Origin: Halorubellus sp. JP-L1
Lineage (GTDB): Archaea; Halobacteriota; Halobacteria; Halobacteriales; Natrialbaceae
Direction: 5' to 3'
DNA length: 64,000 nt
Assembly: GCF_011440375.1 (NCBI RefSeq)
Contig: NZ_JAAOIR010000004.1
Location: 248,001-312,000, forward strand
In this document: positions 1 to 64,000 of the stretch, piece after piece
Position numbering within the stretch: the first letter of the stretch is position 1
Layout: the number at the start of each line of letters is the position of its first letter
Position numbers and translations under genes: made by a program
Notes under the pieces: generated by a model
Seen by the model: only the letters and a program-made list of their open reading frames with translations
Told to the model about the DNA's origin: nothing
Databases searched by the model: none

Positions 1-177
1 GTCGTCGACGTCGACGCGCTCGAGCAGTTGGTCGGATGGGAGGATTCCCGACCGGCCGTCGCGTCGGGGGACTCCCGGCCGGGGGTCAGGTCCGTGTCGT
101 TCGGGTTCGAGGGGTGCGACGTCACCATCGACGGCGGGTGGGTGATCGTCGCGCCGAACGCGTCGAGCGACCGCTAG
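1..177 (+). CDS. C-terminal end of a HalOD1-domain protein (5' end outside window)
   Basis: Frame 1 is open from the window edge to a TAG at 175-177, giving the last 58 residues of a protein. The pattern DVDALEQLV, then RSVSFGFEGCDVTIDGG, matches the C-terminal half of the haloarchaeal output domain HalOD1, in which a 'vDpdALd.L' helix precedes a 'sVsFeydGyeVtVd' strand pair. HalOD1 domains are found alone or at the end of haloarchaeal two-component proteins, with a presumed signalling role; no catalytic residues are expected. The N-terminal half is outside the window, so it cannot be said whether this is a stand-alone domain. It converges with the Bat-type regulator. Confidence 0.6.
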   Translation, partial: VVDVDALEQLVGWEDSRPAVASGDSRPGVRSVSFGFEGCDVTIDGGWVIVAPNASSDR

Positions 178-244
178 TTCGACCGCGACCGCCGCTCGGG
201 AGCGACCATCGCACGGGAGGGGGTCCACAGTCGGCGGCGCGACG

Positions 245-937
245 CTAGTCGTCGATGAGGGCGCCGAGGAGTTTTCGTTCTGCGGCGTGGATGTGCTCGG
301 AGAACGTCGCCGAGGAGATGCCGAGGCGCTCGGCGACCGCCTTCCCGGTCGTCTGGCGCGGCCACTCGTAGTACCCCATCTCGAACGCGGTCCGAAGGAC
401 CTCTTGCTGGCGGTCCGTGAGGCACTCGTCGAGGAGTTCGTCGAGGACGGAGCGCGTGAAGATCGGCGTCACCGCGTCGGTCTCGCGCTTCGCGGTGAGG
501 TCCGCGGTCGGGTGCTCGCTCAGGAACCGCTCGACGACGTCCGCGGAATCGTACGCTGGAGGGATCTCGGCGAGGATGTGGCCTATGCCTTCGACGCCGC
601 GGACGTCCCGCGGGAGGGCGCCGTGTTCGGCGAGCGCCACTGCCGGACAGCCGGCGGAGACGACGAACTCGACGAGGCCGCCGTCGTCGTACTCGCGGAT
701 GAGCGAGGCATCCACGGAGTCCACGCTCTCGGCGGCGTCGAGGATGCGCTCCGGGTCGGTTCGCGTGACGTTGAAGTACTCCGAGTAGCTGTCGTCGGTA
801 CGCGGGACCATCTTCCCGAGTTCGAAGCGACAGTCCTCGGACTCGGAGAGCGCGACGAAGGGGTGCGGCGAGTCCCGGAACGCGAACTCGACCTCCGTCA
901 CCGTCCCGGAAGTTTGTCGTGAAGGGGACCTATCCAT
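245..937 (-). CDS. Bat-type HTH_10 transcriptional regulator
   Basis: The 230-residue protein ends in a typical bacterio-opsin-activator helix-turn-helix (HTH_10), about residues 172-226, with LTDRQQEVLRTAFEMGYYEW, then a TGKAVAERLGISSATFSEH turn and a final amphipathic helix. The N-terminal 165 residues resemble the ligand or signal domain that normally precedes HTH_10 in small Bat-like proteins. Such proteins are DNA-binding regulators whose signal is usually unknown. The ATG at 937 has an AT-rich stretch upstream (about 950-975) that could hold the promoter; a later GTG (codon 13) is possible. It follows the molybdate/tungstate permease on the same strand after 115 nt, but nothing links it to metal uptake. 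Confidence 0.85.
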   Translation of the reverse strand: MDRSPSRQTSGTVTEVEFAFRDSPHPFVALSESEDCRFELGKMVPRTDDSYSEYFNVTRTDPERILDAAESVDSVDASLIREYDDGGLVEFVVSAGCPAVALAEHGALPRDVRGVEGIGHILAEIPPAYDSADVVERFLSEHPTADLTAKRETDAVTPIFTRSVLDELLDECLTDRQQEVLRTAFEMGYYEWPRQTTGKAVAERLGISSATFSEHIHAAERKLLGALIDD

Positions 938-1052
938 GATCGAGTAAACAATGGTTAAAATGGATATTCAGTCGCTTAAACGTGCGGGGTAACTCGGTTA
1001 ATCACAAATCGCCGCCGCGGTCGACGGGAACCTCGCATGGATGCGGTCGTCG

Positions 1053-1877
1053 TCACCGCCAGGGATTCGTGCCGAGAGCGTGGAGGCCGGCGACGACGGC
1101 GAGGGAGACGCCGAGGAGGACGGCGGCGACGGGGAGCGCGGCGGCGACGCCGTCACCGACGAACGCGCGCCAGATCTGGACGGGGACGGTCCGGGGGTGG
1201 TAGGCGACGAGCATCGTCGCGCCGAACTCGCCCATCGAGCGCGCGAACGTGAGCGTGACGCCGGCGAGGACGCCGGGCCACGCGAGCGGGAGGGTGACGC
1301 GGCGGAACGTCGACGTGCGGTCGTGGCCGAGGCTCCGGGCGGCGTCCTCGAGGTCGGGGTCGACGCGGTCGAACGCGGCGGTGCTGGTGACGACGACGAA
1401 CGGCGAGGCGACGAACGTCTGCGCGGCGACGATGCCGAGGTGCGAGCGCGTGAACGCGACGCCGAACGCGGACTCGACGGGCGCGAGGCCGCTCGGGCCG
1501 AAGACGGCGACGAGGAGGATGCCGGCGACGACCGGCGGGAGGACGAGCGGGAGGACGACGACGCCGGTGAGGGCGGCGGCGACGCGGCCGTCGGTCCGCG
1601 AGAGCCAGTACGCGAGCGGGACGCCGAAGAGGGTGGCGACGACGGTCGCCGCGCTCGCGGTCAGGAGCGAGTTCCCGAGCGCGGCGACGACCTGCGGGTC
1701 GCCCATGCGGTCGAGGAGCGCGCCGGGCGGCATCGAGACGACGAGCGCGAGCACCGGCAGCGTGTAGAGCGCGAGGAGCAGCGTCCCGGCGACGACCGCG
1801 ACGACGCGGACGTCGATGCCGGTGCGCTCAGTATGTTCGGTCGGCGCCGCGGTCGCCTCTGGCCGGTTCGCGGTCAT
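1053..1877 (-). CDS. Molybdate/tungstate ABC transporter permease (ModB/WtpB type)
   Basis: The 274-residue polytopic protein has about six membrane helices. It carries the EAA loop of binding-protein-dependent permeases (AARSLGHDRTSTFRRVTLPL, about residues 181-200) followed by SMGEFGATMLVA, which is characteristic of molybdate, tungstate and sulfate permeases. It would form the membrane channel for oxyanion import together with the lipoprotein encoded upstream. Its ATG overlaps the stop codon of that gene by 4 nt (ATGA), so the two are translationally coupled. No ABC ATPase follows: the next gene is a Bat-type regulator, so the ATPase must lie elsewhere. Whether molybdate or tungstate is the substrate cannot be read from the permease. 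Confidence 0.88.
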   Translation of the reverse strand: MTANRPEATAAPTEHTERTGIDVRVVAVVAGTLLLALYTLPVLALVVSMPPGALLDRMGDPQVVAALGNSLLTASAATVVATLFGVPLAYWLSRTDGRVAAALTGVVVLPLVLPPVVAGILLVAVFGPSGLAPVESAFGVAFTRSHLGIVAAQTFVASPFVVVTSTAAFDRVDPDLEDAARSLGHDRTSTFRRVTLPLAWPGVLAGVTLTFARSMGEFGATMLVAYHPRTVPVQIWRAFVGDGVAAALPVAAVLLGVSLAVVAGLHALGTNPWR

Positions 1878-2836
1878 CGCTCCGCGAGGCCGGGCACGGC
1901 GCTCGGCCCGTTCGAGTCGACGTTCGACGCGCTCGAGCGATACCGTGGATAGGACTCGGGGACGGCGAACCCGTGCGCGGAGAGGGTTGCGCTGTCGACG
2001 AGAGCGTCGAAGACGCGTTCTGCTGCGGCGTCGTCGGGCGATCGGAGCGCGGCGGCGTACTCGACGACGTCGCCGGCGACGACGACGCCGTCCGGGAGGC
2101 GGTACGTCGCGGTCGCGTAGGCGTCGGCGCGGTCGGGGTCGGAGAGGTCGACGGCGGGCGGGAGGTCGACGAACTCGTACCCGCGGTCTGCCGCCATGCT
2201 CTCGTAGACGACGGCGGCGTCGAGCGCGCCGGTCTCGAACTGCGAGAGGAGCGCGGTCTCGGGATAGAGCTGGTCGGGCGAGAGCACGCCCTCACTGAGG
2301 CCGGGGTGGTCGTCGGCGTCCGCTGCGAGTTCGAGCGCGAACAGCGTCCGGTAGCCCAGCGGGTCGAGGTCGGGGTCGGTGCGGCCGAGCGCGGCGGTGC
2401 CGTCGAGGACGGGATCGTACCAGTCGGCGTCCTCGCGGTCGGCCGCGTTCGAGACGGCGCGCCCGCCCGGCGTGTCGGCGGTCGCGACGCAGAGCGCGTT
2501 CGTCGCGAACGTCGCGTCCCACGGCGAGTCGAGGAGGCGGTCGAAGAGCGAGGGGTCGGCGAGCGCGAGCACGTCGGGGTCGCGCTGGCCGTCCGCCACG
2601 AGGCGGGCGGCGGCGGCGGACCCGCGCGCCTCGAGCGCGATCGGGTCGTCGAGCGCGTCGCGGAGGCCGTCGTCGACCGCGGCCTGCAGGCTCCCGGCGG
2701 CGAGCACCTCGACGGGCTCGCGCCCACCGCCGATGCAGCCGGCGACGGCCGTGCTCGCGAGGGTGCCGGCGGTCGCGGCGAGGAACCCGCGACGCGATCG
2801 CCGCGTTCGCGAACCACGCAGGCGTAACCCGCCCAT
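1874..2836 (-). CDS. Tat-exported oxyanion-binding lipoprotein (WtpA/ModA-like)
   Basis: The 320-residue periplasmic-type binding protein begins with a twin-arginine signal (RRSRRGFLAATAG) and a lipobox ending TAVAGC, so it is exported folded and lipid-anchored outside the cell. The mature part starts with a tungstate/molybdate-binding fold (VEVLAAGSLQAAVDDGL; later DPDVLALADPSLF and AAVVYESMA). It delivers the anion to the permease encoded just downstream (4-nt overlap). The frame stays open far upstream, but a start at 2836 places the Tat motif at the N-terminus. An ATG at about 2863 would add nine residues and run into the inverted repeat. It is divergent from the ModE-like gene, 52 nt away. 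Confidence 0.87.
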   Translation of the reverse strand: MGGLRLRGSRTRRSRRGFLAATAGTLASTAVAGCIGGGREPVEVLAAGSLQAAVDDGLRDALDDPIALEARGSAAAARLVADGQRDPDVLALADPSLFDRLLDSPWDATFATNALCVATADTPGGRAVSNAADREDADWYDPVLDGTAALGRTDPDLDPLGYRTLFALELAADADDHPGLSEGVLSPDQLYPETALLSQFETGALDAAVVYESMAADRGYEFVDLPPAVDLSDPDRADAYATATYRLPDGVVVAGDVVEYAAALRSPDDAAAERVFDALVDSATLSAHGFAVPESYPRYRSSASNVDSNGPSAVPGLAER

Positions 2837-2843
2837 GCGAGAG

Positions 2844-2867
2844 CGTTGTGTCAAAACAGACATAACG
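2844..2867. promoter_or_regulatory. Inverted repeat between modE-like and oxyanion-uptake genes (candidate operator)
   Basis: CGTTGTGTC (2844-2852), a 6-nt spacer AAAACA, then GACATAACG (2859-2867) form a 9-bp inverted repeat with one mismatch. It lies in the 52-nt gap between the divergent starts at 2836 and 2889. Its right half is near -28 from each start, where the core promoter should be. A dimeric ModE-type regulator is encoded next door, so a repressor site controlling both genes is the natural reading. Binding is inferred, not shown. Confidence 0.55.
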
Positions 2868-2888
2868 GTTTCGTCCGTTCCAGGAAAC

Positions 2889-3608
2889 ATGGACGCTGGC
2901 TTCGAAGCGCACCTGCGAGCGGGCGACGTGACCGTCGACGGCGACGACGCGGCGTTGCTCGCGGCCGTCGACCGCGAGGGATCGCTCTCGGCGGCCGCGG
3001 ACGCGCTCGACCGGTCGTACTCGCGCGCCCAGAAGCGCGTGAGCGCGCTCGAGGAGGGACTCGGGGCGCTGGTCGAGCGGACGCGCGGCGGCGCAGACGG
3101 CGGCGGCAGTCGCCTGACGGACGCGGGCCGGGACCTGCTCGCGCGGTTCGCTCGCGTCCGCGCCGCGTTCGCGGACACCGCGGAGACGGACGCAGCGGTG
3201 CTCCGCGGGACCGTCCGCGACCGCGACGGCGAACTCGCGACCGTCGAGACCGCTATCGGCGACGTCACCGCGCTCCTGTTCGAGGACGCGACCGACGTCC
3301 AGGTCGCGGTGCGCGCGGACGCCGTGACGCTCCACGACGCGACGACCGCACCGGACGCGGACGCCTCGAGCGCACGGAACCGGTTCGCGGGGACCGTCGC
3401 GGCCGTGGACCGTCGCGAATCCGTCGCGCTCGTCGAGGTAACCGTCGGGGAGGAGGACGGGGCCGACGGGGAGGAGGACGGGGCCGACGCCGGCGCGACG
3501 CTCCCCGTGCTCGTGACAGTCGACTCGCTCGAACGACTCGCGCTCGAGCCCGGCCGGGGAGTGGTTGCGACGTTCAAGGCGACGGCGACGCGAGCGACGC
3601 CCGTGTGA
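2889..3608 (+). CDS. ModE-like regulator (LysR-type winged helix plus molybdate-binding TOBE domain)
   Basis: The 239-residue protein has an N-terminal winged helix of the ModE/LysR type, about residues 15-80 (LLAAVDREGSLSAAADALD, then a SYSRAQKRVSALEE recognition helix and SRLTDAGRDLLARF). A C-terminal part with TOBE-like segments follows (residues about 105-238). In this family the TOBE region binds molybdate or tungstate and the dimer represses uptake genes. The gene is divergent from the binding-protein/permease pair, with an inverted repeat between them, which fits that role. A 21-bp unit is duplicated in tandem near 3447-3488, giving the acidic linker EEDGADGEEDGAD inside the TOBE region. 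Confidence 0.85.
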   Translation: MDAGFEAHLRAGDVTVDGDDAALLAAVDREGSLSAAADALDRSYSRAQKRVSALEEGLGALVERTRGGADGGGSRLTDAGRDLLARFARVRAAFADTAETDAAVLRGTVRDRDGELATVETAIGDVTALLFEDATDVQVAVRADAVTLHDATTAPDADASSARNRFAGTVAAVDRRESVALVEVTVGEEDGADGEEDGADAGATLPVLVTVDSLERLALEPGRGVVATFKATATRATPV

Positions 3609-3678
3609 AAGCCAGTCGGCGCGAGACGAGCGTAGAGAGCCGTCGCGGGGAGGTTCCACGTCCCTGAGAGCGGACGCA

Positions 3679-3688
3679 CGCTTTATGC
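3679..3688 (+). promoter_or_regulatory. TATA-like box upstream of moaA
   Basis: CGCTTTATGC is centred about 31 nt before the moaA ATG in otherwise GC-rich sequence. This is the spacing of an archaeal TATA box for a leaderless or nearly leaderless transcript. Confidence 0.4.
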
Positions 3689-3713
3689 GCGTTCGGTCGC
3701 AAGTGCGAGGCGA

Positions 3714-4685
3714 ATGCTCGAGGACGAGTTCGGGCGCGAGGTGTCCGGGGTTCGCGTGTCCCTCACCGACCGGTGCAACTTCGACTGCGTCTACTGCCAC
3801 AACGAGGGGCTGGGCGACACGCGCGGGCCGCAGGACCCCCAGGACGACGAGATGACCGCGGACGACGTGGTGCGGTTCCTCGAGGTCGTCGATGAGTTCG
3901 GCGTGGGGAAGGTGAAGTTCACGGGCGGCGAGCCGATGCTCCGCCAGGACCTGGAGGAGATCGTTCGCCGGACGCCCGACTCGATGGAGGTGTCGCTGAC
4001 GACGAACGGGACGTTCCTCCCCGGTCGCGCCGAGGGCCTCGTGGACGCCGGCCTGGAGCGCGTGAACGTCAGCCAGGACGCCGTCGACCCGGACGCGTTC
4101 GCTGAGATCACGAACTCGGGCGCGTACGAGCGGGTCGTCGACGGCGTGGACGCGGCACTCGACGCAGGGCTCGCGCCGGTGAAGCTGAACATGGTGGTAT
4201 TCGAGGCGACCGCGGGATACATTCCGGAGCTCGTCGACCGCGTCGCGGAACGCGACGGACTCCAGCTCCAGCTCATCGAGTACATGCCCGAGATCGCCGG
4301 TAACCCGGAGTGGGCGATCGACATCGAGCGCGTCCACGACTGGCTCGCGGAGCAAGCCGACCGCGTCGAGCACCGCGACATGCACGACCGCAAGCGGTAC
4401 TTCGTCGACGGCGGCATGGTCGAGATCGTCGACCCCGTCGGGAACGCGGAGTTCTGCGCGAACTGTCACCGCGTCCGCGTCACGCACGACGGGAAGCTGA
4501 AGGGCTGCCTGAACCGCGGCGACGACCACCGCTCGATGGGCGACATGACCAAGCCCGAGATACGGGAGACGTTCCGCGAGACCGTCGCGAACCGCGTCCC
4601 CTACTACGGCGAGTACCTCGTCCAGGACGACGACGGCGAGTGGGTCGTCAACGACGCGTACCTGCCCGCGCCAGCGCAGGACTGA
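3714..4685 (+). CDS. moaA: GTP 3',8-cyclase MoaA (molybdenum cofactor biosynthesis)
   Basis: The 323-residue radical-SAM enzyme converts GTP to (8S)-3',8-cyclo-7,8-dihydro-GTP, the first step of molybdopterin synthesis. The N-terminal cluster motif is CNFDCVYC (C21, C25, C28), which holds the SAM-binding [4Fe-4S]. The GGEP motif ([10 protein letters not shown]) follows at about residue 70. The C-terminal substrate cluster has C248, C251 and C265 (CANC and KGCLNRG), diagnostic of MoaA. Length is normal for the family. It lies downstream of the molybdate-regulator locus on its own promoter, so uptake and cofactor synthesis are neighbours. Confidence 0.96.
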
Positions 4686-5030
4686 GTTTCCCGCTCAGTT
4701 TCGCTACTACGTCCCATTAATTGCCGAGGCCCTATTCCAAACAGGGCACGAATCAGTTACATTTCGGTCAATTTCGACGTTCGCGCCAATCGGTAGATAC
4801 AGGGCACCCATTCATCATTGCGGTTCCGCTCCAGTCTACCAAATGCTGAAAGGAAATAGACCCGAATTCAGTAATCGCCCGCCCTTCTGACTGTATTTTC
4901 ACCACATTCGAGGCTGTAACGATGCTGTGAGTTAAGTGGATAGGCAGCGACTTTGTCGGTCCATGAGTGCTTCGAGTCGACCTCAATCGACCAAACAAGC
5001 ACGTGTTCACTGCTCCGTCAGGGTGGCAAA
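4686..5030. other. Gene-free AT-richer stretch opening an atypical island
   Basis: These 345 nt contain no convincing gene in either direction; the open frames have neither acidic composition nor motifs. Base composition falls visibly compared with the moaA side. A short inverted repeat, GCCCT...AGGGC (about 4728-4747), could help terminate moaA transcription. The drop in GC continues to about 7390, so this looks like the left edge of acquired DNA. Confidence 0.5.
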
Positions 5031-6035
5031 ATGAGCCGATCCGGGGGCTGGCGAGGATGGTTACCGGACCCATCAGGCAGACGTGGCGTCAGCCTGGTAC
5101 AATGGGTGCTCTTGGAGGGGAATCGGCATGCCGTCACCGGGGCGCTTCTCACGATGACGTTCGTCGCCATCCTCGCAATTGGCACGGTTTGGCCGTTCGG
5201 AATGCAACGACTCCTCACCGAGACCGCTGCCGTCCAGACGCTTCTTAACACCTTCCTAGGAGGAATTATCCTACTGGTCTCGATAGTCGTCTCGATAAAC
5301 TCAATCGTCCTCTCGTACGATATTATTTCCATCGGTGCACAGGAAGACCGTCATCGAGGCACAGTCGAGTTCCGACGCGAAATAGGGCATCTGACAGACA
5401 CCGACCATAGCACCATGGACCCGGCTTCGTTTCTTACTATGATGGTCGGCGTTATCAATCAGCGATCACACGAGTTAGCGACGGTTACAGAGGAACTCGA
5501 CGGGGAGGCTGCCGAAGAAGTCAGAGAACACACTGAGACGATTCGCCAGACCATCGAAAACATCGAACAGTCCGTTGCTGAAACGGGCGGGGGCGAGTTT
5601 AGTGCGCTTTGGCTTGGACTCGATTTAGATCTTGGCCCATTGATGGATCGGTCGCGCGTATTGCATCTGGAATATGCCGATGAACTCTCAGCCAGTGGTG
5701 AAGATCGGTTCGAGAGGCTCATCCGGGCGTTCGAAATAATCACGACCGGACGCCATTTTTTCAAGACGCTGTATTACAAGCGGGAGTTCTCTATGTTGTC
5801 ACGAACGCTGTTAATCGTCTCGCTGCCAGCTATCTTGGTAACAGCGAGCACGATTCTGGCTATAAATGCGAACATCCTCCCACAAATATGGATATTTGGT
5901 CTCTCACCGCTCCTGACCTTTGTCGCCGCCGCGTTCACGACCGCTCTGGCACCGTTTATTATCCTCACCGCTTATATGCTCAGAGTGGCGACCGTCACTC
6001 TGCGAGCCACCGATACCGAGCCGTTTGTTCTCTAG
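5031..6035 (+). CDS. Multi-helix membrane protein of unknown function
   Basis: The 334-residue product is not one I recognise. It has two predicted membrane helices near the N-terminus (about residues 35-55 and 70-95), a soluble central part (about 100-245) with a long charged helical stretch (TEELDGEAAEEVREHTETIR), and two or three more helices near the C-terminus (about 255-330). This N-TM / cytosolic helix / C-TM layout is seen in sensors and small-channel proteins, but no motif supports a function. The ATG at 5031 follows AAA in GGCAAA; the frame opens 26 codons earlier (4953), but that segment reads poorly. Codon use is less GC-biased than in neighbouring regions. It is the first of three membrane-protein genes on the same strand. 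Confidence 0.7.
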   Translation: MSRSGGWRGWLPDPSGRRGVSLVQWVLLEGNRHAVTGALLTMTFVAILAIGTVWPFGMQRLLTETAAVQTLLNTFLGGIILLVSIVVSINSIVLSYDIISIGAQEDRHRGTVEFRREIGHLTDTDHSTMDPASFLTMMVGVINQRSHELATVTEELDGEAAEEVREHTETIRQTIENIEQSVAETGGGEFSALWLGLDLDLGPLMDRSRVLHLEYADELSASGEDRFERLIRAFEIITTGRHFFKTLYYKREFSMLSRTLLIVSLPAILVTASTILAINANILPQIWIFGLSPLLTFVAAAFTTALAPFIILTAYMLRVATVTLRATDTEPFVL

Positions 6036-6067
6036 TCCTGACCGGTGCCAGCCCGTTCCACCGCTGT

Positions 6068-6086
6068 TCCCACGTTTCGCGTGGGA
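6068..6086. terminator. Hairpin TCCCACG-TTTCG-CGTGGGA
   Basis: A perfect 7-bp stem with a 5-nt loop lies 33 nt after the stop of the 5031-6035 gene. It may end that transcript. Its sequence also recalls the CCCACG...CGTGGG hairpins at the right end of haloarchaeal IS200/IS605-family (TnpB) elements, so it may instead be a relic of such an element. No transposase or TnpB remnant is seen beside it. Confidence 0.4.
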
Positions 6087-6216
6087 GGCTGCCCGTGCCG
6101 CGCATCTAACCCCACAAGAGAGTCAGTTTGAGGGGGATAGCGTGCGAACGTATCGTCAGAAGTTGTAACAGATTGAAGGCATCAAGTCTTTCCTGCTAAC
6201 GTGAGGGGATATAGGT

Positions 6217-6618
6217 ATGGCTGGAGCGATTGCCGGGCTGATCTTGGGAAGCATTATCGGGGCAGTCGCAACAATCGCAGGATCGTACTTTCTGTTCTGG
6301 CGTCGCCGACAAGCAGCACTCGCGCATCTCCGTCGCGCATTCAAAACGGAACTCTCTGCACTGTCCTACATTGAGGAGATGGCCGAGAGCGGCGACTACG
6401 AAACACTCACTCAGACAGTCGAAACACCGGTCGTCTACGAGAGTAATGCCGACGACATTGGTCACCTCTCAGGCGAGGAAGTCGAGGCACTCGTGGCATT
6501 TTACACTGACCTGTACTGGATGCGTGATCAACAGGATATCGAGGACAAGAAAGAACGCGTCCATGACATCGTCGAAAAGCGCCAGCGTGCGATAGCATCG
6601 ATCCGTGACGCAGAATGA
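6217..6618 (+). CDS. Small single-helix membrane protein, function unknown
   Basis: The 133-residue protein has one strong N-terminal membrane segment (AGLILGSIIGAVATIAGSYF, residues 6-25) followed by an FWRRRQ positive stop-transfer and a mostly helical cytosolic part of about 100 residues. No family is recognised. A purine-rich GTGAGGGGAT about 10-20 nt upstream could act as a ribosome-binding site for the ATG at 6217. It belongs to the AT-richer island and lies 181 nt after the previous membrane-protein gene, with a hairpin between, so the two probably have separate transcripts. Its topology (short outer end, long inner helical domain) suits an accessory or sensory subunit, but this is speculation. 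Confidence 0.65.
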   Translation: MAGAIAGLILGSIIGAVATIAGSYFLFWRRRQAALAHLRRAFKTELSALSYIEEMAESGDYETLTQTVETPVVYESNADDIGHLSGEEVEALVAFYTDLYWMRDQQDIEDKKERVHDIVEKRQRAIASIRDAE

Positions 6619-6780
6619 GACCCGCAGATACACTCTCGGCGGTATGTACGCAGTTGTAGTGAACAGCCGATTCAGCACCGTTCCGATGATATTTGCACCA
6701 AACGATCAGTCAGTACAGAGCGGACACTTAATATCAAGATACAGCTGAGGGTTTTAGTCCTGTATCACTAACGATGCTGT

Positions 6781-7191
6781 ATGCCTCTGATAGCAGCCGG
6801 AGAGGGACCAGTATCAGCAACAGCACAATGGCTGGACGAATTGTGGAAGTATTACCGTGAATACACCCATACTGCGATTCATACAGCTTCAGCGGCGGCG
6901 CTTACCGCATTTGGACTGCTCATCTTCATCGACCGACTCTTTGTGGTACTAGCAATTGCCGCATATATCTGCCCCCCTCTTTTCCTCTACAGTATTGGCG
7001 CTGACGCCGGGAAAACTTCGAACTCATCGAACTCGGCTACCGTCCAAGCCGATTCGAAGCCAAGTTCGGCTACCGACATAGATAGCGATGACGAGGACAG
7101 CGATTCCGACAGTGACGATGTTGACGCTGATTCGGATGGAACAGACGCTGACGCAGATGTTGACGGTGAGGATGCCGACGCTGATGGGTGA
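6781..7191 (+). CDS. Membrane protein with Asp/Ser-rich acidic tail, function unknown
   Basis: The 136-residue protein has a short N-terminal helix, a hydrophobic hairpin of one or two membrane segments (about residues 36-70, including AAALTAFGLLIFIDRLFVVL), then a low-complexity tail of about 60 residues made almost entirely of Asp, Ser, Ala and Glu (DSDDEDSDSDSDDVDADSD). Such tails stay soluble in molar salt and are often surface-exposed or intrinsically disordered. No family is recognised. A TATA-like CACTTAATATC lies about 50 nt upstream. It is the last gene of the AT-richer island. Confidence 0.6.
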   Translation: MPLIAAGEGPVSATAQWLDELWKYYREYTHTAIHTASAAALTAFGLLIFIDRLFVVLAIAAYICPPLFLYSIGADAGKTSNSSNSATVQADSKPSSATDIDSDDEDSDSDSDDVDADSDGTDADADVDGEDADADG

Positions 7192-7225
7192 CCAACTGGT
7201 ACTATCTCTTTCGACCAGAGTCTCA

Positions 7226-7375
7226 CTATCGATGGATAAGCACAACTACCGACCGGCTGTTTCGCTCCCGAAGACGCGGAACGAATGACGCCCGCTTACT
7301 TAATGTATCCGCTGTATCTTGCCCGACAGTTCCCTCATCGATAGCGGTTTCAACGGAGTCTAATTGTCGGTGAGG
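7226..7375 (-). pseudogene. Possible remnant of a gene 3' end
   Basis: Minus-strand codons from about 7375 down to a stop at 7226 read as a plausible helical C-terminus (DPHRQLDSVETAIDEGTVGQ, then DTADTLSKRASFVPRLRERN). Upstream the same frame runs into the 3' end of the acetyltransferase gene, where it loses protein-like composition. This suggests a truncated relic at the island border. No family is recognised, and the call rests only on composition. Confidence 0.2.
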
Positions 7376-7391
7376 ATCCACGAGCGTCGGC

Positions 7392-8288
7392 TTAGAGTTC
7401 GATTCCGTACGTGGCGGCGAGGACGGCGTCCCAGTCGTCGGGGTCGACGGGGCGTTCGCGCGTCCGTTTCTCGACGACGACGTCCCGGTCCCGGGAGCCA
7501 CGCCGGGCGTGCGGGGCATCGCTGCCGTCGCTCTCGTGGAACGTGACGAGCCGGTGCTCGTTCGCGGAGAGCTTCCGGTAGCCGTCGGGGGAGGCGATGG
7601 TGACGAAGGCGCTCCTCGCGAACGTCGAGTCCGGAGAGGACTGGAGGTAGTCGTTCGTCGCGGCGAAGTACGAGAGGTCCCGGGGTTCGACGTCGAACAC
7701 GTACCGCGTCGTCCAGTCGCGCTCGTGTGGCTCGCGGTACTGGGTCTCGTGCGTGGCGTCCTCGCGGTCGCTCTCGGCGACGCGCCACGTGACGCCGGCG
7801 TCGTCCGTGACCTCGGTGCCGTCGAGTGGGACGGGCTGCCGGATCTGTGGCGTGCCGGTGCCGACGTCGACGACGAACGACCGGTGGAGGTGGACGACGT
7901 TCGAGTGGTGGTTCGCGGGCGGCGTGTCGTCGCCGCCGCTGCCCAGGACGCGCGCGGCGACGCGGTCGACGTCGTACCCGAGGTCGGCGAGCAGCGAGTG
8001 GAAGAGCCCGTTGAGTTCGAAGCAGTACCCGCCGCGCTCTCGCTCGACTACCTTCTCGAAGAGGTGGGTGGTGTCGAGGACGACGCCGTCGTCCTGCACC
8101 GTGTCGGCATCGTCGCGGTGGGGGTGCCCGACGATGCTGAGGTTTTCGAACGGGACGGCCTGGACGTGCGCGGCCTGGAGGCGCGAGAGCGCCTCCCAGT
8201 CCGGTTCGACGACGCCCTCGGGGTCGACGCCGATCCGCCGGAGGTACGCGTCGGCGTCGAACTCCCCGGTGGGTTCGGTTGCGGTCAT
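7392..8288 (-). CDS. Arylamine N-acetyltransferase
   Basis: The 298-residue cytosolic enzyme transfers acetyl from acetyl-CoA to arylamines or related acceptors. Family features are visible: VPFENLSI (residues 45-52), the active-site cysteine C89 in RGGYCFELNGLF, then His127/128 and D141 in the NHHSNVV...VVDVG region, completing the Cys-His-Asp triad. Length fits the family (about 280 residues) with a slightly extended acidic C-terminus. The ATG at 8288 places the usual YLRRIG segment at residues 15-20. It stands alone beside the MobB-MoaE gene on the same strand (82 nt away) with no obvious functional link. Its 3' end marks the right border of the AT-richer island. Confidence 0.93.
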   Translation of the reverse strand: MTATEPTGEFDADAYLRRIGVDPEGVVEPDWEALSRLQAAHVQAVPFENLSIVGHPHRDDADTVQDDGVVLDTTHLFEKVVERERGGYCFELNGLFHSLLADLGYDVDRVAARVLGSGGDDTPPANHHSNVVHLHRSFVVDVGTGTPQIRQPVPLDGTEVTDDAGVTWRVAESDREDATHETQYREPHERDWTTRYVFDVEPRDLSYFAATNDYLQSSPDSTFARSAFVTIASPDGYRKLSANEHRLVTFHESDGSDAPHARRGSRDRDVVVEKRTRERPVDPDDWDAVLAATYGIEL

Positions 8289-8370
8289 CGTCGATCCATT
8301 CGACCGCCGGGCACTTGACGGTATCCTGAAAGAGCGTTCACCAGCGGGCCGTCGACGCGAGCGGGCCGGG

Positions 8371-9273
8371 CTACGCGTCTGGGTGGTCGTGTCGCCAGAA
8401 CTCGTCGTCGACCGTGACCTCCTTCTTGAACAGCGGGACCTCCTCCTTGAGGCGGTCGATGCCGTCCTCGACGGCGCGGAACGCCTCGCGGCGGTGGCCG
8501 GCGAGCACGACGACGAACACGATGTCGTCGCCGGCTTCGAGCACGCCGGTCCGGTGGTGGAGGCGGACGTCGAGCACGCCGTCGCGCGACTCGAGGTCTT
8601 CGCGGAGCGCGCGCAAGCGGTCCTCGGCGACGCCGTCGTACTTCTCGAACTCGAGGTACTCGGTCGGCGCGTCGTCGGGGTCCTCCTTCGCGCGGACGCG
8701 GCCGGTGAACGTCGCGATGGCGCCCGACCGTTCGGCGCGCGGCGACGCCTTCACGTCCGCGACGAGCGACTCGAGCGTCCGGTGCGGTTCGAGGTCGTCG
8801 ATGGCGTCGACGACGGCGTCGAAGTCGAGCGCGTCCGGTCCGGACGCGCGTTCGAGGAGGGGGTCGGCGACATCGCGCTCCCCGAGCGCGACCTTCGGGA
8901 GGGAACTCCCCGAGTACCCCTCGACGACGGCGTAGTCGTGGCGGGGAGCGAGCCGGTCGAGTGCGTCGGGGAGCGACAGGTCGCGGCCGGTCGCGAACCA
9001 CTCGCCGCCGCTCGCGACGGTTGCGTCGCCACCGCCGGCGTCGCTCCCGTCGACGTCCAGGGCGTCGTGGGCGTCGTCGACGAGCCCGTACGTCTCGTCG
9101 GCCCCGGCCGCGCGGTGCCGGGCGGTGTCCTTCCCGTCGGTATCGACGTCCGGGTCGTGAGTCAGGTGCTTTATCGTCCCGACGGACCCGCGCTCGGCCA
9201 GTCGGTCGACCAGCGCCTCCACGACCGTCGTCTTCCCGGCGTCCGACGCCCCGACGACGCTCACGACGTGCAT
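8371..9273 (-). CDS. MobB-MoaE fusion protein (molybdopterin synthase large subunit with MobB GTPase-like domain)
   Basis: The 300-residue protein joins two cofactor-biosynthesis domains. Residues 1 to about 165 are MobB-like, with a Walker A motif (GASDAGKTTVVEAL) and VVEGYSGSSLPKV. Residues about 170-300 are MoaE-like, with SGAIATFTGRVR, a central EKYDGVAEDRLRAL, HRTGVLEAGDDIVFVVVLAG, VPLFKKEV and a C-terminal EFWRHDH. MoaE, with MoaD, inserts the two dithiolene sulfurs into precursor Z; MobB aids later steps of guanylylation. No MoaD gene lies nearby. The true start is ATG 9273; the frame is open much further upstream only by chance. A TATA-like CACTTACAAT sits near 9300, about -28. Confidence 0.92.
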   Translation of the reverse strand: MHVVSVVGASDAGKTTVVEALVDRLAERGSVGTIKHLTHDPDVDTDGKDTARHRAAGADETYGLVDDAHDALDVDGSDAGGGDATVASGGEWFATGRDLSLPDALDRLAPRHDYAVVEGYSGSSLPKVALGERDVADPLLERASGPDALDFDAVVDAIDDLEPHRTLESLVADVKASPRAERSGAIATFTGRVRAKEDPDDAPTEYLEFEKYDGVAEDRLRALREDLESRDGVLDVRLHHRTGVLEAGDDIVFVVVLAGHRREAFRAVEDGIDRLKEEVPLFKKEVTVDDEFWRHDHPDA

Positions 9274-9447
9274 ACCGCGGCCTTCGGCGTCGGCGATTGT
9301 AAGTGCCACTCTCCGCGGACGCGCTCGATCGCCGTCGTTCACGCCCCCGGCGGATTCGTCAAACCTGAAAGGAATTTTACGGGCGGAACGCGGAGGTACT
9401 GGCATGCGTACATCACGCTGGACGTCCACGTCGTCCGTGAGCGACCG

Positions 9448-10830
9448 ATGGTAGACGTCGCGTTGACCGTCGGACAACTGCTCCTCGCGCTGTTCCTCGT
9501 CGTCCTCAACGGGTTCTTCGTCGCGTCCGAATTCGCGTTCGTCCGGATCCGCGCGACGTCGGTCGAACAGCTCGCAGAGGAGGGTCGAGCGGGCGCGGAG
9601 ATCCTGCAGGACGTGATGGCGAACCTCGACGACTACCTCGCCGTCACGCAACTGGGCATCACGATCGCGTCGCTCGGCCTCGGGTGGGTGGGCGAGCCCG
9701 CGGTGGCGTCGCTCATCGAGCCGGCGCTGGAGCCGTTCATCTCGGGCGACCTCATCCACCTCGTCGCGTTCGCGATCGGGTTCGGTACCATCACGTTCCT
9801 GCACGTCGTGTTCGGCGAACTCGCGCCGAAGACGCTCGCGATCGCGGAGGCCCAGCGACTCTCGCTGTTCGTCGCCCCGCCGATGAAACTGTTCTACTTC
9901 GTGTTCTACCCGGGGCTCGTCGTGTTCAACGGGACCGCGAACGCGTTCACGTCGCTTCTCGGCGTGCCGCCGGCCTCGGAGACCGAGGAGACGCTCGAGG
10001 AACGCGAGATCCGGCGCGTACTCGCGCGCTCCGGCGAGGAGGGGCACGTCGACACCGCGGAGGTGGAGATGATCGAGCGCGTGTTCGACCTCGACGACGC
10101 GGTCGTGCGCGAAGTGATGGTGCCGCGGCCGGACGTCGTGAGCGTTCCCGCGAACGCGTCCATCGCGGAGCTCCGCGAGATCGTATTCGAGACGGAGCAC
10201 ACGCGGTATCCGGTGGTCGCGGCCGACGACACGGATCAGGTCGTCGGGTTCGTGGACGTGAAGGACGTGCTGCGCGCGACCGCGGGCGACGACTCGAGCG
10301 CGACGACCGTGGGCGACCTCGCGCGCGAGATCATCGTGGTTCCGGAGTCGACCCAGGTGAACGACCTCCTCCTGCAGTTCCGCGACGACGAGCAGCAACT
10401 CGCCGCCGTCATCGACGAGTGGGGCGTGTTCGAGGGGCTGGCGACGGTCGAGGACGTCGTGGAGGCGGTCGTCGGCGACCTCCGCGACGAGTTCGACGTC
10501 GACGGCGACGAGCCCGCGATCCGGCAGGCCGGCGCGGGCGAGTACGACGTCGACGCCGGCGTCCCGCTGTCGACGGTGAACGAGACGCTGGACGCCGAGT
10601 TCGAGAGCGACGAGTTCGAGACGATCGGTGGGCTCGTACTGGACCGCCTCTCGCGTGGCGCGGAGACCGGCGACGAGGTCGAGGCCGCGGGCCACCGCAT
10701 CGAGGTGACGGCCGTGGACGGGACGCGGATCTCGACGCTCCACGTGGAGCGGCTCGACGACGAAGACGGCGAAGACGGAGCGCGCGACGACGCAGACGGA
10801 CCCCGCGACGACGCAGACGGCGACGCGTAG
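9448..10830 (+). CDS. CNNM/CorC-family membrane protein (DUF21, CBS pair, CorC_HlyC)
   Basis: The 460-residue protein has a DUF21 membrane domain with about four helices (residues 1-190, beginning TVGQLLLALFLVVLNGFFVA), a CBS-domain pair (about 210-335, with VMVPRPDVVSVPANASI and YPVVAADD), and a C-terminal CorC_HlyC domain (about 350-440). This family handles divalent cations, mainly Mg2+ efflux or Mg2+/Co2+ homeostasis; the CBS pair senses adenine nucleotides. The ATG at 9448 puts the first membrane helix at the N-terminus, whereas the frame upstream is antisense to MobB-MoaE and is not coding. The tail ends in a duplicated DDADG segment encoded by short direct repeats. Confidence 0.9.
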   Translation: MVDVALTVGQLLLALFLVVLNGFFVASEFAFVRIRATSVEQLAEEGRAGAEILQDVMANLDDYLAVTQLGITIASLGLGWVGEPAVASLIEPALEPFISGDLIHLVAFAIGFGTITFLHVVFGELAPKTLAIAEAQRLSLFVAPPMKLFYFVFYPGLVVFNGTANAFTSLLGVPPASETEETLEEREIRRVLARSGEEGHVDTAEVEMIERVFDLDDAVVREVMVPRPDVVSVPANASIAELREIVFETEHTRYPVVAADDTDQVVGFVDVKDVLRATAGDDSSATTVGDLAREIIVVPESTQVNDLLLQFRDDEQQLAAVIDEWGVFEGLATVEDVVEAVVGDLRDEFDVDGDEPAIRQAGAGEYDVDAGVPLSTVNETLDAEFESDEFETIGGLVLDRLSRGAETGDEVEAAGHRIEVTAVDGTRISTLHVERLDDEDGEDGARDDADGPRDDADGDA

Positions 10831-10863
10831 GGAGTCCGCTCGACGGGGCGTCCTCTCGTCGCC

Positions 10864-11418
10864 TCAGGCGTCGTCGGTGTCGGCGGCGTCGGCGGCGTCG
10901 GCGGCGTCGGCGGTGTCGGCGGCTGCGTCGGGTTCGTCTTCGGCTTCGAGCTCCGCTTCGTCCAGTAAGCCGTGGTACGAGCAGACGTACTCGTCGCGGA
11001 TGAGCTGTTCGTCGACGACGTCCAGTCCGAGCGCGTCGAGTGCCGCTCCGATCCGGTTGAGGTCGTCGTGGTCCTCGCCGATCGCGTTCACGTACACGTT
11101 GCGGTGGCCGGTCATGATCTCGCGGACCGCGGTCACGCCGTGAATTTCGCGGGCGCGGCTCGCGAGGTCGTCGCGCTCGGCTATCGGTGCCGTACAGATG
11201 ATCTTCGTGTAGAGGGGGTAGCCGGCGAGGTCGTAGTCGATGTCGACGTGGTAGCCGCGGATGATCCCGCTCGTCTCGAGTTTCTTCAGGCGCGTGCGGA
11301 CGGTGCTCGCCGAGATGTCGATCTTCTCCGCGATGTCGCCCGACGTCGTCCGCCGTGCGTCCTGCTGGAGGTAGTAGAGGATGCGTCGGTCGATCGAGTC
11401 CAGTTCGCCGTCTCTCAT
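10864..11418 (-). CDS. Lrp/AsnC family transcriptional regulator
   Basis: The 184-residue protein has an N-terminal winged helix (LDSIDRRILYYLQQDARRTT, then SASTVRTRLKKLETSGIIRG), followed by an RAM/AsnC ligand domain (about residues 60-150). Members are dimeric to octameric feast-famine regulators responding to amino acids. The C-terminus is an acidic tail with a small tandem repeat, AADAADAADT, encoded by repeated GGCGGCGTC triplets at about 10880-10920, probably variable by slippage. It is divergent from a gene pair encoding an amino-acid permease (start 11633), a sensible regulatory target, although no operator is evident. Confidence 0.9.
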   Translation of the reverse strand: MRDGELDSIDRRILYYLQQDARRTTSGDIAEKIDISASTVRTRLKKLETSGIIRGYHVDIDYDLAGYPLYTKIICTAPIAERDDLASRAREIHGVTAVREIMTGHRNVYVNAIGEDHDDLNRIGAALDALGLDVVDEQLIRDEYVCSYHGLLDEAELEAEDEPDAAADTADAADAADAADTDDA

Positions 11419-11632
11419 CTGTCGTTCGTGTCCAGTCAGACGGCGCTAATGAGTCTTGCTCTGTTCCGGGACGCTCGACCGACCGATAGTTGCGGACAGA
11501 TTCGTAATATACAGTTCGTTTGGTGTCAATCTGTGATTTGAATCGTCTTCTTTATGACGTTCCGTCTACAACGTGGAGTCGAGTACTGTACGTGGGGTGT
11601 CTCGGCGACACGCCAGTAGACGCTGAAAGATC

Positions 11633-11917
11633 ATGATACGGAAATCGATTCGATCCATCGGGGAGGACTCGAGCGGTGATGCATCCGCCGAGTACCACGT
11701 CCTGGGTGGCGGACACGCCGGCGCGTCGCTCGCTCACTACCTATGGCACCAGGGTCGTTCCGTGGTCCTGGTCGACGAATCGGGAGGGTCGTCGGAGGAC
11801 CCCAGCCACCGGGGCGACCCGTCCGACCGCGAGACGCACGCCGTCTTCGAGAGCGCCGGACGCGAACACATCTGCGCCTCGACGGACCTCGCCGACACGC
11901 TCGACGAAGCGCTATGA
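11633..11917 (+). CDS. Short Rossmann-type (TrkA-N-like) nucleotide-binding protein
   Basis: The 94-residue protein starts after a short basic leader with a glycine-rich nucleotide-binding turn (YHVLGGGHAGASLAHYLWHQ), then VVLVDES, the first beta-alpha-beta of a TrkA-N/RCK Rossmann fold. After that it is only about 45 residues long, so it covers less than a full TrkA-N domain (about 120). Its TGA overlaps the ATG of the amino-acid permease gene by 4 nt, indicating one operon and translational coupling. A regulatory subunit of that transporter sensing NAD(H) is possible; that is an inference from context. A TATA-like CTTCTTTATGAC lies near 11547-11558. Confidence 0.7.
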   Translation: MIRKSIRSIGEDSSGDASAEYHVLGGGHAGASLAHYLWHQGRSVVLVDESGGSSEDPSHRGDPSDRETHAVFESAGREHICASTDLADTLDEAL

Positions 11918-14091
11918 AGGAACTCGAACGGGACCTCGGCCTGCCGTCCGTGCTCGCGATCAGCATCGGCGCGATGATCGGGAGCGGCATCTTCATCCTG
12001 CCCGCGCTGGCGCTGGAGATCGCAGGTCCTGCGGTCATCCTCGCGTACCTGCTCGCTGGCCTCCTCGTCGTCCCGGCCGCGCTGTCGAAGTCCGAGATGG
12101 CGACGGCGATGCCTGAAGCCGGCGGGACGTACATCTACATCGAGCGCGGGATGGGGCCGCTCCTGGGCACCATCGCGGGCGTCGGCACGTGGTTCTCGCT
12201 GTCGTTCAAGGGCGCGCTCGCGCTCGTCGGCGGCGTCCCGTACCTCCTCCTGATCTTCGACCTGCCACTGAAGCCGGTCGCGCTCGGGCTCGCAGCCATC
12301 CTGATCCTCGTGAACGTCTTCGGCGCGAAGCAGACCGGACGCCTCCAGCTCGTCATCGTCGTCGTCATGCTCGCGGCACTCGGCTGGTTCGCCGCGGGGA
12401 GCGCAGGGAGCGTCGATTCGGCGAACTACGTCGGCTTCTTCGACGACGGCATCGGCGGGCTCCTGGCGGCGACCGGTCTCGTGTTCGTCTCGTACGCGGG
12501 CGTGACGAAGGTCGCGAGCGTCGCCGAGGAGGTCGAGGACCCCGGCCGGAACATCCCGCTGGGCATCCTCGGGTCGCTCGCGTTCACGACGATCCTCTAC
12601 GTCGCCATCGTCGCGGTCCTCGTCGGCATCACCGACCCCGGGAGCGTCGCCGGGTCGCTGACGCCGGTCGCGGTCGGCGCGGAGGCGACGCTCGGACAGG
12701 CCGGGGTCGTGGCCGTCATCGTGGCGGCAATCCTCGCGCTCGTCTCGACAGCCAACGCCGGCATCCTCTCGTCGTCGCGGTATCCCTTCGCGATGAGTCG
12801 GGACAAGCTCGCTCCGCCGTCGCTCTCGACGGTCAGCGAGCGATTCGGGACCCCCGTCACCTCCATCACGCTCACGGGAGGCGTTCTGCTGGCGCTCATC
12901 GCGTTCGTCGACATCCTGGAGATCGCGAAGCTCGCGAGCGCGTTCCAGATCATGGTGTTCGCGCTCATCAACGTCGCCGTCGTCGCGTTCCGCGAGGGGA
13001 ACGCGGAGTACGAGCCAGAGTTCACGTCGCCGCTGTACCCGTGGATGCAGATCTTCGGTGCGGTGACGGGCCTGGGACTGCTCACGCAGATGGGCGAGAC
13101 CGCCTTGCTGGGCGCGCTCGTCATCACGCTCGCCAGCATCGCGTGGTACTTCGTCTACGTCCGTCCGCGCGTTCGGCGCGAGGGTGCTGCGACCGACGCG
13201 ATCCGCCGGCAGGTCGGCCGGAGTTCGCTCACGGACGTCGAGGCGGTCTCCGAGGAGGGAACGCAGGACGTCCTCGTCGCGCTCACGAAGGGCGTCGACG
13301 AGGACCGCGAGCGCTCGCTGCTATCGCTGGCGGCGGACCTCGTCCGCCCGCACGGCGGCCGCGTGCACGTCGTCCACTTCGAGGAGGTCCCGGACCAGGT
13401 GCCGCTCACCGACGAGCGCACGGTCCAGTCGTCCTCGGACCTCTCGTTCGAGACGCGAGCGAACGAGCTCGCGGCGGAACTCGGCGTGGACGTAGAGGCG
13501 GACGAGGTCGTCAGTCACGACACGAAGCACGCCATCGTCAACGCCGCCGAGGCGCGGCGCGTGGACTCAATCGTCGCGGAGCACGAACCGCTCCGGCTCC
13601 GGTCGCGAGTGATCGGCGACCCCATCGACTGGGTCGTCCGGCACGCGCCCTGCGACGTCATCCTCGTCGACAACCTCGGCTACGACGACCCCGAGTACGT
13701 CGTCCTCTCGGGCGATTCCGGCCCGTACGACCCGCTCGCGGTGGCGGTCTCGGAGGCGGTGGCTGGCGGCAACGGCGGCCACGTCTCGCTGTGGTTCCCC
13801 GACGAGGTCGACGGGACGGACGAACGCGAGCAGACGCTCCGTGACTACCAGTCCGAGCTGTCCGAACAGCTCTCGGTTCCGGTCGTCGTGGAGGCCGTCC
13901 AGGCCGACGGTGGTCGTCCGGGTGACGGGGACCTGGTCGTGCGTCGCGGCCAGGACCACCGACTTCGGAGTGCGGCCCTCGACGACCGGCCGACGTACCC
14001 GAGTCCGGGCTGTACGACGGTGACGGTCTATCCGCGGAGTTCCCGACGGCCGGGGATCCTCCGCAGGATCGTCGAACGGAACGTCTTCTGA
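11914..14091 (+). CDS. APC-family amino-acid permease fused to C-terminal Usp-like domains
   Basis: The 725-residue protein begins with an amino acid-polyamine-organocation permease of about twelve helices (residues 1-435). The first-helix signature SIGAMIGSGIFILPALAL and LVSTANAGILSSSRYPFAMS are typical. Residues about 460-725 are cytosolic and resemble two UspA-type modules (DVLVALTKGVDEDRE...; later EYVVLSGDSGPYDPLAV). Haloarchaea commonly have such permease-Usp fusions, presumed to couple transport to nucleotide or stress signals. Import of an amino acid is likely, but the substrate is not defined. It is co-transcribed with the 94-residue Rossmann protein (4-nt overlap) and divergent from an Lrp regulator. 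Confidence 0.88.
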   Translation: MKELERDLGLPSVLAISIGAMIGSGIFILPALALEIAGPAVILAYLLAGLLVVPAALSKSEMATAMPEAGGTYIYIERGMGPLLGTIAGVGTWFSLSFKGALALVGGVPYLLLIFDLPLKPVALGLAAILILVNVFGAKQTGRLQLVIVVVMLAALGWFAAGSAGSVDSANYVGFFDDGIGGLLAATGLVFVSYAGVTKVASVAEEVEDPGRNIPLGILGSLAFTTILYVAIVAVLVGITDPGSVAGSLTPVAVGAEATLGQAGVVAVIVAAILALVSTANAGILSSSRYPFAMSRDKLAPPSLSTVSERFGTPVTSITLTGGVLLALIAFVDILEIAKLASAFQIMVFALINVAVVAFREGNAEYEPEFTSPLYPWMQIFGAVTGLGLLTQMGETALLGALVITLASIAWYFVYVRPRVRREGAATDAIRRQVGRSSLTDVEAVSEEGTQDVLVALTKGVDEDRERSLLSLAADLVRPHGGRVHVVHFEEVPDQVPLTDERTVQSSSDLSFETRANELAAELGVDVEADEVVSHDTKHAIVNAAEARRVDSIVAEHEPLRLRSRVIGDPIDWVVRHAPCDVILVDNLGYDDPEYVVLSGDSGPYDPLAVAVSEAVAGGNGGHVSLWFPDEVDGTDEREQTLRDYQSELSEQLSVPVVVEAVQADGGRPGDGDLVVRRGQDHRLRSAALDDRPTYPSPGCTTVTVYPRSSRRPGILRRIVERNVF

Positions 14092-14195
14092 CGCGGTCTG
14101 GGACCCCCGGCCGCTGGGGGAGCACGGTCCGGTATCGTCGCTGTCCGTCGAGCCGTCTTCGGCAGGAGAGACCGTTTTTTGGACCGAGGCGTCGG

Positions 14196-16109
14196 TCAGT
14201 CGGTCGCGTCGAGCGCGCGCTCGAGGTCCGCGACGCCGGGCTTGTGCGCGCGGTCGCTGGCGGCGACGACGGCGACGCGGTCGGTGCCGAGCGGGACGAA
14301 CCCGAGGCCGAGTCGGTCCGCGGTTCCGCGCGAGCCGAGTCCGACGTCGACGATACCGTCGGCGACGCGACGCGCGGGACTCTCCGGCCCGCCGGTCTCG
14401 AGCTCGTAGCCCCGAATTGCGTCGACGAGGTCGTCGCGTGAGACGTCCCGTTCGGCGGCGAGCGCGTCGAGTGCCGCGTCGAGTCGTGCTCTGAGACCGG
14501 ACTCTGCGTCGCGGTTCGCGAACGAGACGTCGTCGTCGACGAGCGCAGCGAGCCCGTCGACGCCGACGGGGTTCCCGGCGGGAACGACGAGTCCCCAGTC
14601 GCGGTCCCAGAACGCGAGGACGTCGCGCTCGCGGTCGGTCTCCGCGTCGCTATCGCCTGCCAGCGCCTCGTCCGCGTCGCGAACGCCAGTCAGCGCCTCG
14701 TCCGCGTCTGGTCCGGCGAGTGCGGCGACGTCGGCGACGTCGTCGCGGAGCGACCGGCGGCCGGCGCGACTCCCCGAAGCGAGGTATCGCGGGTCGGCGA
14801 CGGCGTCGAGGGCGCGCGAGAGCGTCGGGTCGTCCTCGCCGACGACGAGGACGCGGGGCGGGCGGCCGTTCGCGGAGAACAGTGAGACGGTGACGGCCTC
14901 GCCGGCGTCGACGTAGTTCGTGTCCGGGTCGACGGGGACGACGCCGTCTGCGGCGGTGAGCGTCGTCGTCGCTCCGCTGCCCTTGTCGACGGGGTACGCG
15001 AGCAGGTCGCCGTCGCCGTCGGCGACGAGGCCGACGGGGACGAGACGAAGTCGGCCCTCCTCGGAGCGCTCGCGGGTCGCCATCCTCGCGTCGACGGTCG
15101 CCGTCCGCGCCGGCGGTCGACCCGCGGCCTCGCGGATGCGGGGAGCGACGAACGTCCTGAATATCGAGAGCGCGCTCACTGGGTAGCCGGGGAGGCCGAC
15201 GTACGCGGTGCCGTCGATGGTGCCGACGAGCGTCGGCTTCCCGGGTTTGACGGCGACGCCGTGCAGGAGGCGTTCGCCGCGGTCCTCGACGACGCGGTAG
15301 ACGACGTCCATCGCGCTCGCGGACGTCGACCCGGACGTGAGGACGATGTCGCACTCGCTCGCGGCCGTCTCGATCGTCTCGGTCATCGCCGCGCGGTCGT
15401 CGCCGACGTGCTCGTACACGACGGGGTCGCCGCCGGCCTCGCGGACGCCCGCCGCGATGGCGTGGGTGTTCACGTCGTGGATCTCGCCCGCGCCGTGGTC
15501 GAGGTCGTCGCCGGGCGGCACGAGTTCGTCGCCCGTGGAGACCACCGCGACCCGCGGCCGCGCTCGCACGGGGACGTCGGCGACGCCGAGCGCGGACAGC
15601 AATCCGACCTCGCGGGGCGTGAGGAGCGTCCCCGGCCCGAGCGCGCGCTGGCCGGCGGCGATGTCGGCACCGGCGGCCATGACGTGCTCGCCGGGCGCGA
15701 CCGCGGTCCGAACTGCTACCTGGCCGTCGGTCTCGCTCGTTCGCTCGACCATCACCACCGCGTCCGCGGTTCCCGGGACGACCGCGCCCGTCGATATTTC
15801 GACGGCGTCGCCGGACTCGAGCGAGACGGCCGGGCGTTCGCCAGCGTGCACGGCGCCGACGACGTCGAGCGTCGCCGGGTCGGTCTCGGACGCACCGAAC
15901 GTGTCCGCGGCACGGACGGCGTAACCGTCCATCGCAGCGCGGTCGAACCCCGGAACGTCGATGCCGGCGTCGACGCGCTCGGCGAGCACGCGACCGCGCG
16001 CGTCGTCGAGACCCACCGTCTCGCTCCCTGCGTCGACGTCGAGGTCGGCGAGGGTCTCGCGGAGCGTCTCCGGGGTCGCGAGGTCCCGGAACTCCCGGTG
16101 GTCGCTCAT
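14196..16109 (-). CDS. moeA: Molybdopterin molybdotransferase MoeA fused to a periplasmic-binding-protein-like domain
   Basis: The 637-residue protein begins with a full MoeA (residues 1 to about 405): DVPGFDRAAMDGYAVR near residue 52, then VVSTGDELV in the MogA-like subdomain III, and HGVAVKPGKP. MoeA inserts molybdate (or tungstate) into adenylylated molybdopterin. The C-terminal 220 residues form a PBP-like domain (SFANRDAESGLRARLDAAL; ELETGGPESPARRVADGIVD; GLGFVPLGTDRVAVV), as in known archaeal MoeA-PBP fusions. This domain might sense or hand over the oxyanion. A 30-bp-scale tandem duplication in the linker (about 14650-14710) encodes DADEALTG/DADEALAG. The ATG overlaps the stop of a small upstream reading frame by 4 nt. 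Confidence 0.92.
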   Translation of the reverse strand: MSDHREFRDLATPETLRETLADLDVDAGSETVGLDDARGRVLAERVDAGIDVPGFDRAAMDGYAVRAADTFGASETDPATLDVVGAVHAGERPAVSLESGDAVEISTGAVVPGTADAVVMVERTSETDGQVAVRTAVAPGEHVMAAGADIAAGQRALGPGTLLTPREVGLLSALGVADVPVRARPRVAVVSTGDELVPPGDDLDHGAGEIHDVNTHAIAAGVREAGGDPVVYEHVGDDRAAMTETIETAASECDIVLTSGSTSASAMDVVYRVVEDRGERLLHGVAVKPGKPTLVGTIDGTAYVGLPGYPVSALSIFRTFVAPRIREAAGRPPARTATVDARMATRERSEEGRLRLVPVGLVADGDGDLLAYPVDKGSGATTTLTAADGVVPVDPDTNYVDAGEAVTVSLFSANGRPPRVLVVGEDDPTLSRALDAVADPRYLASGSRAGRRSLRDDVADVAALAGPDADEALTGVRDADEALAGDSDAETDRERDVLAFWDRDWGLVVPAGNPVGVDGLAALVDDDVSFANRDAESGLRARLDAALDALAAERDVSRDDLVDAIRGYELETGGPESPARRVADGIVDVGLGSRGTADRLGLGFVPLGTDRVAVVAASDRAHKPGVADLERALDATD

Positions 16110-16318
16110 GGCGCGCACCCGCCGAAGGCGGACTCGTGGACGGCGAATTCGCGGTCGGCGAAATTGCGGACGGCGAATTCGCGGTCGGCGAGTTCGCTGC
16201 CGTCCGGTCGACGGTGTCGCTCGCGTTCGAGCCAGCGGAGAGCTGCGTCTGTCACGATACGCGACACGGGGTACCCGAGGAGCATCAGGATTTGGGTGCT
16301 CGAGCACGCACGCTGCAT
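16106..16318 (-). CDS. Small ORF translationally coupled to moeA
   Basis: A 70-codon minus-strand frame (ATG 16318; an alternative ATG at 16285 gives 59) ends with a TGA that overlaps the moeA ATG by 4 nt, the arrangement of a coupled operon. The segment MLLGYPVSRIVTDAALRWLE is protein-like and could form an amphipathic helix. The C-terminus repeats ADREFAVRN/ADREFAVHE, encoded by a 30-bp direct repeat containing GGCGAATTCGCGGTC units at about 16137-16195. I recognise no family. It lies in the gap between moeA and divergent htpX, where a leader peptide or regulatory segment would be expected. Confidence rests on the stop/start overlap. Confidence 0.4.
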   Translation of the reverse strand: MQRACSSTQILMLLGYPVSRIVTDAALRWLERERHRRPDGSELADREFAVRNFADREFAVHESAFGGCAP

Positions 16319-16388
16319 CGACGGCTCGAGTCGACGCCGCGTTGCGACCACGGAGTTGATAAGCGGTGACGGGCTATGGGCTCGATAC

Positions 16389-17219
16389 ATGCGACACACA
16401 GGACTCAAACTTCGGATGGCCGTCGTCGGAACCATCCTCTTCGCGTTCTACGCGGCCGCCGGACTGGTCGTCTACGCGATGTACGGGCCGGGAGTGATCC
16501 CGCTCGTCGTCGTCGGCTCGGTGGTCCTCATCGGGTTCCAGTACAAGGTCGGGAAGTGGGCGGCGCTCCGGAGCGTCGGCGCCGAAGACATGCCCGAGCA
16601 CGGCGAGTACTCGCGCATCCACCAGGAGGTCGGGTCCATGAGTCGGGACATGGGAATCGACAAGCCGCGACTCATGGTCGCGGACATGGGCGTTCCGAAC
16701 GCGTTCGCGGTCGGCCGGAAGGGCGCCGGGACCGTCGTCGTCTCCACGGAACTGCTCCGGATTCTCGATCGTGACGAGGTCGACGGCGTGCTCGCCCACG
16801 AGCTCGCGCACATCGCGAACCGCGACGTCGTTATGATGGTGCTCGGGCAGGGCATCGCGAGCGTCGTCGGCATCGTCGCGCAGTTCGTGGTGCTGCTCGC
16901 GGGCGACAACGACCTCGCGGACTTCTTCCTCGCGATCATCGTCGGGAACGTCGTGCAATTCATCGTGATGCTGTTCGTGCTCGCGATTTCGCGGTACCGC
17001 GAGTACGTCGCTGACGCGGACGCGCGGCGCGCGATCGGGAGCGGCGACCCGCTCGCCCGAGCCCTCGAGAAGATCTCCCGCGGCGCCGAGGGCCGCGAGA
17101 GCAAGGTCGACGACCAGGTCTCCGCGCTCTGCATCTTCGGCGACGGCGGCAGCATGCTCTCGAAGCTCGTGTCGACGCACCCGCCGATGGAGAAGCGCAT
17201 CGAGCGCCTCCGAACGTAG
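16389..17219 (+). CDS. htpX: HtpX-like membrane zinc metalloprotease
   Basis: The 276-residue M48 peptidase has two N-terminal membrane helices (about residues 10-50), then the zinc motif HELAH (137-141) with the third ligand E205 in SRYREYVADADA, and two further helices between them (about 150-200). HtpX degrades misfolded membrane proteins, with its active site on the cytosolic face. The C-terminus retains LVSTHPPMEKRIERL. Length and motif order are normal. A TATA-like TTGATAAGCGG sits about 30 nt upstream of the ATG, indicating a leaderless transcript. A small membrane-protein gene starts directly after the stop codon and is probably co-transcribed. Confidence 0.94.
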   Translation: MRHTGLKLRMAVVGTILFAFYAAAGLVVYAMYGPGVIPLVVVGSVVLIGFQYKVGKWAALRSVGAEDMPEHGEYSRIHQEVGSMSRDMGIDKPRLMVADMGVPNAFAVGRKGAGTVVVSTELLRILDRDEVDGVLAHELAHIANRDVVMMVLGQGIASVVGIVAQFVVLLAGDNDLADFFLAIIVGNVVQFIVMLFVLAISRYREYVADADARRAIGSGDPLARALEKISRGAEGRESKVDDQVSALCIFGDGGSMLSKLVSTHPPMEKRIERLRT

Positions 17220-17462
17220 ATGGCCGAACCGGGACTCACCGAGGCGCTCGCGGCCGCTCTCGGCGTCGCGTTCGGCGCACTCATGGTCGCGTACCCCGGC
17301 GTCGTGCTCGCCGTGCAGACCGCGGGCACGCGCCCGGACCGCCAGCCGGGTCCCGGGGGCGACGCGCCGACCGACGACGGCGTCTGGGAGACGCTGATCC
17401 GCGTCGTCGGCGTCGGGTTCGTCCTCGCCGGCGTCTACTTCGCGTCGCTGTTCGTCGTCTGA
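17220..17462 (+). CDS. Small two-helix membrane protein in operon with htpX
   Basis: The 80-residue protein has two membrane segments (about residues 8-31 and 60-79) joined by a short Pro/Gly/Asp-rich loop. Its ATG follows the htpX TAG without any gap, so the two share an mRNA. No family is recognised beyond a class of small haloarchaeal membrane proteins. The position suggests an accessory to membrane-protein quality control, which is only an inference from context. Confidence 0.65.
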   Translation: MAEPGLTEALAAALGVAFGALMVAYPGVVLAVQTAGTRPDRQPGPGGDAPTDDGVWETLIRVVGVGFVLAGVYFASLFVV

Positions 17463-17484
17463 GGCACCGCCGTCCGTTCGCGGG

Positions 17485-17508
17485 GTGCACGCCGTGCGAA
17501 GCGTGCAC
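17485..17508. terminator. Inverted repeat after the htpX operon
   Basis: GTGCACGC (17485-17492) and GCGTGCAC (17501-17508) are perfect 8-bp arms around an 8-nt loop, 22 nt after the stop of the small membrane-protein gene. There is no following T-run, so termination is a guess from position between convergent genes. Confidence 0.35.
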
Positions 17509-17655
17509 TGAAATGGGAGACCCCCCAATTGTTCTATGCGGTGCCGCGCCCGGGGGGAGCGCGGAACCCGAGTGAGACGCTCGAGCCTGCCCGGTCGTCA
17601 CCGGCCGGGTATCGTCTCGGACGGCGCCTCGACCGGGGGACTGGGGGCCGCCGTC

Positions 17656-18471
17656 TCACTCGTCGCGCGACTCTCGAATCTCGTCGACCGTCACCGGTTC
17701 GGCGCGACTGCGGAGCGCTCCGAGGCGCTCGTGCGCCCACTCGCGGACGGCGTCGTTCGACGTCTCGAGGAGCGCTCGCGGTTCGCCGGCTTCGTCGACA
17801 CCGACCTGAACGACGTCGTCGAGCACGCCGAGGTAGAACGGGACGTCGTCGGTCGTCCGGTACAGCTCCAGGGCCTCCACTTCGAGCAACTCTCGCGTGA
17901 GCGGCACGTAGTCGGGGTCTGTGGTCATCGTCTCGGCGACGTGCTCCGAGACGACGATCTCGCCACGTGCGTCCCCGTTGACGAACTTCTCGTGGACCGC
18001 TTCGTACGCGTGCAGCCCGATCACCGGGATGGCGACGCGGTCGTCGGTGCTCTCCCGGACGCGGTTCACGTGCGCGTTCACCATCGCCCACGGGTTCCCG
18101 GGTTCGGGGACGACAACGGTCGCGTCCCGAAGGAGTGAGAGGTCGACGTCGAACGCGTCGCGGTCGGTCCACTCGAGGAACGGCTGGAGGTGGTCGAGCG
18201 CTCCGACGGTCTCCTCGAGTTCGAGGAAGTCGTCGAGCACGTCCTCGACGCCGGGAGCGAGCGCGTACGTACCGTCGCCCTGCTGGATCCAGCCGCGTTC
18301 GACGAGCGCGTCCAGGTTCCGGGAGACAGTCGTTCGGGACGCCGAGACCGCCGACCGGAGGTCGTCGCGCGTCGCCTGGTCGCGATCGCGGAGCGTCTCC
18401 AGCAACTGGACTCTGTTCGTCGACCGTGCGAGGAACTCGATGGCTTCCACGACGCCACTTCTATCAGTCAT
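17656..18471 (-). CDS. Haloarchaeal helix-turn-helix regulator with FilR1-like sensor domain
   Basis: The 271-residue protein has an N-terminal winged helix (about residues 8-75; LARSTNRVQLLETLRDRDQA, then SASRTTVSRNLDALVERGWI) of the IclR/ArsR-like type. A C-terminal domain follows (about 95-260) of the kind first described in methanogen FilR1 regulators, with TVVVPEPGNPWAMVNAHVNR and PFYLGVLDDVVQVGVDEAG. Such proteins are common in haloarchaea and respond to unknown ligands. The ATG at 18471 starts the conserved part; the frame continues upstream only by chance. It is co-directional with the dehydrogenase gene 137 nt upstream, so it may regulate it or simply follow it. Confidence 0.85.
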   Translation of the reverse strand: MTDRSGVVEAIEFLARSTNRVQLLETLRDRDQATRDDLRSAVSASRTTVSRNLDALVERGWIQQGDGTYALAPGVEDVLDDFLELEETVGALDHLQPFLEWTDRDAFDVDLSLLRDATVVVPEPGNPWAMVNAHVNRVRESTDDRVAIPVIGLHAYEAVHEKFVNGDARGEIVVSEHVAETMTTDPDYVPLTRELLEVEALELYRTTDDVPFYLGVLDDVVQVGVDEAGEPRALLETSNDAVREWAHERLGALRSRAEPVTVDEIRESRDE

Positions 18472-18608
18472 CGTATCCGTCGCTTCGTACTCACCCGAGT
18501 GACCGACATCAGTCCATCGGCCGGGTAGGCGTCGAGGAAAAATCTGGGGGTACCGTCCGGACTGGCGAGCGGCGTCGCGAGACGGAGACCGAGCGTCGAT
18601 TGGGTGGG

Positions 18609-19307
18609 CTAGAACGCCTCGACGTGCGGGCGGACGTCGAGTTCGAGCGTCCACGAGGATCGATCCTGTTCGACGAGGTGCCAGTAGGAGTCGGCGATGG
18701 CGTCGGGGTCGAGGTACTCGTCGTCGTTGTCCTCGGGTTCGTCGTCGACCTCGGGCGGTCGGATCTGGCCGTCGATTACGACGTGCGCGACGTGGATGCC
18801 GGCGGGGCCGAGTTCGCGCGCCATCGATTCGGCCATGCCGCGGGCGGCGAACTTGCCGGCGCTGAAGCCGATGGCGCCGTCGCGGCCCCTGACGGCCGAC
18901 GTCGCGCCAGTGAAGACGATGGTGCCGCCGTCGTTGGCGAGCATGTCGGGGACGGCCGCCTGCGAGCAGTGGAGGGCGCCGCGGGCGGAGACGTCGAGCG
19001 CGCGGTCGAACTCTTCGGCGGAGATGTCCCTGACGCCCTTCCACGCGCCGCCGCTGGCGTGGTTGACGAGGACGTCGACCGGCCCGAACGCGTCGCGGAC
19101 GGTCTCGAACCCCTCGCGGACCGCGTCCGGGTCGGTGACGTCCACCGCGACGCCGATCGCGTCCGGGCCGAGGTCGGCCGCGAGCTCGTCGACGTAGTCG
19201 CCGGAGCGAGCGAACAGGCCGACCTGGCAGCCTTCGTCGACGAACCGTCGCACGATCGATGCGCCGAGGCCGGGGCCGACGCCGGCGACGACAGCCGTGT
19301 GCGTCAT
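18609..19307 (-). CDS. Short-chain dehydrogenase/reductase family protein with altered active site
   Basis: The 232-residue protein has the SDR nucleotide-binding turn (AVVAGVGPGLGASIVRRF, residues 5-22), VDVTDPDA, and VNHASGG in place of NNAG. At the active site the usual Tyr-x-x-x-Lys reads F148-S-A-G-K152, so the catalytic tyrosine is replaced by phenylalanine; TGATSA (133-138) stands where the catalytic serine is expected. After residue 160 it continues SMARELGPAGIHVAHVVIDG, matching a bacterial/archaeal SDR subgroup that often shows this substitution. It may bind NAD(P) without classical oxidoreductase chemistry. The ATG at 19307 is preferred over 19334 because it starts the first beta strand. 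Confidence 0.82.
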   Translation of the reverse strand: MTHTAVVAGVGPGLGASIVRRFVDEGCQVGLFARSGDYVDELAADLGPDAIGVAVDVTDPDAVREGFETVRDAFGPVDVLVNHASGGAWKGVRDISAEEFDRALDVSARGALHCSQAAVPDMLANDGGTIVFTGATSAVRGRDGAIGFSAGKFAARGMAESMARELGPAGIHVAHVVIDGQIRPPEVDDEPEDNDDEYLDPDAIADSYWHLVEQDRSSWTLELDVRPHVEAF

Positions 19308-19416
19308 GTGCTGGCAGACGGCGGCCAGCGACAAAACCGTGTGGGGCTACGGCCTCGGTGGCAGGGAGGTCCGTCGAGAGTCACGCTTTTGACGGGACCG
19401 CAAGTGTGTGCGAACG

Positions 19417-20796
19417 ATGACCCAACCCGACGGGACTGGAGAGGGCGCGGGTGCGGAGTCGAGAGGCACGGACGTCCTCGACCCGTTCCGGCAGTTCTTC
19501 GCGCTGGAACGGGACGTCCTGGTGCTGTCGCTGGCGATGTTCGCGTTCAGCATCGGTTTCCAGATGACCAACCGATACCTCCCGGAGTACATGGTCGCGC
19601 TCGGCGCCTCGGGATTCGTCGTGGGGCTGTTCGGCACGTTCGGGAACGTCATCTCGGCCCTGTATCCGTATCCGGGAGGTGCTATTTCGGACCGAATCGG
19701 GTCACGACACGCGCTGACGACGTTCGGGCTGATCTCGACGATCGGGTTCGGCGTCTGGCTGTTCGCGCCGAACGTCGGTGCGTTCACGCTCGCTGGTGTC
19801 ACGATCGAGCCGTGGGTCTGGGTCTTCGTCGGGCTCGTCCTCGCGCAGGCCTGGAAGTCGTTCGGTCTCGGGGCGACCTTCGCGGTCGTCAAACAGGCAA
19901 CCGACCCCTCGCGACTCGCTGCCGGGTTCGCCAGCACCGAGACGTTCCGTCGGACGGCGTTCCTCCTCGGGCCGGTCGCCGCCGCCGTCCTCATCGCTCT
20001 CCACCCCGACTTCGCGGTGAGTTTCCGGTACGTGCTCGCCGTGGCGGTCGTCTTCGGCGTCGTCGGCACCGCGGTGCAGCACCGCCTCTACGACGCGAGC
20101 GAGGACGACATCGGCGGTTCCTTCGAGGGTCTCGAACAGATCCGGCAGGACCTCCGCGAGATGCCCGATCCGCTTCGACCGTTGCTAGTGGGGGACACGC
20201 TCGTTCGCTTCGCCAACGGGATGGTCTACGTCTTCTTCGTTCTGGTGGTCACCCAGTTCTTCCAGGTCGGGCTCGACGCGACGATCGCACTCGGTGGCAT
20301 GTCGTACGACGTGAGCCTCTCCCCGCAGGCCTTCTTCGGCTACCTGCTCGGCGTGGAGATGCTGATCGCGTTGCTGATCATGGCGCCGGCGGCCAAGGTC
20401 GCCGAATCCGTCGGGCTCAAGCCGGTCGTCGCCGTCGGGTTCGCCGTCTACGCGATCTTCCCGGTCGTCCTGATCTTCGCACCACGATTGGCAGGGTCGG
20501 TCGTTCCGCTCTCGACCGTGATGATCGGCGTCTTCGCGTTCTCCGGGCTCCGATTCGCTGGACTGCCATCTCACAAGGCGCTGATCGTCGGGCCAGCCGA
20601 ACGCGGAGCCGGCGGACGAGTTACCGGGACCTACTACCTGATCCGAAACCTGATCGTCATCCCGAGCGCGGCGTTCGGCGGCTACCTCTGGGACTTCGTC
20701 AGCCCCGAAGTCGCGTTCAGCATCGCCGCCGCGATCGGACTGATCGGCACCGGGTACTTCATCGTCTTCGGCAAAGAGTTTGAGGCCTACGCCTGA
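19417..20796 (+). CDS. Major facilitator superfamily transporter
   Basis: The 459-residue protein has about twelve membrane helices in two halves, with the MFS loop 2-3 motif GGAISDRIGSRHAL (about residues 88-101) and a central hydrophilic loop (about 225-250). MFS carriers move small solutes by uniport, symport or antiport; the substrate cannot be inferred. ATG 19417 is preferred; an in-frame GTG three codons earlier is possible. The N-terminal 25 residues are acidic and probably cytosolic. Upstream CACGCTTTTGACGG may contain the promoter. It is divergent from the SDR gene with a 109-nt gap. Confidence 0.87.
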   Translation: MTQPDGTGEGAGAESRGTDVLDPFRQFFALERDVLVLSLAMFAFSIGFQMTNRYLPEYMVALGASGFVVGLFGTFGNVISALYPYPGGAISDRIGSRHALTTFGLISTIGFGVWLFAPNVGAFTLAGVTIEPWVWVFVGLVLAQAWKSFGLGATFAVVKQATDPSRLAAGFASTETFRRTAFLLGPVAAAVLIALHPDFAVSFRYVLAVAVVFGVVGTAVQHRLYDASEDDIGGSFEGLEQIRQDLREMPDPLRPLLVGDTLVRFANGMVYVFFVLVVTQFFQVGLDATIALGGMSYDVSLSPQAFFGYLLGVEMLIALLIMAPAAKVAESVGLKPVVAVGFAVYAIFPVVLIFAPRLAGSVVPLSTVMIGVFAFSGLRFAGLPSHKALIVGPAERGAGGRVTGTYYLIRNLIVIPSAAFGGYLWDFVSPEVAFSIAAAIGLIGTGYFIVFGKEFEAYA

Positions 20797-21083
20797 GACC
20801 ACTGGATGTCGAGTCGTGGCGCACTCGCTTCCCGAACCGACCGTCCAACACATTCGCCCCCTAATATTATAATATATCTATCGTAATTTATCAACGTGTC
20901 CAGAACGGATTGCGCGAAAGGGGTGTGCGAGGGTGGGGCGAACCGTGGAGGCTACTGCTCCGGCGCTTGGAACGGAGTCTGGATTCGGATACTTCGGTTG
21001 CGACGCCGGTTCGGGCTTTCGGGTCGAAGCTGTCAGCGGGCTAATCGGCAAGATAATGGTACTGTGTTCGGTAATCACCATAG
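20797..21083. other. Gene-free gap with a very AT-rich block
   Basis: This 287-nt gap contains CTAATATTATAATATATCTA at about 20862-20881, the most AT-rich run of the window, followed by GC-normal sequence. It could be a promoter region far upstream of the coiled-coil gene or the terminator of the MFS gene. No reading frame in it looks coding. Confidence 0.4.
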
Positions 21084-23486
21084 ATGAGTGGGTCCGAGCA
21101 CGCGTCGGCCGTCGACGGCGACGACAGGGTGGCTGTCACCGCCGGGGGCGTCCACGTCAGCAAGTGGGTGGCAGAGGCGAACACGAAGGTACCGGTCGTG
21201 AAGTACGAGCTCGCGTCGGTGCGGGACGACGACGTCAGGGTCGCGCTCACCGACCGCATCCCCGACCACCTCGCGCTCGACGACGTCGGGTTCCACGACG
21301 AGTACCACGGCGAACGCTGGCAGCACACCGACGGGCACACGATACGTTTCGAGACCGAACTCCCCGCGGGCGAAACGCTGACGACGGTGTACGGCGTCCG
21401 CCAGGACGGCATCGACGATCCGAGCGCGTTCCTCGGGCGTCCAGAGATGTCCATCTCCGCGAGTTCACGGAGCGCGTCGAGCGAGAACGAATCCGAGAAC
21501 GACGACGCGGTCGCGGCCGCTGAGGCGGCTGCGGACGCGCCGGCCGATGACGCGGACGACGGTGCCGACGAGACCGAACGCGACGGCGAGTCGGCGGTAG
21601 ACGGGCCCGACACCGGTGAGTCAAGCGCCGATCCGGCGGACGCTGCTGCCGCGAAGGATGAGGAACCGGACGGCGAGTCGGCGGCGGAAACGGGGGACGA
21701 GGCGGTGACGACGCTCTCGCTCGCGGATCCGAGCGGCGACGCGCACGACGACGGTGCGGACGGAGACGATGGTGTCGTCGACGAGTCGGATGCTCCAGGT
21801 CGCGACGACGCTGGAGCGGAGCCACCGAGTGCGTTCGCGGCGCCGGACGCGTCCGGCGAGTCGGCCGACTCCGACGCGCTCGTCGAGCGGCTGGTCGCGG
21901 AGATGCGTTCGGACGCCGTGGACGCGGACGCGCGGGCGGCGCTCGGTCGCGAACTGAACCTCCAGCTGTCGGCGTCGACGTCGCAGTTCGTCGAGCACCT
22001 CCAGTCGCGCTCGAAGGAGAAGCGCGGGCAGCTCGAGGCGGACATCGAGACGCTCGAGGATTCGATCGCGGAACTGTACGGCCTGAAGGCCGACGAGCGG
22101 ACGGTCGCGACGCTCCAGCAGGAGAAGGCGGACGCGTCGGTGGTCGAGGACGTGCGGGCGGACCTGTCGGACGTCGAGGCGTCGATGGCGACGGAGTCTG
22201 CGCTGGAGTCGGCGACGGCGGCGCTCGACGACCGCGTGGACGACGTCGACGAGGAAGTGTCCGAGCTGGCCGCGGCGACGCCGACGAACGAGGAACTCGA
22301 GGAGGTCGCTGCGGACGTCGAGTCCCTCGACGGTCGGACGCCGGCGCTGGACGCGTTCCAGTCGCTGCGGAAGGATCACGACGCGCTCGCGGCGGACGCC
22401 GCGCGGGCGTCCACGGTCGAGGCCGTCGAAGCTGACCTCGAGGCTACGCGCGAGGACCTCGAGGCGTCGCTCGACTCGCTCGACGCGGACCTCGAGGAGT
22501 CGGTGGATTCGGTGCACGAACGCGTGGACGACGAGGTGGCGGTGCTTTCCTCGCGGCTGGCCGACGTCGAGGCGGATGCGGCGTCGGCGGCGGCGCTGTC
22601 GGAGACCGACGAGCGCGTGGCGTCGCTCGCGGACGGGAAAGCCGACGCGGACCGCGTGGCGAGCGTGGAGGCGGACCTCGAGGACGAGTACGTGACGGAG
22701 GCGGACATCTCGGCGGCGCTGGAGTCGCGCCTGCAGACGTCGCTGTTCGCGCGGACGCTCCTCGTCGCCGGCGGCGTGGCTGCTGGCGCTGGCGTGACCC
22801 TGGTCGCGACGGGCGCGACGGCGGGCGCGGTACTCGTCGTCGGCGCGCTCGCGGCGTTCGCGTACTGGTGGTGGCTCAACGATAGCGAACTCGACGCCTC
22901 GGGTACGACCGAGTCGTTCGACGCGTTCGATGACGCCGACGGCAGCGATGACGCTGACACTACTGGCGGTACTGACGGCGCTGGTGGCGATGGTGGCGCT
23001 GGTGGCGTTGGTGGCGCTGGCGGCGCTGGCGGCGCTGACGGTGCTGGCAGCGACGATGCAGCGGACGCGGACGCCGATCAGGGACCGTCGAACCCCACCG
23101 CGTCCGCAGAAGCAGACGTCGAAGACGGCCCCGAGGAGCCCGCAGCGGCGGAGACGGCGGACGCGGACGACGCAGCCACCGGAAGCGAGGTCGACGACGA
23201 CCCCTCGGACACCACCGTGTCCGCTGAAGCGGACGGTGACGAACCCGACGACGAGACGGACACCACCGCGTCCGGAGAAACCGGGGTCGAAGACGCCCAC
23301 GGGGCAGTCGACGACGACACCGAAGCGTCGGACGACCACGAAGCCATTTCGGCGGACGACGACGACGCCAATTCGGCGGATTACGAAGACGCCAGTTCGG
23401 CGGACGACGACGGCGTCGAGGACGGCAACGAGAGTGCCGACGAAGCCGTCGAGGACGCCGACGACGAGAGCGCCGACGACAGCTGA
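21084..23486 (+). CDS. Large acidic coiled-coil membrane protein, function unknown
   Basis: The 800-residue protein has four parts. Residues about 5-118 form a compact beta-rich domain (AVTAGGVHVSKWVAEANTKV; VPVVKYELASVRDDDVRVAL). Residues about 120-270 are low-complexity Asp/Glu/Ala/Ser. Residues about 285-545 are long heptad-like helices (SKEKRGQLEADIETLEDSIA). Then two membrane segments (about 552-602, including LLVAGGVAAGAGVTLVATGA) precede a 200-residue acidic tail with a Gly-Gly-Ala run (nt about 22975-23050). I do not recognise a named family; related architectures with an N-terminal globular domain and coiled coil occur in haloarchaea. It stands alone. The tail is encoded by short imperfect repeats. 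Confidence 0.8.
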   Translation: MSGSEHASAVDGDDRVAVTAGGVHVSKWVAEANTKVPVVKYELASVRDDDVRVALTDRIPDHLALDDVGFHDEYHGERWQHTDGHTIRFETELPAGETLTTVYGVRQDGIDDPSAFLGRPEMSISASSRSASSENESENDDAVAAAEAAADAPADDADDGADETERDGESAVDGPDTGESSADPADAAAAKDEEPDGESAAETGDEAVTTLSLADPSGDAHDDGADGDDGVVDESDAPGRDDAGAEPPSAFAAPDASGESADSDALVERLVAEMRSDAVDADARAALGRELNLQLSASTSQFVEHLQSRSKEKRGQLEADIETLEDSIAELYGLKADERTVATLQQEKADASVVEDVRADLSDVEASMATESALESATAALDDRVDDVDEEVSELAAATPTNEELEEVAADVESLDGRTPALDAFQSLRKDHDALAADAARASTVEAVEADLEATREDLEASLDSLDADLEESVDSVHERVDDEVAVLSSRLADVEADAASAAALSETDERVASLADGKADADRVASVEADLEDEYVTEADISAALESRLQTSLFARTLLVAGGVAAGAGVTLVATGATAGAVLVVGALAAFAYWWWLNDSELDASGTTESFDAFDDADGSDDADTTGGTDGAGGDGGAGGVGGAGGAGGADGAGSDDAADADADQGPSNPTASAEADVEDGPEEPAAAETADADDAATGSEVDDDPSDTTVSAEADGDEPDDETDTTASGETGVEDAHGAVDDDTEASDDHEAISADDDDANSADYEDASSADDDGVEDGNESADEAVEDADDESADDS

Positions 23487-23550
23487 GGGCAGGACTGGAG
23501 AGCGACGGAGGGCCGCGACGTCAACGGGGGTCGGGGACGGTCGGGCGCGC

Positions 23551-24318
23551 TCAGACGGGGTGGCGTTCGAGAGCGGGCTCGAAGCCACCGGTGACGAGGG
23601 AGGTGTCGGGGTCGACGGCGCAGGCCTCCCAGTCAGCGCGCTCGGGGTCGGTCAGGGCGTGCCAGCGGTCGCGGAGCCGGGTGTTCGCCGTCGAGAGCGC
23701 GCCGCGTTCGTCGCGGACGAACGCTTCGCCTAGCGCGACCGCCTCGGCCGCGGGTGTCGCGCGAGCGAGGCACGCGCTGCGGGCGACGGTCCGGTTCGCG
23801 CGACACGCCGGCTGGTCGTCGATGCGGTCCGCGAGCCGGTGGCGTAGCCAGGCTTCGCGGCCCGTGAGCGGCAGTCGTTCCACGGCGACGCGCGGGTCGC
23901 ACGTCCACGTCGGGAACTGCGGCGCCCGCCGGTACGTGTCGCCGAACGCGCCCAGGTCTCGACAGCACGACGCCGACAGCATGTCGTAGCAGGGCTCGCA
24001 GAGCGCGACGAGGTTCGAGAGCGCCCACGCCGGCTCGCTCTCGCTCGCGACCGAGTAGACGTACCCGAGCGACGTCTCCTCGGCGGACTGCGTGGCGACC
24101 GCTGTCCCGCAGCGGCCACAGCGACCGCCGTAGAACGCGAGGATCGCCTCGCGGCGAGCAGCGTAGTCCACGGGCGCGTCTCGCGCGGGGTCGACCGGGC
24201 CGTGGTCGCGGTCGCGGTCGACGTCGTACTCGCGGTAGCACTGCGAGCGGTCGTCGACGATGTACGCGACGTTGTACGGCGCGAGACTGGGGTCTGCGAT
24301 GAACGCGGGCTCTGACAT
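23551..24318 (-). CDS. HNH-endonuclease-like zinc-binding protein
   Basis: The 255-residue protein has a paired-cysteine element CGRCG (about residues 88-92), then NLVALCEPCYD (about 121-131), in the order CxxC ... N-x5-CxxC seen in HNH/McrA-type zinc-stabilised nuclease folds. The canonical metal-binding His residues (H-N-H) are not obvious: the usual His before 'xxPl..GG....NL' is missing, and Y/S residues occupy the region. It may therefore be a degenerate, non-nuclease zinc-binding member. More cysteines follow (SASCCRDLG). It is a single gene with normal GC, and no methylase or restriction partner is nearby. Confidence 0.6.
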   Translation of the reverse strand: MSEPAFIADPSLAPYNVAYIVDDRSQCYREYDVDRDRDHGPVDPARDAPVDYAARREAILAFYGGRCGRCGTAVATQSAEETSLGYVYSVASESEPAWALSNLVALCEPCYDMLSASCCRDLGAFGDTYRRAPQFPTWTCDPRVAVERLPLTGREAWLRHRLADRIDDQPACRANRTVARSACLARATPAAEAVALGEAFVRDERGALSTANTRLRDRWHALTDPERADWEACAVDPDTSLVTGGFEPALERHPV

Positions 24319-24449
24319 TGGATGTGAGTGTGATCGGTCGAGGGTGCGGTCGAACGACGCGATGCCCCGAGTGCGCCACCAGCGCGGCGCGTGGCTGGGG
24401 CCGGGGCTGGTGGCTACAGGGTTGCGGTCGACGCGGGCGGCGTCGACGG

Positions 24450-24560
24450 TCAGAACTGGCGAAGGATGCGTGAAGTGACCGCCGGCTCGTCGCCGTGTGC
24501 GGCGTACTGGTGGTCGCCACCAGTACGGGCCTCGTCGCGGGCGGGAGCGCAGCGAGTCAT
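24450..24560 (-). CDS. Candidate leaderless small ORF (36 codons)
   Basis: The frame ATG 24560 to TGA 24450 encodes a 36-residue peptide beginning MTRCAPARDEARTGGDHQYA and ending TSRILRQF. In its favour, a TATA-like AT run (24584-24599) is centred 30 nt upstream of the ATG, exactly the spacing expected for a leaderless archaeal mRNA, and no other gene uses that promoter. Against it, the peptide has no recognised relatives and the region contains a perfect palindrome that could have another role. The transcript could also continue into the HNH-like gene. Confidence 0.35.
   Translation of the reverse strand: MTRCAPARDEARTGGDHQYAAHGDEPAVTSRILRQF
24504..24526. repeat. Perfect palindrome GTACTGGTGG-TCG-CCACCAGTAC
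   Basis: Ten-base arms are exactly complementary around a 3-nt loop. It falls inside the 36-codon reading frame and could be an RNA hairpin, an operator, or part of the coding sequence. The rest of 24319-24449 shows no further gene. Confidence 0.6.
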
Positions 24561-24583
24561 CTGTGTTCGCACTTAGTACCCCT

Positions 24584-24599
24584 GTTTACTTAATTTTTA
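24584..24599 (-). promoter_or_regulatory. TATA-like run for a minus-strand transcript starting near 24560
   Basis: GTTTACTTAATTTTTA (plus-strand reading) sits 24-39 nt upstream of the ATG at 24560, in a region (24575-24660) that is much more AT-rich than its surroundings. The remainder of the gap up to the P-type ATPase stop (24737) holds no recognisable gene. Confidence 0.4.
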
Positions 24600-24737
24600 C
24601 TCTTAATTAGGAGAATTCGGAGCATACGGGCGCCTATTTCTCCGAAGGCTCAAATATCGTCTAAAGAATCGGGTATAGTCGGAGAGTTCGGTAGAACGGT
24701 CCAGCGGTGGGCTATCGGAAGGAGCGACGGTCGCTGG

Positions 24738-27383
24738 CTATAGTTCCGGTCGAATACGGCCGAGGCGGAGTGCATTCCCGGTGACGCCGAGGGTCATCCC
24801 GGCGTCGCCCGCGAGCACGGCCAGCGCGACGGAGACGTTCACGTAGGGAACGGCCACGCCGACGGCGAGTACGGCCTTGACGGCGAGGCTCGCGAAGATG
24901 TTCTGCCGGATGACGCCGTTCGCGCGATGACTCAGGTCGTACAGGTACGGGAGTTTCCGGACGTCGTCGCTCATGAGCGCGATGTCCGCGGTCTCGATGG
25001 CGGTGTCCGTGCCGGCGGCGCCCATGGCGACGCCGACGGTGGCGGTCGCGAGCGCGGGCGCGTCGTTCACGCCGTCGCCGACCATCGCCACGCCGCCGTC
25101 GTACTCGGCGTCGAGTTCGCTGACGGCGTCGACCTTGTCCTCGGGGAGGAGGCCGGCGCGATAGTCGTCGACGCCGACCGCCTCGGCGACGGCGCGCGCG
25201 GTCCCCTCGTTGTCGCCCGTGAGCATCACGACCTCCAGGCCGAACCGCTGCAGTGCGGCGACGGCCTGTTTGGCACCGGGGCGGACCTCGTCCGCGACGG
25301 CGACCAGGCCCTCGAGTTCGTCCTCGGTCCCGACGAGGATCACGGTCTTGCCCTCGCCCTGGAGACGCGGGATGGTGTCCTCGGCGAGGTTCAGGCAGCC
25401 CTGGCGCTCGCAGAGGTCCGTGACGTCTGCGGGCACGCCGTGGTCGTCGCCAGCGCCGCCGTCGGTTCCGCCAACGTCGGTTCCGGCGCCGTCCGTGACG
25501 GTGTCGTTCGTGCCGGCGTCGTTCGTGCCGGCGTCGACGACGTGCGCGTGCCCGAGTTCGAACCCGAGGTCGTCGAACCACGCGGGCTTGCCGGCGTAGT
25601 GCTCGGTGCCGTGGAGGGCGCCCGTGACGCCCTTCCCGGTGACAGCCTCGAACCCGTCGACCTCCGTCGCGGGCGCACCGACGCCGTCGGTCCCGTCGGC
25701 GTGCGCGACGATCGCGTCCGCGATCGGGTGCTCGCTGCGGGCTTCGAGGCCGCGGGCGCACCGGAGGACGTCCGCTTCGGTGCGGTCGCCGAGCGGGACG
25801 ACGTCGGTGACGGCGAGTTCGCCCTTCGTGAGCGTCCCGGTCTTGTCGACGGCGACGGCGTCGACCTCACCCATCGCTTCCAGGTGGTTCCCGCCCTTGA
25901 CGAGCACGCCGTTCCGGGCGGCGCTCGTCACGCCCGAGACGACGCTGACGGGCGTCGAGATGACGAACGCGCACGGGCACGCGAGGACGAGCATCGTGAT
26001 GCCGTTCACGAACCACTCGGTCCACGGTGCCCCGAACGCGACCGGCGGGACGACGGCGACCGCGATGGCGAGCGCGACCATGACGGGCGTGTAGTAGCCC
26101 GCGAACCGCTCGACGAACTGCTCGCGCTCGGTCTGGTTCGCTTCGGCGTCCTCGACGAGCGAGACGATGCGCGAGAGCGTGCTGTCCGCTGCTTTCGCAC
26201 GCACTTCGACCTCGACGTAGCCGGCTTCGTTGATGGTGCCGGCGTACACCTCGTCGCCGACGGTCTTGTCGACGGGGACGCTCTCGCCCGTCACGGGCGC
26301 CTGGTTGATGGCGGTGTCTCCCTCGACGACGACGCCGTCGGCCGGCACCTTCTCGCCGGGCTTCACGACGACGACGTCGCCGACGTCGAGTGCGTCGACT
26401 TCGACCGTCGTCGTGCTCCCGTCGTCGTGCTTGACGGTGGCTTCGTCGGGGGAGAGTTCGACGAGTTCCTGGAGGCTGTTCCGGGTGCGGTCCATCGCGT
26501 ACCCCTCGAGGAGTTCGCTGACGCTGAAGAGGACGGCGAGCGTCGCCGCCTCGAAGTAGAGGTGTTCGCCGAACCCGAGGCTGGCGGTGACGGCGGCGAC
26601 GATGGCGGCACTCATCAGGAAGTCGATGTCGAGCTGGCGGTTCTTCGCGGAGTAGTAGCCGCCGCGGAGGATCGCCTGCCCCGCGAGTGCGGTGGCGCCG
26701 AGGAACCCGACGTCGGCGACGGTGAGGGGAGCGCCGAGGACGGTTGCGACGGTGGCGAGGCCGCCGAGGGCGAACTCGGCGACGAGCGCGAACGCGAGCA
26801 GGCCGGCGCCGACGTAGGTCTTCTTCGCGCGAGCGCTCGCCCAGACGGACCGGTCGGCTTGGTCGGTGCGGTCGTCGCCGCTCGCGTCGGCGGCGTCGGC
26901 GTCGCTCCCGGTGACGTCGTAGCCGGCGGACTCGATGGCAGCCCGGAGTTCGTCGGCGTCGGTGTCGTCGTACTCGACGCTGACCCGCCCGGACGTGGGG
27001 CTGGTCTGGATGCGTCGGATGCCTGGCTGGCCGTCGAGTGCGGCCTCGACCTTGTTCGCGCACGACGCGCAGTCCATGTCGGGGACGTCGAACGTGGCGC
27101 GAGCGACGGAACTCGCTTCGACGTCGTAGCCGGCGGCTTCGACGCCGCCGGTCACGTCGGCGGTCGAGGTCGACGCGCGGTCGTAGGTGACGGCGACGCG
27201 GCCGCTGGCAGGACTCGTCTCGATGGACTCGACGCCGTCGACGCTCTCGACGCCAGCCTCGACTTTGTTCGCGCACGACGCGCAGTCCATGTCGGGGACG
27301 TCCAGTTCGACGCGCGCCGTGGAGTCGTCTCCCTCCGTGGACTCGTCCTCGTCGGGGGGTTCCGGGGCGTCCGCACGGGTCAT
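24738..27383 (-). CDS. Heavy-metal-exporting P1B-type ATPase, Zn/Cd/Pb (ZntA-like) subgroup
   Basis: The 881-residue pump has two N-terminal metal-binding domains with MDCASC (C34/C37 and C105/C108), about six to eight membrane helices, TGES (365-368) in the actuator domain, CPC (469-471), the phosphorylated D513 in DKTGTLTK, SEHP near 552, and GDGVNDAPAL. The sequence after CPC is AFVISTPVSVVSG, which matches the Zn2+/Cd2+/Pb2+ subgroup (IB-2) rather than the Cu+ form (CPCALGLATP), and the last helix keeps an Asp (LAGDAGMTLGVTGNAL). Residues about 616-650 are an unusual Thr/Asn/Asp/Gly repeat (AGTND AGTND...) inserted in the nucleotide domain. A TATA box lies about -27. Confidence 0.92.
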   Translation of the reverse strand: MTRADAPEPPDEDESTEGDDSTARVELDVPDMDCASCANKVEAGVESVDGVESIETSPASGRVAVTYDRASTSTADVTGGVEAAGYDVEASSVARATFDVPDMDCASCANKVEAALDGQPGIRRIQTSPTSGRVSVEYDDTDADELRAAIESAGYDVTGSDADAADASGDDRTDQADRSVWASARAKKTYVGAGLLAFALVAEFALGGLATVATVLGAPLTVADVGFLGATALAGQAILRGGYYSAKNRQLDIDFLMSAAIVAAVTASLGFGEHLYFEAATLAVLFSVSELLEGYAMDRTRNSLQELVELSPDEATVKHDDGSTTTVEVDALDVGDVVVVKPGEKVPADGVVVEGDTAINQAPVTGESVPVDKTVGDEVYAGTINEAGYVEVEVRAKAADSTLSRIVSLVEDAEANQTEREQFVERFAGYYTPVMVALAIAVAVVPPVAFGAPWTEWFVNGITMLVLACPCAFVISTPVSVVSGVTSAARNGVLVKGGNHLEAMGEVDAVAVDKTGTLTKGELAVTDVVPLGDRTEADVLRCARGLEARSEHPIADAIVAHADGTDGVGAPATEVDGFEAVTGKGVTGALHGTEHYAGKPAWFDDLGFELGHAHVVDAGTNDAGTNDTVTDGAGTDVGGTDGGAGDDHGVPADVTDLCERQGCLNLAEDTIPRLQGEGKTVILVGTEDELEGLVAVADEVRPGAKQAVAALQRFGLEVVMLTGDNEGTARAVAEAVGVDDYRAGLLPEDKVDAVSELDAEYDGGVAMVGDGVNDAPALATATVGVAMGAAGTDTAIETADIALMSDDVRKLPYLYDLSHRANGVIRQNIFASLAVKAVLAVGVAVPYVNVSVALAVLAGDAGMTLGVTGNALRLGRIRPEL

Positions 27384-27404
27384 AGTGGAGGGTAGCGGCC
27401 GTCC

Positions 27405-27415
27405 GTATATTAATC
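27405..27415 (-). promoter_or_regulatory. TATA box of the P-type ATPase gene
   Basis: On the minus strand GATTAATATAC is centred about 27 nt before the ATG at 27383, so the mRNA should be leaderless. An ArsR-type site could overlap it, but no clear palindrome is visible. Confidence 0.5.
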
Positions 27416-27522
27416 TCCCGGCTAAAACGAGCCCCTCGATAACCAGATATTAACAATAGAAGTGCCCTGGGTTAGTAACACGGGGCGCAAGGGACAAGTG
27501 AACGCGTTGCTAGTTTCACACC

Positions 27523-28719
27523 ATGACCGACGCTGTCATCGTCGACGCCGTCCGGACGCCGTTCGGAGACAGGGACGGTGCGTTCCGTGACACGCACCCG
27601 CAGGAGCTCGCCGCCGCGCCGCTGCGCGCGCTGGAGTCGCGCGTCGGCTTCGACCCAGCCACCGTCGAGGACGTCGTGTACGGCTGCGTGACGCCGAAGG
27701 GCGACCAGGGGAGCAACGTCGCTCGCATCGCGCCGCTGGTCGCCGGCTGGGGCGAGGACCTCGGCGACGACCCCGAAGCGGGCGACTCGTACACGGGGCG
27801 GCACGGGCCGCCGGGCGTCCAGTTGAACCGGATGTGCGGGAGCGGCCAGCAGGCCGTGAACTTCGCCGCCGGCCAGGTCGGCGCCGGCTTCCAGGACGTC
27901 GTCGTCGCCGGCGGCGTCGAACACATGACTCGCGAACCGATGGGGAGCGACGGCGGGACGATGGCCGACGCGTACTTCGAGCACTTCGAGGAACTGGTCC
28001 CGCAGGGCGAGTCGGCCGAGCGCATCGCGGAACGGTGGGGATTCTCGCGCGAACACCTCGACGATCTCGCCGCACAGTCGCAGTCCCGCTGGCAGGCCGC
28101 GTGGGACGCCGGCCGGTACGACGACCAGGTCGTTTCCGTCGACACCGAACTCGACGGCGAGGAACTGACCGTCTCGAAAGACGGCCACCCGCGCCCCGAG
28201 TCGACCGTCGAGAGCCTCTCCGGTGTGCCGCTCGCCTTCCGCGAGGAGGGCGAGGGCGTCGTGCACGCCGGGAACTCGTCGGGGATCGTCGACGGCGCGA
28301 GCGCGCTCCTCGTCTGTAGCGAGGCGACCGCCGAGGCGAACGGCTGGGAGCCGATGGCGCGGATCGTCGACGCCGAGGTCGTCGGCGTCGACCCGACCAC
28401 GATGCTCACCGGCCCCATCCCGGCGACGAAGCGCCTCCTCGAGGCGAACGACATCGGCGTCGAAGACGTGGACCGCTACGAGGTCAACGAGGCGTTCGCG
28501 AGCGTGCTCGCGGCGTGGCTCGAGGAGACCGGCGCGGACTGGGACCGGGTGAACGTCGACGGCGGCGCCATCGCGCACGGCCATCCGCTCGGTGCGACGG
28601 GCGCGTCGCTCGTCACGAAGCTCGCGCACATGATCGAGCGCGGCGACGCCGATACCGCGGTGTCGACGATGTGCATCGGGTTCGGCCAGGGGATCGCGAC
28701 GCTCCTGGAAGCGCCCTGA
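27523..28719 (+). CDS. Acetyl-CoA C-acyltransferase (thiolase)
   Basis: The 398-residue enzyme has the two catalytic cysteines and histidine of the degradative/biosynthetic thiolases: C105 in RMCGSGQQAVN, H354 in GGAIAHGHPLGATG and C384 in MCIGFGQG. N-terminal AVIVDAVRTPFG is typical. It cleaves 3-ketoacyl-CoA with CoA, or condenses acyl-CoAs in reverse, in fatty-acid, isoprenoid or polyhydroxyalkanoate metabolism; the direction cannot be told. No other beta-oxidation gene is adjacent here. It is followed after 40 nt by a small acidic-protein gene on the same strand. Confidence 0.94.
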   Translation: MTDAVIVDAVRTPFGDRDGAFRDTHPQELAAAPLRALESRVGFDPATVEDVVYGCVTPKGDQGSNVARIAPLVAGWGEDLGDDPEAGDSYTGRHGPPGVQLNRMCGSGQQAVNFAAGQVGAGFQDVVVAGGVEHMTREPMGSDGGTMADAYFEHFEELVPQGESAERIAERWGFSREHLDDLAAQSQSRWQAAWDAGRYDDQVVSVDTELDGEELTVSKDGHPRPESTVESLSGVPLAFREEGEGVVHAGNSSGIVDGASALLVCSEATAEANGWEPMARIVDAEVVGVDPTTMLTGPIPATKRLLEANDIGVEDVDRYEVNEAFASVLAAWLEETGADWDRVNVDGGAIAHGHPLGATGASLVTKLAHMIERGDADTAVSTMCIGFGQGIATLLEAP

Positions 28720-28759
28720 GAGCGCGGGGCTTTTGCAGGCGTCGGTCGTTCGGTCGGGC

Positions 28760-29119
28760 ATGACGCTGTCGTCGCTCCCCGACCGTCCGCTCACGGGCGG
28801 CGAAGTGCAGGCGTTGAACGACCAAGAGAACGAGCTGTCGGTCGCGCCCGCGAACTACGTCCCCGAGCAGGACCGCGTGTACGCGGTGTACTTCGTCAGG
28901 AGCGACCGCGGCCACGCCGTGGTCTTCGACGCGGACGCGGCGGCGTGGACGGTGCTCGAAGCAGTCGACGATTCCGTCGACGGCGCGTTCGGCGTGCTCC
29001 AGGACGCGGTCAGCGAGTGGGCCGAGACGGCCGAGTTCGACGACGAGTTCGTGGAGGGCGAGACGACCGTCGACTTCGACGACCCGGACGCGGTCGTCGA
29101 GGACCTCGACGCGCGCTGA
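28760..29119 (+). CDS. Conserved small acidic protein, function unknown
   Basis: The 119-residue soluble protein is strongly acidic, with DRVYAVYFVRSDRGHAVVFD (about residues 37-56) suggesting a small beta-sheet fold and a helical middle. I recognise no family beyond general resemblance to haloarchaeal hypothetical proteins. The ATG at 28760 is chosen because the nine upstream codons overlap a GC-rich spacer. It follows the thiolase by 40 nt and may be part of its transcript. Confidence 0.65.
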   Translation: MTLSSLPDRPLTGGEVQALNDQENELSVAPANYVPEQDRVYAVYFVRSDRGHAVVFDADAAAWTVLEAVDDSVDGAFGVLQDAVSEWAETAEFDDEFVEGETTVDFDDPDAVVEDLDAR

Positions 29120-29228
29120 CCGGCCGTCTCGCGACTGCCCGCACGCCGACGGACGACCGTGCCGCCGCGGGTGGCGACCACGCCATCGAAACCGAACCTT
29201 GAACGCGCTGAGAACCGCAACCGTCACC

Positions 29229-29453
29229 ATGGACCCGATCGTCGGCGTGGTCATCGGATTGGCGATGGTCGTCGGTGGCGGCCTCGTCTTCCGGCACGCG
29301 GAGGAACTCTCGGGGCTGCACGCGGGGGTCGTGCCCGCGGGCGGGACGGGACGACGTGGCGACGCGCTCGCGTTGAAGGTCGCACTCACCCGCTCGTTCG
29401 CGCTCGGTGCGGCGGTCCTCGGGGTGGCGACGGCGCTCTCCGTCCTCCTGTGA
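29229..29453 (+). CDS. Small two-helix membrane protein, function unknown
   Basis: The 74-residue protein has two membrane segments (about residues 5-22 and 51-73) separated by a short loop (HAEELSGLHAGVVPAGGTGR). A TTG start 30 nt upstream is possible, but the ATG at 29229 places the first helix at the N-terminus. No family is identified. It lies between the acidic-protein gene and the sirtuin gene, on the same strand, with gaps of 109 and 72 nt. Confidence 0.55.
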   Translation: MDPIVGVVIGLAMVVGGGLVFRHAEELSGLHAGVVPAGGTGRRGDALALKVALTRSFALGAAVLGVATALSVLL

Positions 29454-29525
29454 CGAACAGCCACGCCAGCGACCGGGGGGAATGTCGACGAATCACTCTT
29501 GTCGATGGACGTACTCGGTGAGGGT

Positions 29526-30266
29526 ATGCGTGACGTTGCGGCGCTCGCTGACGCCGTTCGCGCGGCCGACTCCGTGGTGGCGTTGACGGGCGCTGGGCTG
29601 TCGCGAGCCTCCGGTGTCCCGACGTTCCGCGGCGAGGGCGGCCTCTACGAGGAGTTCGACGAGTCCGCGTTCGCCCTCCGCCGGTTCCGTGCGAACCCGG
29701 ACGCGTTCTGGCGGGACTGGCTCGCCCTCCACGAGCACTTCTTCGACGAGTCCGTCGCCCCGAACGCGGCACACGACGCGCTCGCGACGCTCGAGGCGCG
29801 CGGGCACCTGGACGCGGTACTCACGCAGAACGTCGATGGCCTCCACGTCGCGGCGGGCAGCGACTCGGTCGTCCACCTCCACGGGACGGGGTCGACCGCG
29901 ACCTGCCGGAACTGCGGGGACGTCGTCGACGTGGAGACGGCGAACGCCGTGGTCGCCGACACCGACGCCGCCCCGACCTGCGACTGCGGGGGCGTCTACA
30001 AGCCCGACACGGTCCTGTTCGGCGAGCGACTCCCGCCGGTCGCGTTGGCGGAGGCCCGCGACCGAGCGGCGACCGCGGACGTCCTCCTCGCCGCCGGGTC
30101 GTCGCTCACCGTCGATCCAGCCGCGTCGCTTCCGGCGACGACCCGCCGCGAGGGCGGCCGGGTCGCGGTCGTGAACCTCGAACCGACGCGGTACGAGGAC
30201 GCCGCAGACGTCACGCTACGGGACCCCGTCGAGGACGTGCTTCCGACGGTCGTCGACGCGCTCTGA
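29526..30266 (+). CDS. Sir2-family NAD-dependent protein deacylase
   Basis: The 246-residue sirtuin has GAGLSRASGVPTFRG (about residues 22-36), which binds NAD+, then TQNVDGLH and HLHGT with the catalytic His, and a zinc ribbon CRNCGD...CDCGG. Such enzymes remove acyl groups from lysines, consuming NAD+; archaeal substrates include DNA-binding proteins such as Alba in other archaea. The start at 29526 has GGTGAGG just upstream; an ATG at 29505 in frame is an alternative adding seven residues. A perfect hairpin follows the stop, before the convergent Usp gene. Confidence 0.92.
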   Translation: MRDVAALADAVRAADSVVALTGAGLSRASGVPTFRGEGGLYEEFDESAFALRRFRANPDAFWRDWLALHEHFFDESVAPNAAHDALATLEARGHLDAVLTQNVDGLHVAAGSDSVVHLHGTGSTATCRNCGDVVDVETANAVVADTDAAPTCDCGGVYKPDTVLFGERLPPVALAEARDRAATADVLLAAGSSLTVDPAASLPATTRREGGRVAVVNLEPTRYEDAADVTLRDPVEDVLPTVVDAL

Positions 30267-30317
30267 TCGAGCGGTCCGCTGCCGCGAACGACTCTCGACC
30301 CACACCGTCCCGTCCGC

Positions 30318-30337
30318 CGTTCTCGACGGCGAGAACG
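30318..30337. terminator. Hairpin between convergent sirtuin and Usp genes
   Basis: CGTTCTCG-ACGG-CGAGAACG is a perfect 8-bp stem with a 4-nt loop, midway in the 87-nt gap between two convergent genes, so it can serve both strands. The flanking 17-mer CCCGTCCGCCGTTCTCG recurs near 33642-33658. Confidence 0.5.
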
Positions 30338-30353
30338 ACCGACGGCGCCGGAG

Positions 30354-30800
30354 TCAGTCCAGGACAGAGTCCGATCGCCTGACGAGCACGACGTCGTACG
30401 CGTCGTCGCTCGCGACGTGCTCGCCGACGCTCTGAAGGCTCGAGACGACGCCACCGGCTTCCCTGCTTCCCACGAACACCATCCTCGCGTCACCGTTCCG
30501 CGCGAACGACCGGATCTCGTGTGCGATCTTCCCCGTCGGCGCGTAGCGGTCGACGGTCGTATGCTGGAAGACGACGTCGTCGTGGACGGCGTGCGCTCGT
30601 TCCTCGAGCCGCGACAGAACCCGTTCGGTCTCGAAGGCCTCCGCTGGCCCCAGCAGGTCGCGTTCGCGCGCCCACGTCGCGTGCTTGCGTGGCACCACGC
30701 TGAACGCGACGACCCGCACCGGACCGGGCGCGAGTTCGACCGCGCGCCGGATGCCCCACTCGGACTGCGACGAACCGTCGAACGGGACGACGAAGGTCAT
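30354..30800 (-). CDS. Universal stress protein (UspA) family protein
   Basis: The 148-residue single-domain protein starts with the Usp beta strand TFVVPFDGSSQSEWGIRRAV and ends with RMVFVGSREAGG...DVVLVRR. The ATP-binding loop G-2x-G-9x-G(S/T) is only partly preserved (VGSREAGGVVSSLQSVGEH), so ATP binding is uncertain. Usp proteins are soluble stress or signalling proteins. It stands alone, convergent with the sirtuin gene. The ATG at 30800 starts the fold; further upstream codons give a poor sequence. Confidence 0.85.
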   Translation of the reverse strand: MTFVVPFDGSSQSEWGIRRAVELAPGPVRVVAFSVVPRKHATWARERDLLGPAEAFETERVLSRLEERAHAVHDDVVFQHTTVDRYAPTGKIAHEIRSFARNGDARMVFVGSREAGGVVSSLQSVGEHVASDDAYDVVLVRRSDSVLD

Positions 30801-30892
30801 GCTCGACTGTTGATCTCGACGCCCCAACAATGAATCGGCCGTTCTCGCCCGGAGAGGATCGGCGGCGGTGGCCGGTCGGCATCGACACCTCG

Positions 30893-31258
30893 TCAGTGCG
30901 AGTACGTGTGCAGCGTACCCTGCGCGCCGGCGTCAAGCGAGAACTCCGAGAACAGGAGCGTGTTGACCACTGCGTCGCTGATCACGTAGTTCGACTTGTC
31001 GACCGCAGCGTCGCCGTTGCTGTCGTCGTCGAAGTTGAACGCGGTCGACTCCGCCTTGGCGGTGACCCGGGAGTCGTCCGTGGGGCGGTCGCCGTTGGCG
31101 TCGAGGAGACTCGCCGAGGAGTCTAACTCGACGAAGTCCACGGTGCCCGCCGCGGCGCGCGTCCGCTAACTGCCGAGCACCCCTGTCAGCCCGAGTGTGG
31201 TTGCAGTGCCCGATAGCGACGCCAGGAAGGTGCGTCTTCGCAGACCAACAGGAACCAC
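30893..31258 (-). pseudogene. Small Tat-secreted protein gene interrupted by an in-frame TAG
   Basis: From a possible GTG at 31258 the frame reads a twin-arginine signal (LRRRTFLASLSGTATTLGLT, then GVLGS), a TAG at 31168-31166, and then continues without other stops as a secreted-type acidic domain (TVDFVELDSSASLLDANGDR ... GTLHTYSH) to TGA at 30893. The two halves are in the same frame and the break is where the signal peptide should be cleaved, so it looks like one gene of about 121 codons disrupted by a point mutation (for example CAG to TAG). Translation of the second half from GTG 31141 would give an unexported fragment. Sequencing error cannot be excluded. Confidence 0.5.
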
Positions 31259-31399
31259 CTTACCGTTAGAATTTTTGCTGATTCCCCGCGCTTTTTCCTA
31301 TCGGACAAATATTGGGTCGAAATATGAGCGGCCGGGTGAGAGTATCGCCGCCCCTGACCGCAGTCATCTGGATCTGACGTTCGGTCGGTGCGCCGGTGG

Positions 31400-32572
31400 C
31401 TAGAGACTTTCCTTGAAGTAGAGCAACGTCGTCCGTCGTGCCCAGACGTCCACGGGATTGGTGAACTCTCGCGTCGGAGGCGTCGACGGCTTTCCACCGC
31501 GCGAGATGCGTAGGCTCGTCGACGCGTCTGGTTCCGCACGGTAGAGGTAGACCGTCTCCCCGCTCTCGATAGGCTCGTCGAGAGTCAGGTTGTACGAGCC
31601 GCCCACGGATTCGTCCCAGACCGCCACCCACGAGTTCGGCTCGATGCGGTTCCCGCCGGTCAGCGAGAGTTCGACGTACCGGTCGCCGTCCGCGAGCGAG
31701 GCCGTCACTTTGGGCCGTCGCTCCCGCACCGTCGCCACCCACGACGGCTCCGAGACGGTAACTTCGCCTACCGAATCGACCGCGAACTCCGTTTCGAACT
31801 CGTGAACGGCACCGCCTCGGGCCTCGTCCTCGCGGACGCTTGCAGTCGCCTCAACTTCGCGGAAGAACCCTCGTTCGTCCACGCGCAGCGTTCCCGAGAG
31901 CGCGACGGTCTCGCCGTCGTAGTACCCGATGACGGCCGACGGGTCAGCCACCGAATTCGTCGACACCTCCCAGACGGCCGGCCGGTCGTGGTTCAGGCGT
32001 TCCGGCGCACTCCAGTCACCTGCCTCGAACAGCGGCTGTATTTCATTCTGCCACATCGGCTTGCCGGTCTCCCACCCTTCGGGATTCGCGCCGTAGGAGT
32101 ACCCGTCGACGAGTTCCTCGCGCCACAACGACCCGACGCCCTCGACCAGATAGACGTCCGATGGGCCGTAGTTCGTGCGCACCGACCCTCGACCGACCGC
32201 CTGCCCGACATCGGAGTCGTACTGCTTTCGCCACTTGAAGACGCCGTTATCCAGGTCATACTTCGACCACTCGGCGTGGAAACTCGTCGACGTCAGCGTC
32301 GACTCGTGGACCGCGTAGAGCGTCTCCTCGACGCCGTCGTCGGAGAGCCCCACGGGATACGGTGCGGACTCGGGCTCCCGAGTCGTTTTCTGTTCGGTCT
32401 CCGTCCGCGTGGCAGTCTCCGTCGGCCGAGTTGTCGTCTCGAGCGTCGTGGGCCGAGTCGTCGACCTGGCCGTCGTCGACCGAGCCCTCGTCGCCGTACC
32501 GCTCTCCGCAAGCCGTAGACAGCCTCCCGTCCCAACGGTTGCCAGTACCGCCAACGCTCGACGTCGATTCAT
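31400..32572 (-). CDS. Haloarchaeal surface lipoprotein, paralogue of the 41045-42196 protein
   Basis: The 390-residue protein starts NRRRALAVLATVGTGGCLRL, a Tat-like signal with lipobox (TGGC). A Thr/Arg/Glu-rich linker of about 50 residues follows, typical of exported haloarchaeal lipoproteins. The remaining 320 residues form a beta-rich extracellular domain (YPVGLSDDGVEETLYAVHES; later WVAVWDESVGGSYNLTL). It shares signal, linker, domain start and overall order with the lipoprotein at 41045-42196. Function unknown: such proteins are reported only as surface lipoproteins. The start at 32572 is set by the signal peptide; an upstream ATG would put 14 residues before it. Confidence 0.82.
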   Translation of the reverse strand: MNRRRALAVLATVGTGGCLRLAESGTATRARSTTARSTTRPTTLETTTRPTETATRTETEQKTTREPESAPYPVGLSDDGVEETLYAVHESTLTSTSFHAEWSKYDLDNGVFKWRKQYDSDVGQAVGRGSVRTNYGPSDVYLVEGVGSLWREELVDGYSYGANPEGWETGKPMWQNEIQPLFEAGDWSAPERLNHDRPAVWEVSTNSVADPSAVIGYYDGETVALSGTLRVDERGFFREVEATASVREDEARGGAVHEFETEFAVDSVGEVTVSEPSWVATVRERRPKVTASLADGDRYVELSLTGGNRIEPNSWVAVWDESVGGSYNLTLDEPIESGETVYLYRAEPDASTSLRISRGGKPSTPPTREFTNPVDVWARRTTLLYFKESL

Positions 32573-32674
32573 CTCGAGAAGGTACCGACCATCGTCGTAA
32601 AACAGTTGTGGCAAGTGACACGTCTACGTTGGTTACACAGCGATCCGCGACGGGACGGATCGAAGGCGGACGAC

Positions 32675-33529
32675 TCAGTTGCCGTGGACGACGTCGGCCG
32701 TCAGTTCCCGGACGGTCCCCGTCGTCGACCACGCGGGCGTGTCGACGCGGAGGCGGGTGTCCATTGTGACGTCGACGAACTTGCAGTGGAGCGCGAACGA
32801 GCCGTCGCTGGCGACGTCCGTCGACTCGAGTTGTTCGGACTCGACGGGTGACGCCCACGCGTTCTCGCCCTCGTACCGGGCGTCGACCTCGCCCTCGACG
32901 GTGAACTTCTCGATGCCGCCGCCGTCGCCGGTGACGGGGTAGCCGCGGTCGGTCCACTCGAAGAAGCCCTCGTCGATGACGTAGACGTTCTCGTACCCCG
33001 CGTTGATGAGTTGACTCGCGCGAATCGAGGAGAGGTGGTGCGGGCACCCGCAGTAGCAGACGATGCGGTCCTGCTTCCCCCATCGCTCGACGGGGTCGTC
33101 GTCGTCCCGGTAGCGTTCGGCGGCCGAACTGAAGACGGCGCCCTCGATGTGAGAGTTCTCGTACTGGTCGGGACCGCGGGCGTCGGCGAACCGTGCGCGC
33201 CGGTACGCCCACCAGACGTGCGTGTCCTCGACGGGCAGCAGCGGCACCTCGACGCCGCCCTCCTCGACCGTGTCGAGGTCGCTCGTGTCGACCTCGCGGT
33301 CCTCGGGCTGTTCCGCGACGCTATCGGGATACCCGTCGATCTCTGCGGGGAGGGAGGAGGTCGACGTGCCGGTGCCGCTCGCCCCGCTCGTGCCGGTCGT
33401 GGCGGCGCCCGAGTCCGTCGTCCCCTCGCCGGTCGTCGTGCTCTCGCCCAGGCCCAGCGGGCCGCCGAGACACCCCGACAGGCCGGCGAGCGTTCCAGTC
33501 GCCGCCGCCGCGAACGTGCGTCGCTTCAT
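32675..33529 (-). CDS. Rhodanese-domain lipoprotein
   Basis: The 284-residue protein has a Tat-like signal (MKRRTFAAAATGTLAGLSGC) with lipobox Cys20, a Ser/Thr/Gly-rich linker (about 28-60), and a rhodanese domain (about 85-200): HIEGAVFSS, then the active-site loop C160 in CYCGCPHHLSS, and NVYVIDEGFFEWTDRGYPVT. The C-terminal 80 residues form another small domain. Rhodaneses transfer sulfane sulfur; an exported version could handle sulfur compounds at the cell surface. The loop has three cysteines (C158, C160, C162), more than usual. It is co-directional with the downstream surface-lipoprotein gene (102 nt away). Confidence 0.88.
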   Translation of the reverse strand: MKRRTFAAAATGTLAGLSGCLGGPLGLGESTTTGEGTTDSGAATTGTSGASGTGTSTSSLPAEIDGYPDSVAEQPEDREVDTSDLDTVEEGGVEVPLLPVEDTHVWWAYRRARFADARGPDQYENSHIEGAVFSSAAERYRDDDDPVERWGKQDRIVCYCGCPHHLSSIRASQLINAGYENVYVIDEGFFEWTDRGYPVTGDGGGIEKFTVEGEVDARYEGENAWASPVESEQLESTDVASDGSFALHCKFVDVTMDTRLRVDTPAWSTTGTVRELTADVVHGN

Positions 33530-33686
33530 ACTTTCGCCCTGGGGACGACCGAAAAAGAGGGTTCTGGTACGCGAACCGAACCGGTCGTCGCCGGCAATTG
33601 CAGCGAGACCGCCAGACGTGGACGCCACCGACCCCACCCCGTCCGCCGTTCTCGGTGGCCTGTAGATTGGCGGCTCGGAACGTGAG

Positions 33687-34901
33687 TCAGGGATCGGTGC
33701 TTGTGACGGCGTCCGCGTCGACGCCCCGGATCGAATCGCGTCCAGTGAGGGCGACGGAGAGGTCGAGGTCCGCGAGGAAGTTCGACAGCACCGCGCGCAC
33801 GCCCTCCTCGCCGTCGAGTGCGAGGCCGTAGCAGTACGGACGCCCGAGGAGGACGGCGTCTGCACCGAGCGCGAGCGCGACGACGGCGTCCGCGCCGCGG
33901 CGTATCCCGGAGTCGAACAGGATCGCGGCCTCGGGGTCCGCGTCGGCGACCGCATCGGCGATCGCCGGGAGTTGGTCGAGCGCGGCGACGGCGCGGTCGA
34001 CCTGTCGGCCCCCGTGGTTCGAGACGACGACGCCGTCCGCGCCGGCGTCGACGCACCGCCGCGCGTCGTCGGGGTGCAGAACGCCCTTGCAGACCACCGG
34101 GAGGTCCGTGCGGTCGAACAGCCAGTCGAGGTCAGCGAACGAGAGCGTCGGGTCCGCGAACACGTCGACGAACTCGCGAGCGGTCTCGCGCGGGTTCTCC
34201 TCCGGGTCGGCGTCGAGGCGGTCGCGAAAGGCCGGGTCGCTCGTGTAGTTCGCGATGCCTTTCCCGTCGAGGAACGGCAGGTAGCCGTTCTGGACGTCGC
34301 GCTCGCGCCACCCGAGGTGTGGCGTGTCGAGCGTCAGGCAGATGGCGTCGTATCCGGCGGCCTCGGCGCGGTCGACGAGCGACGCGGTGACGTCGCGGTC
34401 TTTCGACCAGTACAGCTGGAACCAGTTCGGCGCATCGCTACCCTCGAGTTCGGCCGCTACATCCTCCAGGGGGTAGCTCGACTGCGTCGAGGTGACGTAG
34501 GAAACGTCCTCCGCGGCGGCGGCGCGAGCGCTCGCCAGGTCGCCGTCGTCGTGGAGCACGCCCTGGACGCCGATCGGCGCGAGTGCGACCGGCACCGGCC
34601 ACGTCTCCCCGAGCACCTCCACGGAGAGGTCGCGTTCGCCGGTGTCCCGGAGCACGCGCGGGACGAGCCGGTGGTCGTCGAACGCGTCCCGGTTCGCGCG
34701 CGTCGTCGACTCGCCGCCGGCGGACCCGGCGACGTACCCGTACGCGTCCTCGTCCATCGCGGCCTCAGCGGCGGCCTTCAGGTCCTCGTACGCCACCGGA
34801 ACGTCCGGGGTCTCGCCGGTGAGCATCCCGGTGGTGAACACCTCCGTCTGGCGGTACCGGCCGTACGGCGTCGACGCCTCGAATCCGTCGTCGTCGCTCA
34901 T
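33687..34901 (-). CDS. FMN-dependent alpha-hydroxy-acid oxidase (lactate oxidase/monooxygenase-like)
   Basis: The 404-residue soluble enzyme has the alpha-hydroxy-acid oxidizing TIM-barrel signature: PVALAPIGVQGVLHDDGD (about residues 103-120), FQLYWSKDRD, LTLDTPHLGWRERD, VVCKGVLHPDDARRCV and the catalytic SNHGGRQVDRAVAALDQLP with its histidine, then FDSGIRRGADAVVALALGA. Members oxidise L-lactate, glycolate or mandelate with O2 or quinone acceptors; the closest pattern is lactate 2-monooxygenase-like, and the exact substrate is not fixed. The ATG at 34901 starts a sensible N-terminus; the frame upstream extends 13 codons. It is divergent from the BtrH-like gene. Confidence 0.9.
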   Translation of the reverse strand: MSDDDGFEASTPYGRYRQTEVFTTGMLTGETPDVPVAYEDLKAAAEAAMDEDAYGYVAGSAGGESTTRANRDAFDDHRLVPRVLRDTGERDLSVEVLGETWPVPVALAPIGVQGVLHDDGDLASARAAAAEDVSYVTSTQSSYPLEDVAAELEGSDAPNWFQLYWSKDRDVTASLVDRAEAAGYDAICLTLDTPHLGWRERDVQNGYLPFLDGKGIANYTSDPAFRDRLDADPEENPRETAREFVDVFADPTLSFADLDWLFDRTDLPVVCKGVLHPDDARRCVDAGADGVVVSNHGGRQVDRAVAALDQLPAIADAVADADPEAAILFDSGIRRGADAVVALALGADAVLLGRPYCYGLALDGEEGVRAVLSNFLADLDLSVALTGRDSIRGVDADAVTSTDP

Positions 34902-35070
34902 GCAGCCATCCACGAAGCCCGACGTGTTGGTTGTTGTCACTGCTCCCGGAAGGGATCGGGTCGACGATGCGTCGGTGGGAACGGGGACGGCGAGAATCTG
35001 GGCGGGGACGGATCCGGCACGGACTCGCGGAACCGCTACTGTCTTGCCACGCGAGGGCGACGTCTGCCGT

Positions 35071-36081
35071 ATGCTGGATGCGTTCTCGCACGAAACCGGC
35101 GCGCACTGTGGGTCGACGTCGCTCTTCGACGTCGCGACGTTCGCGTCCTGGGACCTCCCGGAGCCGGTCTGTTTCGGTATCGGCGGCGGCCTCGGGTTCA
35201 GTTACTTCGAGCGCGAGCGGTCGCCGAGCCGGGAGTTCGTCGGGCGGACGCCGTGGCTGGAGACGGCGTTCTTCGAGCACCTCGGCGTCGACGTGGACGA
35301 CAACCGCGGCGACGACGCCGAGACGGCGTTCGCGGACCTCAGGGCGTACGTCGACGGCGGTCGGCCGGTGCTCGCGTTCGTCGACATCTATCACTTGCCG
35401 TACTTCGACTCGGACGTGCACTTCGCGCCGCACGTCGTCGTCGTCGTCGAGGTGGACGAAGCCGGCGTCGTCGTCGCGGACAGCGAGTTCGAGTCCCTCC
35501 AGCGCGTGACTCGAGAGGACTTCGACGCGGCCTGGAGTAGCGACGTCGGGTTCTACGGCGAACTGGACCGTCGGCGCCTCGTGTTCCGCGGGGAACCGGA
35601 CGCCACCAAGGCCGACGCGATGCGCGCCGGCATTCGCGCGACCGCGGACGGCTTGCTCCGGCCCGAGCGAGCCTACGACGGCATTCCGGACGCCGGCACG
35701 GGGACGAACGGGCTGGACGGGATGCGGGCGATGGCGCGCGAACTCCCCGAGTGGCCCGAGTTCGAGGACGCCGACTGGTGTACGCGGTTCGCGTATCAGA
35801 ACGTCGAGAAGCGCGGCACGGGCGGTGCCGCGTTCCGCGGCCTGTTCCGGCCGTTCCTCGAGACCGCGAGCGACGTCGTCGACGAGGTGACCGAGGCGGA
35901 CGTCGACGCGATGCGCACCGTCGAGGACGACTGGCACGCCATCGGGCAGTCCCTCAAGCGCGCCGGCCTCGCCGACGACGCGGACGACTCCCGGGCCGCG
36001 TACGACGCGGCCAGCGAACGCATGCTCGCCGTCGCCGAGCACGAGGAGGAGCTGTTCGAGTCGCTCGACGAACGCCTGTAG
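35071..36081 (+). CDS. BtrH-N/DUF4872-like protein (papain-fold acyltransferase or peptidase-like)
   Basis: The 336-residue protein begins HETGAHCGSTSLFDVATF, in which C13 is placed like the catalytic cysteine of BtrH-type N-terminal domains. GIGGGLGFSYF follows; a later FAPHVVVVVEVDEAGVVVAD offers the histidine and a VAD/SEF aspartate. The C-terminal half (about 190-336) is helical and acidic. BtrH in butirosin synthesis transfers an acyl group from an acyl-carrier protein; here no biosynthetic cluster is present, so the substrate is unknown. ATG 35071 is chosen because the frame upstream is antisense to the oxidase gene. Confidence 0.78.
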   Translation: MLDAFSHETGAHCGSTSLFDVATFASWDLPEPVCFGIGGGLGFSYFERERSPSREFVGRTPWLETAFFEHLGVDVDDNRGDDAETAFADLRAYVDGGRPVLAFVDIYHLPYFDSDVHFAPHVVVVVEVDEAGVVVADSEFESLQRVTREDFDAAWSSDVGFYGELDRRRLVFRGEPDATKADAMRAGIRATADGLLRPERAYDGIPDAGTGTNGLDGMRAMARELPEWPEFEDADWCTRFAYQNVEKRGTGGAAFRGLFRPFLETASDVVDEVTEADVDAMRTVEDDWHAIGQSLKRAGLADDADDSRAAYDAASERMLAVAEHEEELFESLDERL

Positions 36082-36103
36082 AACGCGACGCCGAACCGAC
36101 CGG

Positions 36104-36646
36104 TCACCGCGCGGTGTCGCCGCCGTACTCGTCCAGGCGGTCCTCGACGAACTCGCGAGTTCGTTCGACGTACTCCTCGACGTCGTCGAGGTCGATGCCG
36201 TCGCCGGGTTCGCGGTCGCCGCTCCCCCAGAAGTACGGTTTCGCGGGCGCGAGTTCCTCGACGAGCTTGTAGTTGAGTGCGGCGCCGACGAGCAGCGCCG
36301 CGGGGAACAGCCAGTGCGGGAGGACGATGACGAGCAGGACCGTCATGGGCGCGTACGCGAAGTACGACACGAGCTTCACGGCCGGGGTGACGACGGGGAT
36401 CGCTTCGACGTAACAGTAGAGGCCGTACACGCCGAGGAGGAGGCCGACGTCGAGGTAGACGCCGACCCAGAGGGCGTTCTCGTTCGCGAGGAGTTCGTGC
36501 GAGAACAGTGCGAGCGCGCCGGCGAGCGTCGTGAGGCGGTTGACGTACGTGCGTTCGAGGAGGATGCCGACGACGAGGAGCGATAGCTGGAGGAGTGGCG
36601 CTCCGATCCACTGGGGCAGGTTCTCGGCGATGAGTGCGGGTTGCAT
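36104..36646 (-). CDS. Multi-helix membrane protein, function unknown
   Basis: The 180-residue protein has four or five membrane segments (about residues 10-30, 36-55, 60-80, 90-125) followed by an acidic cytosolic tail of about 50 residues (GDREPGDGIDLDDVEEYVER). It has no recognised family. It is convergent with the BtrH-like gene (22 nt) and divergent from the small ribbon-helix-helix-like gene. The tail composition is typical of haloarchaeal membrane proteins. Confidence 0.75.
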   Translation of the reverse strand: MQPALIAENLPQWIGAPLLQLSLLVVGILLERTYVNRLTTLAGALALFSHELLANENALWVGVYLDVGLLLGVYGLYCYVEAIPVVTPAVKLVSYFAYAPMTVLLVIVLPHWLFPAALLVGAALNYKLVEELAPAKPYFWGSGDREPGDGIDLDDVEEYVERTREFVEDRLDEYGGDTAR

Positions 36647-36765
36647 CGCGTCGTCGCTCGTCTGGGGACGTCTCCTGTCGCACGCTAAAACGTTCGCTCG
36701 AACTCACGGTTCGATACGGCGGTCGACTCGCCGAGAGCGACGCACGGACGGTCGCACAAGAGTTA

Positions 36766-36778
36766 ATTTTATACATAT
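36766..36778 (+). promoter_or_regulatory. TATA-like box upstream of a small RHH-like gene
   Basis: ATTTTATACATAT is centred about 62 nt before the ATG at 36834. Just before that ATG, GGGGGAGGGA (36821-36830) is an unusually strong Shine-Dalgarno-like sequence, so this is one of the few genes here with a leader of about 35 nt. Confidence 0.5.
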
Positions 36779-36833
36779 AGGATATCGAATACAACGTACT
36801 GATGCATACTCGATCCATCGGGGGGAGGGAGCG

Positions 36834-37091
36834 ATGAAGTCGACGACGGTCACCGTCGAGAAGATGGACCTCCTGTTCCTGAAGTGGAACTCGCACATCA
36901 ACGCGTCCGGCCTCTACCGCGAAGCGATCCGCGACGTCATGGAGGAGCACGACGTCGCGCCCCACGAACTCCGCGAGCTCGTCGAGCGGGCGGAGGACGC
37001 CGGCTACGACCTCGACGACCTCGTCGAGCGCACGGACCGCGTCGACGACCTCGAGCGACTCGTCGAGGAGTCCAAGGAACTCGCCCAGTAA
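36834..37091 (+). CDS. Small ribbon-helix-helix-like protein
   Basis: The 85-residue protein starts MKSTTVTVEKMDLLFLKWNS, one beta strand then a helix, followed by INASGLYREAIRDVMEEH, which fits the strand-helix-turn-helix of ribbon-helix-helix DNA-binding proteins (residues 1-45). The remaining 40 residues are an acidic, probably dimerising helical tail. A role as a small transcription regulator is plausible but inferred. It has a clear promoter and a strong Shine-Dalgarno sequence, suggesting good expression. The transglutaminase-like lipoprotein gene follows 115 nt downstream with its own promoter. Confidence 0.72.
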   Translation: MKSTTVTVEKMDLLFLKWNSHINASGLYREAIRDVMEEHDVAPHELRELVERAEDAGYDLDDLVERTDRVDDLERLVEESKELAQ

Positions 37092-37171
37092 TCGGTTCGT
37101 ATCGCCTCGCCTGGACGTATGCGGTGCCTACGGGTCGGGCGGCCGGGAGGTGTGATATTGCATAACAGCAT

Positions 37172-37183
37172 GCTTTATATTGG
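37172..37183 (+). promoter_or_regulatory. TATA-like box of the transglutaminase-like lipoprotein gene
   Basis: GCTTTATATTGG is centred about 30 nt upstream of the ATG at 37207, consistent with a leaderless transcript. Confidence 0.5.
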
Positions 37184-37206
37184 TCGGGAAGCTATCGAAC
37201 TTCAAC

Positions 37207-38610
37207 ATGAGACGGCGGCGTCTCCTGAGCGCGCTCTCGGCGGGGGTCGCGGCGTCGAGCGGTTGCCTCAGCACCGTCGAGGCGCCGGCCCTGGACCGCG
37301 AGGACTCCCGACCGCCGCTGGCGAGAGAGGACTTCGTGTCGTCCGAGGGGAACGCCCAGCGAGAGGCCGTGATTCCGAACGTCTCGTTGCTCCCCATGTC
37401 GACGGCGTCGAGCACCGACGGTGACGAGTCCAGGGTCGTTCCGGCCCCGCAGGACGACTCGGGGAACGAGAGCGCACCGGCGTCGAACGAGTCGAGGAAG
37501 TCGACGCCGGTGTCGTCGGAGACGTCCACTTCGAGGGCGACGGAGACGTCGACGTCCGTGGCCGTCTCCGGTCGCGACTTCGAGGAACAGGGGCTGTACG
37601 TGACGGACGACTTCTGGCAGTACCGTACGCACGTCCACCGGTACGCCGTGGACGAGGTGACGACGACGGTGTTCCCGACGGAACCGTCGACGGACACGCC
37701 GGTGAAGGTCGTGGTCGCCGCGTCGGTGTACCCGCGAGGCGGCCTCGTCGATAGCGTCGCGAGCGAGCCGTTCCGGCCGGATTCGAGCGCGCGTCGCGTG
37801 ACCGTCCCGATGGACCTGTCGGCGGCGCCGGACGGCGTCCCGCTCCAGTACGTCGCCGCAGTGGTGCCCGAGAGCGTGGAGCCGACGGAGATCCATCCCG
37901 AGGACCTCCACGCGCTGATGGAGACGGACCCGTTCGTGGTGGCCGACGATCTCCTCGAACGCGTGGACCGACCGGAGCGACTGGCGGCGGATTCGGGGAG
38001 GGCGTTCGACCGGCAGCCCGTCGAGGGCGGGTACGTGCAGACGCTCCGCGGGCGGACCAAGGGCCGGTCGTGGGAGGTGAGCTTCCTCGCGTTCGACAGC
38101 GCGTACGTCGCGGCGAAACGTCGGTCGCGCGGGCGAGCGCGAGCGGAGTACGTCTCGTACGAGCTGCTGGAGGGGGCAGCGAACGAGATCGCGGAGTTCG
38201 TCTACGAGGCCGCGGAGAACAACGGGTTCACGAGCGAGTTCGAGCGCATCCAGTTCGCGTTGAGTTTCGTGCAGCGACTCCCGTACGTCTCGGACGACGT
38301 GTCGACGGGGTACGACGACTACACGAAGTTCATCATGGAGACGTTGACGTCGTTCAAGGGGGACTGCGAGGACACGAGCATCCTGTTCGCGTCCATCCTC
38401 GAGTCCGAGCCGTTCAACTACAACGCGGTCCTGCTCGAGCCACCGGGACACATGGCCGTCGGACTGTTGATGGAGAAGGACTTCGAGGGGTTCTCGTACA
38501 TCTACGACGGCAGCCAGTACTTCTACGTGGAGACGACGACGGAGGGGTGGGGGATCGGGCAGATCCCCGACCAGTACCGGGAGACGAAGGCCCGCATCTA
38601 CGACGTCTGA
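37207..38610 (+). CDS. Lipoprotein with C-terminal transglutaminase-like cysteine-protease fold
   Basis: The 467-residue protein has a Tat-like lipoprotein signal (RRRRLLSALSAGVAASSGCL), a Ser/Thr/Glu-rich linker with repeats (about 60-120), and an extracellular region. The last 160 residues resemble a transglutaminase-like domain: FALSFVQRLPYVSDD, then C387 in FKGDCEDTSILFASIL, H415 in PPGHMAVGL and D434 in YIYDGSQYFYVE, giving a Cys-His-Asp triad in the right order. Members cleave or cross-link proteins; targets here are unknown, but the lipid anchor puts it at the cell surface. It precedes a HerA-like ATPase gene by 141 nt. Confidence 0.83.
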   Translation: MRRRRLLSALSAGVAASSGCLSTVEAPALDREDSRPPLAREDFVSSEGNAQREAVIPNVSLLPMSTASSTDGDESRVVPAPQDDSGNESAPASNESRKSTPVSSETSTSRATETSTSVAVSGRDFEEQGLYVTDDFWQYRTHVHRYAVDEVTTTVFPTEPSTDTPVKVVVAASVYPRGGLVDSVASEPFRPDSSARRVTVPMDLSAAPDGVPLQYVAAVVPESVEPTEIHPEDLHALMETDPFVVADDLLERVDRPERLAADSGRAFDRQPVEGGYVQTLRGRTKGRSWEVSFLAFDSAYVAAKRRSRGRARAEYVSYELLEGAANEIAEFVYEAAENNGFTSEFERIQFALSFVQRLPYVSDDVSTGYDDYTKFIMETLTSFKGDCEDTSILFASILESEPFNYNAVLLEPPGHMAVGLLMEKDFEGFSYIYDGSQYFYVETTTEGWGIGQIPDQYRETKARIYDV

Positions 38611-38751
38611 GTGCGAACGCGGTTCGCGTTCGGGGGCCTGGCCGCCGAATCGCGGGTCGACGTCGCGAACGGCGACCTCGTGTAGGGAAAGATACAACCC
38701 AAGGGGGTGTCTGTCTCGTTGGTATGGAGTCGGGTGAACGGGTGATGGTCG

Positions 38752-40575
38752 ATGGGTGAGACGCGGAACATCGAGGTGGGTGAGACGGTCGACGGCGACC
38801 CGGTCGAGCTCCCGGTCGTCGAACTCCTCACGGGGCGGGGGTTCGTCACTGGGAAGTCCGGGAGCGGGAAGTCGAACACGGCGAGCGTCGTCTGCGAGGA
38901 ACTGCTCGATGCGGGGTTCCCGATGCTCATCATCGACTGCGAGGGCGAGTACTATGGCCTCAAGGAGGAGTACGAGCTCCTGCACGTCGGTGCGGACGAG
39001 GAGTGCGACATCCAGGTGTCGCCCGAGCACGCCGAGAAGGTCGCGGAGCTTGCGCTGGAGGAGAACATCCCGGTCATCCTCGACGTCTCGGGGTACCTCG
39101 ACGACGACGTGTCGGACGAACTCATCCTGAAGACGGCGCGGCACCTGTTCGCGAAGGAGAAGAAGCTGAAGAAGCCGTTCCTGCTCGTCTGCGAGGAGGT
39201 CCACGAGTACATCCCGGAGGGTGGTGGGATGGACGAGACGGGGAAGATGCTCATCAAGATCGGGAAGCGCGGCCGCAAGCACGGCCTGGGCATCGTCGGC
39301 ATCAGTCAGCGACCCGCGGACGTGAAGAAGGACTTCATCACGCAGGCGAACTGGCTCGTCTGGCATCGCCTCACGTGGGAGAACGACACGAACGTCGTCG
39401 GGCGCATCATCGGGAGCGAGTACGCCGAGAAGGTGACGGACCTCGACGACGGGCAGGCGTTCATGCAGACGGACTGGGCGGAGGCGGACCTGCGGACGGT
39501 GCAGTTCCGCCGGAAGCGGACGTTCGACGCCGGCGCGACGCCGGGGCTGGACGACTTCGAGCGCCCGGAGTTGAAGTCGGTGAGCGACAACTTGGTCGGG
39601 GACCTCCAGTCGATCACGGAGGACAAGGAGGAGCACGAGAACCGGATCGCGGAGCTGGAGGCGGAGATCGAGAAGAAGGAAACGCGCATCGAGACCCTGG
39701 AGGACGAGCTGGAGGACGCGCGCGACATCTCGCAGGCAGCGAACAAGATGGCGGACGCGATCGCGGGGAACACGGGCATCTCTGCGCCGACCGCCGAGGA
39801 CCAGCAGACGCTGGACGAGGTCGACGGCGACAAATCTGACCGCGAGAAGTCGAACGCGGAGATCGAGCACGAGCGCAACGAGTTCCGGAAGCGCGCGCGA
39901 GAGCTCGAGGAGCGACTGGACGACCTGGCGTCGACGAAGACCGACCTCGAGGACCGCGTGGAGTCGCTCGTGGTCGAGAAGGAGACGCTCGCCGAGGAGA
40001 GGGACGAGCTCCGCGGGGAGCGCGACGAGCTCGCGACGCGCGTGGACGAACTGGAGGCGGAGGTCGAGTCGATGCGGGCGGAACTGGGCGACGAGCGCGA
40101 CAAGGCCGAGCAGCTGGAGGCGGAGACGGACGACGGCGAGGTCATCTCGGATCAGGCCGACCGCATCGCGTTCCTCGAGATGGCGCTCGAACAACTCCAG
40201 CGGCGACTTTCGGAGGACGACGACGCTGCAGGCAGCCTGGAGTCGGTGTCGACGATCGACCTGCTCCACGAGCCGCCGGTCGAGGAGAAGGTCGAGGCGG
40301 CGATCCGCGAGTCGAACTGTCGCCGCGAGCACGCGTGGGACGTCATCGCGGTGCTCGCCGACCGCGGGCCGATGCGGACGCGGGACCTGGAGCCGCTCGT
40401 GGACGCGACCGGCCACCACATCTCGAGTGCCATCATCGAACTGCGGAAGGTGAACGTCCTGGAGCGCGACCAGCAGGGCCGCCACGAGATTAATCGACGG
40501 TACGTGGAGGGCCTCATCGAGACGAAGGCCGAACGCGAGGGGCTGGCGCCGCTCAAGAACCGGTCGCGACGGTAG
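38752..40575 (+). CDS. HerA-like ATPase with long coiled coil and winged-helix C-terminus
   Basis: The 607-residue soluble protein begins with a HerA/FtsK-type P-loop domain (residues about 1-260): Walker A GKSGSGKSNT (34-43), Walker B PFLLVCEEVHEYIPEGG near 143, and GISQRPADVKKDFI as sensor motif. Residues about 285-500 are a long coiled coil (ERLDDLASTKTDLEDRVESL). The C-terminal 80 residues are helical with a winged-helix look (DVIAVLADRGPMRTRDLEPL). HerA-class ATPases move DNA with NurA-type nucleases, but this one lacks the N-terminal HAS-barrel region and has no nuclease beside it. It may instead act as a stand-alone DUF87-type ATPase. Its own promoter is near 38690. Confidence 0.85.
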   Translation: MGETRNIEVGETVDGDPVELPVVELLTGRGFVTGKSGSGKSNTASVVCEELLDAGFPMLIIDCEGEYYGLKEEYELLHVGADEECDIQVSPEHAEKVAELALEENIPVILDVSGYLDDDVSDELILKTARHLFAKEKKLKKPFLLVCEEVHEYIPEGGGMDETGKMLIKIGKRGRKHGLGIVGISQRPADVKKDFITQANWLVWHRLTWENDTNVVGRIIGSEYAEKVTDLDDGQAFMQTDWAEADLRTVQFRRKRTFDAGATPGLDDFERPELKSVSDNLVGDLQSITEDKEEHENRIAELEAEIEKKETRIETLEDELEDARDISQAANKMADAIAGNTGISAPTAEDQQTLDEVDGDKSDREKSNAEIEHERNEFRKRARELEERLDDLASTKTDLEDRVESLVVEKETLAEERDELRGERDELATRVDELEAEVESMRAELGDERDKAEQLEAETDDGEVISDQADRIAFLEMALEQLQRRLSEDDDAAGSLESVSTIDLLHEPPVEEKVEAAIRESNCRREHAWDVIAVLADRGPMRTRDLEPLVDATGHHISSAIIELRKVNVLERDQQGRHEINRRYVEGLIETKAEREGLAPLKNRSRR

Positions 40576-40607
40576 CGTCGACGGCGTCGCGGCTCGTGGG
40601 CGTGATC

Positions 40608-40931
40608 TCAGGCGCCGCCGCTGACGCTGTGGAGGCCGACGATGCCGCAGACGATGACGGCGATGAAGCCGACGCGGGCGAGCGACGCCGGTTCGTCGAA
40701 GAGGACGACGCCGAGGGTCGCGGTGCCGACGGCGCCGATGCCCGTCCAGACGGCGTAGGCGGTGCCGATGGGGAGGTCCTGGACGGCTCTGGCGAGGAGG
40801 ATCATGCTGACGACGAGCGCGACGGCCGTGGCTGCGGTCGGTACTGGTTTCGTGAGGCCGTCGGAGTACTGGAGGCCGATGGCCCAGCCGATCTCGAACA
40901 AGCCGGCGACGACGAGGAGCGTCCAGGACAC
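40608..40931 (-). CDS. SMR-family exporter, SugE/Gdx-like (guanidinium type)
   Basis: The 107-residue protein has four membrane helices, with the conserved glutamate E13 in LLVVAGLFEIGWAIGLQYSD. The surrounding FEIGWAIGLQYSDGLTKP pattern resembles SugE/Gdx (guanidinium exporter) rather than EmrE. AYAVWTGIGAVG at about residues 59-70 is the SMR signature. It works as a dimer exchanging protons for guanidinium or quaternary ammonium ions. No guanidine riboswitch is visible upstream (the ATG lies 113 nt from the divergent lipoprotein gene). Confidence 0.88.
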   Translation of the reverse strand: MSWTLLVVAGLFEIGWAIGLQYSDGLTKPVPTAATAVALVVSMILLARAVQDLPIGTAYAVWTGIGAVGTATLGVVLFDEPASLARVGFIAVIVCGIVGLHSVSGGA

Positions 40932-41044
40932 GCTCGAGGGGTGGGCGCGGTCCGAGTTACGTGCTACGATGCGCGCGCGGTCTCGTGGAGGGAGGCGTCC
41001 GCGCCCGTCAGGATTAATCCCCTCCGCGCTGTAGTGTCGTTCGC

Positions 41045-42196
41045 ATGAGACGACGCGCGGTACTGGGGATCCTGGGGACGGTCGGGACCGGCGGGTGTCT
41101 GCGATTGGCCGGGGAGACGACGACCACGCGGCAGAGCGCGACTACGGCGGCGTCGGCGAGGTCGGCCGCACCGGCGACCGCGACCGAGCCGTCGACGACG
41201 ACCGAGGAGTGGTCGGACGAGCCGTCGTATCCGTACGGGCTCGCCGACGACGGCGTCAGTCCGTTGCTCTACGATACGTGCGTGCAGTCCCTCTCCGGTC
41301 GGGCGTTCCGCGCACGGTACACGAAGGTGGACGCCGAGCGAGCGACCCGGAAGTGGGACCGAACGTTCGCGGTCGCCGACAGGCAGGCGGTCGCACAGTG
41401 GACGCGGAACCAGGGCGGACTCGTCGACATGTTCCGGACCGGGAACGAGGGCCTGTGGCGCGAGGACCTCGGCGACGCGTACACGTACGGACGGGACGCT
41501 GGCGGGTTCTCGATGCGCGAGATCGTCTGGGACAAGGAGTTGGAACCGCTGATTTCGGCGCCCGCGTGGGGGTCACCGGAGCGGACGAACGACGCACGGC
41601 CGGCTATCTGGACGGTCGAGGCGGACGGGCTGGAGACGCCGAACGTCGCTCCGGGGTACGTCGAGGGCGAGTTGCGGGCGGTCGACTCGGCGTCGCTTCG
41701 CGTGGACGAGACGGGCGTGATCCGGTCGTTCGAGGCGTCCTATACAGTGTACGACGCGAACGCGGACGACACCCGGTCGTACACGTTCCGATACCTGACG
41801 AGGGACCTGGGGTCAGTCGCGGTGAGCGAGCCGGAGTGGACGGCGACCGCACGCCAGCAGCGACCGACCGCGTCGGCGTCGCTCACGGACGACCGGCGGT
41901 TCGTTCGGCTGCGCGTCGAGTCCGGCGGCCTCATCGCGACGGACTCGCGGATCTCCGTGTTCGAGGAGGGGACGGATCGGAAGTTCGTCACGCACACGCA
42001 GTCGTCGTTAGAGGAGGGCGACGTTGCCTACCTCTATCGGACGTCGGACGAAGACCGGGTCGAGCAGGGGACGGTCGTCGTCGGCGAACGACCGTCCGAC
42101 GTCACGCCGCTGGCGTTGGACGGCGAGTACTCGCTGTCGGCGTTCCGGAAGGACACGAACTACTTCCCACGCATCCAGGTGTCAGCACCGGAGTGA
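41045..42196 (+). CDS. Haloarchaeal surface lipoprotein, paralogue of the 31400-32572 protein
   Basis: The 383-residue protein starts RRRAVLGILGTVGTGGCLRL, sharing TVGTGGCLRLA with its paralogue 8.5 kb away, then a Thr/Ala-rich linker, and a beta-rich exterior domain (YPYGLADDGVSPLLYDTCVQ; ISVFEEGTDRKFVTHTQSSL). The signal is Tat-like and the lipobox Cys is at position 18. Family function is unknown. A TATA-like GATTAATCCC near 41012-41021 is centred about 30 nt before the ATG. It is followed by a convergent nuclease lipoprotein gene. Confidence 0.82.
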   Translation: MRRRAVLGILGTVGTGGCLRLAGETTTTRQSATTAASARSAAPATATEPSTTTEEWSDEPSYPYGLADDGVSPLLYDTCVQSLSGRAFRARYTKVDAERATRKWDRTFAVADRQAVAQWTRNQGGLVDMFRTGNEGLWREDLGDAYTYGRDAGGFSMREIVWDKELEPLISAPAWGSPERTNDARPAIWTVEADGLETPNVAPGYVEGELRAVDSASLRVDETGVIRSFEASYTVYDANADDTRSYTFRYLTRDLGSVAVSEPEWTATARQQRPTASASLTDDRRFVRLRVESGGLIATDSRISVFEEGTDRKFVTHTQSSLEEGDVAYLYRTSDEDRVEQGTVVVGERPSDVTPLALDGEYSLSAFRKDTNYFPRIQVSAPE

Positions 42197-42236
42197 GCGC
42201 GCGAGGTGTGCGTCCGCGACGTCGAGCGCGCGGTCC

Positions 42237-43169
42237 TCAGTACTCGTACTCGACGACGGTCGTGCCGTTCGGGGTCTCGACGAACACGGTGTCGCCGTCG
42301 TTGTTCCAGATGGGACTGGACGCACCCCAGTACAGCGAGTCGTCGGTGTCCTCACCGCTTCCCGTGAAGAGCGTGAGTTCCTCGCCGGGGCGGAGTTCGA
42401 CGCCGTCGGGGACGGTGTAGGCGTGGTTAGCCTCGTCCCGGACGACGTACCCGGAGAGGTCCACGGTTCGGTTCCCGCGGTTCTCGAGGACGACGTACTC
42501 GTCGTTCAGGTTGTCGCCGTCGGGGCCGTCCGCGTCGGCGTGGACGCTGGCGACGGCGAGCCCGAAGTCGCCGATGGCGCCGCCGTCGTCGGTCGCGGCA
42601 CCCGCGCCGTCGGTGTACCCCCAGAGGCCGGCGTCCTGGGACATCGCGGTCGCTTCGAGGCTCGCGAACGCGTCGCGCTTCGAGAAGTCGCTGTCGTACA
42701 TCCGAGCGTACCCCTGCGCGAGGAGTTCCTCGTTGACGTTCTCGCCGTCGGCGTACACGTAGACGAGGAGGCGGCCGTAGGATCCGCGGCGGTCGGCTTC
42801 TGGGTCGGTCGCGATCCGTATCTCGGCGTCTGCGACGCGCTGTATCATCCACTCGCTGGCCTGGTGGCCCCAGTCCCGGAGCCACGTGCGGCCGTCCTCG
42901 GTGTCGGGGATGCCGTCGAACTCGTCGGGCGTGACGCCCGTGTGGACTTCGGGCGTGTCGACGCCGAGCAGGCGGACGTTCTCGACGCGGCCGTCCGGGA
43001 AGCGGACCTTGAGCGTGTCGCCGTCCACGACTTCGACGACTTCGACGGTCCACTCGGTCGCAGTTCCGGCAGGGCCGTCGTCGGCGGGGTCGCTCCCGAT
43101 TGTGGACGTACAGCCCGAGAGCACGACGAGGAGTGCGACGACGACCGCGACGGTTGGCCGACCGTTCAT
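42237..43169 (-). CDS. Exported thermonuclease-like lipoprotein with lamin-tail (LTD) domain
   Basis: The 310-residue protein has a Sec-type lipobox (VALLVVLSGCTSTIG). A staphylococcal-nuclease-like domain follows (about residues 40-190): VVDGDTLKVRFPDG, RLLGVDTPEVHTG, and GRLLVYVYADGENVNEELLA containing the conserved Arg/Glu region. After that comes a C-terminal lamin-tail-like beta domain (about 205-305; NDEYVVLENRGNRTVDLSGY). It probably degrades extracellular nucleic acids as a nutrient source or anchors them. The spacing is normal for SNc nucleases. Unlike most lipoproteins here, its signal lacks a twin arginine. Confidence 0.9.
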   Translation of the reverse strand: MNGRPTVAVVVALLVVLSGCTSTIGSDPADDGPAGTATEWTVEVVEVVDGDTLKVRFPDGRVENVRLLGVDTPEVHTGVTPDEFDGIPDTEDGRTWLRDWGHQASEWMIQRVADAEIRIATDPEADRRGSYGRLLVYVYADGENVNEELLAQGYARMYDSDFSKRDAFASLEATAMSQDAGLWGYTDGAGAATDDGGAIGDFGLAVASVHADADGPDGDNLNDEYVVLENRGNRTVDLSGYVVRDEANHAYTVPDGVELRPGEELTLFTGSGEDTDDSLYWGASSPIWNNDGDTVFVETPNGTTVVEYEY

Positions 43170-43884
43170 GCGTGTGTCCTGGGGTCGACGTCGAAAGAGT
43201 GTACCGGCCTGCTGGCGATGGCGAGTGGCGAGTGCGCGTTCGCGATCGGTTCCTGTTCGCGAACGAATCCTGCCCGCAGACGAATCCTGTTCGCGCACCA
43301 ACTACTGCGGACATGCCGGGGTCCGTTGGCGGCCGTTCGATGCGCTAGCGGCGGGGTCGCGCGCTCAGAACTCCGGACGTGGCGGGGTTCGTTTCGGCGC
43401 TCCCAGCGGGGACGTTCCGGGGTCTGGTATCGAATAGAGATGGCGTTCTCGACCGTCTCGATGCGTTCAGCGGGCCGTTTCAGCGGACATCGTGGAGGTC
43501 GGCGTCGGTGTGCGTGGTCGAGCGCTAACTGGGACGGTCCGGACCTCACGGATGTGGGTGCCGGTACTGTGTCGCTCCGCTGGCCGATCGGACGCCACGG
43601 CGATGCTACTGCGGACGTGACGGTGTCTACCGCGACGCCCAGAGGGCAGCCCAGCGGCGGACTTCGTGGTTCTGTGGGTGCGTGCGGGTCGAACGGCGGA
43701 CGTAGTGGGGTCGCCCCGTCGACCGGTCCGGGTGCGGTGCGACGGGACGCTGCCGGTTCGAGTCAGCTGGCTGTGACAAACGGCGGACGCACCGGGGTCG
43801 GTCGACGACTGGAATCGGTGGCCGGGAGCGCGGCGTCGGGCTAGCGGGGGAAGGTTCGTTACCCCGGGGGTCGACGGCTAGAGT
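43170..43884. repeat. Gene-free 715-nt stretch with degenerate ~20-nt repeats
   Basis: No frame here has haloarchaeal protein composition. Instead, about eleven copies of a loose unit CGGAC(A/G)T..(C/T)GGGGTC occur on the plus strand, starting near 43308, 43374, 43408, 43484, 43540, 43590, 43612, 43658, 43697, 43743 and 43784. Several copies are preceded by CTG or GGC. At its left end a separate set of CGAATCCTG/TTCGCG repeats occurs (43245-43295). The nature is unknown: decayed coding sequence, binding-site cluster and repetitive RNA are all possible. Confidence 0.5.
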
Positions 43885-44049
43885 GTGCCAACGTGTAGCG
43901 AACCGGACTGCGAGCGGACGGCGGCGTTCGAGCTGCACGTCCCGTGGGCCGAGAACAGGGTGGTGTGTGCGGCGCACGCTCGCGTGCTCGCGCGTCGGGA
44001 CGGCGTCGTGGCGGACGCGCTCCCGGACGCGACCGACGAGTTACCGTGA
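43885..44049 (+). CDS. Small zinc-finger-like protein (54 residues)
   Basis: From GTG 43885 to TGA 44047-44049 the frame encodes a 54-residue protein with two metal-binding pairs: CSEPDCERTAAFELHVPWAE, then VVCAAHARVLARR, that is CxxxxC ... CxxH. The composition is acidic and codon use fits the genome, unlike the repeat-filled gap before it. Small zinc-finger proteins of this size are abundant in haloarchaea and often regulatory. The gene is short and starts with GTG, so automated annotation would often miss it. No ribosome-binding site is clear. It converges on the GNAT gene, 31 nt away. Confidence 0.6.
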   Translation: MPTCSEPDCERTAAFELHVPWAENRVVCAAHARVLARRDGVVADALPDATDELP

Positions 44050-44080
44050 ACGACGAATTACCGAGACCGTGCGACGGCGC

Positions 44081-44818
44081 TCACTCGAGGTGCTTCGCCA
44101 TCATCACCTCGTCGACGTACCGGTCCTCGATCTTGTAGTGGTCCTCGCGGACGGCCTCCGTCTCCCAGCCGTGGGCCTCGAGGAACTCGATGGCGTTCTC
44201 GTTCGTCGACGGTACCGAGTTGTAGAGGCGCTCGTACCCGGTGCTCGCCGCCCATTCGACCCCGCGCTCCAGGAGGTGCGAGCCGATCCCGTTCCCACGG
44301 TACGCTTCGAGCACGCCGACGGTGAGTTCGGCGGTGTGACTCAGCTTCTCGACCTCCGGGTGCGCGATGTGTACCCACCCGACGACCTCGCTGTCGACGC
44401 ACGCGACGAAGAACAGTCGCGTCTCCAGTTCGTTGTGCCGGAGGAGGACGCCCTCCTCCTCGAGGATGTGCGCGACGGACTCGGCCTCGACGTAGTCCCC
44501 GCCTTCGACGGTGCGACGCATCGCGCCGACGAGTCCGGTGAGGTCCGCCTCGCGGGCCTGCCGGATCGTGAACGCTACCTCGTCCGTCTCGAACTCCTCC
44601 TCCGCGCCGGATTCGAACGCGATACGGAGGTGATCGCGATCGGACTCCTCCAGGACGCCGTTTCGCTTCAGGATCGCGACGTGGTGGCCGAACGCGCGCT
44701 CGTCGAGGCCCAGGGCCTTCCGGAGCTTCTCGTACCGGACCGTCCCGTGCGATTCGACGTAGTCGTAGATCGCTTCGCGGTCCGCGTGATCGAACTCGAG
44801 TTTGCCAGTTAGTTCCAT
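44081..44818 (-). CDS. Winged-helix/GNAT acetyltransferase fusion
   Basis: The 245-residue protein has an N-terminal winged helix of about 80 residues (DREAIYDYVESHGTVRYEKL; GHHVAILKRNGVLEESDRDH). A GNAT domain follows (about residues 85-245) with the acetyl-CoA loop GVLEAYRGNGIGSHLLERG (Q/R-x-x-G-x-G/A motif) and SVPSTNENAIEFLEAHGW. GNAT enzymes acetylate amines or proteins; the wHTH suggests DNA binding, so this could be a regulator that acetylates or senses acetyl-CoA. The ATG at 44818 is preferred to a start 15 nt upstream. No partner gene is apparent. Confidence 0.86.
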   Translation of the reverse strand: MELTGKLEFDHADREAIYDYVESHGTVRYEKLRKALGLDERAFGHHVAILKRNGVLEESDRDHLRIAFESGAEEEFETDEVAFTIRQAREADLTGLVGAMRRTVEGGDYVEAESVAHILEEEGVLLRHNELETRLFFVACVDSEVVGWVHIAHPEVEKLSHTAELTVGVLEAYRGNGIGSHLLERGVEWAASTGYERLYNSVPSTNENAIEFLEAHGWETEAVREDHYKIEDRYVDEVMMAKHLE

Positions 44819-44894
44819 GCCGGCTGTTACCACGGGGCGTTACTTGACTGTTGTCCCGTTCGCAGCGCTTCGAGAACGACCACGGGCGTCCACC

Positions 44895-45461
44895 CTAGCT
44901 CTCGGGCAGGATGTCGCCGATGGACGCGCCGACCGCCATCACGATCGCGGTGATGGTGACCTGACCGAGTGCGACCGTCGGCGTCGACCAGTCGACGCGC
45001 CCCCACATCGTCATCAGTAACAGCGCCATCACGATGGCGATGATCGGGATGCTGACGATGCGGAGCGGGACCGTGTCCGCGATGAGGTCCTCCTCGATCT
45101 TCTCGAACTCGGCCGCGTGGAGGATGCCGTACACCGTCGCGAACCCGAGCGCGACGGTCGGGACGTACAGGAGGGGGCTGGCCGCGATGTGACTCCCGAT
45201 CTCGAGCGTCCCCTCCTCGACGACCATCGGCATGCCGAAGACGAAGCTCCCGACGACCGCCTCGCCGACGTCGCGCCCGTCGAAGCCACTTCGGAGTCGC
45301 ACGAACGGTCGATTCCGGCTCCGCCGGAGCGCCTGCATCGTCTCGCGGACCTGCTGCTGTTCGGCCTCGGAGTCCACGAGGTCCTCCAGGGCCTCCAGTT
45401 CGTCGAACACGTCGTCGATGTCGCCGTCGGGGTCGCTGCCGTCCGCTCGCTCCTCGCTCAT
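44895..45461 (-). CDS. DUF2391-type integral membrane protein
   Basis: The 188-residue protein has an acidic N-terminal helix (DIDDVFDELEALEDLVDSEA) and about four membrane segments (about 68-188). GEAVVGSFVFGMPMVVEEGT and the ending VTITAIVMAVGASIGDILPE match the DUF2391/TIGR02587 family, whose role is unknown. The ATG at 45461 starts the acidic helix. It lies 154 nt from, and is divergent from, the phosphate transporter gene. Confidence 0.75.
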   Translation of the reverse strand: MSEERADGSDPDGDIDDVFDELEALEDLVDSEAEQQQVRETMQALRRSRNRPFVRLRSGFDGRDVGEAVVGSFVFGMPMVVEEGTLEIGSHIAASPLLYVPTVALGFATVYGILHAAEFEKIEEDLIADTVPLRIVSIPIIAIVMALLLMTMWGRVDWSTPTVALGQVTITAIVMAVGASIGDILPES

Positions 45462-45614
45462 GGACACTCCACCGTCGGGGGGCGAGAAAAAACCACGGCC
45501 CGGCGCGAACCCACTGGCGAGAACGCCTCGCCGCGAACCCACCGGGGATAACTACTTGACGCGGGCGGGCGACGCGGCAACCATGCCCGCGGTTCCACCG
45601 ACGACCGCAGCCCG

Positions 45615-46829
45615 GTGGTGCGCGTGGTAGACGTCGTCTTCTGGGCGCTGGTCGCGCTCGCGACCGTCACCAGCCTCGTCACCGCGTGGGCGCTCGGCGC
45701 GAACTCGAACTCGCCGCCGTTCGCGCCCGCCATCGGCGCGAACGCCATCGGCACGATGCGCGCCGCGTTCCTCATCGGCATCCTCGCCGCGCTCGGCGCG
45801 CTCACGCAGGGGGGCGCGATCTCCGAGACCGTCGGTGCGGGCCTCATCGACGGCGTCGCCATCACGAGCCTCGCCGCGACCGCCGGCCTCCTCACCGCCA
45901 CCGGGTTCATGGCGTTCGGGATCTACACCGGCTACCCCGTTCCGGCGGCGTTCGCGACGACGGGCGCGATGGTCGGCGTCGGACTCAGTCTCGGCGGCGA
46001 CCCCGCGCTCGGCACGTACCAGCGCATCGCGACGTTCTGGGTGCTCGTCCCGCCGGTCTCGGGCGGGCTCGCGTACCTGACCGCGACGCTCCTGCGTCGC
46101 GACGACGTCCCCGACACGGTCGGCATCCCGCTGCTCGCCGCGCTGGTCGGCGGCATCGTTGCGAACGTTCGTCTGAGCATCATCCCCGCGTCCGGCGACG
46201 CCGACCAGGGGAGTCTCGCCGCGTACGGCGCGAGCTTCGTCGAGTCGACGACCGTCGCGGGCGTGGACGTCATCGCGGTCGCGATCACGCTCGCGTTCGC
46301 CGCCGCGAGCTTCCAGTTCATCCGCCGCCGTACGCAGGCCTCCGTCGACGAGGGCGTGAAGACGTTCCTGCTCGTGCTCGGGAGCATCGTCGCGTTCTCC
46401 AGCGGCGGCAGTCAGGTCGGGCTCGCGACGGGCCCGCTCGAGAACCTCTACGGCGTCGAACTCGGCCTCCCGAGCATCGTCCTGCTCGCGCTCGGGTCCG
46501 TCGGCATCCTCGGCGGCGCGTGGATGGGCGCACCCCGCCTCCTGCAGGCGACGAGTCGCGAGTACGCACAACTCGGCATTCGGCGCTCCATCGCCGCACT
46601 GGTCCCGGGATTCGTCATCGCGCAGGCCGCGATCGTCCTCGGCATCCCGATCTCGTTCAACAACATCATCATCAGCGGCGTCATCGGCGGCGGCCTCGCC
46701 GGCGGCTCCGCCGGCGTCTCCCGCCAGAAGCTCCTCACGACCGTCGCGTTCTGGATCCTCACGCTCTTCTCGAGCATCGCCGTCGGGTTCGGCCTCTACC
46801 GACTGTTCGCGGCGGTACTGGGGGCTTGA
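45615..46829 (+). CDS. Inorganic phosphate transporter (PiT family)
   Basis: The 404-residue protein has about ten to eleven membrane helices and the duplicated PiT elements: GANSNSPPFAPAIGANAIGT (about 30-49) near the N-terminus and PISFNNIIISGVIGGGLAGG in the C-terminal half. PiT carriers import phosphate (or metal-phosphate) with cations. The start is uncertain: the frame opens with GTG codons at 45615, 45618 and 45624, and no in-frame ATG gives the first helix. No PhoU-like gene is adjacent. A Usp-domain gene follows on the opposite strand. Confidence 0.87.
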   Translation: MVRVVDVVFWALVALATVTSLVTAWALGANSNSPPFAPAIGANAIGTMRAAFLIGILAALGALTQGGAISETVGAGLIDGVAITSLAATAGLLTATGFMAFGIYTGYPVPAAFATTGAMVGVGLSLGGDPALGTYQRIATFWVLVPPVSGGLAYLTATLLRRDDVPDTVGIPLLAALVGGIVANVRLSIIPASGDADQGSLAAYGASFVESTTVAGVDVIAVAITLAFAAASFQFIRRRTQASVDEGVKTFLLVLGSIVAFSSGGSQVGLATGPLENLYGVELGLPSIVLLALGSVGILGGAWMGAPRLLQATSREYAQLGIRRSIAALVPGFVIAQAAIVLGIPISFNNIIISGVIGGGLAGGSAGVSRQKLLTTVAFWILTLFSSIAVGFGLYRLFAAVLGA

Positions 46830-46859
46830 TCGACGAACGCGAACGAATCCCGGAGCTGG

Positions 46860-47297
46860 TCACTCGCGGACGACGGTGACGGTCGTCGGAGCTTCCGCCA
46901 CGACGGTCGTCGCGACGGTTCCCAGCAGTCTGCTCGCGAGCCCCGTTCGCCCGCCGTGGCCGCCCATTACCACGTGGTCGACGTCGTGGTCGCTGACGTA
47001 CGCGACGATGGTCTCTGCGGGCTCGCCGGACTCGACGGTGGTCTCGACGCTCCGGCCGACCGCTGCCGCGGTCTCGGTCGCCCGACTCACGAGGTCGTTC
47101 GCGCGTTCCTCGGCGGCCGCCTCCCGATCCTCGTCGACCACGTCTCCCAGAAGGCCGCCCTCGCTCATCGACGCGTCCAGCGGCGTGACGACGTTCAATA
47201 CGGTGGTCCGACACTCGAACGTCTCCAGTGCGTGCTGAAGGGCCGCGTCCGCGAGCGGCGACCCGTCCAGCGGGACGAGGACGTGCGACGGAGCCAT
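46860..47297 (-). CDS. Universal stress protein (UspA) family protein
   Basis: The 145-residue protein is a canonical Usp: SHVLVPLDGSPLADAALQHA at the N-terminus and VVMGGHGGRTGLASRLLGTV, which keeps the G-2x-G-9x-G(S/T) ATP-binding loop, near residues 110-130. Such proteins bind ATP and accumulate in stress. The ATG at 47297 is chosen; an ATG three codons earlier is possible. It is convergent with the phosphate transporter gene (30 nt apart). Confidence 0.9.
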   Translation of the reverse strand: MAPSHVLVPLDGSPLADAALQHALETFECRTTVLNVVTPLDASMSEGGLLGDVVDEDREAAAEERANDLVSRATETAAAVGRSVETTVESGEPAETIVAYVSDHDVDHVVMGGHGGRTGLASRLLGTVATTVVAEAPTTVTVVRE

Positions 47298-47380
47298 ACC
47301 GGTCATTCGTGGCGGTGGGTACAAGTAATCCCCCGGAAGCCGCCATCGAACGGCGGGCCGTCGTGGGGGAAGATTGCAGG

Positions 47381-47797
47381 TCAGTCCCTGACTTCGTCGA
47401 CTCCAGTGAGGACGGCCGCGGTGTCGACGGCGTCGTGCGTGTCGAGCAGGGTCTCCGCTGCGGTGCGGACGGTGACGTCGGGATTGCAGTCGACGCCGTA
47501 GCACGCCGCGAACAGTTCGAGGTACGCGTTCAGGCCGGTCTCGAGGGCGTCGAACGCCTCCGGCTCGAAGTACACCCACGAGTCCTCCGTTCGGGCGTCG
47601 ATGTACGTGGCGGCGGCTTCGCCGACGCCGTCGCGGGCGAATTCGACCGCTCGGTCGCGGTCGAGCGACCCCGTTGGCGGGTCGAACGCGTCGCGAGCCT
47701 GGACGGCGCGATCGCGGAGTGCGAACGCGCGCGCCTCGTAGTCCGTCGGCTCGCTCGCGGTCGCGTCAGCGCGGTCGTCCGTCGAGGCGTCGACCAT
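47381..47797 (-). CDS. Acidic protein of unknown function in the electron-transfer-flavoprotein operon
   Basis: The 138-residue protein is mostly helical and acidic, with SWVYFEPEAFDALETGLNAY and a CYGVDCNPD element whose paired cysteines could bind metal or form a disulfide. It has no recognised family. Its start codon lies only 6 nt after the stop of the FixC-like gene on the same strand, so it is the last gene of that operon and probably assists the flavoprotein complex. This is inferred from position alone. Confidence 0.65.
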   Translation of the reverse strand: MVDASTDDRADATASEPTDYEARAFALRDRAVQARDAFDPPTGSLDRDRAVEFARDGVGEAAATYIDARTEDSWVYFEPEAFDALETGLNAYLELFAACYGVDCNPDVTVRTAAETLLDTHDAVDTAAVLTGVDEVRD

Positions 47798-47803
47798 CCC
47801 GCC

Positions 47804-49474
47804 TCACCCCTGCTTGAACTCGACGCCCTTCTCGCCCGCGGGGTGGTCCCAGTCGGTGTCGGCGACGATCGCGCACGTCCCGCACTCGACGCACGGCTGG
47901 GTGTCGAGGCTCACGACGCGCTCCTCGCTGCCGTTCTGCTTCACGGTCTCGGAGCGATAGCAGCCGCCGCCGAAGTCCTGCGCGCTCACCGGGCACGCGG
48001 AGACCGCCGCGCCGCTGGCCTCGTAGGACTCGTCGAGCAACTCGATGTGCGGGTCGCCGACGTCGTACGTGAGGTCGCCGATGCGGTCGTCGAGCTCGGG
48101 CGGCTCGACCTCGGACTCGACGGTGACGCGGTCGCCCAGGACCTCGCCGATGACCGTCGGGAGCGTGACGTACGGCGTCTTCGTGTCCGGCATCAGCATC
48201 GACATGAACGGCGACGAGTACGCGGACTCGATGACGCCGAGGTCGTCGGCGACCTTCACGCCGAAGCGACCGACCGCGGACGTGAGGACGGCGTCAGTGA
48301 GGTTCGTCACGGCGTCGTGCTCGCCGAGCGCCGACGCGACCTCGTAGCGCTTCGGGCGGAGTTTGCCCATCACGCCCTCCTCGTTCAGTTTGCGCTCGTA
48401 GAGCGCGCCCGCGGTCGGCTCGGACTTCCGGCTCTTCCGGGCGCGGGATTCGACGAACGCCTCCGCGGCGAGCGCGCCAGCCGTCACCGCGTGATTCATC
48501 CCCTTGATGATCGGGCCCTGGGCCTGCATCTGGCCGGCGGCGTCCCCGACGAGCACGAGCCGGCCGCGATGCGGGCTCGTGTGCGCGACCTTCTTCGAGT
48601 CCGGGACGAGCTTCGCCGAGTACTCGAGTTCGTCGTACTCGCCGTCGAAGTACTCCGCGAGCATCGGGTGCGTCAGGAGCGCGTCCAACAGTTCGTGTGG
48701 TTCGGCTTGCTCCGCGACGAGGCTGTCGAGGTGGAAGACGGTCCCGACCGAGAGCGTGTCCTCGTTCGTGTAGAGGAACCCGCCGCCGCGCACGCCCTCG
48801 AACAGGTCGCCCGAGAACAGGTGGGCCGCGCCCTCGTCCTCGCCGATCCCGAACCGCTCCTCGACCGCGCCGTCGGGGAGGTCGACGACGGCCTTCACGC
48901 CCTGGAACCACTCCTCGGGTTCGTCCCAGTCCATGAGGCCCGCGTCGCGCGCCAGTTCGCTGTTCACGCCGTCCGCGGCGACGACGAGGTCCGCCTCGAT
49001 CGGGTCGAGTTCCTCGCACGTCACGCCGACGATCTCGCCGTCCTCCTCGAGGAGGCCGTCGACGTGCACGCCCGTCACCACGCCACCGCCGGTCTCGCGC
49101 GTTCGCTCGTGGACGCGCTGCTCGAGCCACGAGTCCATCTTCCGGCGGAGGACCGCGTCCGACCACTCCGTGTCGTGGTCGTGGAGGTCCGTGATGTCGT
49201 AGGACTTCACGTGCCGTCCGGCGACGTTGTGGATGTGGTACTCCGTGATCGGGCGCTCCGCGGCCGCCTCCCGGAATCCCGGGAAGAGGTCGTCGATCGT
49301 GTACGGCGCGGACTCCTCTGCGTAGATGAGGCCCCCCGAGACGTTCTTCGACCCGGCTTCGACGCCCCGTTCGAGGACGAGCGTCTCGACGCCGTTGTCG
49401 GCCAGTACCGCCGCCGCCGCGGCGCCGCCGGGACCGCACCCGACGACGACCGCTTCGTAGTGTTCTCTGGTCAT
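47804..49474 (-). CDS. fixC: FixC-type flavoprotein dehydrogenase fused to a FixX-like ferredoxin
   Basis: The 556-residue protein begins with an FAD-binding fold (VVVGCGPGGAAAAAVLADNG, residues 9-28), NVSGGLIYAEE, and VGDAAGQMQAQGPIIKGMNH near 315-335, matching ETF-quinone oxidoreductase/FixC. The C-terminal 65 residues are an added ferredoxin-like module (CPVSAQDFGGGC...QPCVECGTCAIVADTDWDHP), normally the separate FixX. Reducing equivalents from the EtfA/B pair would pass through FAD and Fe-S to a quinone, or take part in bifurcation. It lies 19 nt after etfA in a tight operon. Confidence 0.88.
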   Translation of the reverse strand: MTREHYEAVVVGCGPGGAAAAAVLADNGVETLVLERGVEAGSKNVSGGLIYAEESAPYTIDDLFPGFREAAAERPITEYHIHNVAGRHVKSYDITDLHDHDTEWSDAVLRRKMDSWLEQRVHERTRETGGGVVTGVHVDGLLEEDGEIVGVTCEELDPIEADLVVAADGVNSELARDAGLMDWDEPEEWFQGVKAVVDLPDGAVEERFGIGEDEGAAHLFSGDLFEGVRGGGFLYTNEDTLSVGTVFHLDSLVAEQAEPHELLDALLTHPMLAEYFDGEYDELEYSAKLVPDSKKVAHTSPHRGRLVLVGDAAGQMQAQGPIIKGMNHAVTAGALAAEAFVESRARKSRKSEPTAGALYERKLNEEGVMGKLRPKRYEVASALGEHDAVTNLTDAVLTSAVGRFGVKVADDLGVIESAYSSPFMSMLMPDTKTPYVTLPTVIGEVLGDRVTVESEVEPPELDDRIGDLTYDVGDPHIELLDESYEASGAAVSACPVSAQDFGGGCYRSETVKQNGSEERVVSLDTQPCVECGTCAIVADTDWDHPAGEKGVEFKQG

Positions 49475-49493
49475 GATTTGGCTGTCCGCATCG

Positions 49494-51146
49494 TCAGTCG
49501 TCTCCGGCCGCCAGTTCGTCGAGTCGCAGTTCGCCCGACTCCACGGCCTCCGTGAGTCGAGGGAGCACCTCGAAGAGGTCGCCCTGGACGTAGTAGTCCG
49601 AGAAGTCCTTGATGTCCGCGTCCGGGGCCGTGTTGATCGAGATGATCGTGTCGGATTCGTCCATGCCGACCTTGTGCTGGATCGCGCCACTGATGCCGGC
49701 GGCGACGTACACGTCGGGTTCGACGACCTGCCCGGACTCGCCGATCTGTCGGTCCTCGCCGACGTACTGCTCGACGTGCCCGTCGAAGCTGTACGAGGAC
49801 GTGATGACCCCGCGCGAGAGGCCGAGTTCGGCGTCCTCGAACGCGTCCCGGAGTTCGAGGCCGAGTTCGATCCCCTTCGTCGGGTCGTCGCCGATGCCGC
49901 GACCGAGCGCGACGACGACGTCGTACCCGGTGAGGTCGACGCCCTCGTCGAGCGTGTCGTGGTCCTCGACGTCGACGCGGAACCACTCGTCGGGCGCGTC
50001 GAGGTCGCTGTGGACGACCTCGCCCTCGCGCTCGGGGTCCGGGTCGGGGACGTCGAAGCTCCCGGGGATGACGCTCCCGCCCTGCGGGTGGAACTCACGG
50101 TGGGGTTTGTCGAGGCAGAGGATCGTCGAGTACTCGAACCCGGAGAAGTCCGGCCGCTTCATGTGGAGGACGCGCTCGAACTCGCGCTTGCCCTCCCCGC
50201 CGGTCTTCGCCGGGTTCGAGATGACGGTGTCCTCGATGTACAATCCCGAGCAGTCACTCGCGAGCCCCGAGTCGAGCTCGCCCTGGACTTGCGCGGAGAG
50301 GTCGCGGCCGTTGTTCGTCGCGGGGAACAGCACGTACCGCGGTTCGTCGTAGTCGTGCCAGTCGCGGCTCGGGCGGTCTTCGCGACCGAACTCGTGGTCG
50401 TCGCCGCGCGCGACGTCACAGAACACCTCGCTGTAGGGCTTGTGGAGGAACCGATCCATCCGGTCGTCCTCGTGGACGACGACGAGGTCCGCGCCGTGCG
50501 CGATGCAGTCCTCCGCGTGCCCCTCGACGTCGTCCCCGACGAGGACCGCGACGACGCGCTCGTCCTCGTCGTACTGGTCGTTGTAGTCGTCCATGAGTTG
50601 CCGGGCCTTCCCGAGCATCTCGAGGCTCACGTCGACGAGTTCGCCCTGCTGGGTCTCGCAGTACACCCACATGTCGCGGTAGTCGCCGTCCTCGAGGCCG
50701 TGCACGTACTGCTTGTCCTCGGTCGGGTGGTCGAGCTCCGGGTACTTCTCCTCCGGCGGAACGTACTCCGCCTCCCCGTCGCCCTCGCTGGACTGGAGGT
50801 CGTCCATGCGGGCCTGGATGCGGTCCTTCGCCGTCGATCGGTCCTGGCCCGCCTCCTCCCGCTCCATGAGGCCCTCCAGGACCTCGAAGTCGTCGACGTC
50901 CCGGACGAGGTTCGCCATCTCAGCGACCGTGTACTCGCCCGGGTCGAGTTCGTCGTAGTCGATCGCGTCCTCGTCCTCGTCGTGGAGCTTGTCGATCCGG
51001 CTCTGGACGAGGGTCTTCACGCCAGCGCGATTCTTCCCCTCCTTCTCGCGCTCGAGGACCTCCTCCAGGTCCTCGGGGTCGTCGACGTCCTTCACCTTCG
51101 GGCCGAGTTCGCTGATCTCGAAGTCGTTCGGGTCGAACACGGCCAT
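49494..51146 (-). CDS. etfA: Electron-transfer flavoprotein alpha subunit (EtfA/FixB) with duplicated N-terminal extension
   Basis: The 550-residue protein is about 230 residues longer than typical EtfA. Residues about 8-55 and 70-117 are two copies of an approximately 48-residue helical unit (VKDVDDPEDLEEVLEREKEG and VRDVDDFEVLEGLMEREEAG), then an acidic linker. The core follows from about residue 155: QQGELVDVSLEMLGKARQL, VVALGRGIGDDPTKGIELGL and PDVYVAAGISGAIQHKVGMD, the FAD-binding C-terminal domain. EtfA with EtfB carries electrons from dehydrogenases to the FixC-type oxidoreductase. It starts 2 nt after the etfB stop. Confidence 0.92.
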   Translation of the reverse strand: MAVFDPNDFEISELGPKVKDVDDPEDLEEVLEREKEGKNRAGVKTLVQSRIDKLHDEDEDAIDYDELDPGEYTVAEMANLVRDVDDFEVLEGLMEREEAGQDRSTAKDRIQARMDDLQSSEGDGEAEYVPPEEKYPELDHPTEDKQYVHGLEDGDYRDMWVYCETQQGELVDVSLEMLGKARQLMDDYNDQYDEDERVVAVLVGDDVEGHAEDCIAHGADLVVVHEDDRMDRFLHKPYSEVFCDVARGDDHEFGREDRPSRDWHDYDEPRYVLFPATNNGRDLSAQVQGELDSGLASDCSGLYIEDTVISNPAKTGGEGKREFERVLHMKRPDFSGFEYSTILCLDKPHREFHPQGGSVIPGSFDVPDPDPEREGEVVHSDLDAPDEWFRVDVEDHDTLDEGVDLTGYDVVVALGRGIGDDPTKGIELGLELRDAFEDAELGLSRGVITSSYSFDGHVEQYVGEDRQIGESGQVVEPDVYVAAGISGAIQHKVGMDESDTIISINTAPDADIKDFSDYYVQGDLFEVLPRLTEAVESGELRLDELAAGDD

Positions 51147-51148
51147 CG

Positions 51149-52003
51149 CTAGTCACCCCCCGCGTACGGCGCGAGTTCGTCGACGACCTGCTCCATTCCT
51201 TGGGAGTCGGTAGGGTCGACGTCCGTCGCCTCGCGCTCGCTCGGCGCCTTCGGAATCGGGTCGACGCCGCCGACGATCGTCGGCGACCCGTCGAGGCCGA
51301 TGAAGTCCGGGTCGAGGTTCAGGTCCTCGTGGTCCCAGACCGTCATCACGTCCTCGTGGTCCTCGGCGCGCTCCTGGGTCTCCTCGCGGAGGTCCTTGTG
51401 CAGGAGGCGGTGCTCGGCGCGACGGTACGTCGGCTCGAACTCGGGGTCGGTGACGACGAACGCCGGGAGGTCGGTCTCGACGGTCTCGATCTCCTCGACG
51501 TCGCCCTTCACGAGTCGTTTCGCGCGTACGGTGCCCGCGTCGGCGTCGACGTCGAGCGAGATGACGTGCGTGAGGATCGGCCAGTCCATGCACCACGCCG
51601 CCTGGGGGCCGGTGTGGCCGGTCTCCCCGTCCGCGGTCTTGAATCCCGCGAACACGAGGTCCGGCGTCTCCTCCAGGTTCTTCAGGCCGGTCGCGACGGT
51701 GATCGCGGTCGCCCACGTGTCCGCGGCCGCCATCTCGCGGTCCGAGAGCAGGTAGCAGTCGTCGCCGTAGACGTCCGCCATGCCCTCGCGGAGCACGTCC
51801 CCGTACCCCGGCGGCCCCATGCTCATGAGGCTCACGCGACCGCCGTTCCGGATCTTCGTCTGGAGCGCCGCACGCGCCGCGTGCTTGTCGTTCGGGTTCA
51901 TCACCGTCGGCGTCTCCCCACGCTCGAGATGGCCGTCCTCGTCGAACGACACCACCCCTTCGCGGAAGTCGGGGACCCCTTTCGTCAGTACGACAGAATA
52001 CAT
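51149..52003 (-). CDS. etfB: Electron-transfer flavoprotein beta subunit (EtfB/FixA)
   Basis: The 284-residue protein starts MYSVVLTKGVPDFREGVVSF, equivalent to the first strand of EtfB, then NPNDKHAARAALQTKIRNGG and LVFAGFKTADGETGHTGPQA in the nucleotide-binding region. It forms the heterodimer with EtfA. ATG 52003 is chosen because it begins the conserved strand, nine codons after an earlier ATG at 52030. As the first gene of the etfB-etfA-fixC operon it is probably transcribed from the 238-nt gap before the ferredoxin gene. Confidence 0.93.
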   Translation of the reverse strand: MYSVVLTKGVPDFREGVVSFDEDGHLERGETPTVMNPNDKHAARAALQTKIRNGGRVSLMSMGPPGYGDVLREGMADVYGDDCYLLSDREMAAADTWATAITVATGLKNLEETPDLVFAGFKTADGETGHTGPQAAWCMDWPILTHVISLDVDADAGTVRAKRLVKGDVEEIETVETDLPAFVVTDPEFEPTYRRAEHRLLHKDLREETQERAEDHEDVMTVWDHEDLNLDPDFIGLDGSPTIVGGVDPIPKAPSEREATDVDPTDSQGMEQVVDELAPYAGGD

Positions 52004-52241
52004 CTCATGAATCACCTTGAGTGGGTTCACCTAGCACGGCGTACGGAGGGATTATGACTGTGTCGGTGAATCCCATGGGACAACGCCGCGGCGGCACCGG
52101 TTTTTGCCGCTAGTCGTTCGCGAGAGAGTGATGCTTCACGTCAACGAGATGGGGCGGTCGTCGGTCCCGTGGCATCCGTCTTCGATTGTTAGAACAGTCG
52201 TTCGAGGACGAGCGTGCTCGTCGGAGAACGAACCGCGGTCG

Positions 52242-52577
<336 letters not shown>

Positions 52578-52783
52578 CTAACACCACTCGACCCTACTAC
52601 TTAAAACTTCGACCCCATCGACGGGGTGGACCGCAAGCCGGCGTCGCATCGTCGCCGTTCGGCCAGCTCTATGACGTCTCGATATCCGGACCCAGGTACC
52701 CTGAAGGTCCCGGTTCCCTCGAGGCCACAGCTGGTCGGCCCCCGCCGGCCAGCACGGCCCCGATCAGTCGAGTTACGGCGACC

Positions 52784-53614
52784 TCAGGCCACGCCAACGA
52801 GTGCGGTCCCGAGCAAGATGACGTGCGCACTCGCGTGCGCGAGCATCGCCGCCTCCAGGGAGTCCTCGATGAACAGCCACCCGAAGACGACGCCTGCGAT
52901 CGCGTTCAGGGCGACGACGCGCGCGGCGACGGGGAGCGTGAGGTCCATGCTCGCCGCGGCCTGGGGGAGGTGCGCGGCGCCGAACGCGAGCGCGGCGAGC
53001 ACGACCGCAGTCCACGCGACCGCGCGACGCCGATCTCCGGGGACGACGGCGGCCAGTACCCACGCGATCGCGGACACCAGCCCCCAGCGGAGCATCAGTT
53101 CCTCCGCCAGCCCCCCGAACAGGAACCGTGCGGGTGCGCTCGCCAGCACGAGCGCGACCGAACCGGGGCTGGCGCCGGTCGGTGCCGCCGATGGGACGAC
53201 GGCCGTCAGGACGACGTCGAGTGCGACGATGCCGACGCCGGTCGCGAGGCCGACGACGACGGCCCGCGGTGCGGACTCGCGCACTCGCGACCACACCCGA
53301 CGCCCGTCGGTCGCGTGGTCGTGGACGAACGACCTGAACCCGACGCGCGGCGCGGTCGCGGTCCCGACGACCGTCGCGACGACGGCGAGCACCGCCGGCG
53401 TCGCGATGGAGAGCGCGACCGCCACGGGGAGGCTCGCGTCCGCCGGGAGCCCGCTTCGCTCCGCGATCGTCGGGTCGATCGTCAACTGGAGCGCCGCCGT
53501 CGCGGCGACGCCGGCGAGTCCGGCGACGCCGAAGAGCAGCATCCACGCCGTCCGCCTGAGGAAGGACGTCGAAGTCGATGCAGTTCGGGCCGAAGCGTCG
53601 GTCTGGTGGGCCAT
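52784..53614 (-). CDS. CPBP-family intramembrane metalloprotease
   Basis: The 276-residue protein has about six to eight membrane helices and the CPBP (Abi/CAAX-protease) motifs: LAEELMLRWG (EExxxR) at about residue 158, AFGAAHLPQAAA (FxxxH), and LAHASAHV in the last helix. Such proteins act as membrane endoproteases or bacteriocin-immunity proteins; the archaeal substrate is unknown. ATG 53614 was chosen since the upstream nine codons lie in the promoter of the divergent winged-helix gene. There is no prenylated substrate gene nearby. Confidence 0.85.
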   Translation of the reverse strand: MAHQTDASARTASTSTSFLRRTAWMLLFGVAGLAGVAATAALQLTIDPTIAERSGLPADASLPVAVALSIATPAVLAVVATVVGTATAPRVGFRSFVHDHATDGRRVWSRVRESAPRAVVVGLATGVGIVALDVVLTAVVPSAAPTGASPGSVALVLASAPARFLFGGLAEELMLRWGLVSAIAWVLAAVVPGDRRRAVAWTAVVLAALAFGAAHLPQAAASMDLTLPVAARVVALNAIAGVVFGWLFIEDSLEAAMLAHASAHVILLGTALVGVA

Positions 53615-53714
53615 ACGAACGGCTTCGACGGGGCGGTACAAGAACCGGGTTCCGCGACTTCACCGCGAGAAGTCGTCGGTACGATTATTTCTACTGGGGG
53701 AACAGATACTGGCC

Positions 53715-54083
53715 GTGAGCGAGGACGGACCGACTCCGGGCGACGGGACCGCCGTCGGCTTTGCCGCCGTCGCGGACGCGCTCGCCGACGACGTCGCCAG
53801 CGGCATCCTCCGCGAGACGTACGAGGACGCCCGCAGCGCGCACGAGCTCGCGAACGCACTCGGGACGTCGCCGCCGACCGTGTACCGGCGCCTCGAGACG
53901 CTCCGCGAGTACGACCTCGTCGTCGCGTCGACGCGACCGGACCCCGACGGCCACCACACCGACGTCTACCGCGCGAACGTCGACCGCGTCGTCGTCCACC
54001 TCGACGTCGACGGCTTCACCGTCGAGGTCGAGCGCACCGAGACCATGGCCGACCGCTTCACGAACATCATCGAGGACATGTAA
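53715..54083 (+). CDS. Small winged-helix regulator, first of a paralogous regulator/membrane-protein pair
   Basis: The 122-residue protein (GTG start at 53715) has an ArsR-like winged helix (about 15-80; DARSAHELANALGTSPPTVY then RRLETLREYDLVVASTRPD), a DGHHT motif (about residue 78) shared with the paralogue at 61342-61719, and a C-terminal strand region (VVVHLDVDGFTVEVERTET). ArsR-type proteins bind DNA as dimers. A 1-nt gap separates it from the small membrane protein, so the two are co-translated. It is divergent from the CPBP gene. Confidence 0.82.
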   Translation: MSEDGPTPGDGTAVGFAAVADALADDVASGILRETYEDARSAHELANALGTSPPTVYRRLETLREYDLVVASTRPDPDGHHTDVYRANVDRVVVHLDVDGFTVEVERTETMADRFTNIIEDM

Positions 54084-54084
54084 C

Positions 54085-54489
54085 ATGACCATCGCTACTC
54101 TCAGGCTCCATCCGAGCACGACTCCCACGCTCCACGCGACCGACGGTGCGCACGCACGCCAGATCAGCGACGGACTCGGTGCGATCGCACTCCAGCTCGA
54201 GGAGTTCTCCGAACTCCAGTACGCGCTCCTCGGCGTCGAGGCCGTGACCGTCGTCCTCGGGCTCGTCATCGCGTACGTCGCCGTCCAGGGCTACAGGCGC
54301 AACGAGAGCCGCCCGATGCTGTTCGTCGCCACCGGGTTCGTCCTCCTCGTCGGCGTCCCCGCCGTCCTCGGCATCGGTTACCTCGCGAGTCTGCTCCCGC
54401 AGACGGTCGTCTCGATCGGGGGGACCGTGAGCGAGGTGCTCGCGATGGCGAGCATCCTCTACGGGCTCCGCGCTCCCGCGCGCGAGTGA
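54085..54489 (+). CDS. Small multi-helix membrane protein paired with the winged-helix regulator
   Basis: The 134-residue protein has a soluble N-terminal segment of about 35 residues, then three membrane segments (about 45-65, 76-98, 110-128): VEAVTVVLGLVIAYVAVQGY, PMLFVATGFVLLVGVPAVLG. The paralogue at 61064-61345 lacks the N-terminal extension but shares the helix pattern, including the GYRRN/AYRRT loop. Its ATG lies 1 nt after the regulator's stop. It may act as a membrane partner of the regulator. This is inferred from conserved pairing. Confidence 0.78.
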   Translation: MTIATLRLHPSTTPTLHATDGAHARQISDGLGAIALQLEEFSELQYALLGVEAVTVVLGLVIAYVAVQGYRRNESRPMLFVATGFVLLVGVPAVLGIGYLASLLPQTVVSIGGTVSEVLAMASILYGLRAPARE

Positions 54490-54526
54490 AGTCGCACGAC
54501 GGCCGCCGTTCCCCGGCAGTCCCGAT

Positions 54527-54805
54527 TCACTCCACGCTGGTCGCGACCTCGTCCACGTCGGGCTCGGTTCGGTCCTTCCAGACGACGGTGCGCTGGCTGC
54601 CCGTGACGTACCGGTATCCGGCGTACAGCAGATTCGGGACGCCCAGCGCCCACCAGATCGTGAAGATGGCGATGACGATGTGGACGCCCGGACTGCCGAA
54701 CTCGCGCCGCACGAGCGTGACGCGATCCCGCGTCTCCGCCTCGATCTGCCAGCCGGACTCGACCATCGTCGTGACCTCGCGCCGGTAGGAGTCAGAACGC
54801 TCCAT
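54527..54805 (-). CDS. Small membrane protein, function unknown
   Basis: The 92-residue protein has a soluble N-terminal half (WQIEAETRDRVTLVRREFGS) and one or two membrane segments (about residues 42-68, VHIVIAIFTIWWALGVPNLL), then an acidic tail. Conserved small haloarchaeal membrane proteins with this layout are known, but no function is assigned. It is convergent with the membrane-protein gene (37 nt) and divergent from msrA. Confidence 0.7.
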   Translation of the reverse strand: MERSDSYRREVTTMVESGWQIEAETRDRVTLVRREFGSPGVHIVIAIFTIWWALGVPNLLYAGYRYVTGSQRTVVWKDRTEPDVDEVATSVE

Positions 54806-54967
54806 ACCGAATCGTCCGTCGCCGTCCCGTAAGTGGTGGTGCCCAGTTCGTTGTCGGATTCGCTCCCGGTGTATACGAGTCGCTCGCTCGCCGAGAGACC
54901 GATCGTCGAATCCGGAACGGCCGGCCGTCGAGACAAGCCTTTACCCCGCAAGCCCCTATCGTCGATC

Positions 54968-55504
54968 ATGAGCGAGACAGCGACGTTCGGTGGCGGGTGC
55001 TTCTGGTGCATCGAAGCGGCCATGAAGGAACTCGACGGCGTGCACGAGGTCACGTCCGGGTACGCAGGCGGCGACACCGAGAACCCGACGTACCGCGAGG
55101 TGTGCTCGGGGAGCACGGGCCACGCCGAGGTCGTCCGCGTCGAGTTCGACCCTGGAGTCATCGCGTTCGAGGACCTGCTGCGCGTGTTCTTCACCATCCA
55201 CGATCCGACCCAACTCAACAAGCAGGGGCCGGACGTCGGCACGCAGTACCGCACGATCGTCCTCTACGAGTCCGACGAGCAACGCGACCTCACGGAGGCG
55301 TTCATCGAGGGCCTCGAGGACGAGGGCGTGTACGACGACGACATCGTGACCGAAGTCGAACCGCTCGAGACGTTCTACGAGGCCGAGGAAGAACACCAGG
55401 ACTACTACGAGAAGAACCCGAACGACCGCTACTGCACGTTCCACGCAGACCCGAAGATCCAGAAGGTCCGCGAGCAGTTCGAGGACGAGGTCACCGCGGA
55501 CTGA
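54968..55504 (+). CDS. msrA: Peptide-methionine (S)-S-oxide reductase MsrA
   Basis: The 178-residue enzyme has the active-site GCFWCIEAA (catalytic C11) near the N-terminus, GYAGGDTENPTYREVCSGST and GHAEVVRVEFDP. These are family signatures, and the length is normal. It reduces methionine sulfoxide in proteins using thioredoxin-type donors, repairing oxidative damage. The ATG at 54968 is the natural start; no MsrB follows within the operon. A separate promoter lies downstream for the DoxX gene. Confidence 0.95.
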   Translation: MSETATFGGGCFWCIEAAMKELDGVHEVTSGYAGGDTENPTYREVCSGSTGHAEVVRVEFDPGVIAFEDLLRVFFTIHDPTQLNKQGPDVGTQYRTIVLYESDEQRDLTEAFIEGLEDEGVYDDDIVTEVEPLETFYEAEEEHQDYYEKNPNDRYCTFHADPKIQKVREQFEDEVTAD

Positions 55505-55587
55505 CCGATCCGCTCGCCCTCGACTTCCCCTCCCGAACCCGAGACACCCACTAACGCACTTCTCACCCCTCGAGAAACGCTGTTCTC

Positions 55588-55597
55588 TTATATACCG
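55588..55597 (+). promoter_or_regulatory. TATA box of the DoxX gene
   Basis: CTTATATACC is centred about 38 nt upstream of the ATG at 55630, leaving a leader of roughly 10 nt. Confidence 0.5.
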
Positions 55598-55629
55598 TCT
55601 TCCAGCGTAGGTAGTATCGTTGAAGTAAC

Positions 55630-56205
55630 ATGGCATCTATTCAATCCCCCAAGCAGACCAAGAACCGGTTCGAGAGCACCCTCGGCGGCATCACCGTCGG
55701 CGGCCAGGCCCACTCCCTGAGCGCGTGGTTCGTTCTCGCACTCAGGCTCACGTTCGGATACGCGTTCCTCGCGGCCGGACTCGAGAAGGTCCTCGAAGCC
55801 GGCTGGAGCGCGCAGGGCTACCTCGCGAACGTCGCCGCCGTCAACGGCAACCCCCTCGCGGGGACGTTCGCGTGGATGGCCGAGACCGCCTGGTTCGTGT
55901 CGTTCGTCGACCTCGCCGTGCCTTGGGGCGAACTCCTCATCGGCATCGGGCTCGTCGTCGGCCTCCTCGTCCGCCTCGCGGCGTTCTGGGGCGCGTTCAT
56001 GATGGCGATGTTCTACTTCGGGAACTGGAGCATCGAGCACGGCATCGTCAACAGCGACCTCGCGTACGTCGTCGTCTTCCTCGCGATCGCCGCGTTCGGC
56101 GCCGGCCGCATCCTCGGCCTCGACGCGTACGTCGAGTCCTACGAGTTCGCGGACGGCCGCACGCTCCTCGAGAAGTACCCGCGTCTCGACTACGTCCTCG
56201 GCTGA
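55630..56205 (+). CDS. DoxX-family membrane protein
   Basis: The 191-residue protein has four membrane helices: AWFVLALRLTFGYAFLAAGL (about 32-51), a second at about 90-115 preceded by LVDLAVPWGELLIGIGLVVG-like sequence, and two more toward the C-terminus. The G-x-x-x-F-x-x-x-G-x-x-K arrangement in helix 1 (FLAAGLEKVLEAGW) and ALG/AFG pattern fit DoxX/DoxD, first described as small subunits of thiosulfate:quinone oxidoreductase. Here it stands alone, as is common, so a respiratory role is only possible. Confidence 0.85.
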   Translation: MASIQSPKQTKNRFESTLGGITVGGQAHSLSAWFVLALRLTFGYAFLAAGLEKVLEAGWSAQGYLANVAAVNGNPLAGTFAWMAETAWFVSFVDLAVPWGELLIGIGLVVGLLVRLAAFWGAFMMAMFYFGNWSIEHGIVNSDLAYVVVFLAIAAFGAGRILGLDAYVESYEFADGRTLLEKYPRLDYVLG

Positions 56206-56251
56206 GACGGTCTCAGCGGGACGCTCCCTCTTACTTCGTTCCTTCGCGTTC

Positions 56252-59200
56252 TCACTGCATCACCTCTGGCTCCGTCGACGAATCGAACAGCGACTCGAAC
56301 ACCTTCTGCTCGCCCTTCCTGAGGTGCTGGTGGAACGTCGGCGCGGCGACGTCCAGCGACGCGGCGACGTCCTCGCCGGTGGCGTCGCGCGGCCACTCGA
56401 AGTACCCGGAGTGGTACGCGGCCGCCAGCGCCGTCCGCTGTCTGTCCGTCAGTTCCGACAGCAGCGGCCCTCCGAGCCGCTGGATGTCCTCGCGCGACCG
56501 CTCGATGTGGGTCTGCCGGAGCATCGTCGCCGTCGGGTACTCCGCCTCGACGGCGTCGATCACCTCGCGGACGTCGACCGACGGCGCGAGGTGGATCGTC
56601 ATGTGGTAGTCACCGTCCTCGATGATCGCCGACTGTACGTACCCGCCGAGCGACGCCACGACGGACAGCACGGGCGGTTCCGTCAACGTCACCTCGAACC
56701 CGCGTGGGTCGCTATCTTCGTCGACAGAGAGGTCCCGCCAGTGCGGGAGGGCTTCGGTCAGTTCCGCGAGCGCACCGACCATGTCGGGCGTCACCGTCCC
56801 GAAGACGACGAACTCGTTATCGCCCGTCGGCACCGTGTGCTCGATCGCGATGCGACCGTCTCCATCCGCCGAGACGTCCATCGTCTCGAGGACGTCCCGC
56901 AACTGGAATTCGAGTTCGACGAGTTCGTCGCTCATCAGTGCACGCTTGCGTTCGGCGGCAGCGATGGCGTGCCCGACGATCTCCCCGAGACGGCCGAGTA
57001 CCTCGCGTTCCCGCTCGCCGAACGCGAACGCGCGGTCGCTGTAGACGCCTATGACGCCGTAGGTCATGTCGTCGTGGAAGATGGGGATGGCCGCCGCGGA
57101 TCGGAACCCGGCGTCTCTGCCCGCGTCCCGCCACGGCTCGTGGCGTGGGTCGTCGGTGATCTCCTGGGTCACCTGGACGTCGCCGGTCAGGAACGCACGG
57201 CCCATCGGTCCGTCGCTCCGTTCGTCGTCGGGGTCGACGCTCACCGTCAAGCCGTCCAGGTAGTCGCTGTCGGCCGACTGCGCGCGGACGTCGACGGTCT
57301 CGGACGCTGGGTTGGCGTCGCCGATCCACGCGAACGCGTACGAGTCCGTCGCGGCGAGGCGCTCGCAGACAGTGGTCTCGATCTCCTCGCGCGTCGACTG
57401 CTCGATGACGGCGCTCGTGACGTCCTCGACGACGCCGTGGAGCGTGTTCAGCGCCCCGAGTTCCTCGCGACGCCGGACGAGTTCGTCCTCGTGGGCCGCG
57501 CGGTCGATCGCGTTCGCGATGATGCTCGCGACCGACTGGAGGAACGTGACGTCGTGCCCGGCGAACTCGCGCTTCTCGGTGGCGTGCGCGCCGAGGACCC
57601 CCCAGGGATCGTTGCACGGCCCGATGACGGTGCTGATGCCGCTCTCGACGCCGTGATTCGTGAGTAGCTCCGGGCCGCTGATGGCGTCGTGCGCGTCCAG
57701 GTCCTCGACGACGACGGGTTGCTCGGTCGCGAGCGTGTGTGCGGCCTGGGACTCGTCCTCGACCGCGGACACCGACGCGTCGCCCACGAGTCCCTCGTCC
57801 CAGCCGACGCCCGAGCGGAGGGAGAGCGACCGCTGGTCCGGCGCGAGGTCCAGGACCTTGGAGTAGTCGACGCCGAGGACGTCCGCGACCAGCTCGGTTG
57901 CGTCCGCCAGCAGGTCGTCCACGTCGCCGTACTCGAGCGCCCGCTGGCCCAGTTCCGCGACCGCCGCCTGCTGGTGCATGCGCCATTCGAGCTCGCGCTC
58001 GCGCGCCTTCTGGCCGGTGACGTCCTGACTCATCGCCATGGCAGCGAAAGTCTCGCCGTCGTCGTCGCGCACCGGCACGAACTGGAACTGGTACGTTCGC
58101 CCGTCGACCGTCTCCTCGAAACTGGCGGGCTCCCCGTCCAGTGCGGCTTCGTAGCGCGGGACGACGACGTCCGCCACGGCCTCCGGGAGTGCCTCCTCGA
58201 TGAATCCGCCTATCAGTTCACTCCGCGGGACGTCGTAGTCGCCCTCCAGCGTCCCGCCGAAGGAGGCGTACCGCAGGTCCTCGTCGACGAGCGCGACGGC
58301 GCCGTTCGGGAAGTTCTCGATGAACGTCTGGTACTGCCGCCTGGACTCCTCGAGTTCGCGCTCGCGTCGCTTCCGTTCGGTGACGTCACGGACGACGCCG
58401 ATCCGCTCGTAGCCGTCGTCGGTGGGCAGCAGCGAGAACGTCGCCTCGCCCACCCACGTCTCCCCGTTCGGCGTCGTGAGCTCGCGCTCGAGCGTCGCCG
58501 TCGAGCGCTCGCCCGACCGGAGTTCGGACTCGAGCGCACTCGCGGCCTCGTAGGTCTCCTCGTCGACGACCGACGAGACGTGCGAGCCGACGATCGTTTC
58601 CTCCGAGTACCCCGTCATCGAGAGGTAGGCACCGTTCACGAGTGTGAACTCGCCGGCCTCGTCGACGGCGTAGATGCCGTCGTCGACTGTCTCGACGATC
58701 GACTTGTACCGTTCCAGATCTCGCTCGCGCTCCCTGCGCTCGGTGACGTCCCGGAAGTACACCGACAGTCCCGTCTCGGAGGGGTACGCGTTGACCTCGA
58801 ACCACGCCTCGAGCGGTTCGAAGTACTCCTCGAACGTCATCGACTCCTGGGTCTCGAACGCCCGATGGTACTCCTCGTAGAACGTCGAATCGATCGCCCC
58901 GGGGAACGCCTCCCAGAGCGTCTCCCCGACGAGACGCTCTCCCTCCCGCCCCAGGACGACCTTCGCCTGGTCGTTGACGTCGACGAACTCCCAGTCGTCG
59001 TCGACAGCGAAGAACGCGTCGTCGACCCGCCGGAACACGTCGTCGAGCTCCTCCTTGAGTTCCTCGCGTCGCCGGCGCAGTCGACGTTCCTTCGCTCGAC
59101 GCTCGCTAACGTCCCGTCCGATCCCCGTGAACCCGACGACCGATCCGTCCTCGTCCGTGAGTGGCGTCGCGGAGAACTCGTAGGGGATGGTCTCACCGTC

Positions 59201-60463
59201 CGCCGTCAGTAGCGGTGCCTCGAAGGTCACCGACTCGCCGTTCGCCACCAGTTCGATCGCGCTCGCGACCCGGTCGGCGTCCGCCTCGGGAACGAAGTCC
59301 GTCGGCGTCATCTCATCCATCTCCACGTCGGTGTAGCCAGTCACGTTCCGGAAGTGCTCGTTCCAGCGGAGAATTTCGCCGTCGTCGTCGAACGCGTAGA
59401 TGACGTCGCGCTGGTTCTCCAGGAGACTCTCGACGAACGACTTCTCCTCCTCGAGTTCGCGCTCGTACTCGCGGCGGTCAGTCATGTCGCGCGTGACCTT
59501 CGCGAACCCCTGGAGGTCGCCGTCGTCGTCCCGGATCGCCGTGATCGTGACGTTCGCCCAGAACCGAGAGCCGTCCGCGCGCACCCGCCAGCCCACGTCC
59601 TCGACGGACCCCTCCGCCTCCGCGGCCGCCAGGTTCGCTTCGGGAACGCCGGCCGCCCGGTCGACGTCGGTGTAGAACCGCGAGAAGTGCTGGCCAACGA
59701 TCTCCTCGGCGTCGAAGCCCTTGATGCGCTCTGCGCCCGGATTCCACGTTCGAACCGTCCCGTCGGTGTCGAGCGTGAAGATCGCGTACTCGTCGACCGC
59801 TTCCACGAGCGACTCGAACTCCCGGTGCGTCCGTTCCTCGCGCTTGCGTTCTGTGACGTCGTAGTAGAGTTCGACGCGGCCGCCAGCGTACTCGCCGGAC
59901 TCGATCGGCGTGCTTCGGTGTTCGAGCCAGCGTTCATCGCGGCCCTCGCCGGCGGTGACGTGACACTCGAACCGTTCGGGGGACATGTTGTCCTCGTAGC
60001 TCTCCAGAACGGTGTCGGTGAACGTCTCCGTGTCCTCGACGACCGACCCGATTCGTTCCTCGACGAGCCGCCGCTTGTCCCTGCCGAGGACCTCCTCCGG
60101 ATGCAGTCCGAAGTAGCGCTCGGTCGTCTCGTTCACCCAGGCGACGTCGAGCGCCTCGTCGAGCACGAAGATGCCGACCTCGACGTCGTTGAGGACGTCG
60201 TCGACGAGCGAGTTCGCGAGCCTCGCCCAGTCCGACGCTTCCGACTCCCCTCGCGTCGCCGGTCGCCACCAGACGCGCGCACTCGCACCGACCTTCTTCG
60301 TCTCGAGGCGCCCCTCCTCGACGAGCCGTTCCAGTCGCGCGTACACCGTCCGACGACCGAGGTCCATGCTTTCAGCGACCTCCGGCGTCGTCAACGGAAC
60401 CCCAGATTCCTCGAACGTCCGGAGCGTCTCCAGGAGGTCGATGGACAAGGATTGCCGTCCCAT
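56252..60463 (-). CDS. Multi-PAS/GAF sensor-regulator with HTH domains at both ends (Bat-like)
   Basis: The 1403-residue soluble protein starts with a winged-helix segment (residues about 5-65; PLTTPEVAESMDLGRRTVYA). Six PAS-like repeats follow at about 75-820, each with the ...FVLDEAL/..IFTLDTDG type start; several have a GF.G..RDVTER type PAC end. Two GAF domains cover about 830-1155, and a Bat-type signal domain and HTH_10 end the protein (ELTDRQRTALAAAYHSGYFE, ASLDVAAPTFHQHLRKGEQK). It is a single-chain sensor and DNA-binding regulator. There is no histidine kinase domain. A TATA box lies at about -29; the 105-residue winged-helix gene is divergent. Confidence 0.9.
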   Translation of the reverse strand: MGRQSLSIDLLETLRTFEESGVPLTTPEVAESMDLGRRTVYARLERLVEEGRLETKKVGASARVWWRPATRGESEASDWARLANSLVDDVLNDVEVGIFVLDEALDVAWVNETTERYFGLHPEEVLGRDKRRLVEERIGSVVEDTETFTDTVLESYEDNMSPERFECHVTAGEGRDERWLEHRSTPIESGEYAGGRVELYYDVTERKREERTHREFESLVEAVDEYAIFTLDTDGTVRTWNPGAERIKGFDAEEIVGQHFSRFYTDVDRAAGVPEANLAAAEAEGSVEDVGWRVRADGSRFWANVTITAIRDDDGDLQGFAKVTRDMTDRREYERELEEEKSFVESLLENQRDVIYAFDDDGEILRWNEHFRNVTGYTDVEMDEMTPTDFVPEADADRVASAIELVANGESVTFEAPLLTADGETIPYEFSATPLTDEDGSVVGFTGIGRDVSERRAKERRLRRRREELKEELDDVFRRVDDAFFAVDDDWEFVDVNDQAKVVLGREGERLVGETLWEAFPGAIDSTFYEEYHRAFETQESMTFEEYFEPLEAWFEVNAYPSETGLSVYFRDVTERRERERDLERYKSIVETVDDGIYAVDEAGEFTLVNGAYLSMTGYSEETIVGSHVSSVVDEETYEAASALESELRSGERSTATLERELTTPNGETWVGEATFSLLPTDDGYERIGVVRDVTERKRRERELEESRRQYQTFIENFPNGAVALVDEDLRYASFGGTLEGDYDVPRSELIGGFIEEALPEAVADVVVPRYEAALDGEPASFEETVDGRTYQFQFVPVRDDDGETFAAMAMSQDVTGQKARERELEWRMHQQAAVAELGQRALEYGDVDDLLADATELVADVLGVDYSKVLDLAPDQRSLSLRSGVGWDEGLVGDASVSAVEDESQAAHTLATEQPVVVEDLDAHDAISGPELLTNHGVESGISTVIGPCNDPWGVLGAHATEKREFAGHDVTFLQSVASIIANAIDRAAHEDELVRRREELGALNTLHGVVEDVTSAVIEQSTREEIETTVCERLAATDSYAFAWIGDANPASETVDVRAQSADSDYLDGLTVSVDPDDERSDGPMGRAFLTGDVQVTQEITDDPRHEPWRDAGRDAGFRSAAAIPIFHDDMTYGVIGVYSDRAFAFGEREREVLGRLGEIVGHAIAAAERKRALMSDELVELEFQLRDVLETMDVSADGDGRIAIEHTVPTGDNEFVVFGTVTPDMVGALAELTEALPHWRDLSVDEDSDPRGFEVTLTEPPVLSVVASLGGYVQSAIIEDGDYHMTIHLAPSVDVREVIDAVEAEYPTATMLRQTHIERSREDIQRLGGPLLSELTDRQRTALAAAYHSGYFEWPRDATGEDVAASLDVAAPTFHQHLRKGEQKVFESLFDSSTEPEVMQ

Positions 60464-60485
60464 TGACCGCCGTACTCGTCCTCGT

Positions 60486-60499
60486 CGTATTAAATTTCC
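60486..60499 (-). promoter_or_regulatory. TATA box of the PAS/GAF regulator gene
   Basis: On the minus strand GGAAATTTAATACG is centred about 29 nt before the ATG at 60463, so the transcript should be leaderless. A 6-bp inverted repeat ATTGCT-GTT-AGCAAT (60522-60536) lies just upstream and could be an operator in the 220-nt gap before the divergent gene. Confidence 0.5.
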
Positions 60500-60683
60500 G
60501 TCGATGGAACCAACCCACCATATTGCTGTTAGCAATCGCAACTAACTACCACTACTCGCGAGAGTCGAAACGGTCGGCGTTCGGTTCGAGTCCTCTGAAG
60601 ACTATCGACTAGATTCGAACCTATACAGTTACAGTCGAGGCTTACAGTGGGAGCGAGCGTAGTAATCTCCACCTTCCGACACT

Positions 60684-61001
60684 ATGCAAACGCCATCAGC
60701 CGAGCACCCCACGAAACCGGCAGCAGTCGTGGAGACAGAACGGGACGAGGACGACGACGTCGTCTCGACGCGACGCCAAACGATTCTCGGCCTCTTGACC
60801 GCGTACGACGGTCCCGTCCACCTGGACACGCTCGCGACGGACCTGGCGGCCAACGAAGAGTTCGTCGACGACGACACCACCGACGAACGCGTACACACCC
60901 TACGGATCACCCTCCACCACCGGCACCTTCCCAAGATGGACGACCGTGGCATCCTCGATTACCATCCCGACTCGCATCGCGTCGAACTAGACGCCAGGTG
61001 A
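60684..61001 (+). CDS. Small winged-helix-like haloarchaeal protein
   Basis: The 105-residue protein has a middle segment QTILGLLTAYDGPVHLDTLA (about 32-51) with TLRITLHHRHLPKMDDRGIL (about 72-91), the helix-helix-wing order of small haloarchaeal winged-helix proteins (DUF7344-like). It has an acidic N-terminus. It could repress or tune the divergent PAS/GAF regulator, or other genes. No membrane partner follows. Its ATG is 220 nt from that of the regulator. Confidence 0.75.
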   Translation: MQTPSAEHPTKPAAVVETERDEDDDVVSTRRQTILGLLTAYDGPVHLDTLATDLAANEEFVDDDTTDERVHTLRITLHHRHLPKMDDRGILDYHPDSHRVELDAR

Positions 61002-61063
61002 CCACCGGCTGCCGGAAAACGTCACGGACTCCAGAACTGCGTCAGGCCGGCGTCGGAGACCCG

Positions 61064-61345
61064 TCACTCAGTGTACAGCGAGTACGTGATGATGGCGAAC
61101 CCGACCGCCGTCAGTCCCGACTCGATGACGAGCGCCGTGCCGCGACCGACGTTCGTCAGGAACTGATCGAACACGCCCGCGACGAGCGAGCCGAGCGTGA
61201 TCACCCCGAACCCGACCGCGAGATACCAGAGCGGGCCCGCGCCGGTCCGCCGGTACGCGCGATACGAGAGATACGAGATGAGGCCGCCGAGCGCCAGCGT
61301 GATTGCTTTCAATGCCACGACGAGTGCCGGTGTGTGACTGCTCAT
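61064..61345 (-). CDS. Small membrane protein, second paralogous regulator/membrane pair
   Basis: The 93-residue protein has three membrane segments (about 8-27, 37-60, 70-90): LVVALKAITLALGGLISYLS, LWYLAVGFGVITLGSLVAGV. The AYRRTGAG loop corresponds to GYRRNESR in the paralogue at 54085-54489. Its ATG overlaps the stop of the winged-helix gene by 4 nt (ATGA), so the proteins are coupled in translation. It presumably serves as the membrane partner in the same type of module. Confidence 0.8.
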   Translation of the reverse strand: MSSHTPALVVALKAITLALGGLISYLSYRAYRRTGAGPLWYLAVGFGVITLGSLVAGVFDQFLTNVGRGTALVIESGLTAVGFAIITYSLYTE

Positions 61346-61719
61346 GTTTCCTTGCGAACCTCGTTCCAGAGTCGTGCGAGTTGTTCGTCCGCCGACCCCG
61401 CGGGCCTCGAGATGGAGACCTCGAAGTCGCGGTCCTCGTTCAGCCCGATCTCGACGGCGTCGAACGCGAGCACGTACTTCGTGGTGTGATGGCCGTCGGA
61501 CCTGATCTCGGTGCGTTCGTTCAGGATCGACGCCTCCGTCAGCAGGTCGAGCTTCCGGTACGTCGTCGAGAGCGGGATGTCGGTCGCGTCCGAGACCTCG
61601 TTCGCCGTCATCGCACCCTCCATCTCCTGGACGATCGTCCGACAGCTCGGATCGTCGAGTGCGTCCAGGACGGACTGGAGGTCCGGCTCTCCCTCGTCCG
61701 CGAACGGGTCCCGCACCAT
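61342..61719 (-). CDS. Small winged-helix regulator, second paralogous pair
   Basis: The 125-residue protein has an ArsR-like winged helix (about residues 15-75; LDDPSCRTIVQEMEGAMTAN, then STTYRKLDLLTEASILNERT) and the motif DGHHTTKYVLA (about 80), the same as in the 53715-54083 protein, then strands and a short C-terminal helix. Its divergent neighbour encodes the multicopper oxidase (ATG 61924, 204 nt away), so it may control the copper locus. The stop overlaps the membrane-protein start by 4 nt. Confidence 0.84.
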   Translation of the reverse strand: MVRDPFADEGEPDLQSVLDALDDPSCRTIVQEMEGAMTANEVSDATDIPLSTTYRKLDLLTEASILNERTEIRSDGHHTTKYVLAFDAVEIGLNEDRDFEVSISRPAGSADEQLARLWNEVRKET

Positions 61720-61923
61720 CTACGCGTGACTCCACGGCGACCCATCAAAAACCTGCCGGCACCGACGTAGCGGCCCCGTCTGCCGGTTTCGAGCGGCGAA
61801 CCACTCCCGATAAGGACGGGGTCGAACATCTCCGGGTGCGTTCCAGAACTCTGAGAACGGTTATTCGCCGCCGAGAATCACCGACGCCCCGTTCAACTAC
61901 CCCCCACTACGTGGAGGTGTACG

Positions 61924-63069
61924 ATGACCGACCGCATCGGCGCTCCCGGAACTGGCGTATCGCGACGCGAATTCGTTGCAGCAACCGGCGGCATGGGGGC
62001 CGCCGCACTCGCGGGCTGTACGGCCGCGTTCGAGGCCGAAGACCCGACGACGACCACGGAGAACACCGGATCCCGGACTCCCGACCTCCCCGAGACCAGT
62101 CCGCCCCAGGTCGTCAACGTCGACGAACAGGGCGGCCAGGTGACGATGAAGACCCAGCCCGCGCGACACAGGCCGCACCCGCTCGAAACGATGGGTGGGC
62201 CCGTGGAACTCCCGCAGGTGTGGGCGTTCCAGGCCGACGACCGCGACCCCTCCGTCCCCGGTCCGATCCTGCGGACGACCGAGGGCGAGGACATGGAGGT
62301 GACGCTCGACAACACTGACGGCGGCCGCCCGCACACCATCCACTTCCACGGCGTCTCGAAGAAGTGGGAGGACGACGGCGTCCCGACGACCACGGGCATC
62401 CGCGTCGATCCCGGCGAGAAGCACACGTACCAGATCCCCGCGAACACGCCCGGCACGCACCTCTATCACTGCCACTACCAGACCCAGCGTCACATCGAGA
62501 TGGGGATGTACGGAATCTTCCGCGTCGACCCGAAGGGCTACGAGCCCGCTGACACGGAAGCGTTCCTGACGTTCAAGGAGACCGACTCGCGGCTCTCACG
62601 GCAGATGGCCGGCGAGGACGTCCAGTACGACCCGCGGAACCGCCGCCCGGACGTCTTCACGGTCAACGGGAAGAGCGCGCCGCGGTCGTTCCACCCCGAG
62701 GACGGCAGCCCCGTGATCGTCGACCAGGGCGACACCGTCCGCCTCCACCTCGCCAACAACGGCTACATGAGTCACCCGATGCACGTCCACAACCACCGCT
62801 TCCGGCGCGTGGAGAAGGACGGCGGCGCGATCCCCGAGGCCGCCCAGCACGAGATGGACGTCGTGAACCTCGCACCCGCCGAACGGCACACGATCGAGTT
62901 CGAGGCCGACGCCGACCCCGGCATCTACCTCATGCACTGTCACAAGGTCAACCACGTGATGAACGGGAACTTCTACCCCGGCGGCATGCTCGCACCCATC
63001 GTCTACAAGGACGCGATGGACTCGGACATCTTCAGCCAGCTCATGGAGTACGCGGGCTACGAGGGCTGA
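61924..63069 (+). CDS. Two-domain multicopper oxidase, Tat-exported lipoprotein
   Basis: The 381-residue protein begins with a Tat signal (SRREFVAATGGMGAAALAGC) with lipobox. It contains two cupredoxin domains with copper-binding motifs: HTIHFHG and THLYHCHYQTQRHIEMGM in the first, HPMHVHNHRF and YLMHCHKVNHVMNGNF in the second. Both domains contain an HCH...H...M-type T1 motif, suggesting the type with mononuclear copper in both domains. Such two-domain oxidases form trimers and oxidise phenols, metal ions, or act like nitrite reductase. A GGAGGTG Shine-Dalgarno-like sequence precedes the ATG. Confidence 0.9.
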   Translation: MTDRIGAPGTGVSRREFVAATGGMGAAALAGCTAAFEAEDPTTTTENTGSRTPDLPETSPPQVVNVDEQGGQVTMKTQPARHRPHPLETMGGPVELPQVWAFQADDRDPSVPGPILRTTEGEDMEVTLDNTDGGRPHTIHFHGVSKKWEDDGVPTTTGIRVDPGEKHTYQIPANTPGTHLYHCHYQTQRHIEMGMYGIFRVDPKGYEPADTEAFLTFKETDSRLSRQMAGEDVQYDPRNRRPDVFTVNGKSAPRSFHPEDGSPVIVDQGDTVRLHLANNGYMSHPMHVHNHRFRRVEKDGGAIPEAAQHEMDVVNLAPAERHTIEFEADADPGIYLMHCHKVNHVMNGNFYPGGMLAPIVYKDAMDSDIFSQLMEYAGYEG

Positions 63070-63162
63070 CCGCGACTACGGCCATACGATCAGGCACTAT
63101 CGGATCGAGCGAACTCCGACCCAGGACACCGAATCTGGCGAAACCTCCCAGCAGACACGACT

Positions 63163-63213
63163 CGAGACCAGACACGACCCGAGACCAGACACGACCCGAG
63201 ACCAGACACGATG
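63163..63213. repeat. Tandem 17-bp repeat ending at the halocyanin start codon
   Basis: CGAGACCAGACACGACC occurs at 63163-63179 and 63180-63196, and a third copy (63197-63213) ends in ATG, the start codon of the halocyanin gene; a partial copy precedes them at 63150-63162. The array fills the stretch where promoter and leader should lie. Confidence 0.85.
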
Positions 63214-64000
63214 ACCCCAGACACCACCAACGACGAAGCGAAGTACGACAGACGCACCGTCCTGAGAGCGAGCCTCGCAGCGGCCACGACCGCTGCCGTT
63301 GGCGCGAGTCCCGCCGTCGCGAGCCAGAGCGCTGACGCGTCGCTGGAGTCCTGGCTGGATAACGTCGGGAACTTCGACGGCATCGTCGACGCGACCGGCG
63401 AGAGCGAGGTCACCGTCGACGTCGGCGCACAGGGCAACGACGGCGCGTACGCGTTCGGGCCGGCCGTCGTCCGCGTCGACCCCGGAACGACCGTCACCTG
63501 GGAGTGGACCGGCAAGGGCGGGTCGCACAACGTCGTCGAGAAGGACGGCGCGTTCGAGTCCGAGATGCTCGGCAACGAAGGCGACACGTTCGATCACACG
63601 TTCGAGAGCGAGGGCGTGGCTCCCTACTACTGTGGTCCGCACAAGGCGATGGGCATGAAGGGCGCCGTCGTCGTCGGCGACCTCGAGGTCGCAGTCCCCG
63701 AGGCCGGTGCCGGCGGCGGCAGCGGCGGCAGTGATGGAGACGGCGAGAGCGGAGATGGCGGTGCTGGCGGCGACGTCGATTACGGTGGCTGGTTCGACGA
63801 CGTCGGGAACTTCGACGGCACCGTCGACGCGACCGGCGAGAGCGAGGTCACCGTCGAGGTCGGCTCGGAAGCCAACGGCGGCGCGTACGGCTTCGGGCCG
63901 GCCGCGATACGCGTCGACCCGGGGACGACCGTCGTCTTCGAGTGGACCGGGAAGGGCGGGTCGCACAACGTCGTCGCGGAGGACGGCTCCTACGAGTCCT
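63211..64000 (+). CDS. Halocyanin with tandem copper domains (3' end outside window)
   Basis: The frame is open from ATG 63211 to the window edge (263 complete codons). It starts with a Tat signal (YDRRTVLRASLAAATTAAVG). The first halocyanin domain (about residues 45-160) has the type-1 copper ligands: His in GKGGSHNVVEK, Cys in APYYCGPHKAMGMKG, then His and Met. A Gly/Ser/Asp-rich linker follows, and a second domain starts near residue 195 and stops at the edge after GKGGSHNVV. The second domain is nearly identical in its first part. Halocyanins are peripheral blue-copper electron carriers. No stop is seen, so the gene continues. Confidence 0.95.
   Translation, partial: MTPDTTNDEAKYDRRTVLRASLAAATTAAVGASPAVASQSADASLESWLDNVGNFDGIVDATGESEVTVDVGAQGNDGAYAFGPAVVRVDPGTTVTWEWTGKGGSHNVVEKDGAFESEMLGNEGDTFDHTFESEGVAPYYCGPHKAMGMKGAVVVGDLEVAVPEAGAGGGSGGSDGDGESGDGGAGGDVDYGGWFDDVGNFDGTVDATGESEVTVEVGSEANGGAYGFGPAAIRVDPGTTVVFEWTGKGGSHNVVAEDGSYES

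Follow-up and report, generated by a model that had tools for sequence, protein, structure and literature searches.

What might a sensor gain from carrying a DNA-binding domain at each of its ends, and does each end have a DNA site of its own? The question is raised by a gene in the window, i.e., the whole stretch of 64,000 nucleotides from Halorubellus sp. JP-L1 that was analyzed here, which the first-pass annotation had described as coding for a kinase-less sensor with six PAS and two GAF domains between two DNA-binding ends. We propose the following answer, to which we accord somewhat better than even confidence: the N-terminal domain reads the gene's own promoter, whereas the C-terminal HTH_10 probably reads that of a divergent gene coding for a DUF7344 domain, perhaps with both held in one complex.

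Domain architecture of the sensor and its relatives

The sensor ORF lies on the minus strand, with its ATG at 60463 and its stop codon ending at 56252, and comprises the following parts:

56252..60463, minus strand: sensor-regulator gene, 1403 aa, coding for wHTH, PASx6, GAFx2, BAT and HTH_10 in this order (ORF and Pfam)
60260..60463, minus strand: N-terminal winged helix, aa 1-68, with recognition helix 37-49 and wing 54-66 (AF2 model, family alignment, covariation)
57983..60205, minus strand: six PAS domains, aa about 87-827, outer limits approximate (six stretches each by PAS_4 and TIGR00229)
57500..57925, minus strand: GAF 1, aa 847-988 (Pfam)
56963..57397, minus strand: GAF 2, aa 1023-1167 (Pfam)
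56477..56929, minus strand: BAT domain, aa 1179-1329 (Pfam)
56294..56452, minus strand: C-terminal HTH_10, aa 1338-1390 (Pfam)

Pfam and the AF2 model agree with the described domain order. The BAT domain (128.8 bits against a cut-off of 25.8) precedes the HTH_10 (74.5 bits; cut-off 23.1), and the absence of a kinase domain held up as well: neither HisKA nor HATPase_c appeared among the best 25 of 28 Pfam families or the 15 at E<=0.001. REC is likewise not among the best 25 of 28 families, the N-terminus being occupied by the winged helix instead. The latter claim was the one most exposed to a structural model, and the AF2 model bears it out: helices at residues 8-15, 26-33 and 37-49 are followed by strands at 54-58 and 62-66, with pLDDT of 92-93 for the 10-residue blocks from residue 21 to 60. 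Both this model and VIA-align recover the alpha1-alpha2-alpha3-wing fold, the latter with Z of 9-10 to CadC, Z-alpha, TFE-alpha and MarR/ArsR chains; Foldseek returned mostly winged helices as top matches (best E 2e-3), none of them at or below E 1e-3. At the level of sequence profiles, the claim stands for the family but not for the window protein itself. Scanned alone, its N-terminal segment stays below every Pfam cut-off (best HTH_30, E 4e-4, and HTH_20, E 6e-4, the latter at 20.2 bits against a cut-off of 27), whereas HTH_20 is detected in relatives with E-values as good as 6e-11, and at E<=1e-3 in 30 of 41 members, the window protein not being among the 30. As modeled, the N-terminal ~68 residues are a winged helix, which shares its fold with the ArsR/MarR-like (HTH_20) domains but is set apart from them by the sub-threshold profile score and by its fusion to a sensor and a second DNA-binding domain.

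PMC5847659 and PMC1447603 describe the Bat (bacterio-opsin activator) family as combining PAS/GAF domains, BAT and a C-terminal HTH_10, which is also the plan of the window protein, down to the lack of a visible kinase domain. However, the N-terminus of Bat is a divergent REC domain, which other domains replace in some members (PMC5847659), and the window-type protein further differs in its association with a palindrome and a divergent DUF7344 partner. The archaeal wHTH-REC and HTH-REC response regulators LtrR and FilR1 resemble it in placing an N-terminal HTH before a signaling domain; they differ in having a single DNA-binding domain and a phospho-receiver input (PMC5847659).

The first-pass annotation had also implied that this two-ended architecture is rare and had pointed to relatives for comparison. 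The architecture does recur in them, and its rarity can be ruled out: it is common in haloarchaea. Among 41 chosen proteins, the C-terminal module is BAT+HTH_10 in 35 and a kinase in six, and a kinase module closes 13 of 80 inspected winged-helix proteins. The winged-helix kinases (n=26) belong with the PAS/GAF histidine kinases of haloarchaea, and have neither an HTH_10 nor a divergent DUF7344 gene. The 40 proteins and 60 loci behind these comparisons were our own picks from among the matches listed, with the genes of each locus called by a codon-composition rule of our making; in most genomes, no more than 27 candidates were scored in the initial look, so that its tallies per genome are lower bounds.

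Two elements in one intergenic region and the distance between them

The region between the sensor gene and its divergent neighbor contains or borders the following features:

60684..61001, plus strand: divergent DUF7344 gene, 105 aa, predicted to be winged-helix-like (Pfam, model)
60641..60645, plus strand: CTTAC, conserved TATA-like position of the DUF7344 promoter (relatives, sequence)
60619..60634, plus strand: upstream element ACCTATACAGTTACAG, family consensus ACCTAATCANTTCTAG, the proposed HTH_10 site (relatives, sequence)
60496..60509, no strand assigned: palindrome TTCCATCGACGGAA (as read on the minus strand), 32 bp ahead of the sensor's ATG, the proposed winged-helix operator (sequence, relatives)
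60488..60495, minus strand: TATA-like ATTTAATA, abutting the palindrome on its downstream side (sequence)

The neighbor, noted earlier as a separate small winged-helix gene, is a DUF7344 (PF24035) by Pfam (57.4 bits; cut-off 27.8) and winged-helix-like by its model (helices 20-40, 47-57 and 66-87; strands 91-94 and 99-102), for which no Foldseek match reached E 1e-3 or better. Family comparison resolves its upstream region into the composite ACCTAATCANTTCTAG-N6-CTTAC. The UAS of the bop promoter of Halobacterium, which likewise lies a short way ahead of a poor TATA box, reportedly has the consensus ACCcnactagTTnGG (Baliga and DasSarma); this would have ACC and TT in common with ACCTAATCANTTCTAG at equal offsets and differ from it at the remaining positions. 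On the other side, the 14-bp palindrome, with the consensus YTCCRYCGRCGGAR, lies ~32 bp before the sensor start and adjoins the TATA-like box. A further candidate close to the palindrome, a stretch resembling GTACGTACC, was dropped (TACGTACC in 15 of 67 regions and TACGTACCA in 7 of 67, at <=1 mismatch).

The palindrome and the upstream element are 109 bp apart in the window. From 75 regions, 70 remained after leaving out those shorter than 120 bp or without a palindrome, and 54 after dropping near-copies and element scores <=12; the commonest class among these is a distance of 108-109 bp (22/54), with 28 falling within 106-110 bp and 26 outside. A search of 391 genomes with the DNA composite alone found 41 places, as against five for the reversed pattern, and 29 of the 30 inspected precede a winged-helix gene, while 28 of the 30 have a divergent DUF7344. 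Helical phasing of the distances (Rayleigh R 0.51 at 10 bp) is only suggestive beyond the main mode, because R is driven mostly by the 108-109 class.

Shared descent together with the packing of back-to-back promoters could also account for such spacing without any protein bridge, and we regard this as a serious contender, if one falling a little short of an even chance. Each promoter needs a fixed distance to its own start, and members of the 106-110 class group together on the tree (10 changes, as compared with 18.6 after shuffling). However, the class occurs in many branches, and the spacers of equal length are unalignable (27.1% identity among the 22 at 108-109 bp against 25.3% shuffled), while the proteins at this spacing range from 771 to 1463 aa; moreover, independent promoters should not need to agree to a base or two. 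Two distinct conserved sites in one intergenic region, with a spacer length that is often held, lend indirect support to the earlier suggestion that the protein could bridge two DNA sites, the bridge itself being something that we infer. Comparison with many relatives thus suggests a separate DNA site for either end of the protein ahead of the gene, in many cases at a set distance, as though a single protein spanned the two back-to-back promoters.

The probable readers of the two elements

Would the upstream element be read by the HTH_10 of the sensor? It is found in 75 of 81 loci combining HTH_10 and DUF7344, a circular count insofar as the element PWM was trained on this class, as against one of 26 winged-helix kinases and none of five loci in which DUF7344 is paired with a winged helix standing alone; judged by such matches, it is nearly absent where HTH_10 is absent. 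Another protein, either DUF7344 or another Bat paralog, might nonetheless read it, with the winged helix on the palindrome and no bridge between them. This seems unlikely to us, though some observations favor it: the genome has 36 HTH_10 matches that could serve as readers, DUF7344 is itself winged-helix-like, and covariation of the element with the HTH_10 is weak (excess MI of 0.35 over 210 BAT-HTH_10 columns versus 0.22 for the winged helix). Nor does an HTH_10 guarantee the element: it is missing from 27 of the 36 HTH_10-type genes that have no DUF7344, and from two of four DUF7344 genes near other HTH_10 genes in the own genome. Against such another reader stand the five element-less pairs, the persistence of the element in HTH_10-type loci without a DUF7344 match (L092, L084, L144, L121, L125; by profile, neither L144 nor L121 has a DUF7344 as its divergent ORF), and the fact that two of 19 other DUF7344 upstream stretches in the own genome rise above background, both near HTH_10 genes. 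A search of the own genome for targets of the element was uninformative, the seven matches at <=3 mismatches being outnumbered by the 10 of the reversed control.

The palindrome follows the winged helix. Counting distinct winged-helix genes in a deduplicated locus set, with one start codon chosen per gene (wrong starts would lower the counts), 128 of 175 have a site 24-46 bp ahead of the start, as against 7 of 587 other genes at the same loci. It precedes none of the 16 own-genome BAT genes that lack a winged helix and whose start is available, with every candidate start tried. It is missing before 16 of 22 short winged helices and half of the kinases; its presence before the other 13 of 26 indicates that this predicted site accompanies the winged helix even where there is no HTH_10. 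That it is instead a promoter element of general use, or is bound by some unrelated global regulator, we consider highly improbable: it does abut a TATA-like box, and its 12-bp core has 18 own-genome matches, but only 2 of these are at winged-helix promoters (a third winged-helix gene has a site with a mismatch) and 12 of the other 16 are inside predicted ORFs, which also rules out a large palindrome regulon. The scarcity of the palindrome at other genes of the loci and the covariation described next also count against these alternatives. Among the four intergenic matches is C1:130077, 38 bp ahead of a 487-aa ORF.

The bases of the palindrome covary with residues 37, 39 and 42 of the recognition helix and 61 of the wing, and excess MI reaches 0.44 at best with columns of the winged helix, versus 0.19 with the 210 BAT-HTH_10 columns of the same 101 genes. 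Given a site definition that allows only C or T at half-site positions 1 and 4, such that the tables compare only those two, all 88 cases of R37 have C at position 4 and 10 of the 13 with another residue have T, while T39 goes with TT at position 1 in 21 of 22. At position 6, CC accompanies S61 in 34 of 46 cases and N61 in none of 38. Ranking by z-score places the HTH_10 columns W179 (14.7) and A189 (11.2) above R37 (9.4) at position 4, and a separate run places T13, outside the recognition helix, on top with the same position (23.2); these scores are high because relatedness inflates them. Tree-aware pairs are too few in number: S61/N61 gave a mean of 4.8 same and 0 opposite of seven (median p 0.06), residue 39 gave 2.7 same of four and residue 37 0.9 of two. 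The covariation supports the predicted binding of a specific DNA site by the N-terminal winged helix. Winged helices can also serve as dimerization or protein-contact modules, and several wing residues are nearly invariant in the family alignment, but the base-residue covariation in the recognition helix and wing leaves the notion that DNA binding was lost in favor of such a role with the least credence of all.

A proposed two-promoter switch and its implications

Returning to the reading in which each end has its own site, we advance the following mechanism, in which the protein is a Bat-type sensor-regulator of the one-component kind that reads DNA through two separate domains. Its N-terminal winged helix, probably as a dimer, would bind YTCCRYCGRCGGAR next to its own TATA-like box and thereby control its own synthesis; repression is the likelier sign because the palindrome lies over the expected BRE. 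The C-terminal HTH_10 would activate the divergent DUF7344 promoter from ACCTAATCANTTCTAG, adjacent to the poor TATA-like CTTAC, with input via the PAS and GAF domains shifting the balance between the promoters and the small DUF7344 protein probably acting as an output relay. Because the spacer length is often held, both sites might be occupied in a single complex. Extending this, we tentatively envisage, at a little under even odds, a single-polypeptide DNA-looping switch, in which one sensor with two unlike DNA readers spans two divergent promoters ~110 bp, or some ten helical turns, apart, such that one signal-dependent complex sets both its own repression and the activation of DUF7344; the cassette would be widespread in haloarchaea, with the kinase branch representing a self-regulating DNA-binding histidine kinase that uses the same N-terminal domain.

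A literature search, with most subscription papers outside its reach, returned neither the name DUF7344 nor, in the text it exposed, anything on the two-ended architecture or the paired sites. Bat-like regulators are numerous in haloarchaea, as the HTH_10 complement of this genome illustrates, and, to our knowledge, targets are known for few of them. In this case, the sequence itself supplies a predicted operator and target gene at base resolution, along with residue-to-base predictions for R37, T39 and S61, which opens the question of what such proteins bind to direct testing. Should the bridge be real, it would be an archaeal instance of a single protein looping DNA through two unlike DNA-binding domains.

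A sensor with a DNA-binding-type domain at each end

The protein considered here and the element before its gene comprise:

56252-60463, minus strand: sensor gene, ATG at 60463, 1403 aa
six stretches of the sensor protein: PAS_4 (Pfam)
two stretches of the sensor protein: GAF (Pfam)
aa 1179-1329: BAT (Pfam)
aa 1338-1390: HTH_10 (Pfam)
60496-60509: palindrome, TTCCATCGACGGAA, 32 bp before the ATG and followed directly by ATTTAATA

The first-pass annotation described six PAS and two GAF domains with a C-terminal HTH_10 and no kinase domain, and Pfam agrees: no kinase family appears among the matches listed (25 of 28 families), nor do the 15 with E<=0.001 include one. It had also placed a winged helix at the start of the protein. 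The first 68 residues, scanned alone against Pfam, fall below every cut-off; the AF2 model of the N-terminal segment (41 sequences) has three helices and a two-stranded wing (core block pLDDT 92-93), VIA-align aligns it with CadC, Z-alpha, TFE-alpha and MarR/ArsR chains at Z 9-10, and an HTH_20 match at E<=1e-3 is present in 30 of the 41 family members (best 6e-11). The observation of two DNA-binding-type domains, one per end, is right.

The proposed look for relatives with the same architecture finds BAT and HTH_10 in 35, and HisKA and HATPase in six, of 41 long proteins (that of the window plus 40 hand-picked from the winged-helix match list). At least 177 of the 194 genomes in the class have a winged-helix match (E<=1e-3), a count that includes short stand-alone proteins. 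Further, the best 80 of 226 relatives (named loci, GTDB contigs), typed by purpose-made profiles, divide into 58 of HTH_10 type, 13 of kinase type and nine of neither, at least one of these nine being broken off by a contig end. Within the genome that the window comes from, 3 of 36 HTH_10 matches fall in winged-helix proteins. Proteins built in this two-ended way are an established type in haloarchaea. Histidine kinases (L050, L111, L116, L135, L185, L186 and other loci) also bear this N-terminal winged helix. Elsewhere in the window we observed a short BAT-HTH_10 protein at the left end (266-904, minus strand, 240-aa frame) and an HTH_10 fragment (11275-11358, minus strand; 28 of 53 positions, 22.5 bits, 23.1 with frame neighbours).

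The palindrome and its probable reader

The upstream region carries a palindrome of the form YTCCRYCGRCGGAR. In a first set of 78 DUF7344-paired loci, it occurs within 400 nt with zero mismatches in eight fixed positions at 68 and with at most one at 77, 75 of the latter lying 29-35 bp from the start codon; zero mismatches are found in 27 of 2141 random 400-nt stretches. Under a looser site definition (24-46 bp from the start), it precedes 128 of the 175 distinct winged-helix genes left after duplicate removal and 7 of the 587 other genes in those loci. It was found at no candidate start of 16 BAT genes of the window's own genome lacking the winged helix, these being the ones, out of 18, with a start inside the stretch examined.

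Palindrome and second element (conserved stretch upstream of the divergent DUF7344 gene; present if above the 99th percentile of 174 background windows, scored in the 200 nt upstream of each palindrome) by class of winged-helix gene
HTH_10 with DUF7344: palindrome 76/81; second element 75/81 (class used for training, so circular)
HTH_10 without DUF7344: palindrome 25/37; second element 9/36
Kinases: palindrome 13/26; second element 1/26
Long others with DUF7344: palindrome 7/7; second element 7/7 (mostly also in training)
Long others without DUF7344: palindrome 1/2; second element 1/2
Short winged helices with DUF7344: palindrome 3/5; second element 0/5
Short winged helices without DUF7344: palindrome 3/17; second element 3/17

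Since the kinases and the Bat-like proteins, which have the palindrome in common, share the winged helix and not HTH_10, the winged helix suggests itself as the reader. In such domains DNA contact by the recognition helix and the wing is the expected pattern. Across 128 genes, R37 and half-site position 4 form one of the strong covarying pairs, as do T39 and A42, each with position 1; the highest z is that of position 4 with T13, which lies outside the recognition helix. In 101 HTH_10-type genes, excess mutual information peaks at 0.44 for S61 with position 6, with 0.36 for A42 and T39 with position 1 and 0.24 for R37 with position 4; none of the 210 BAT-HTH_10 columns goes above 0.19. Ranked by z, T39 (21.3) and S61 (15.4) come first, and the HTH_10 columns W179 (14.7) and A189 (11.2) stand above R37 (9.4). 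Under a site definition that lets only C or T stand at positions 1 and 4, R37 goes with C in both halves (88/88), and where residue 37 is anything else one or both halves have T (10/13). T39 comes with T in both halves (21/22), S39 with C in one or both (68/74). C in both halves accompanies S61 in 34 of 46 genes and N61 in 0 of 38, and T in both accompanies R61 in 12 of 13. Close S39/T39 pairs, formed greedily by identity and not on the tree, agree in 19 cases, tie in three and oppose in none. Few residue-base pairs are independent on the tree: tree-aware pairing gives 4.8 same and 0 opposite of 7 for S61/N61, 2.7 and 0 of 4 for residue 39, and 0.9 and 0 of 2 for residue 37, none significant. 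Within these limits, the covariation agrees with the winged helix as reader, and we consider it very probable that this domain binds the palindrome.

The kinases with the palindrome before their own start (13/26) are candidate self-regulating DNA-binding kinases. A possible extra target is a 487-aa ORF that does not belong to the family: a palindrome core at G000:C1:130077-130088 (a contig coordinate in the window's own genome) precedes it by 38 bp.

The divergent DUF7344 gene and the second element

Among HTH_10-type genes, 81 of 118 have a DUF7344 gene diverging from them upstream, and one of the 118 leaves no space for it. The same pairing occurs at none of the 26 kinase-type genes and at 12 of 31 other winged-helix genes, five of the 12 encoding short winged-helix proteins; the three winged-helix HTH_10 genes of the window's own genome all show it. 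That of the window encodes 105 aa with a predicted winged-helix-like fold whose third helix is long. Loci L220, L237, L238, L239 and L240 encode ~80-aa winged-helix proteins with a divergent DUF7344 and no second element, some having a variant palindrome such as TTCTTTTGAAAGAA. In the window, DUF7521-like membrane protein genes (the likeness of the right-hand one by eye) flank the cassette of sensor gene, DUF7344 gene and intervening elements on both sides (54085-54486 and 61064-61735), the right-hand one overlapping or following an HTH_20 gene (61345-61719); a multicopper-oxidase-like protein (61924-63066, plus strand; likeness by eye from the translation) adjoins it.

On the DUF7344 strand of the intergenic region, the second element reads ACCTAATCANTTCTAG, six bases, CTTAC, with a mean best score of 25.2 bits over 67 non-redundant regions versus 7.7-8.8 for a like fit on three shuffled sets. 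The class counts indicate that a winged helix alone, or a DUF7344 beside a stand-alone winged helix, does not bring it; HTH_10 looks to be needed, and is not sufficient. L144 and L121 have the element at 88 bp, and no DUF7344 was found at either locus. Among the stretches upstream of 19 other DUF7344 genes of the window's own genome, two, at 7.4 and 14.5 bits, exceed background, and each of the two is near an HTH_10 gene; the element was not found at two others near HTH_10 genes (C1:1310020, C1:1286718). HTH_10 and the element covary weakly. The bop UAS may be related to this element. On balance we favor binding of the element by HTH_10. PMC1447603 places a UAS 5' of bop and has some bop-promoter sequence departing from the archaeal consensus.

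A DNA-only pattern (TAGG, 98-116 bases, palindrome, 29-37 bases, ATG), run on 391 genomes, some also in the earlier analyses and others new, occurs at 41 places in 38 genomes versus five for the backward pattern; being strict, it says little on the number of cassettes missed. Thirty of these places were inspected as loci: at 29, a winged-helix ORF begins at an ATG that the pattern includes, and at 28 there is a DUF7344 gene in divergent orientation. The thirtieth (L308, G056:C1:1227288, in another genome) has the composite operator and an ORF whose beginning is family-like (MTAATLTEALR) but whose remainder is not; it may be a broken copy of the winged-helix gene.

Spacing and the proposed regulation

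From the palindrome edge to the first C of CCTAA, the spacing in 54 non-redundant regions is 68-120 bp, with 108-109 in 22 and 106-110 in 28; in the window it is 110 (109 to the A). The 22 spacers of 108-109 have a mean identity of 27.1% versus 25.3% shuffled, exceeding 45% in 1 of 231 pairs; thus, it is the length that is conserved, not the sequence. The 106-110 class requires 10 changes on a tree built from 55 BAT-HTH_10 sequences, versus 18.6 when shuffled; it is clustered, but it is found in many branches. The pattern fits selection on geometry, for which a single protein complex on both sites would be the simplest cause; promoter packing and descent may instead account for it.

We propose that the winged helix would occupy the palindrome and HTH_10 the second element. 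For the combination of winged helix on palindrome and HTH_10 on DUF7344 promoter our confidence is modestly favorable, slightly reduced because the element is missing from 27 of the 36 HTH_10-type genes that have no DUF7344 and because z is high for some HTH_10 columns. That the sensor protein binds both sites at once is a more tentative suggestion. Autorepression seems somewhat likelier than autoactivation, because the palindrome overlies the expected BRE, and DUF7344 might act as the output relay. The available text of the literature searched (including PMC5847659, PMC7824242, PMC1447603, PMC3184054 and PMC10062603) showed neither this architecture nor a paired-site cassette. The sensor protein belongs to the Bat/BAT-HTH_10 kind, from which its putative extra reader and paired-site cassette would set it apart.
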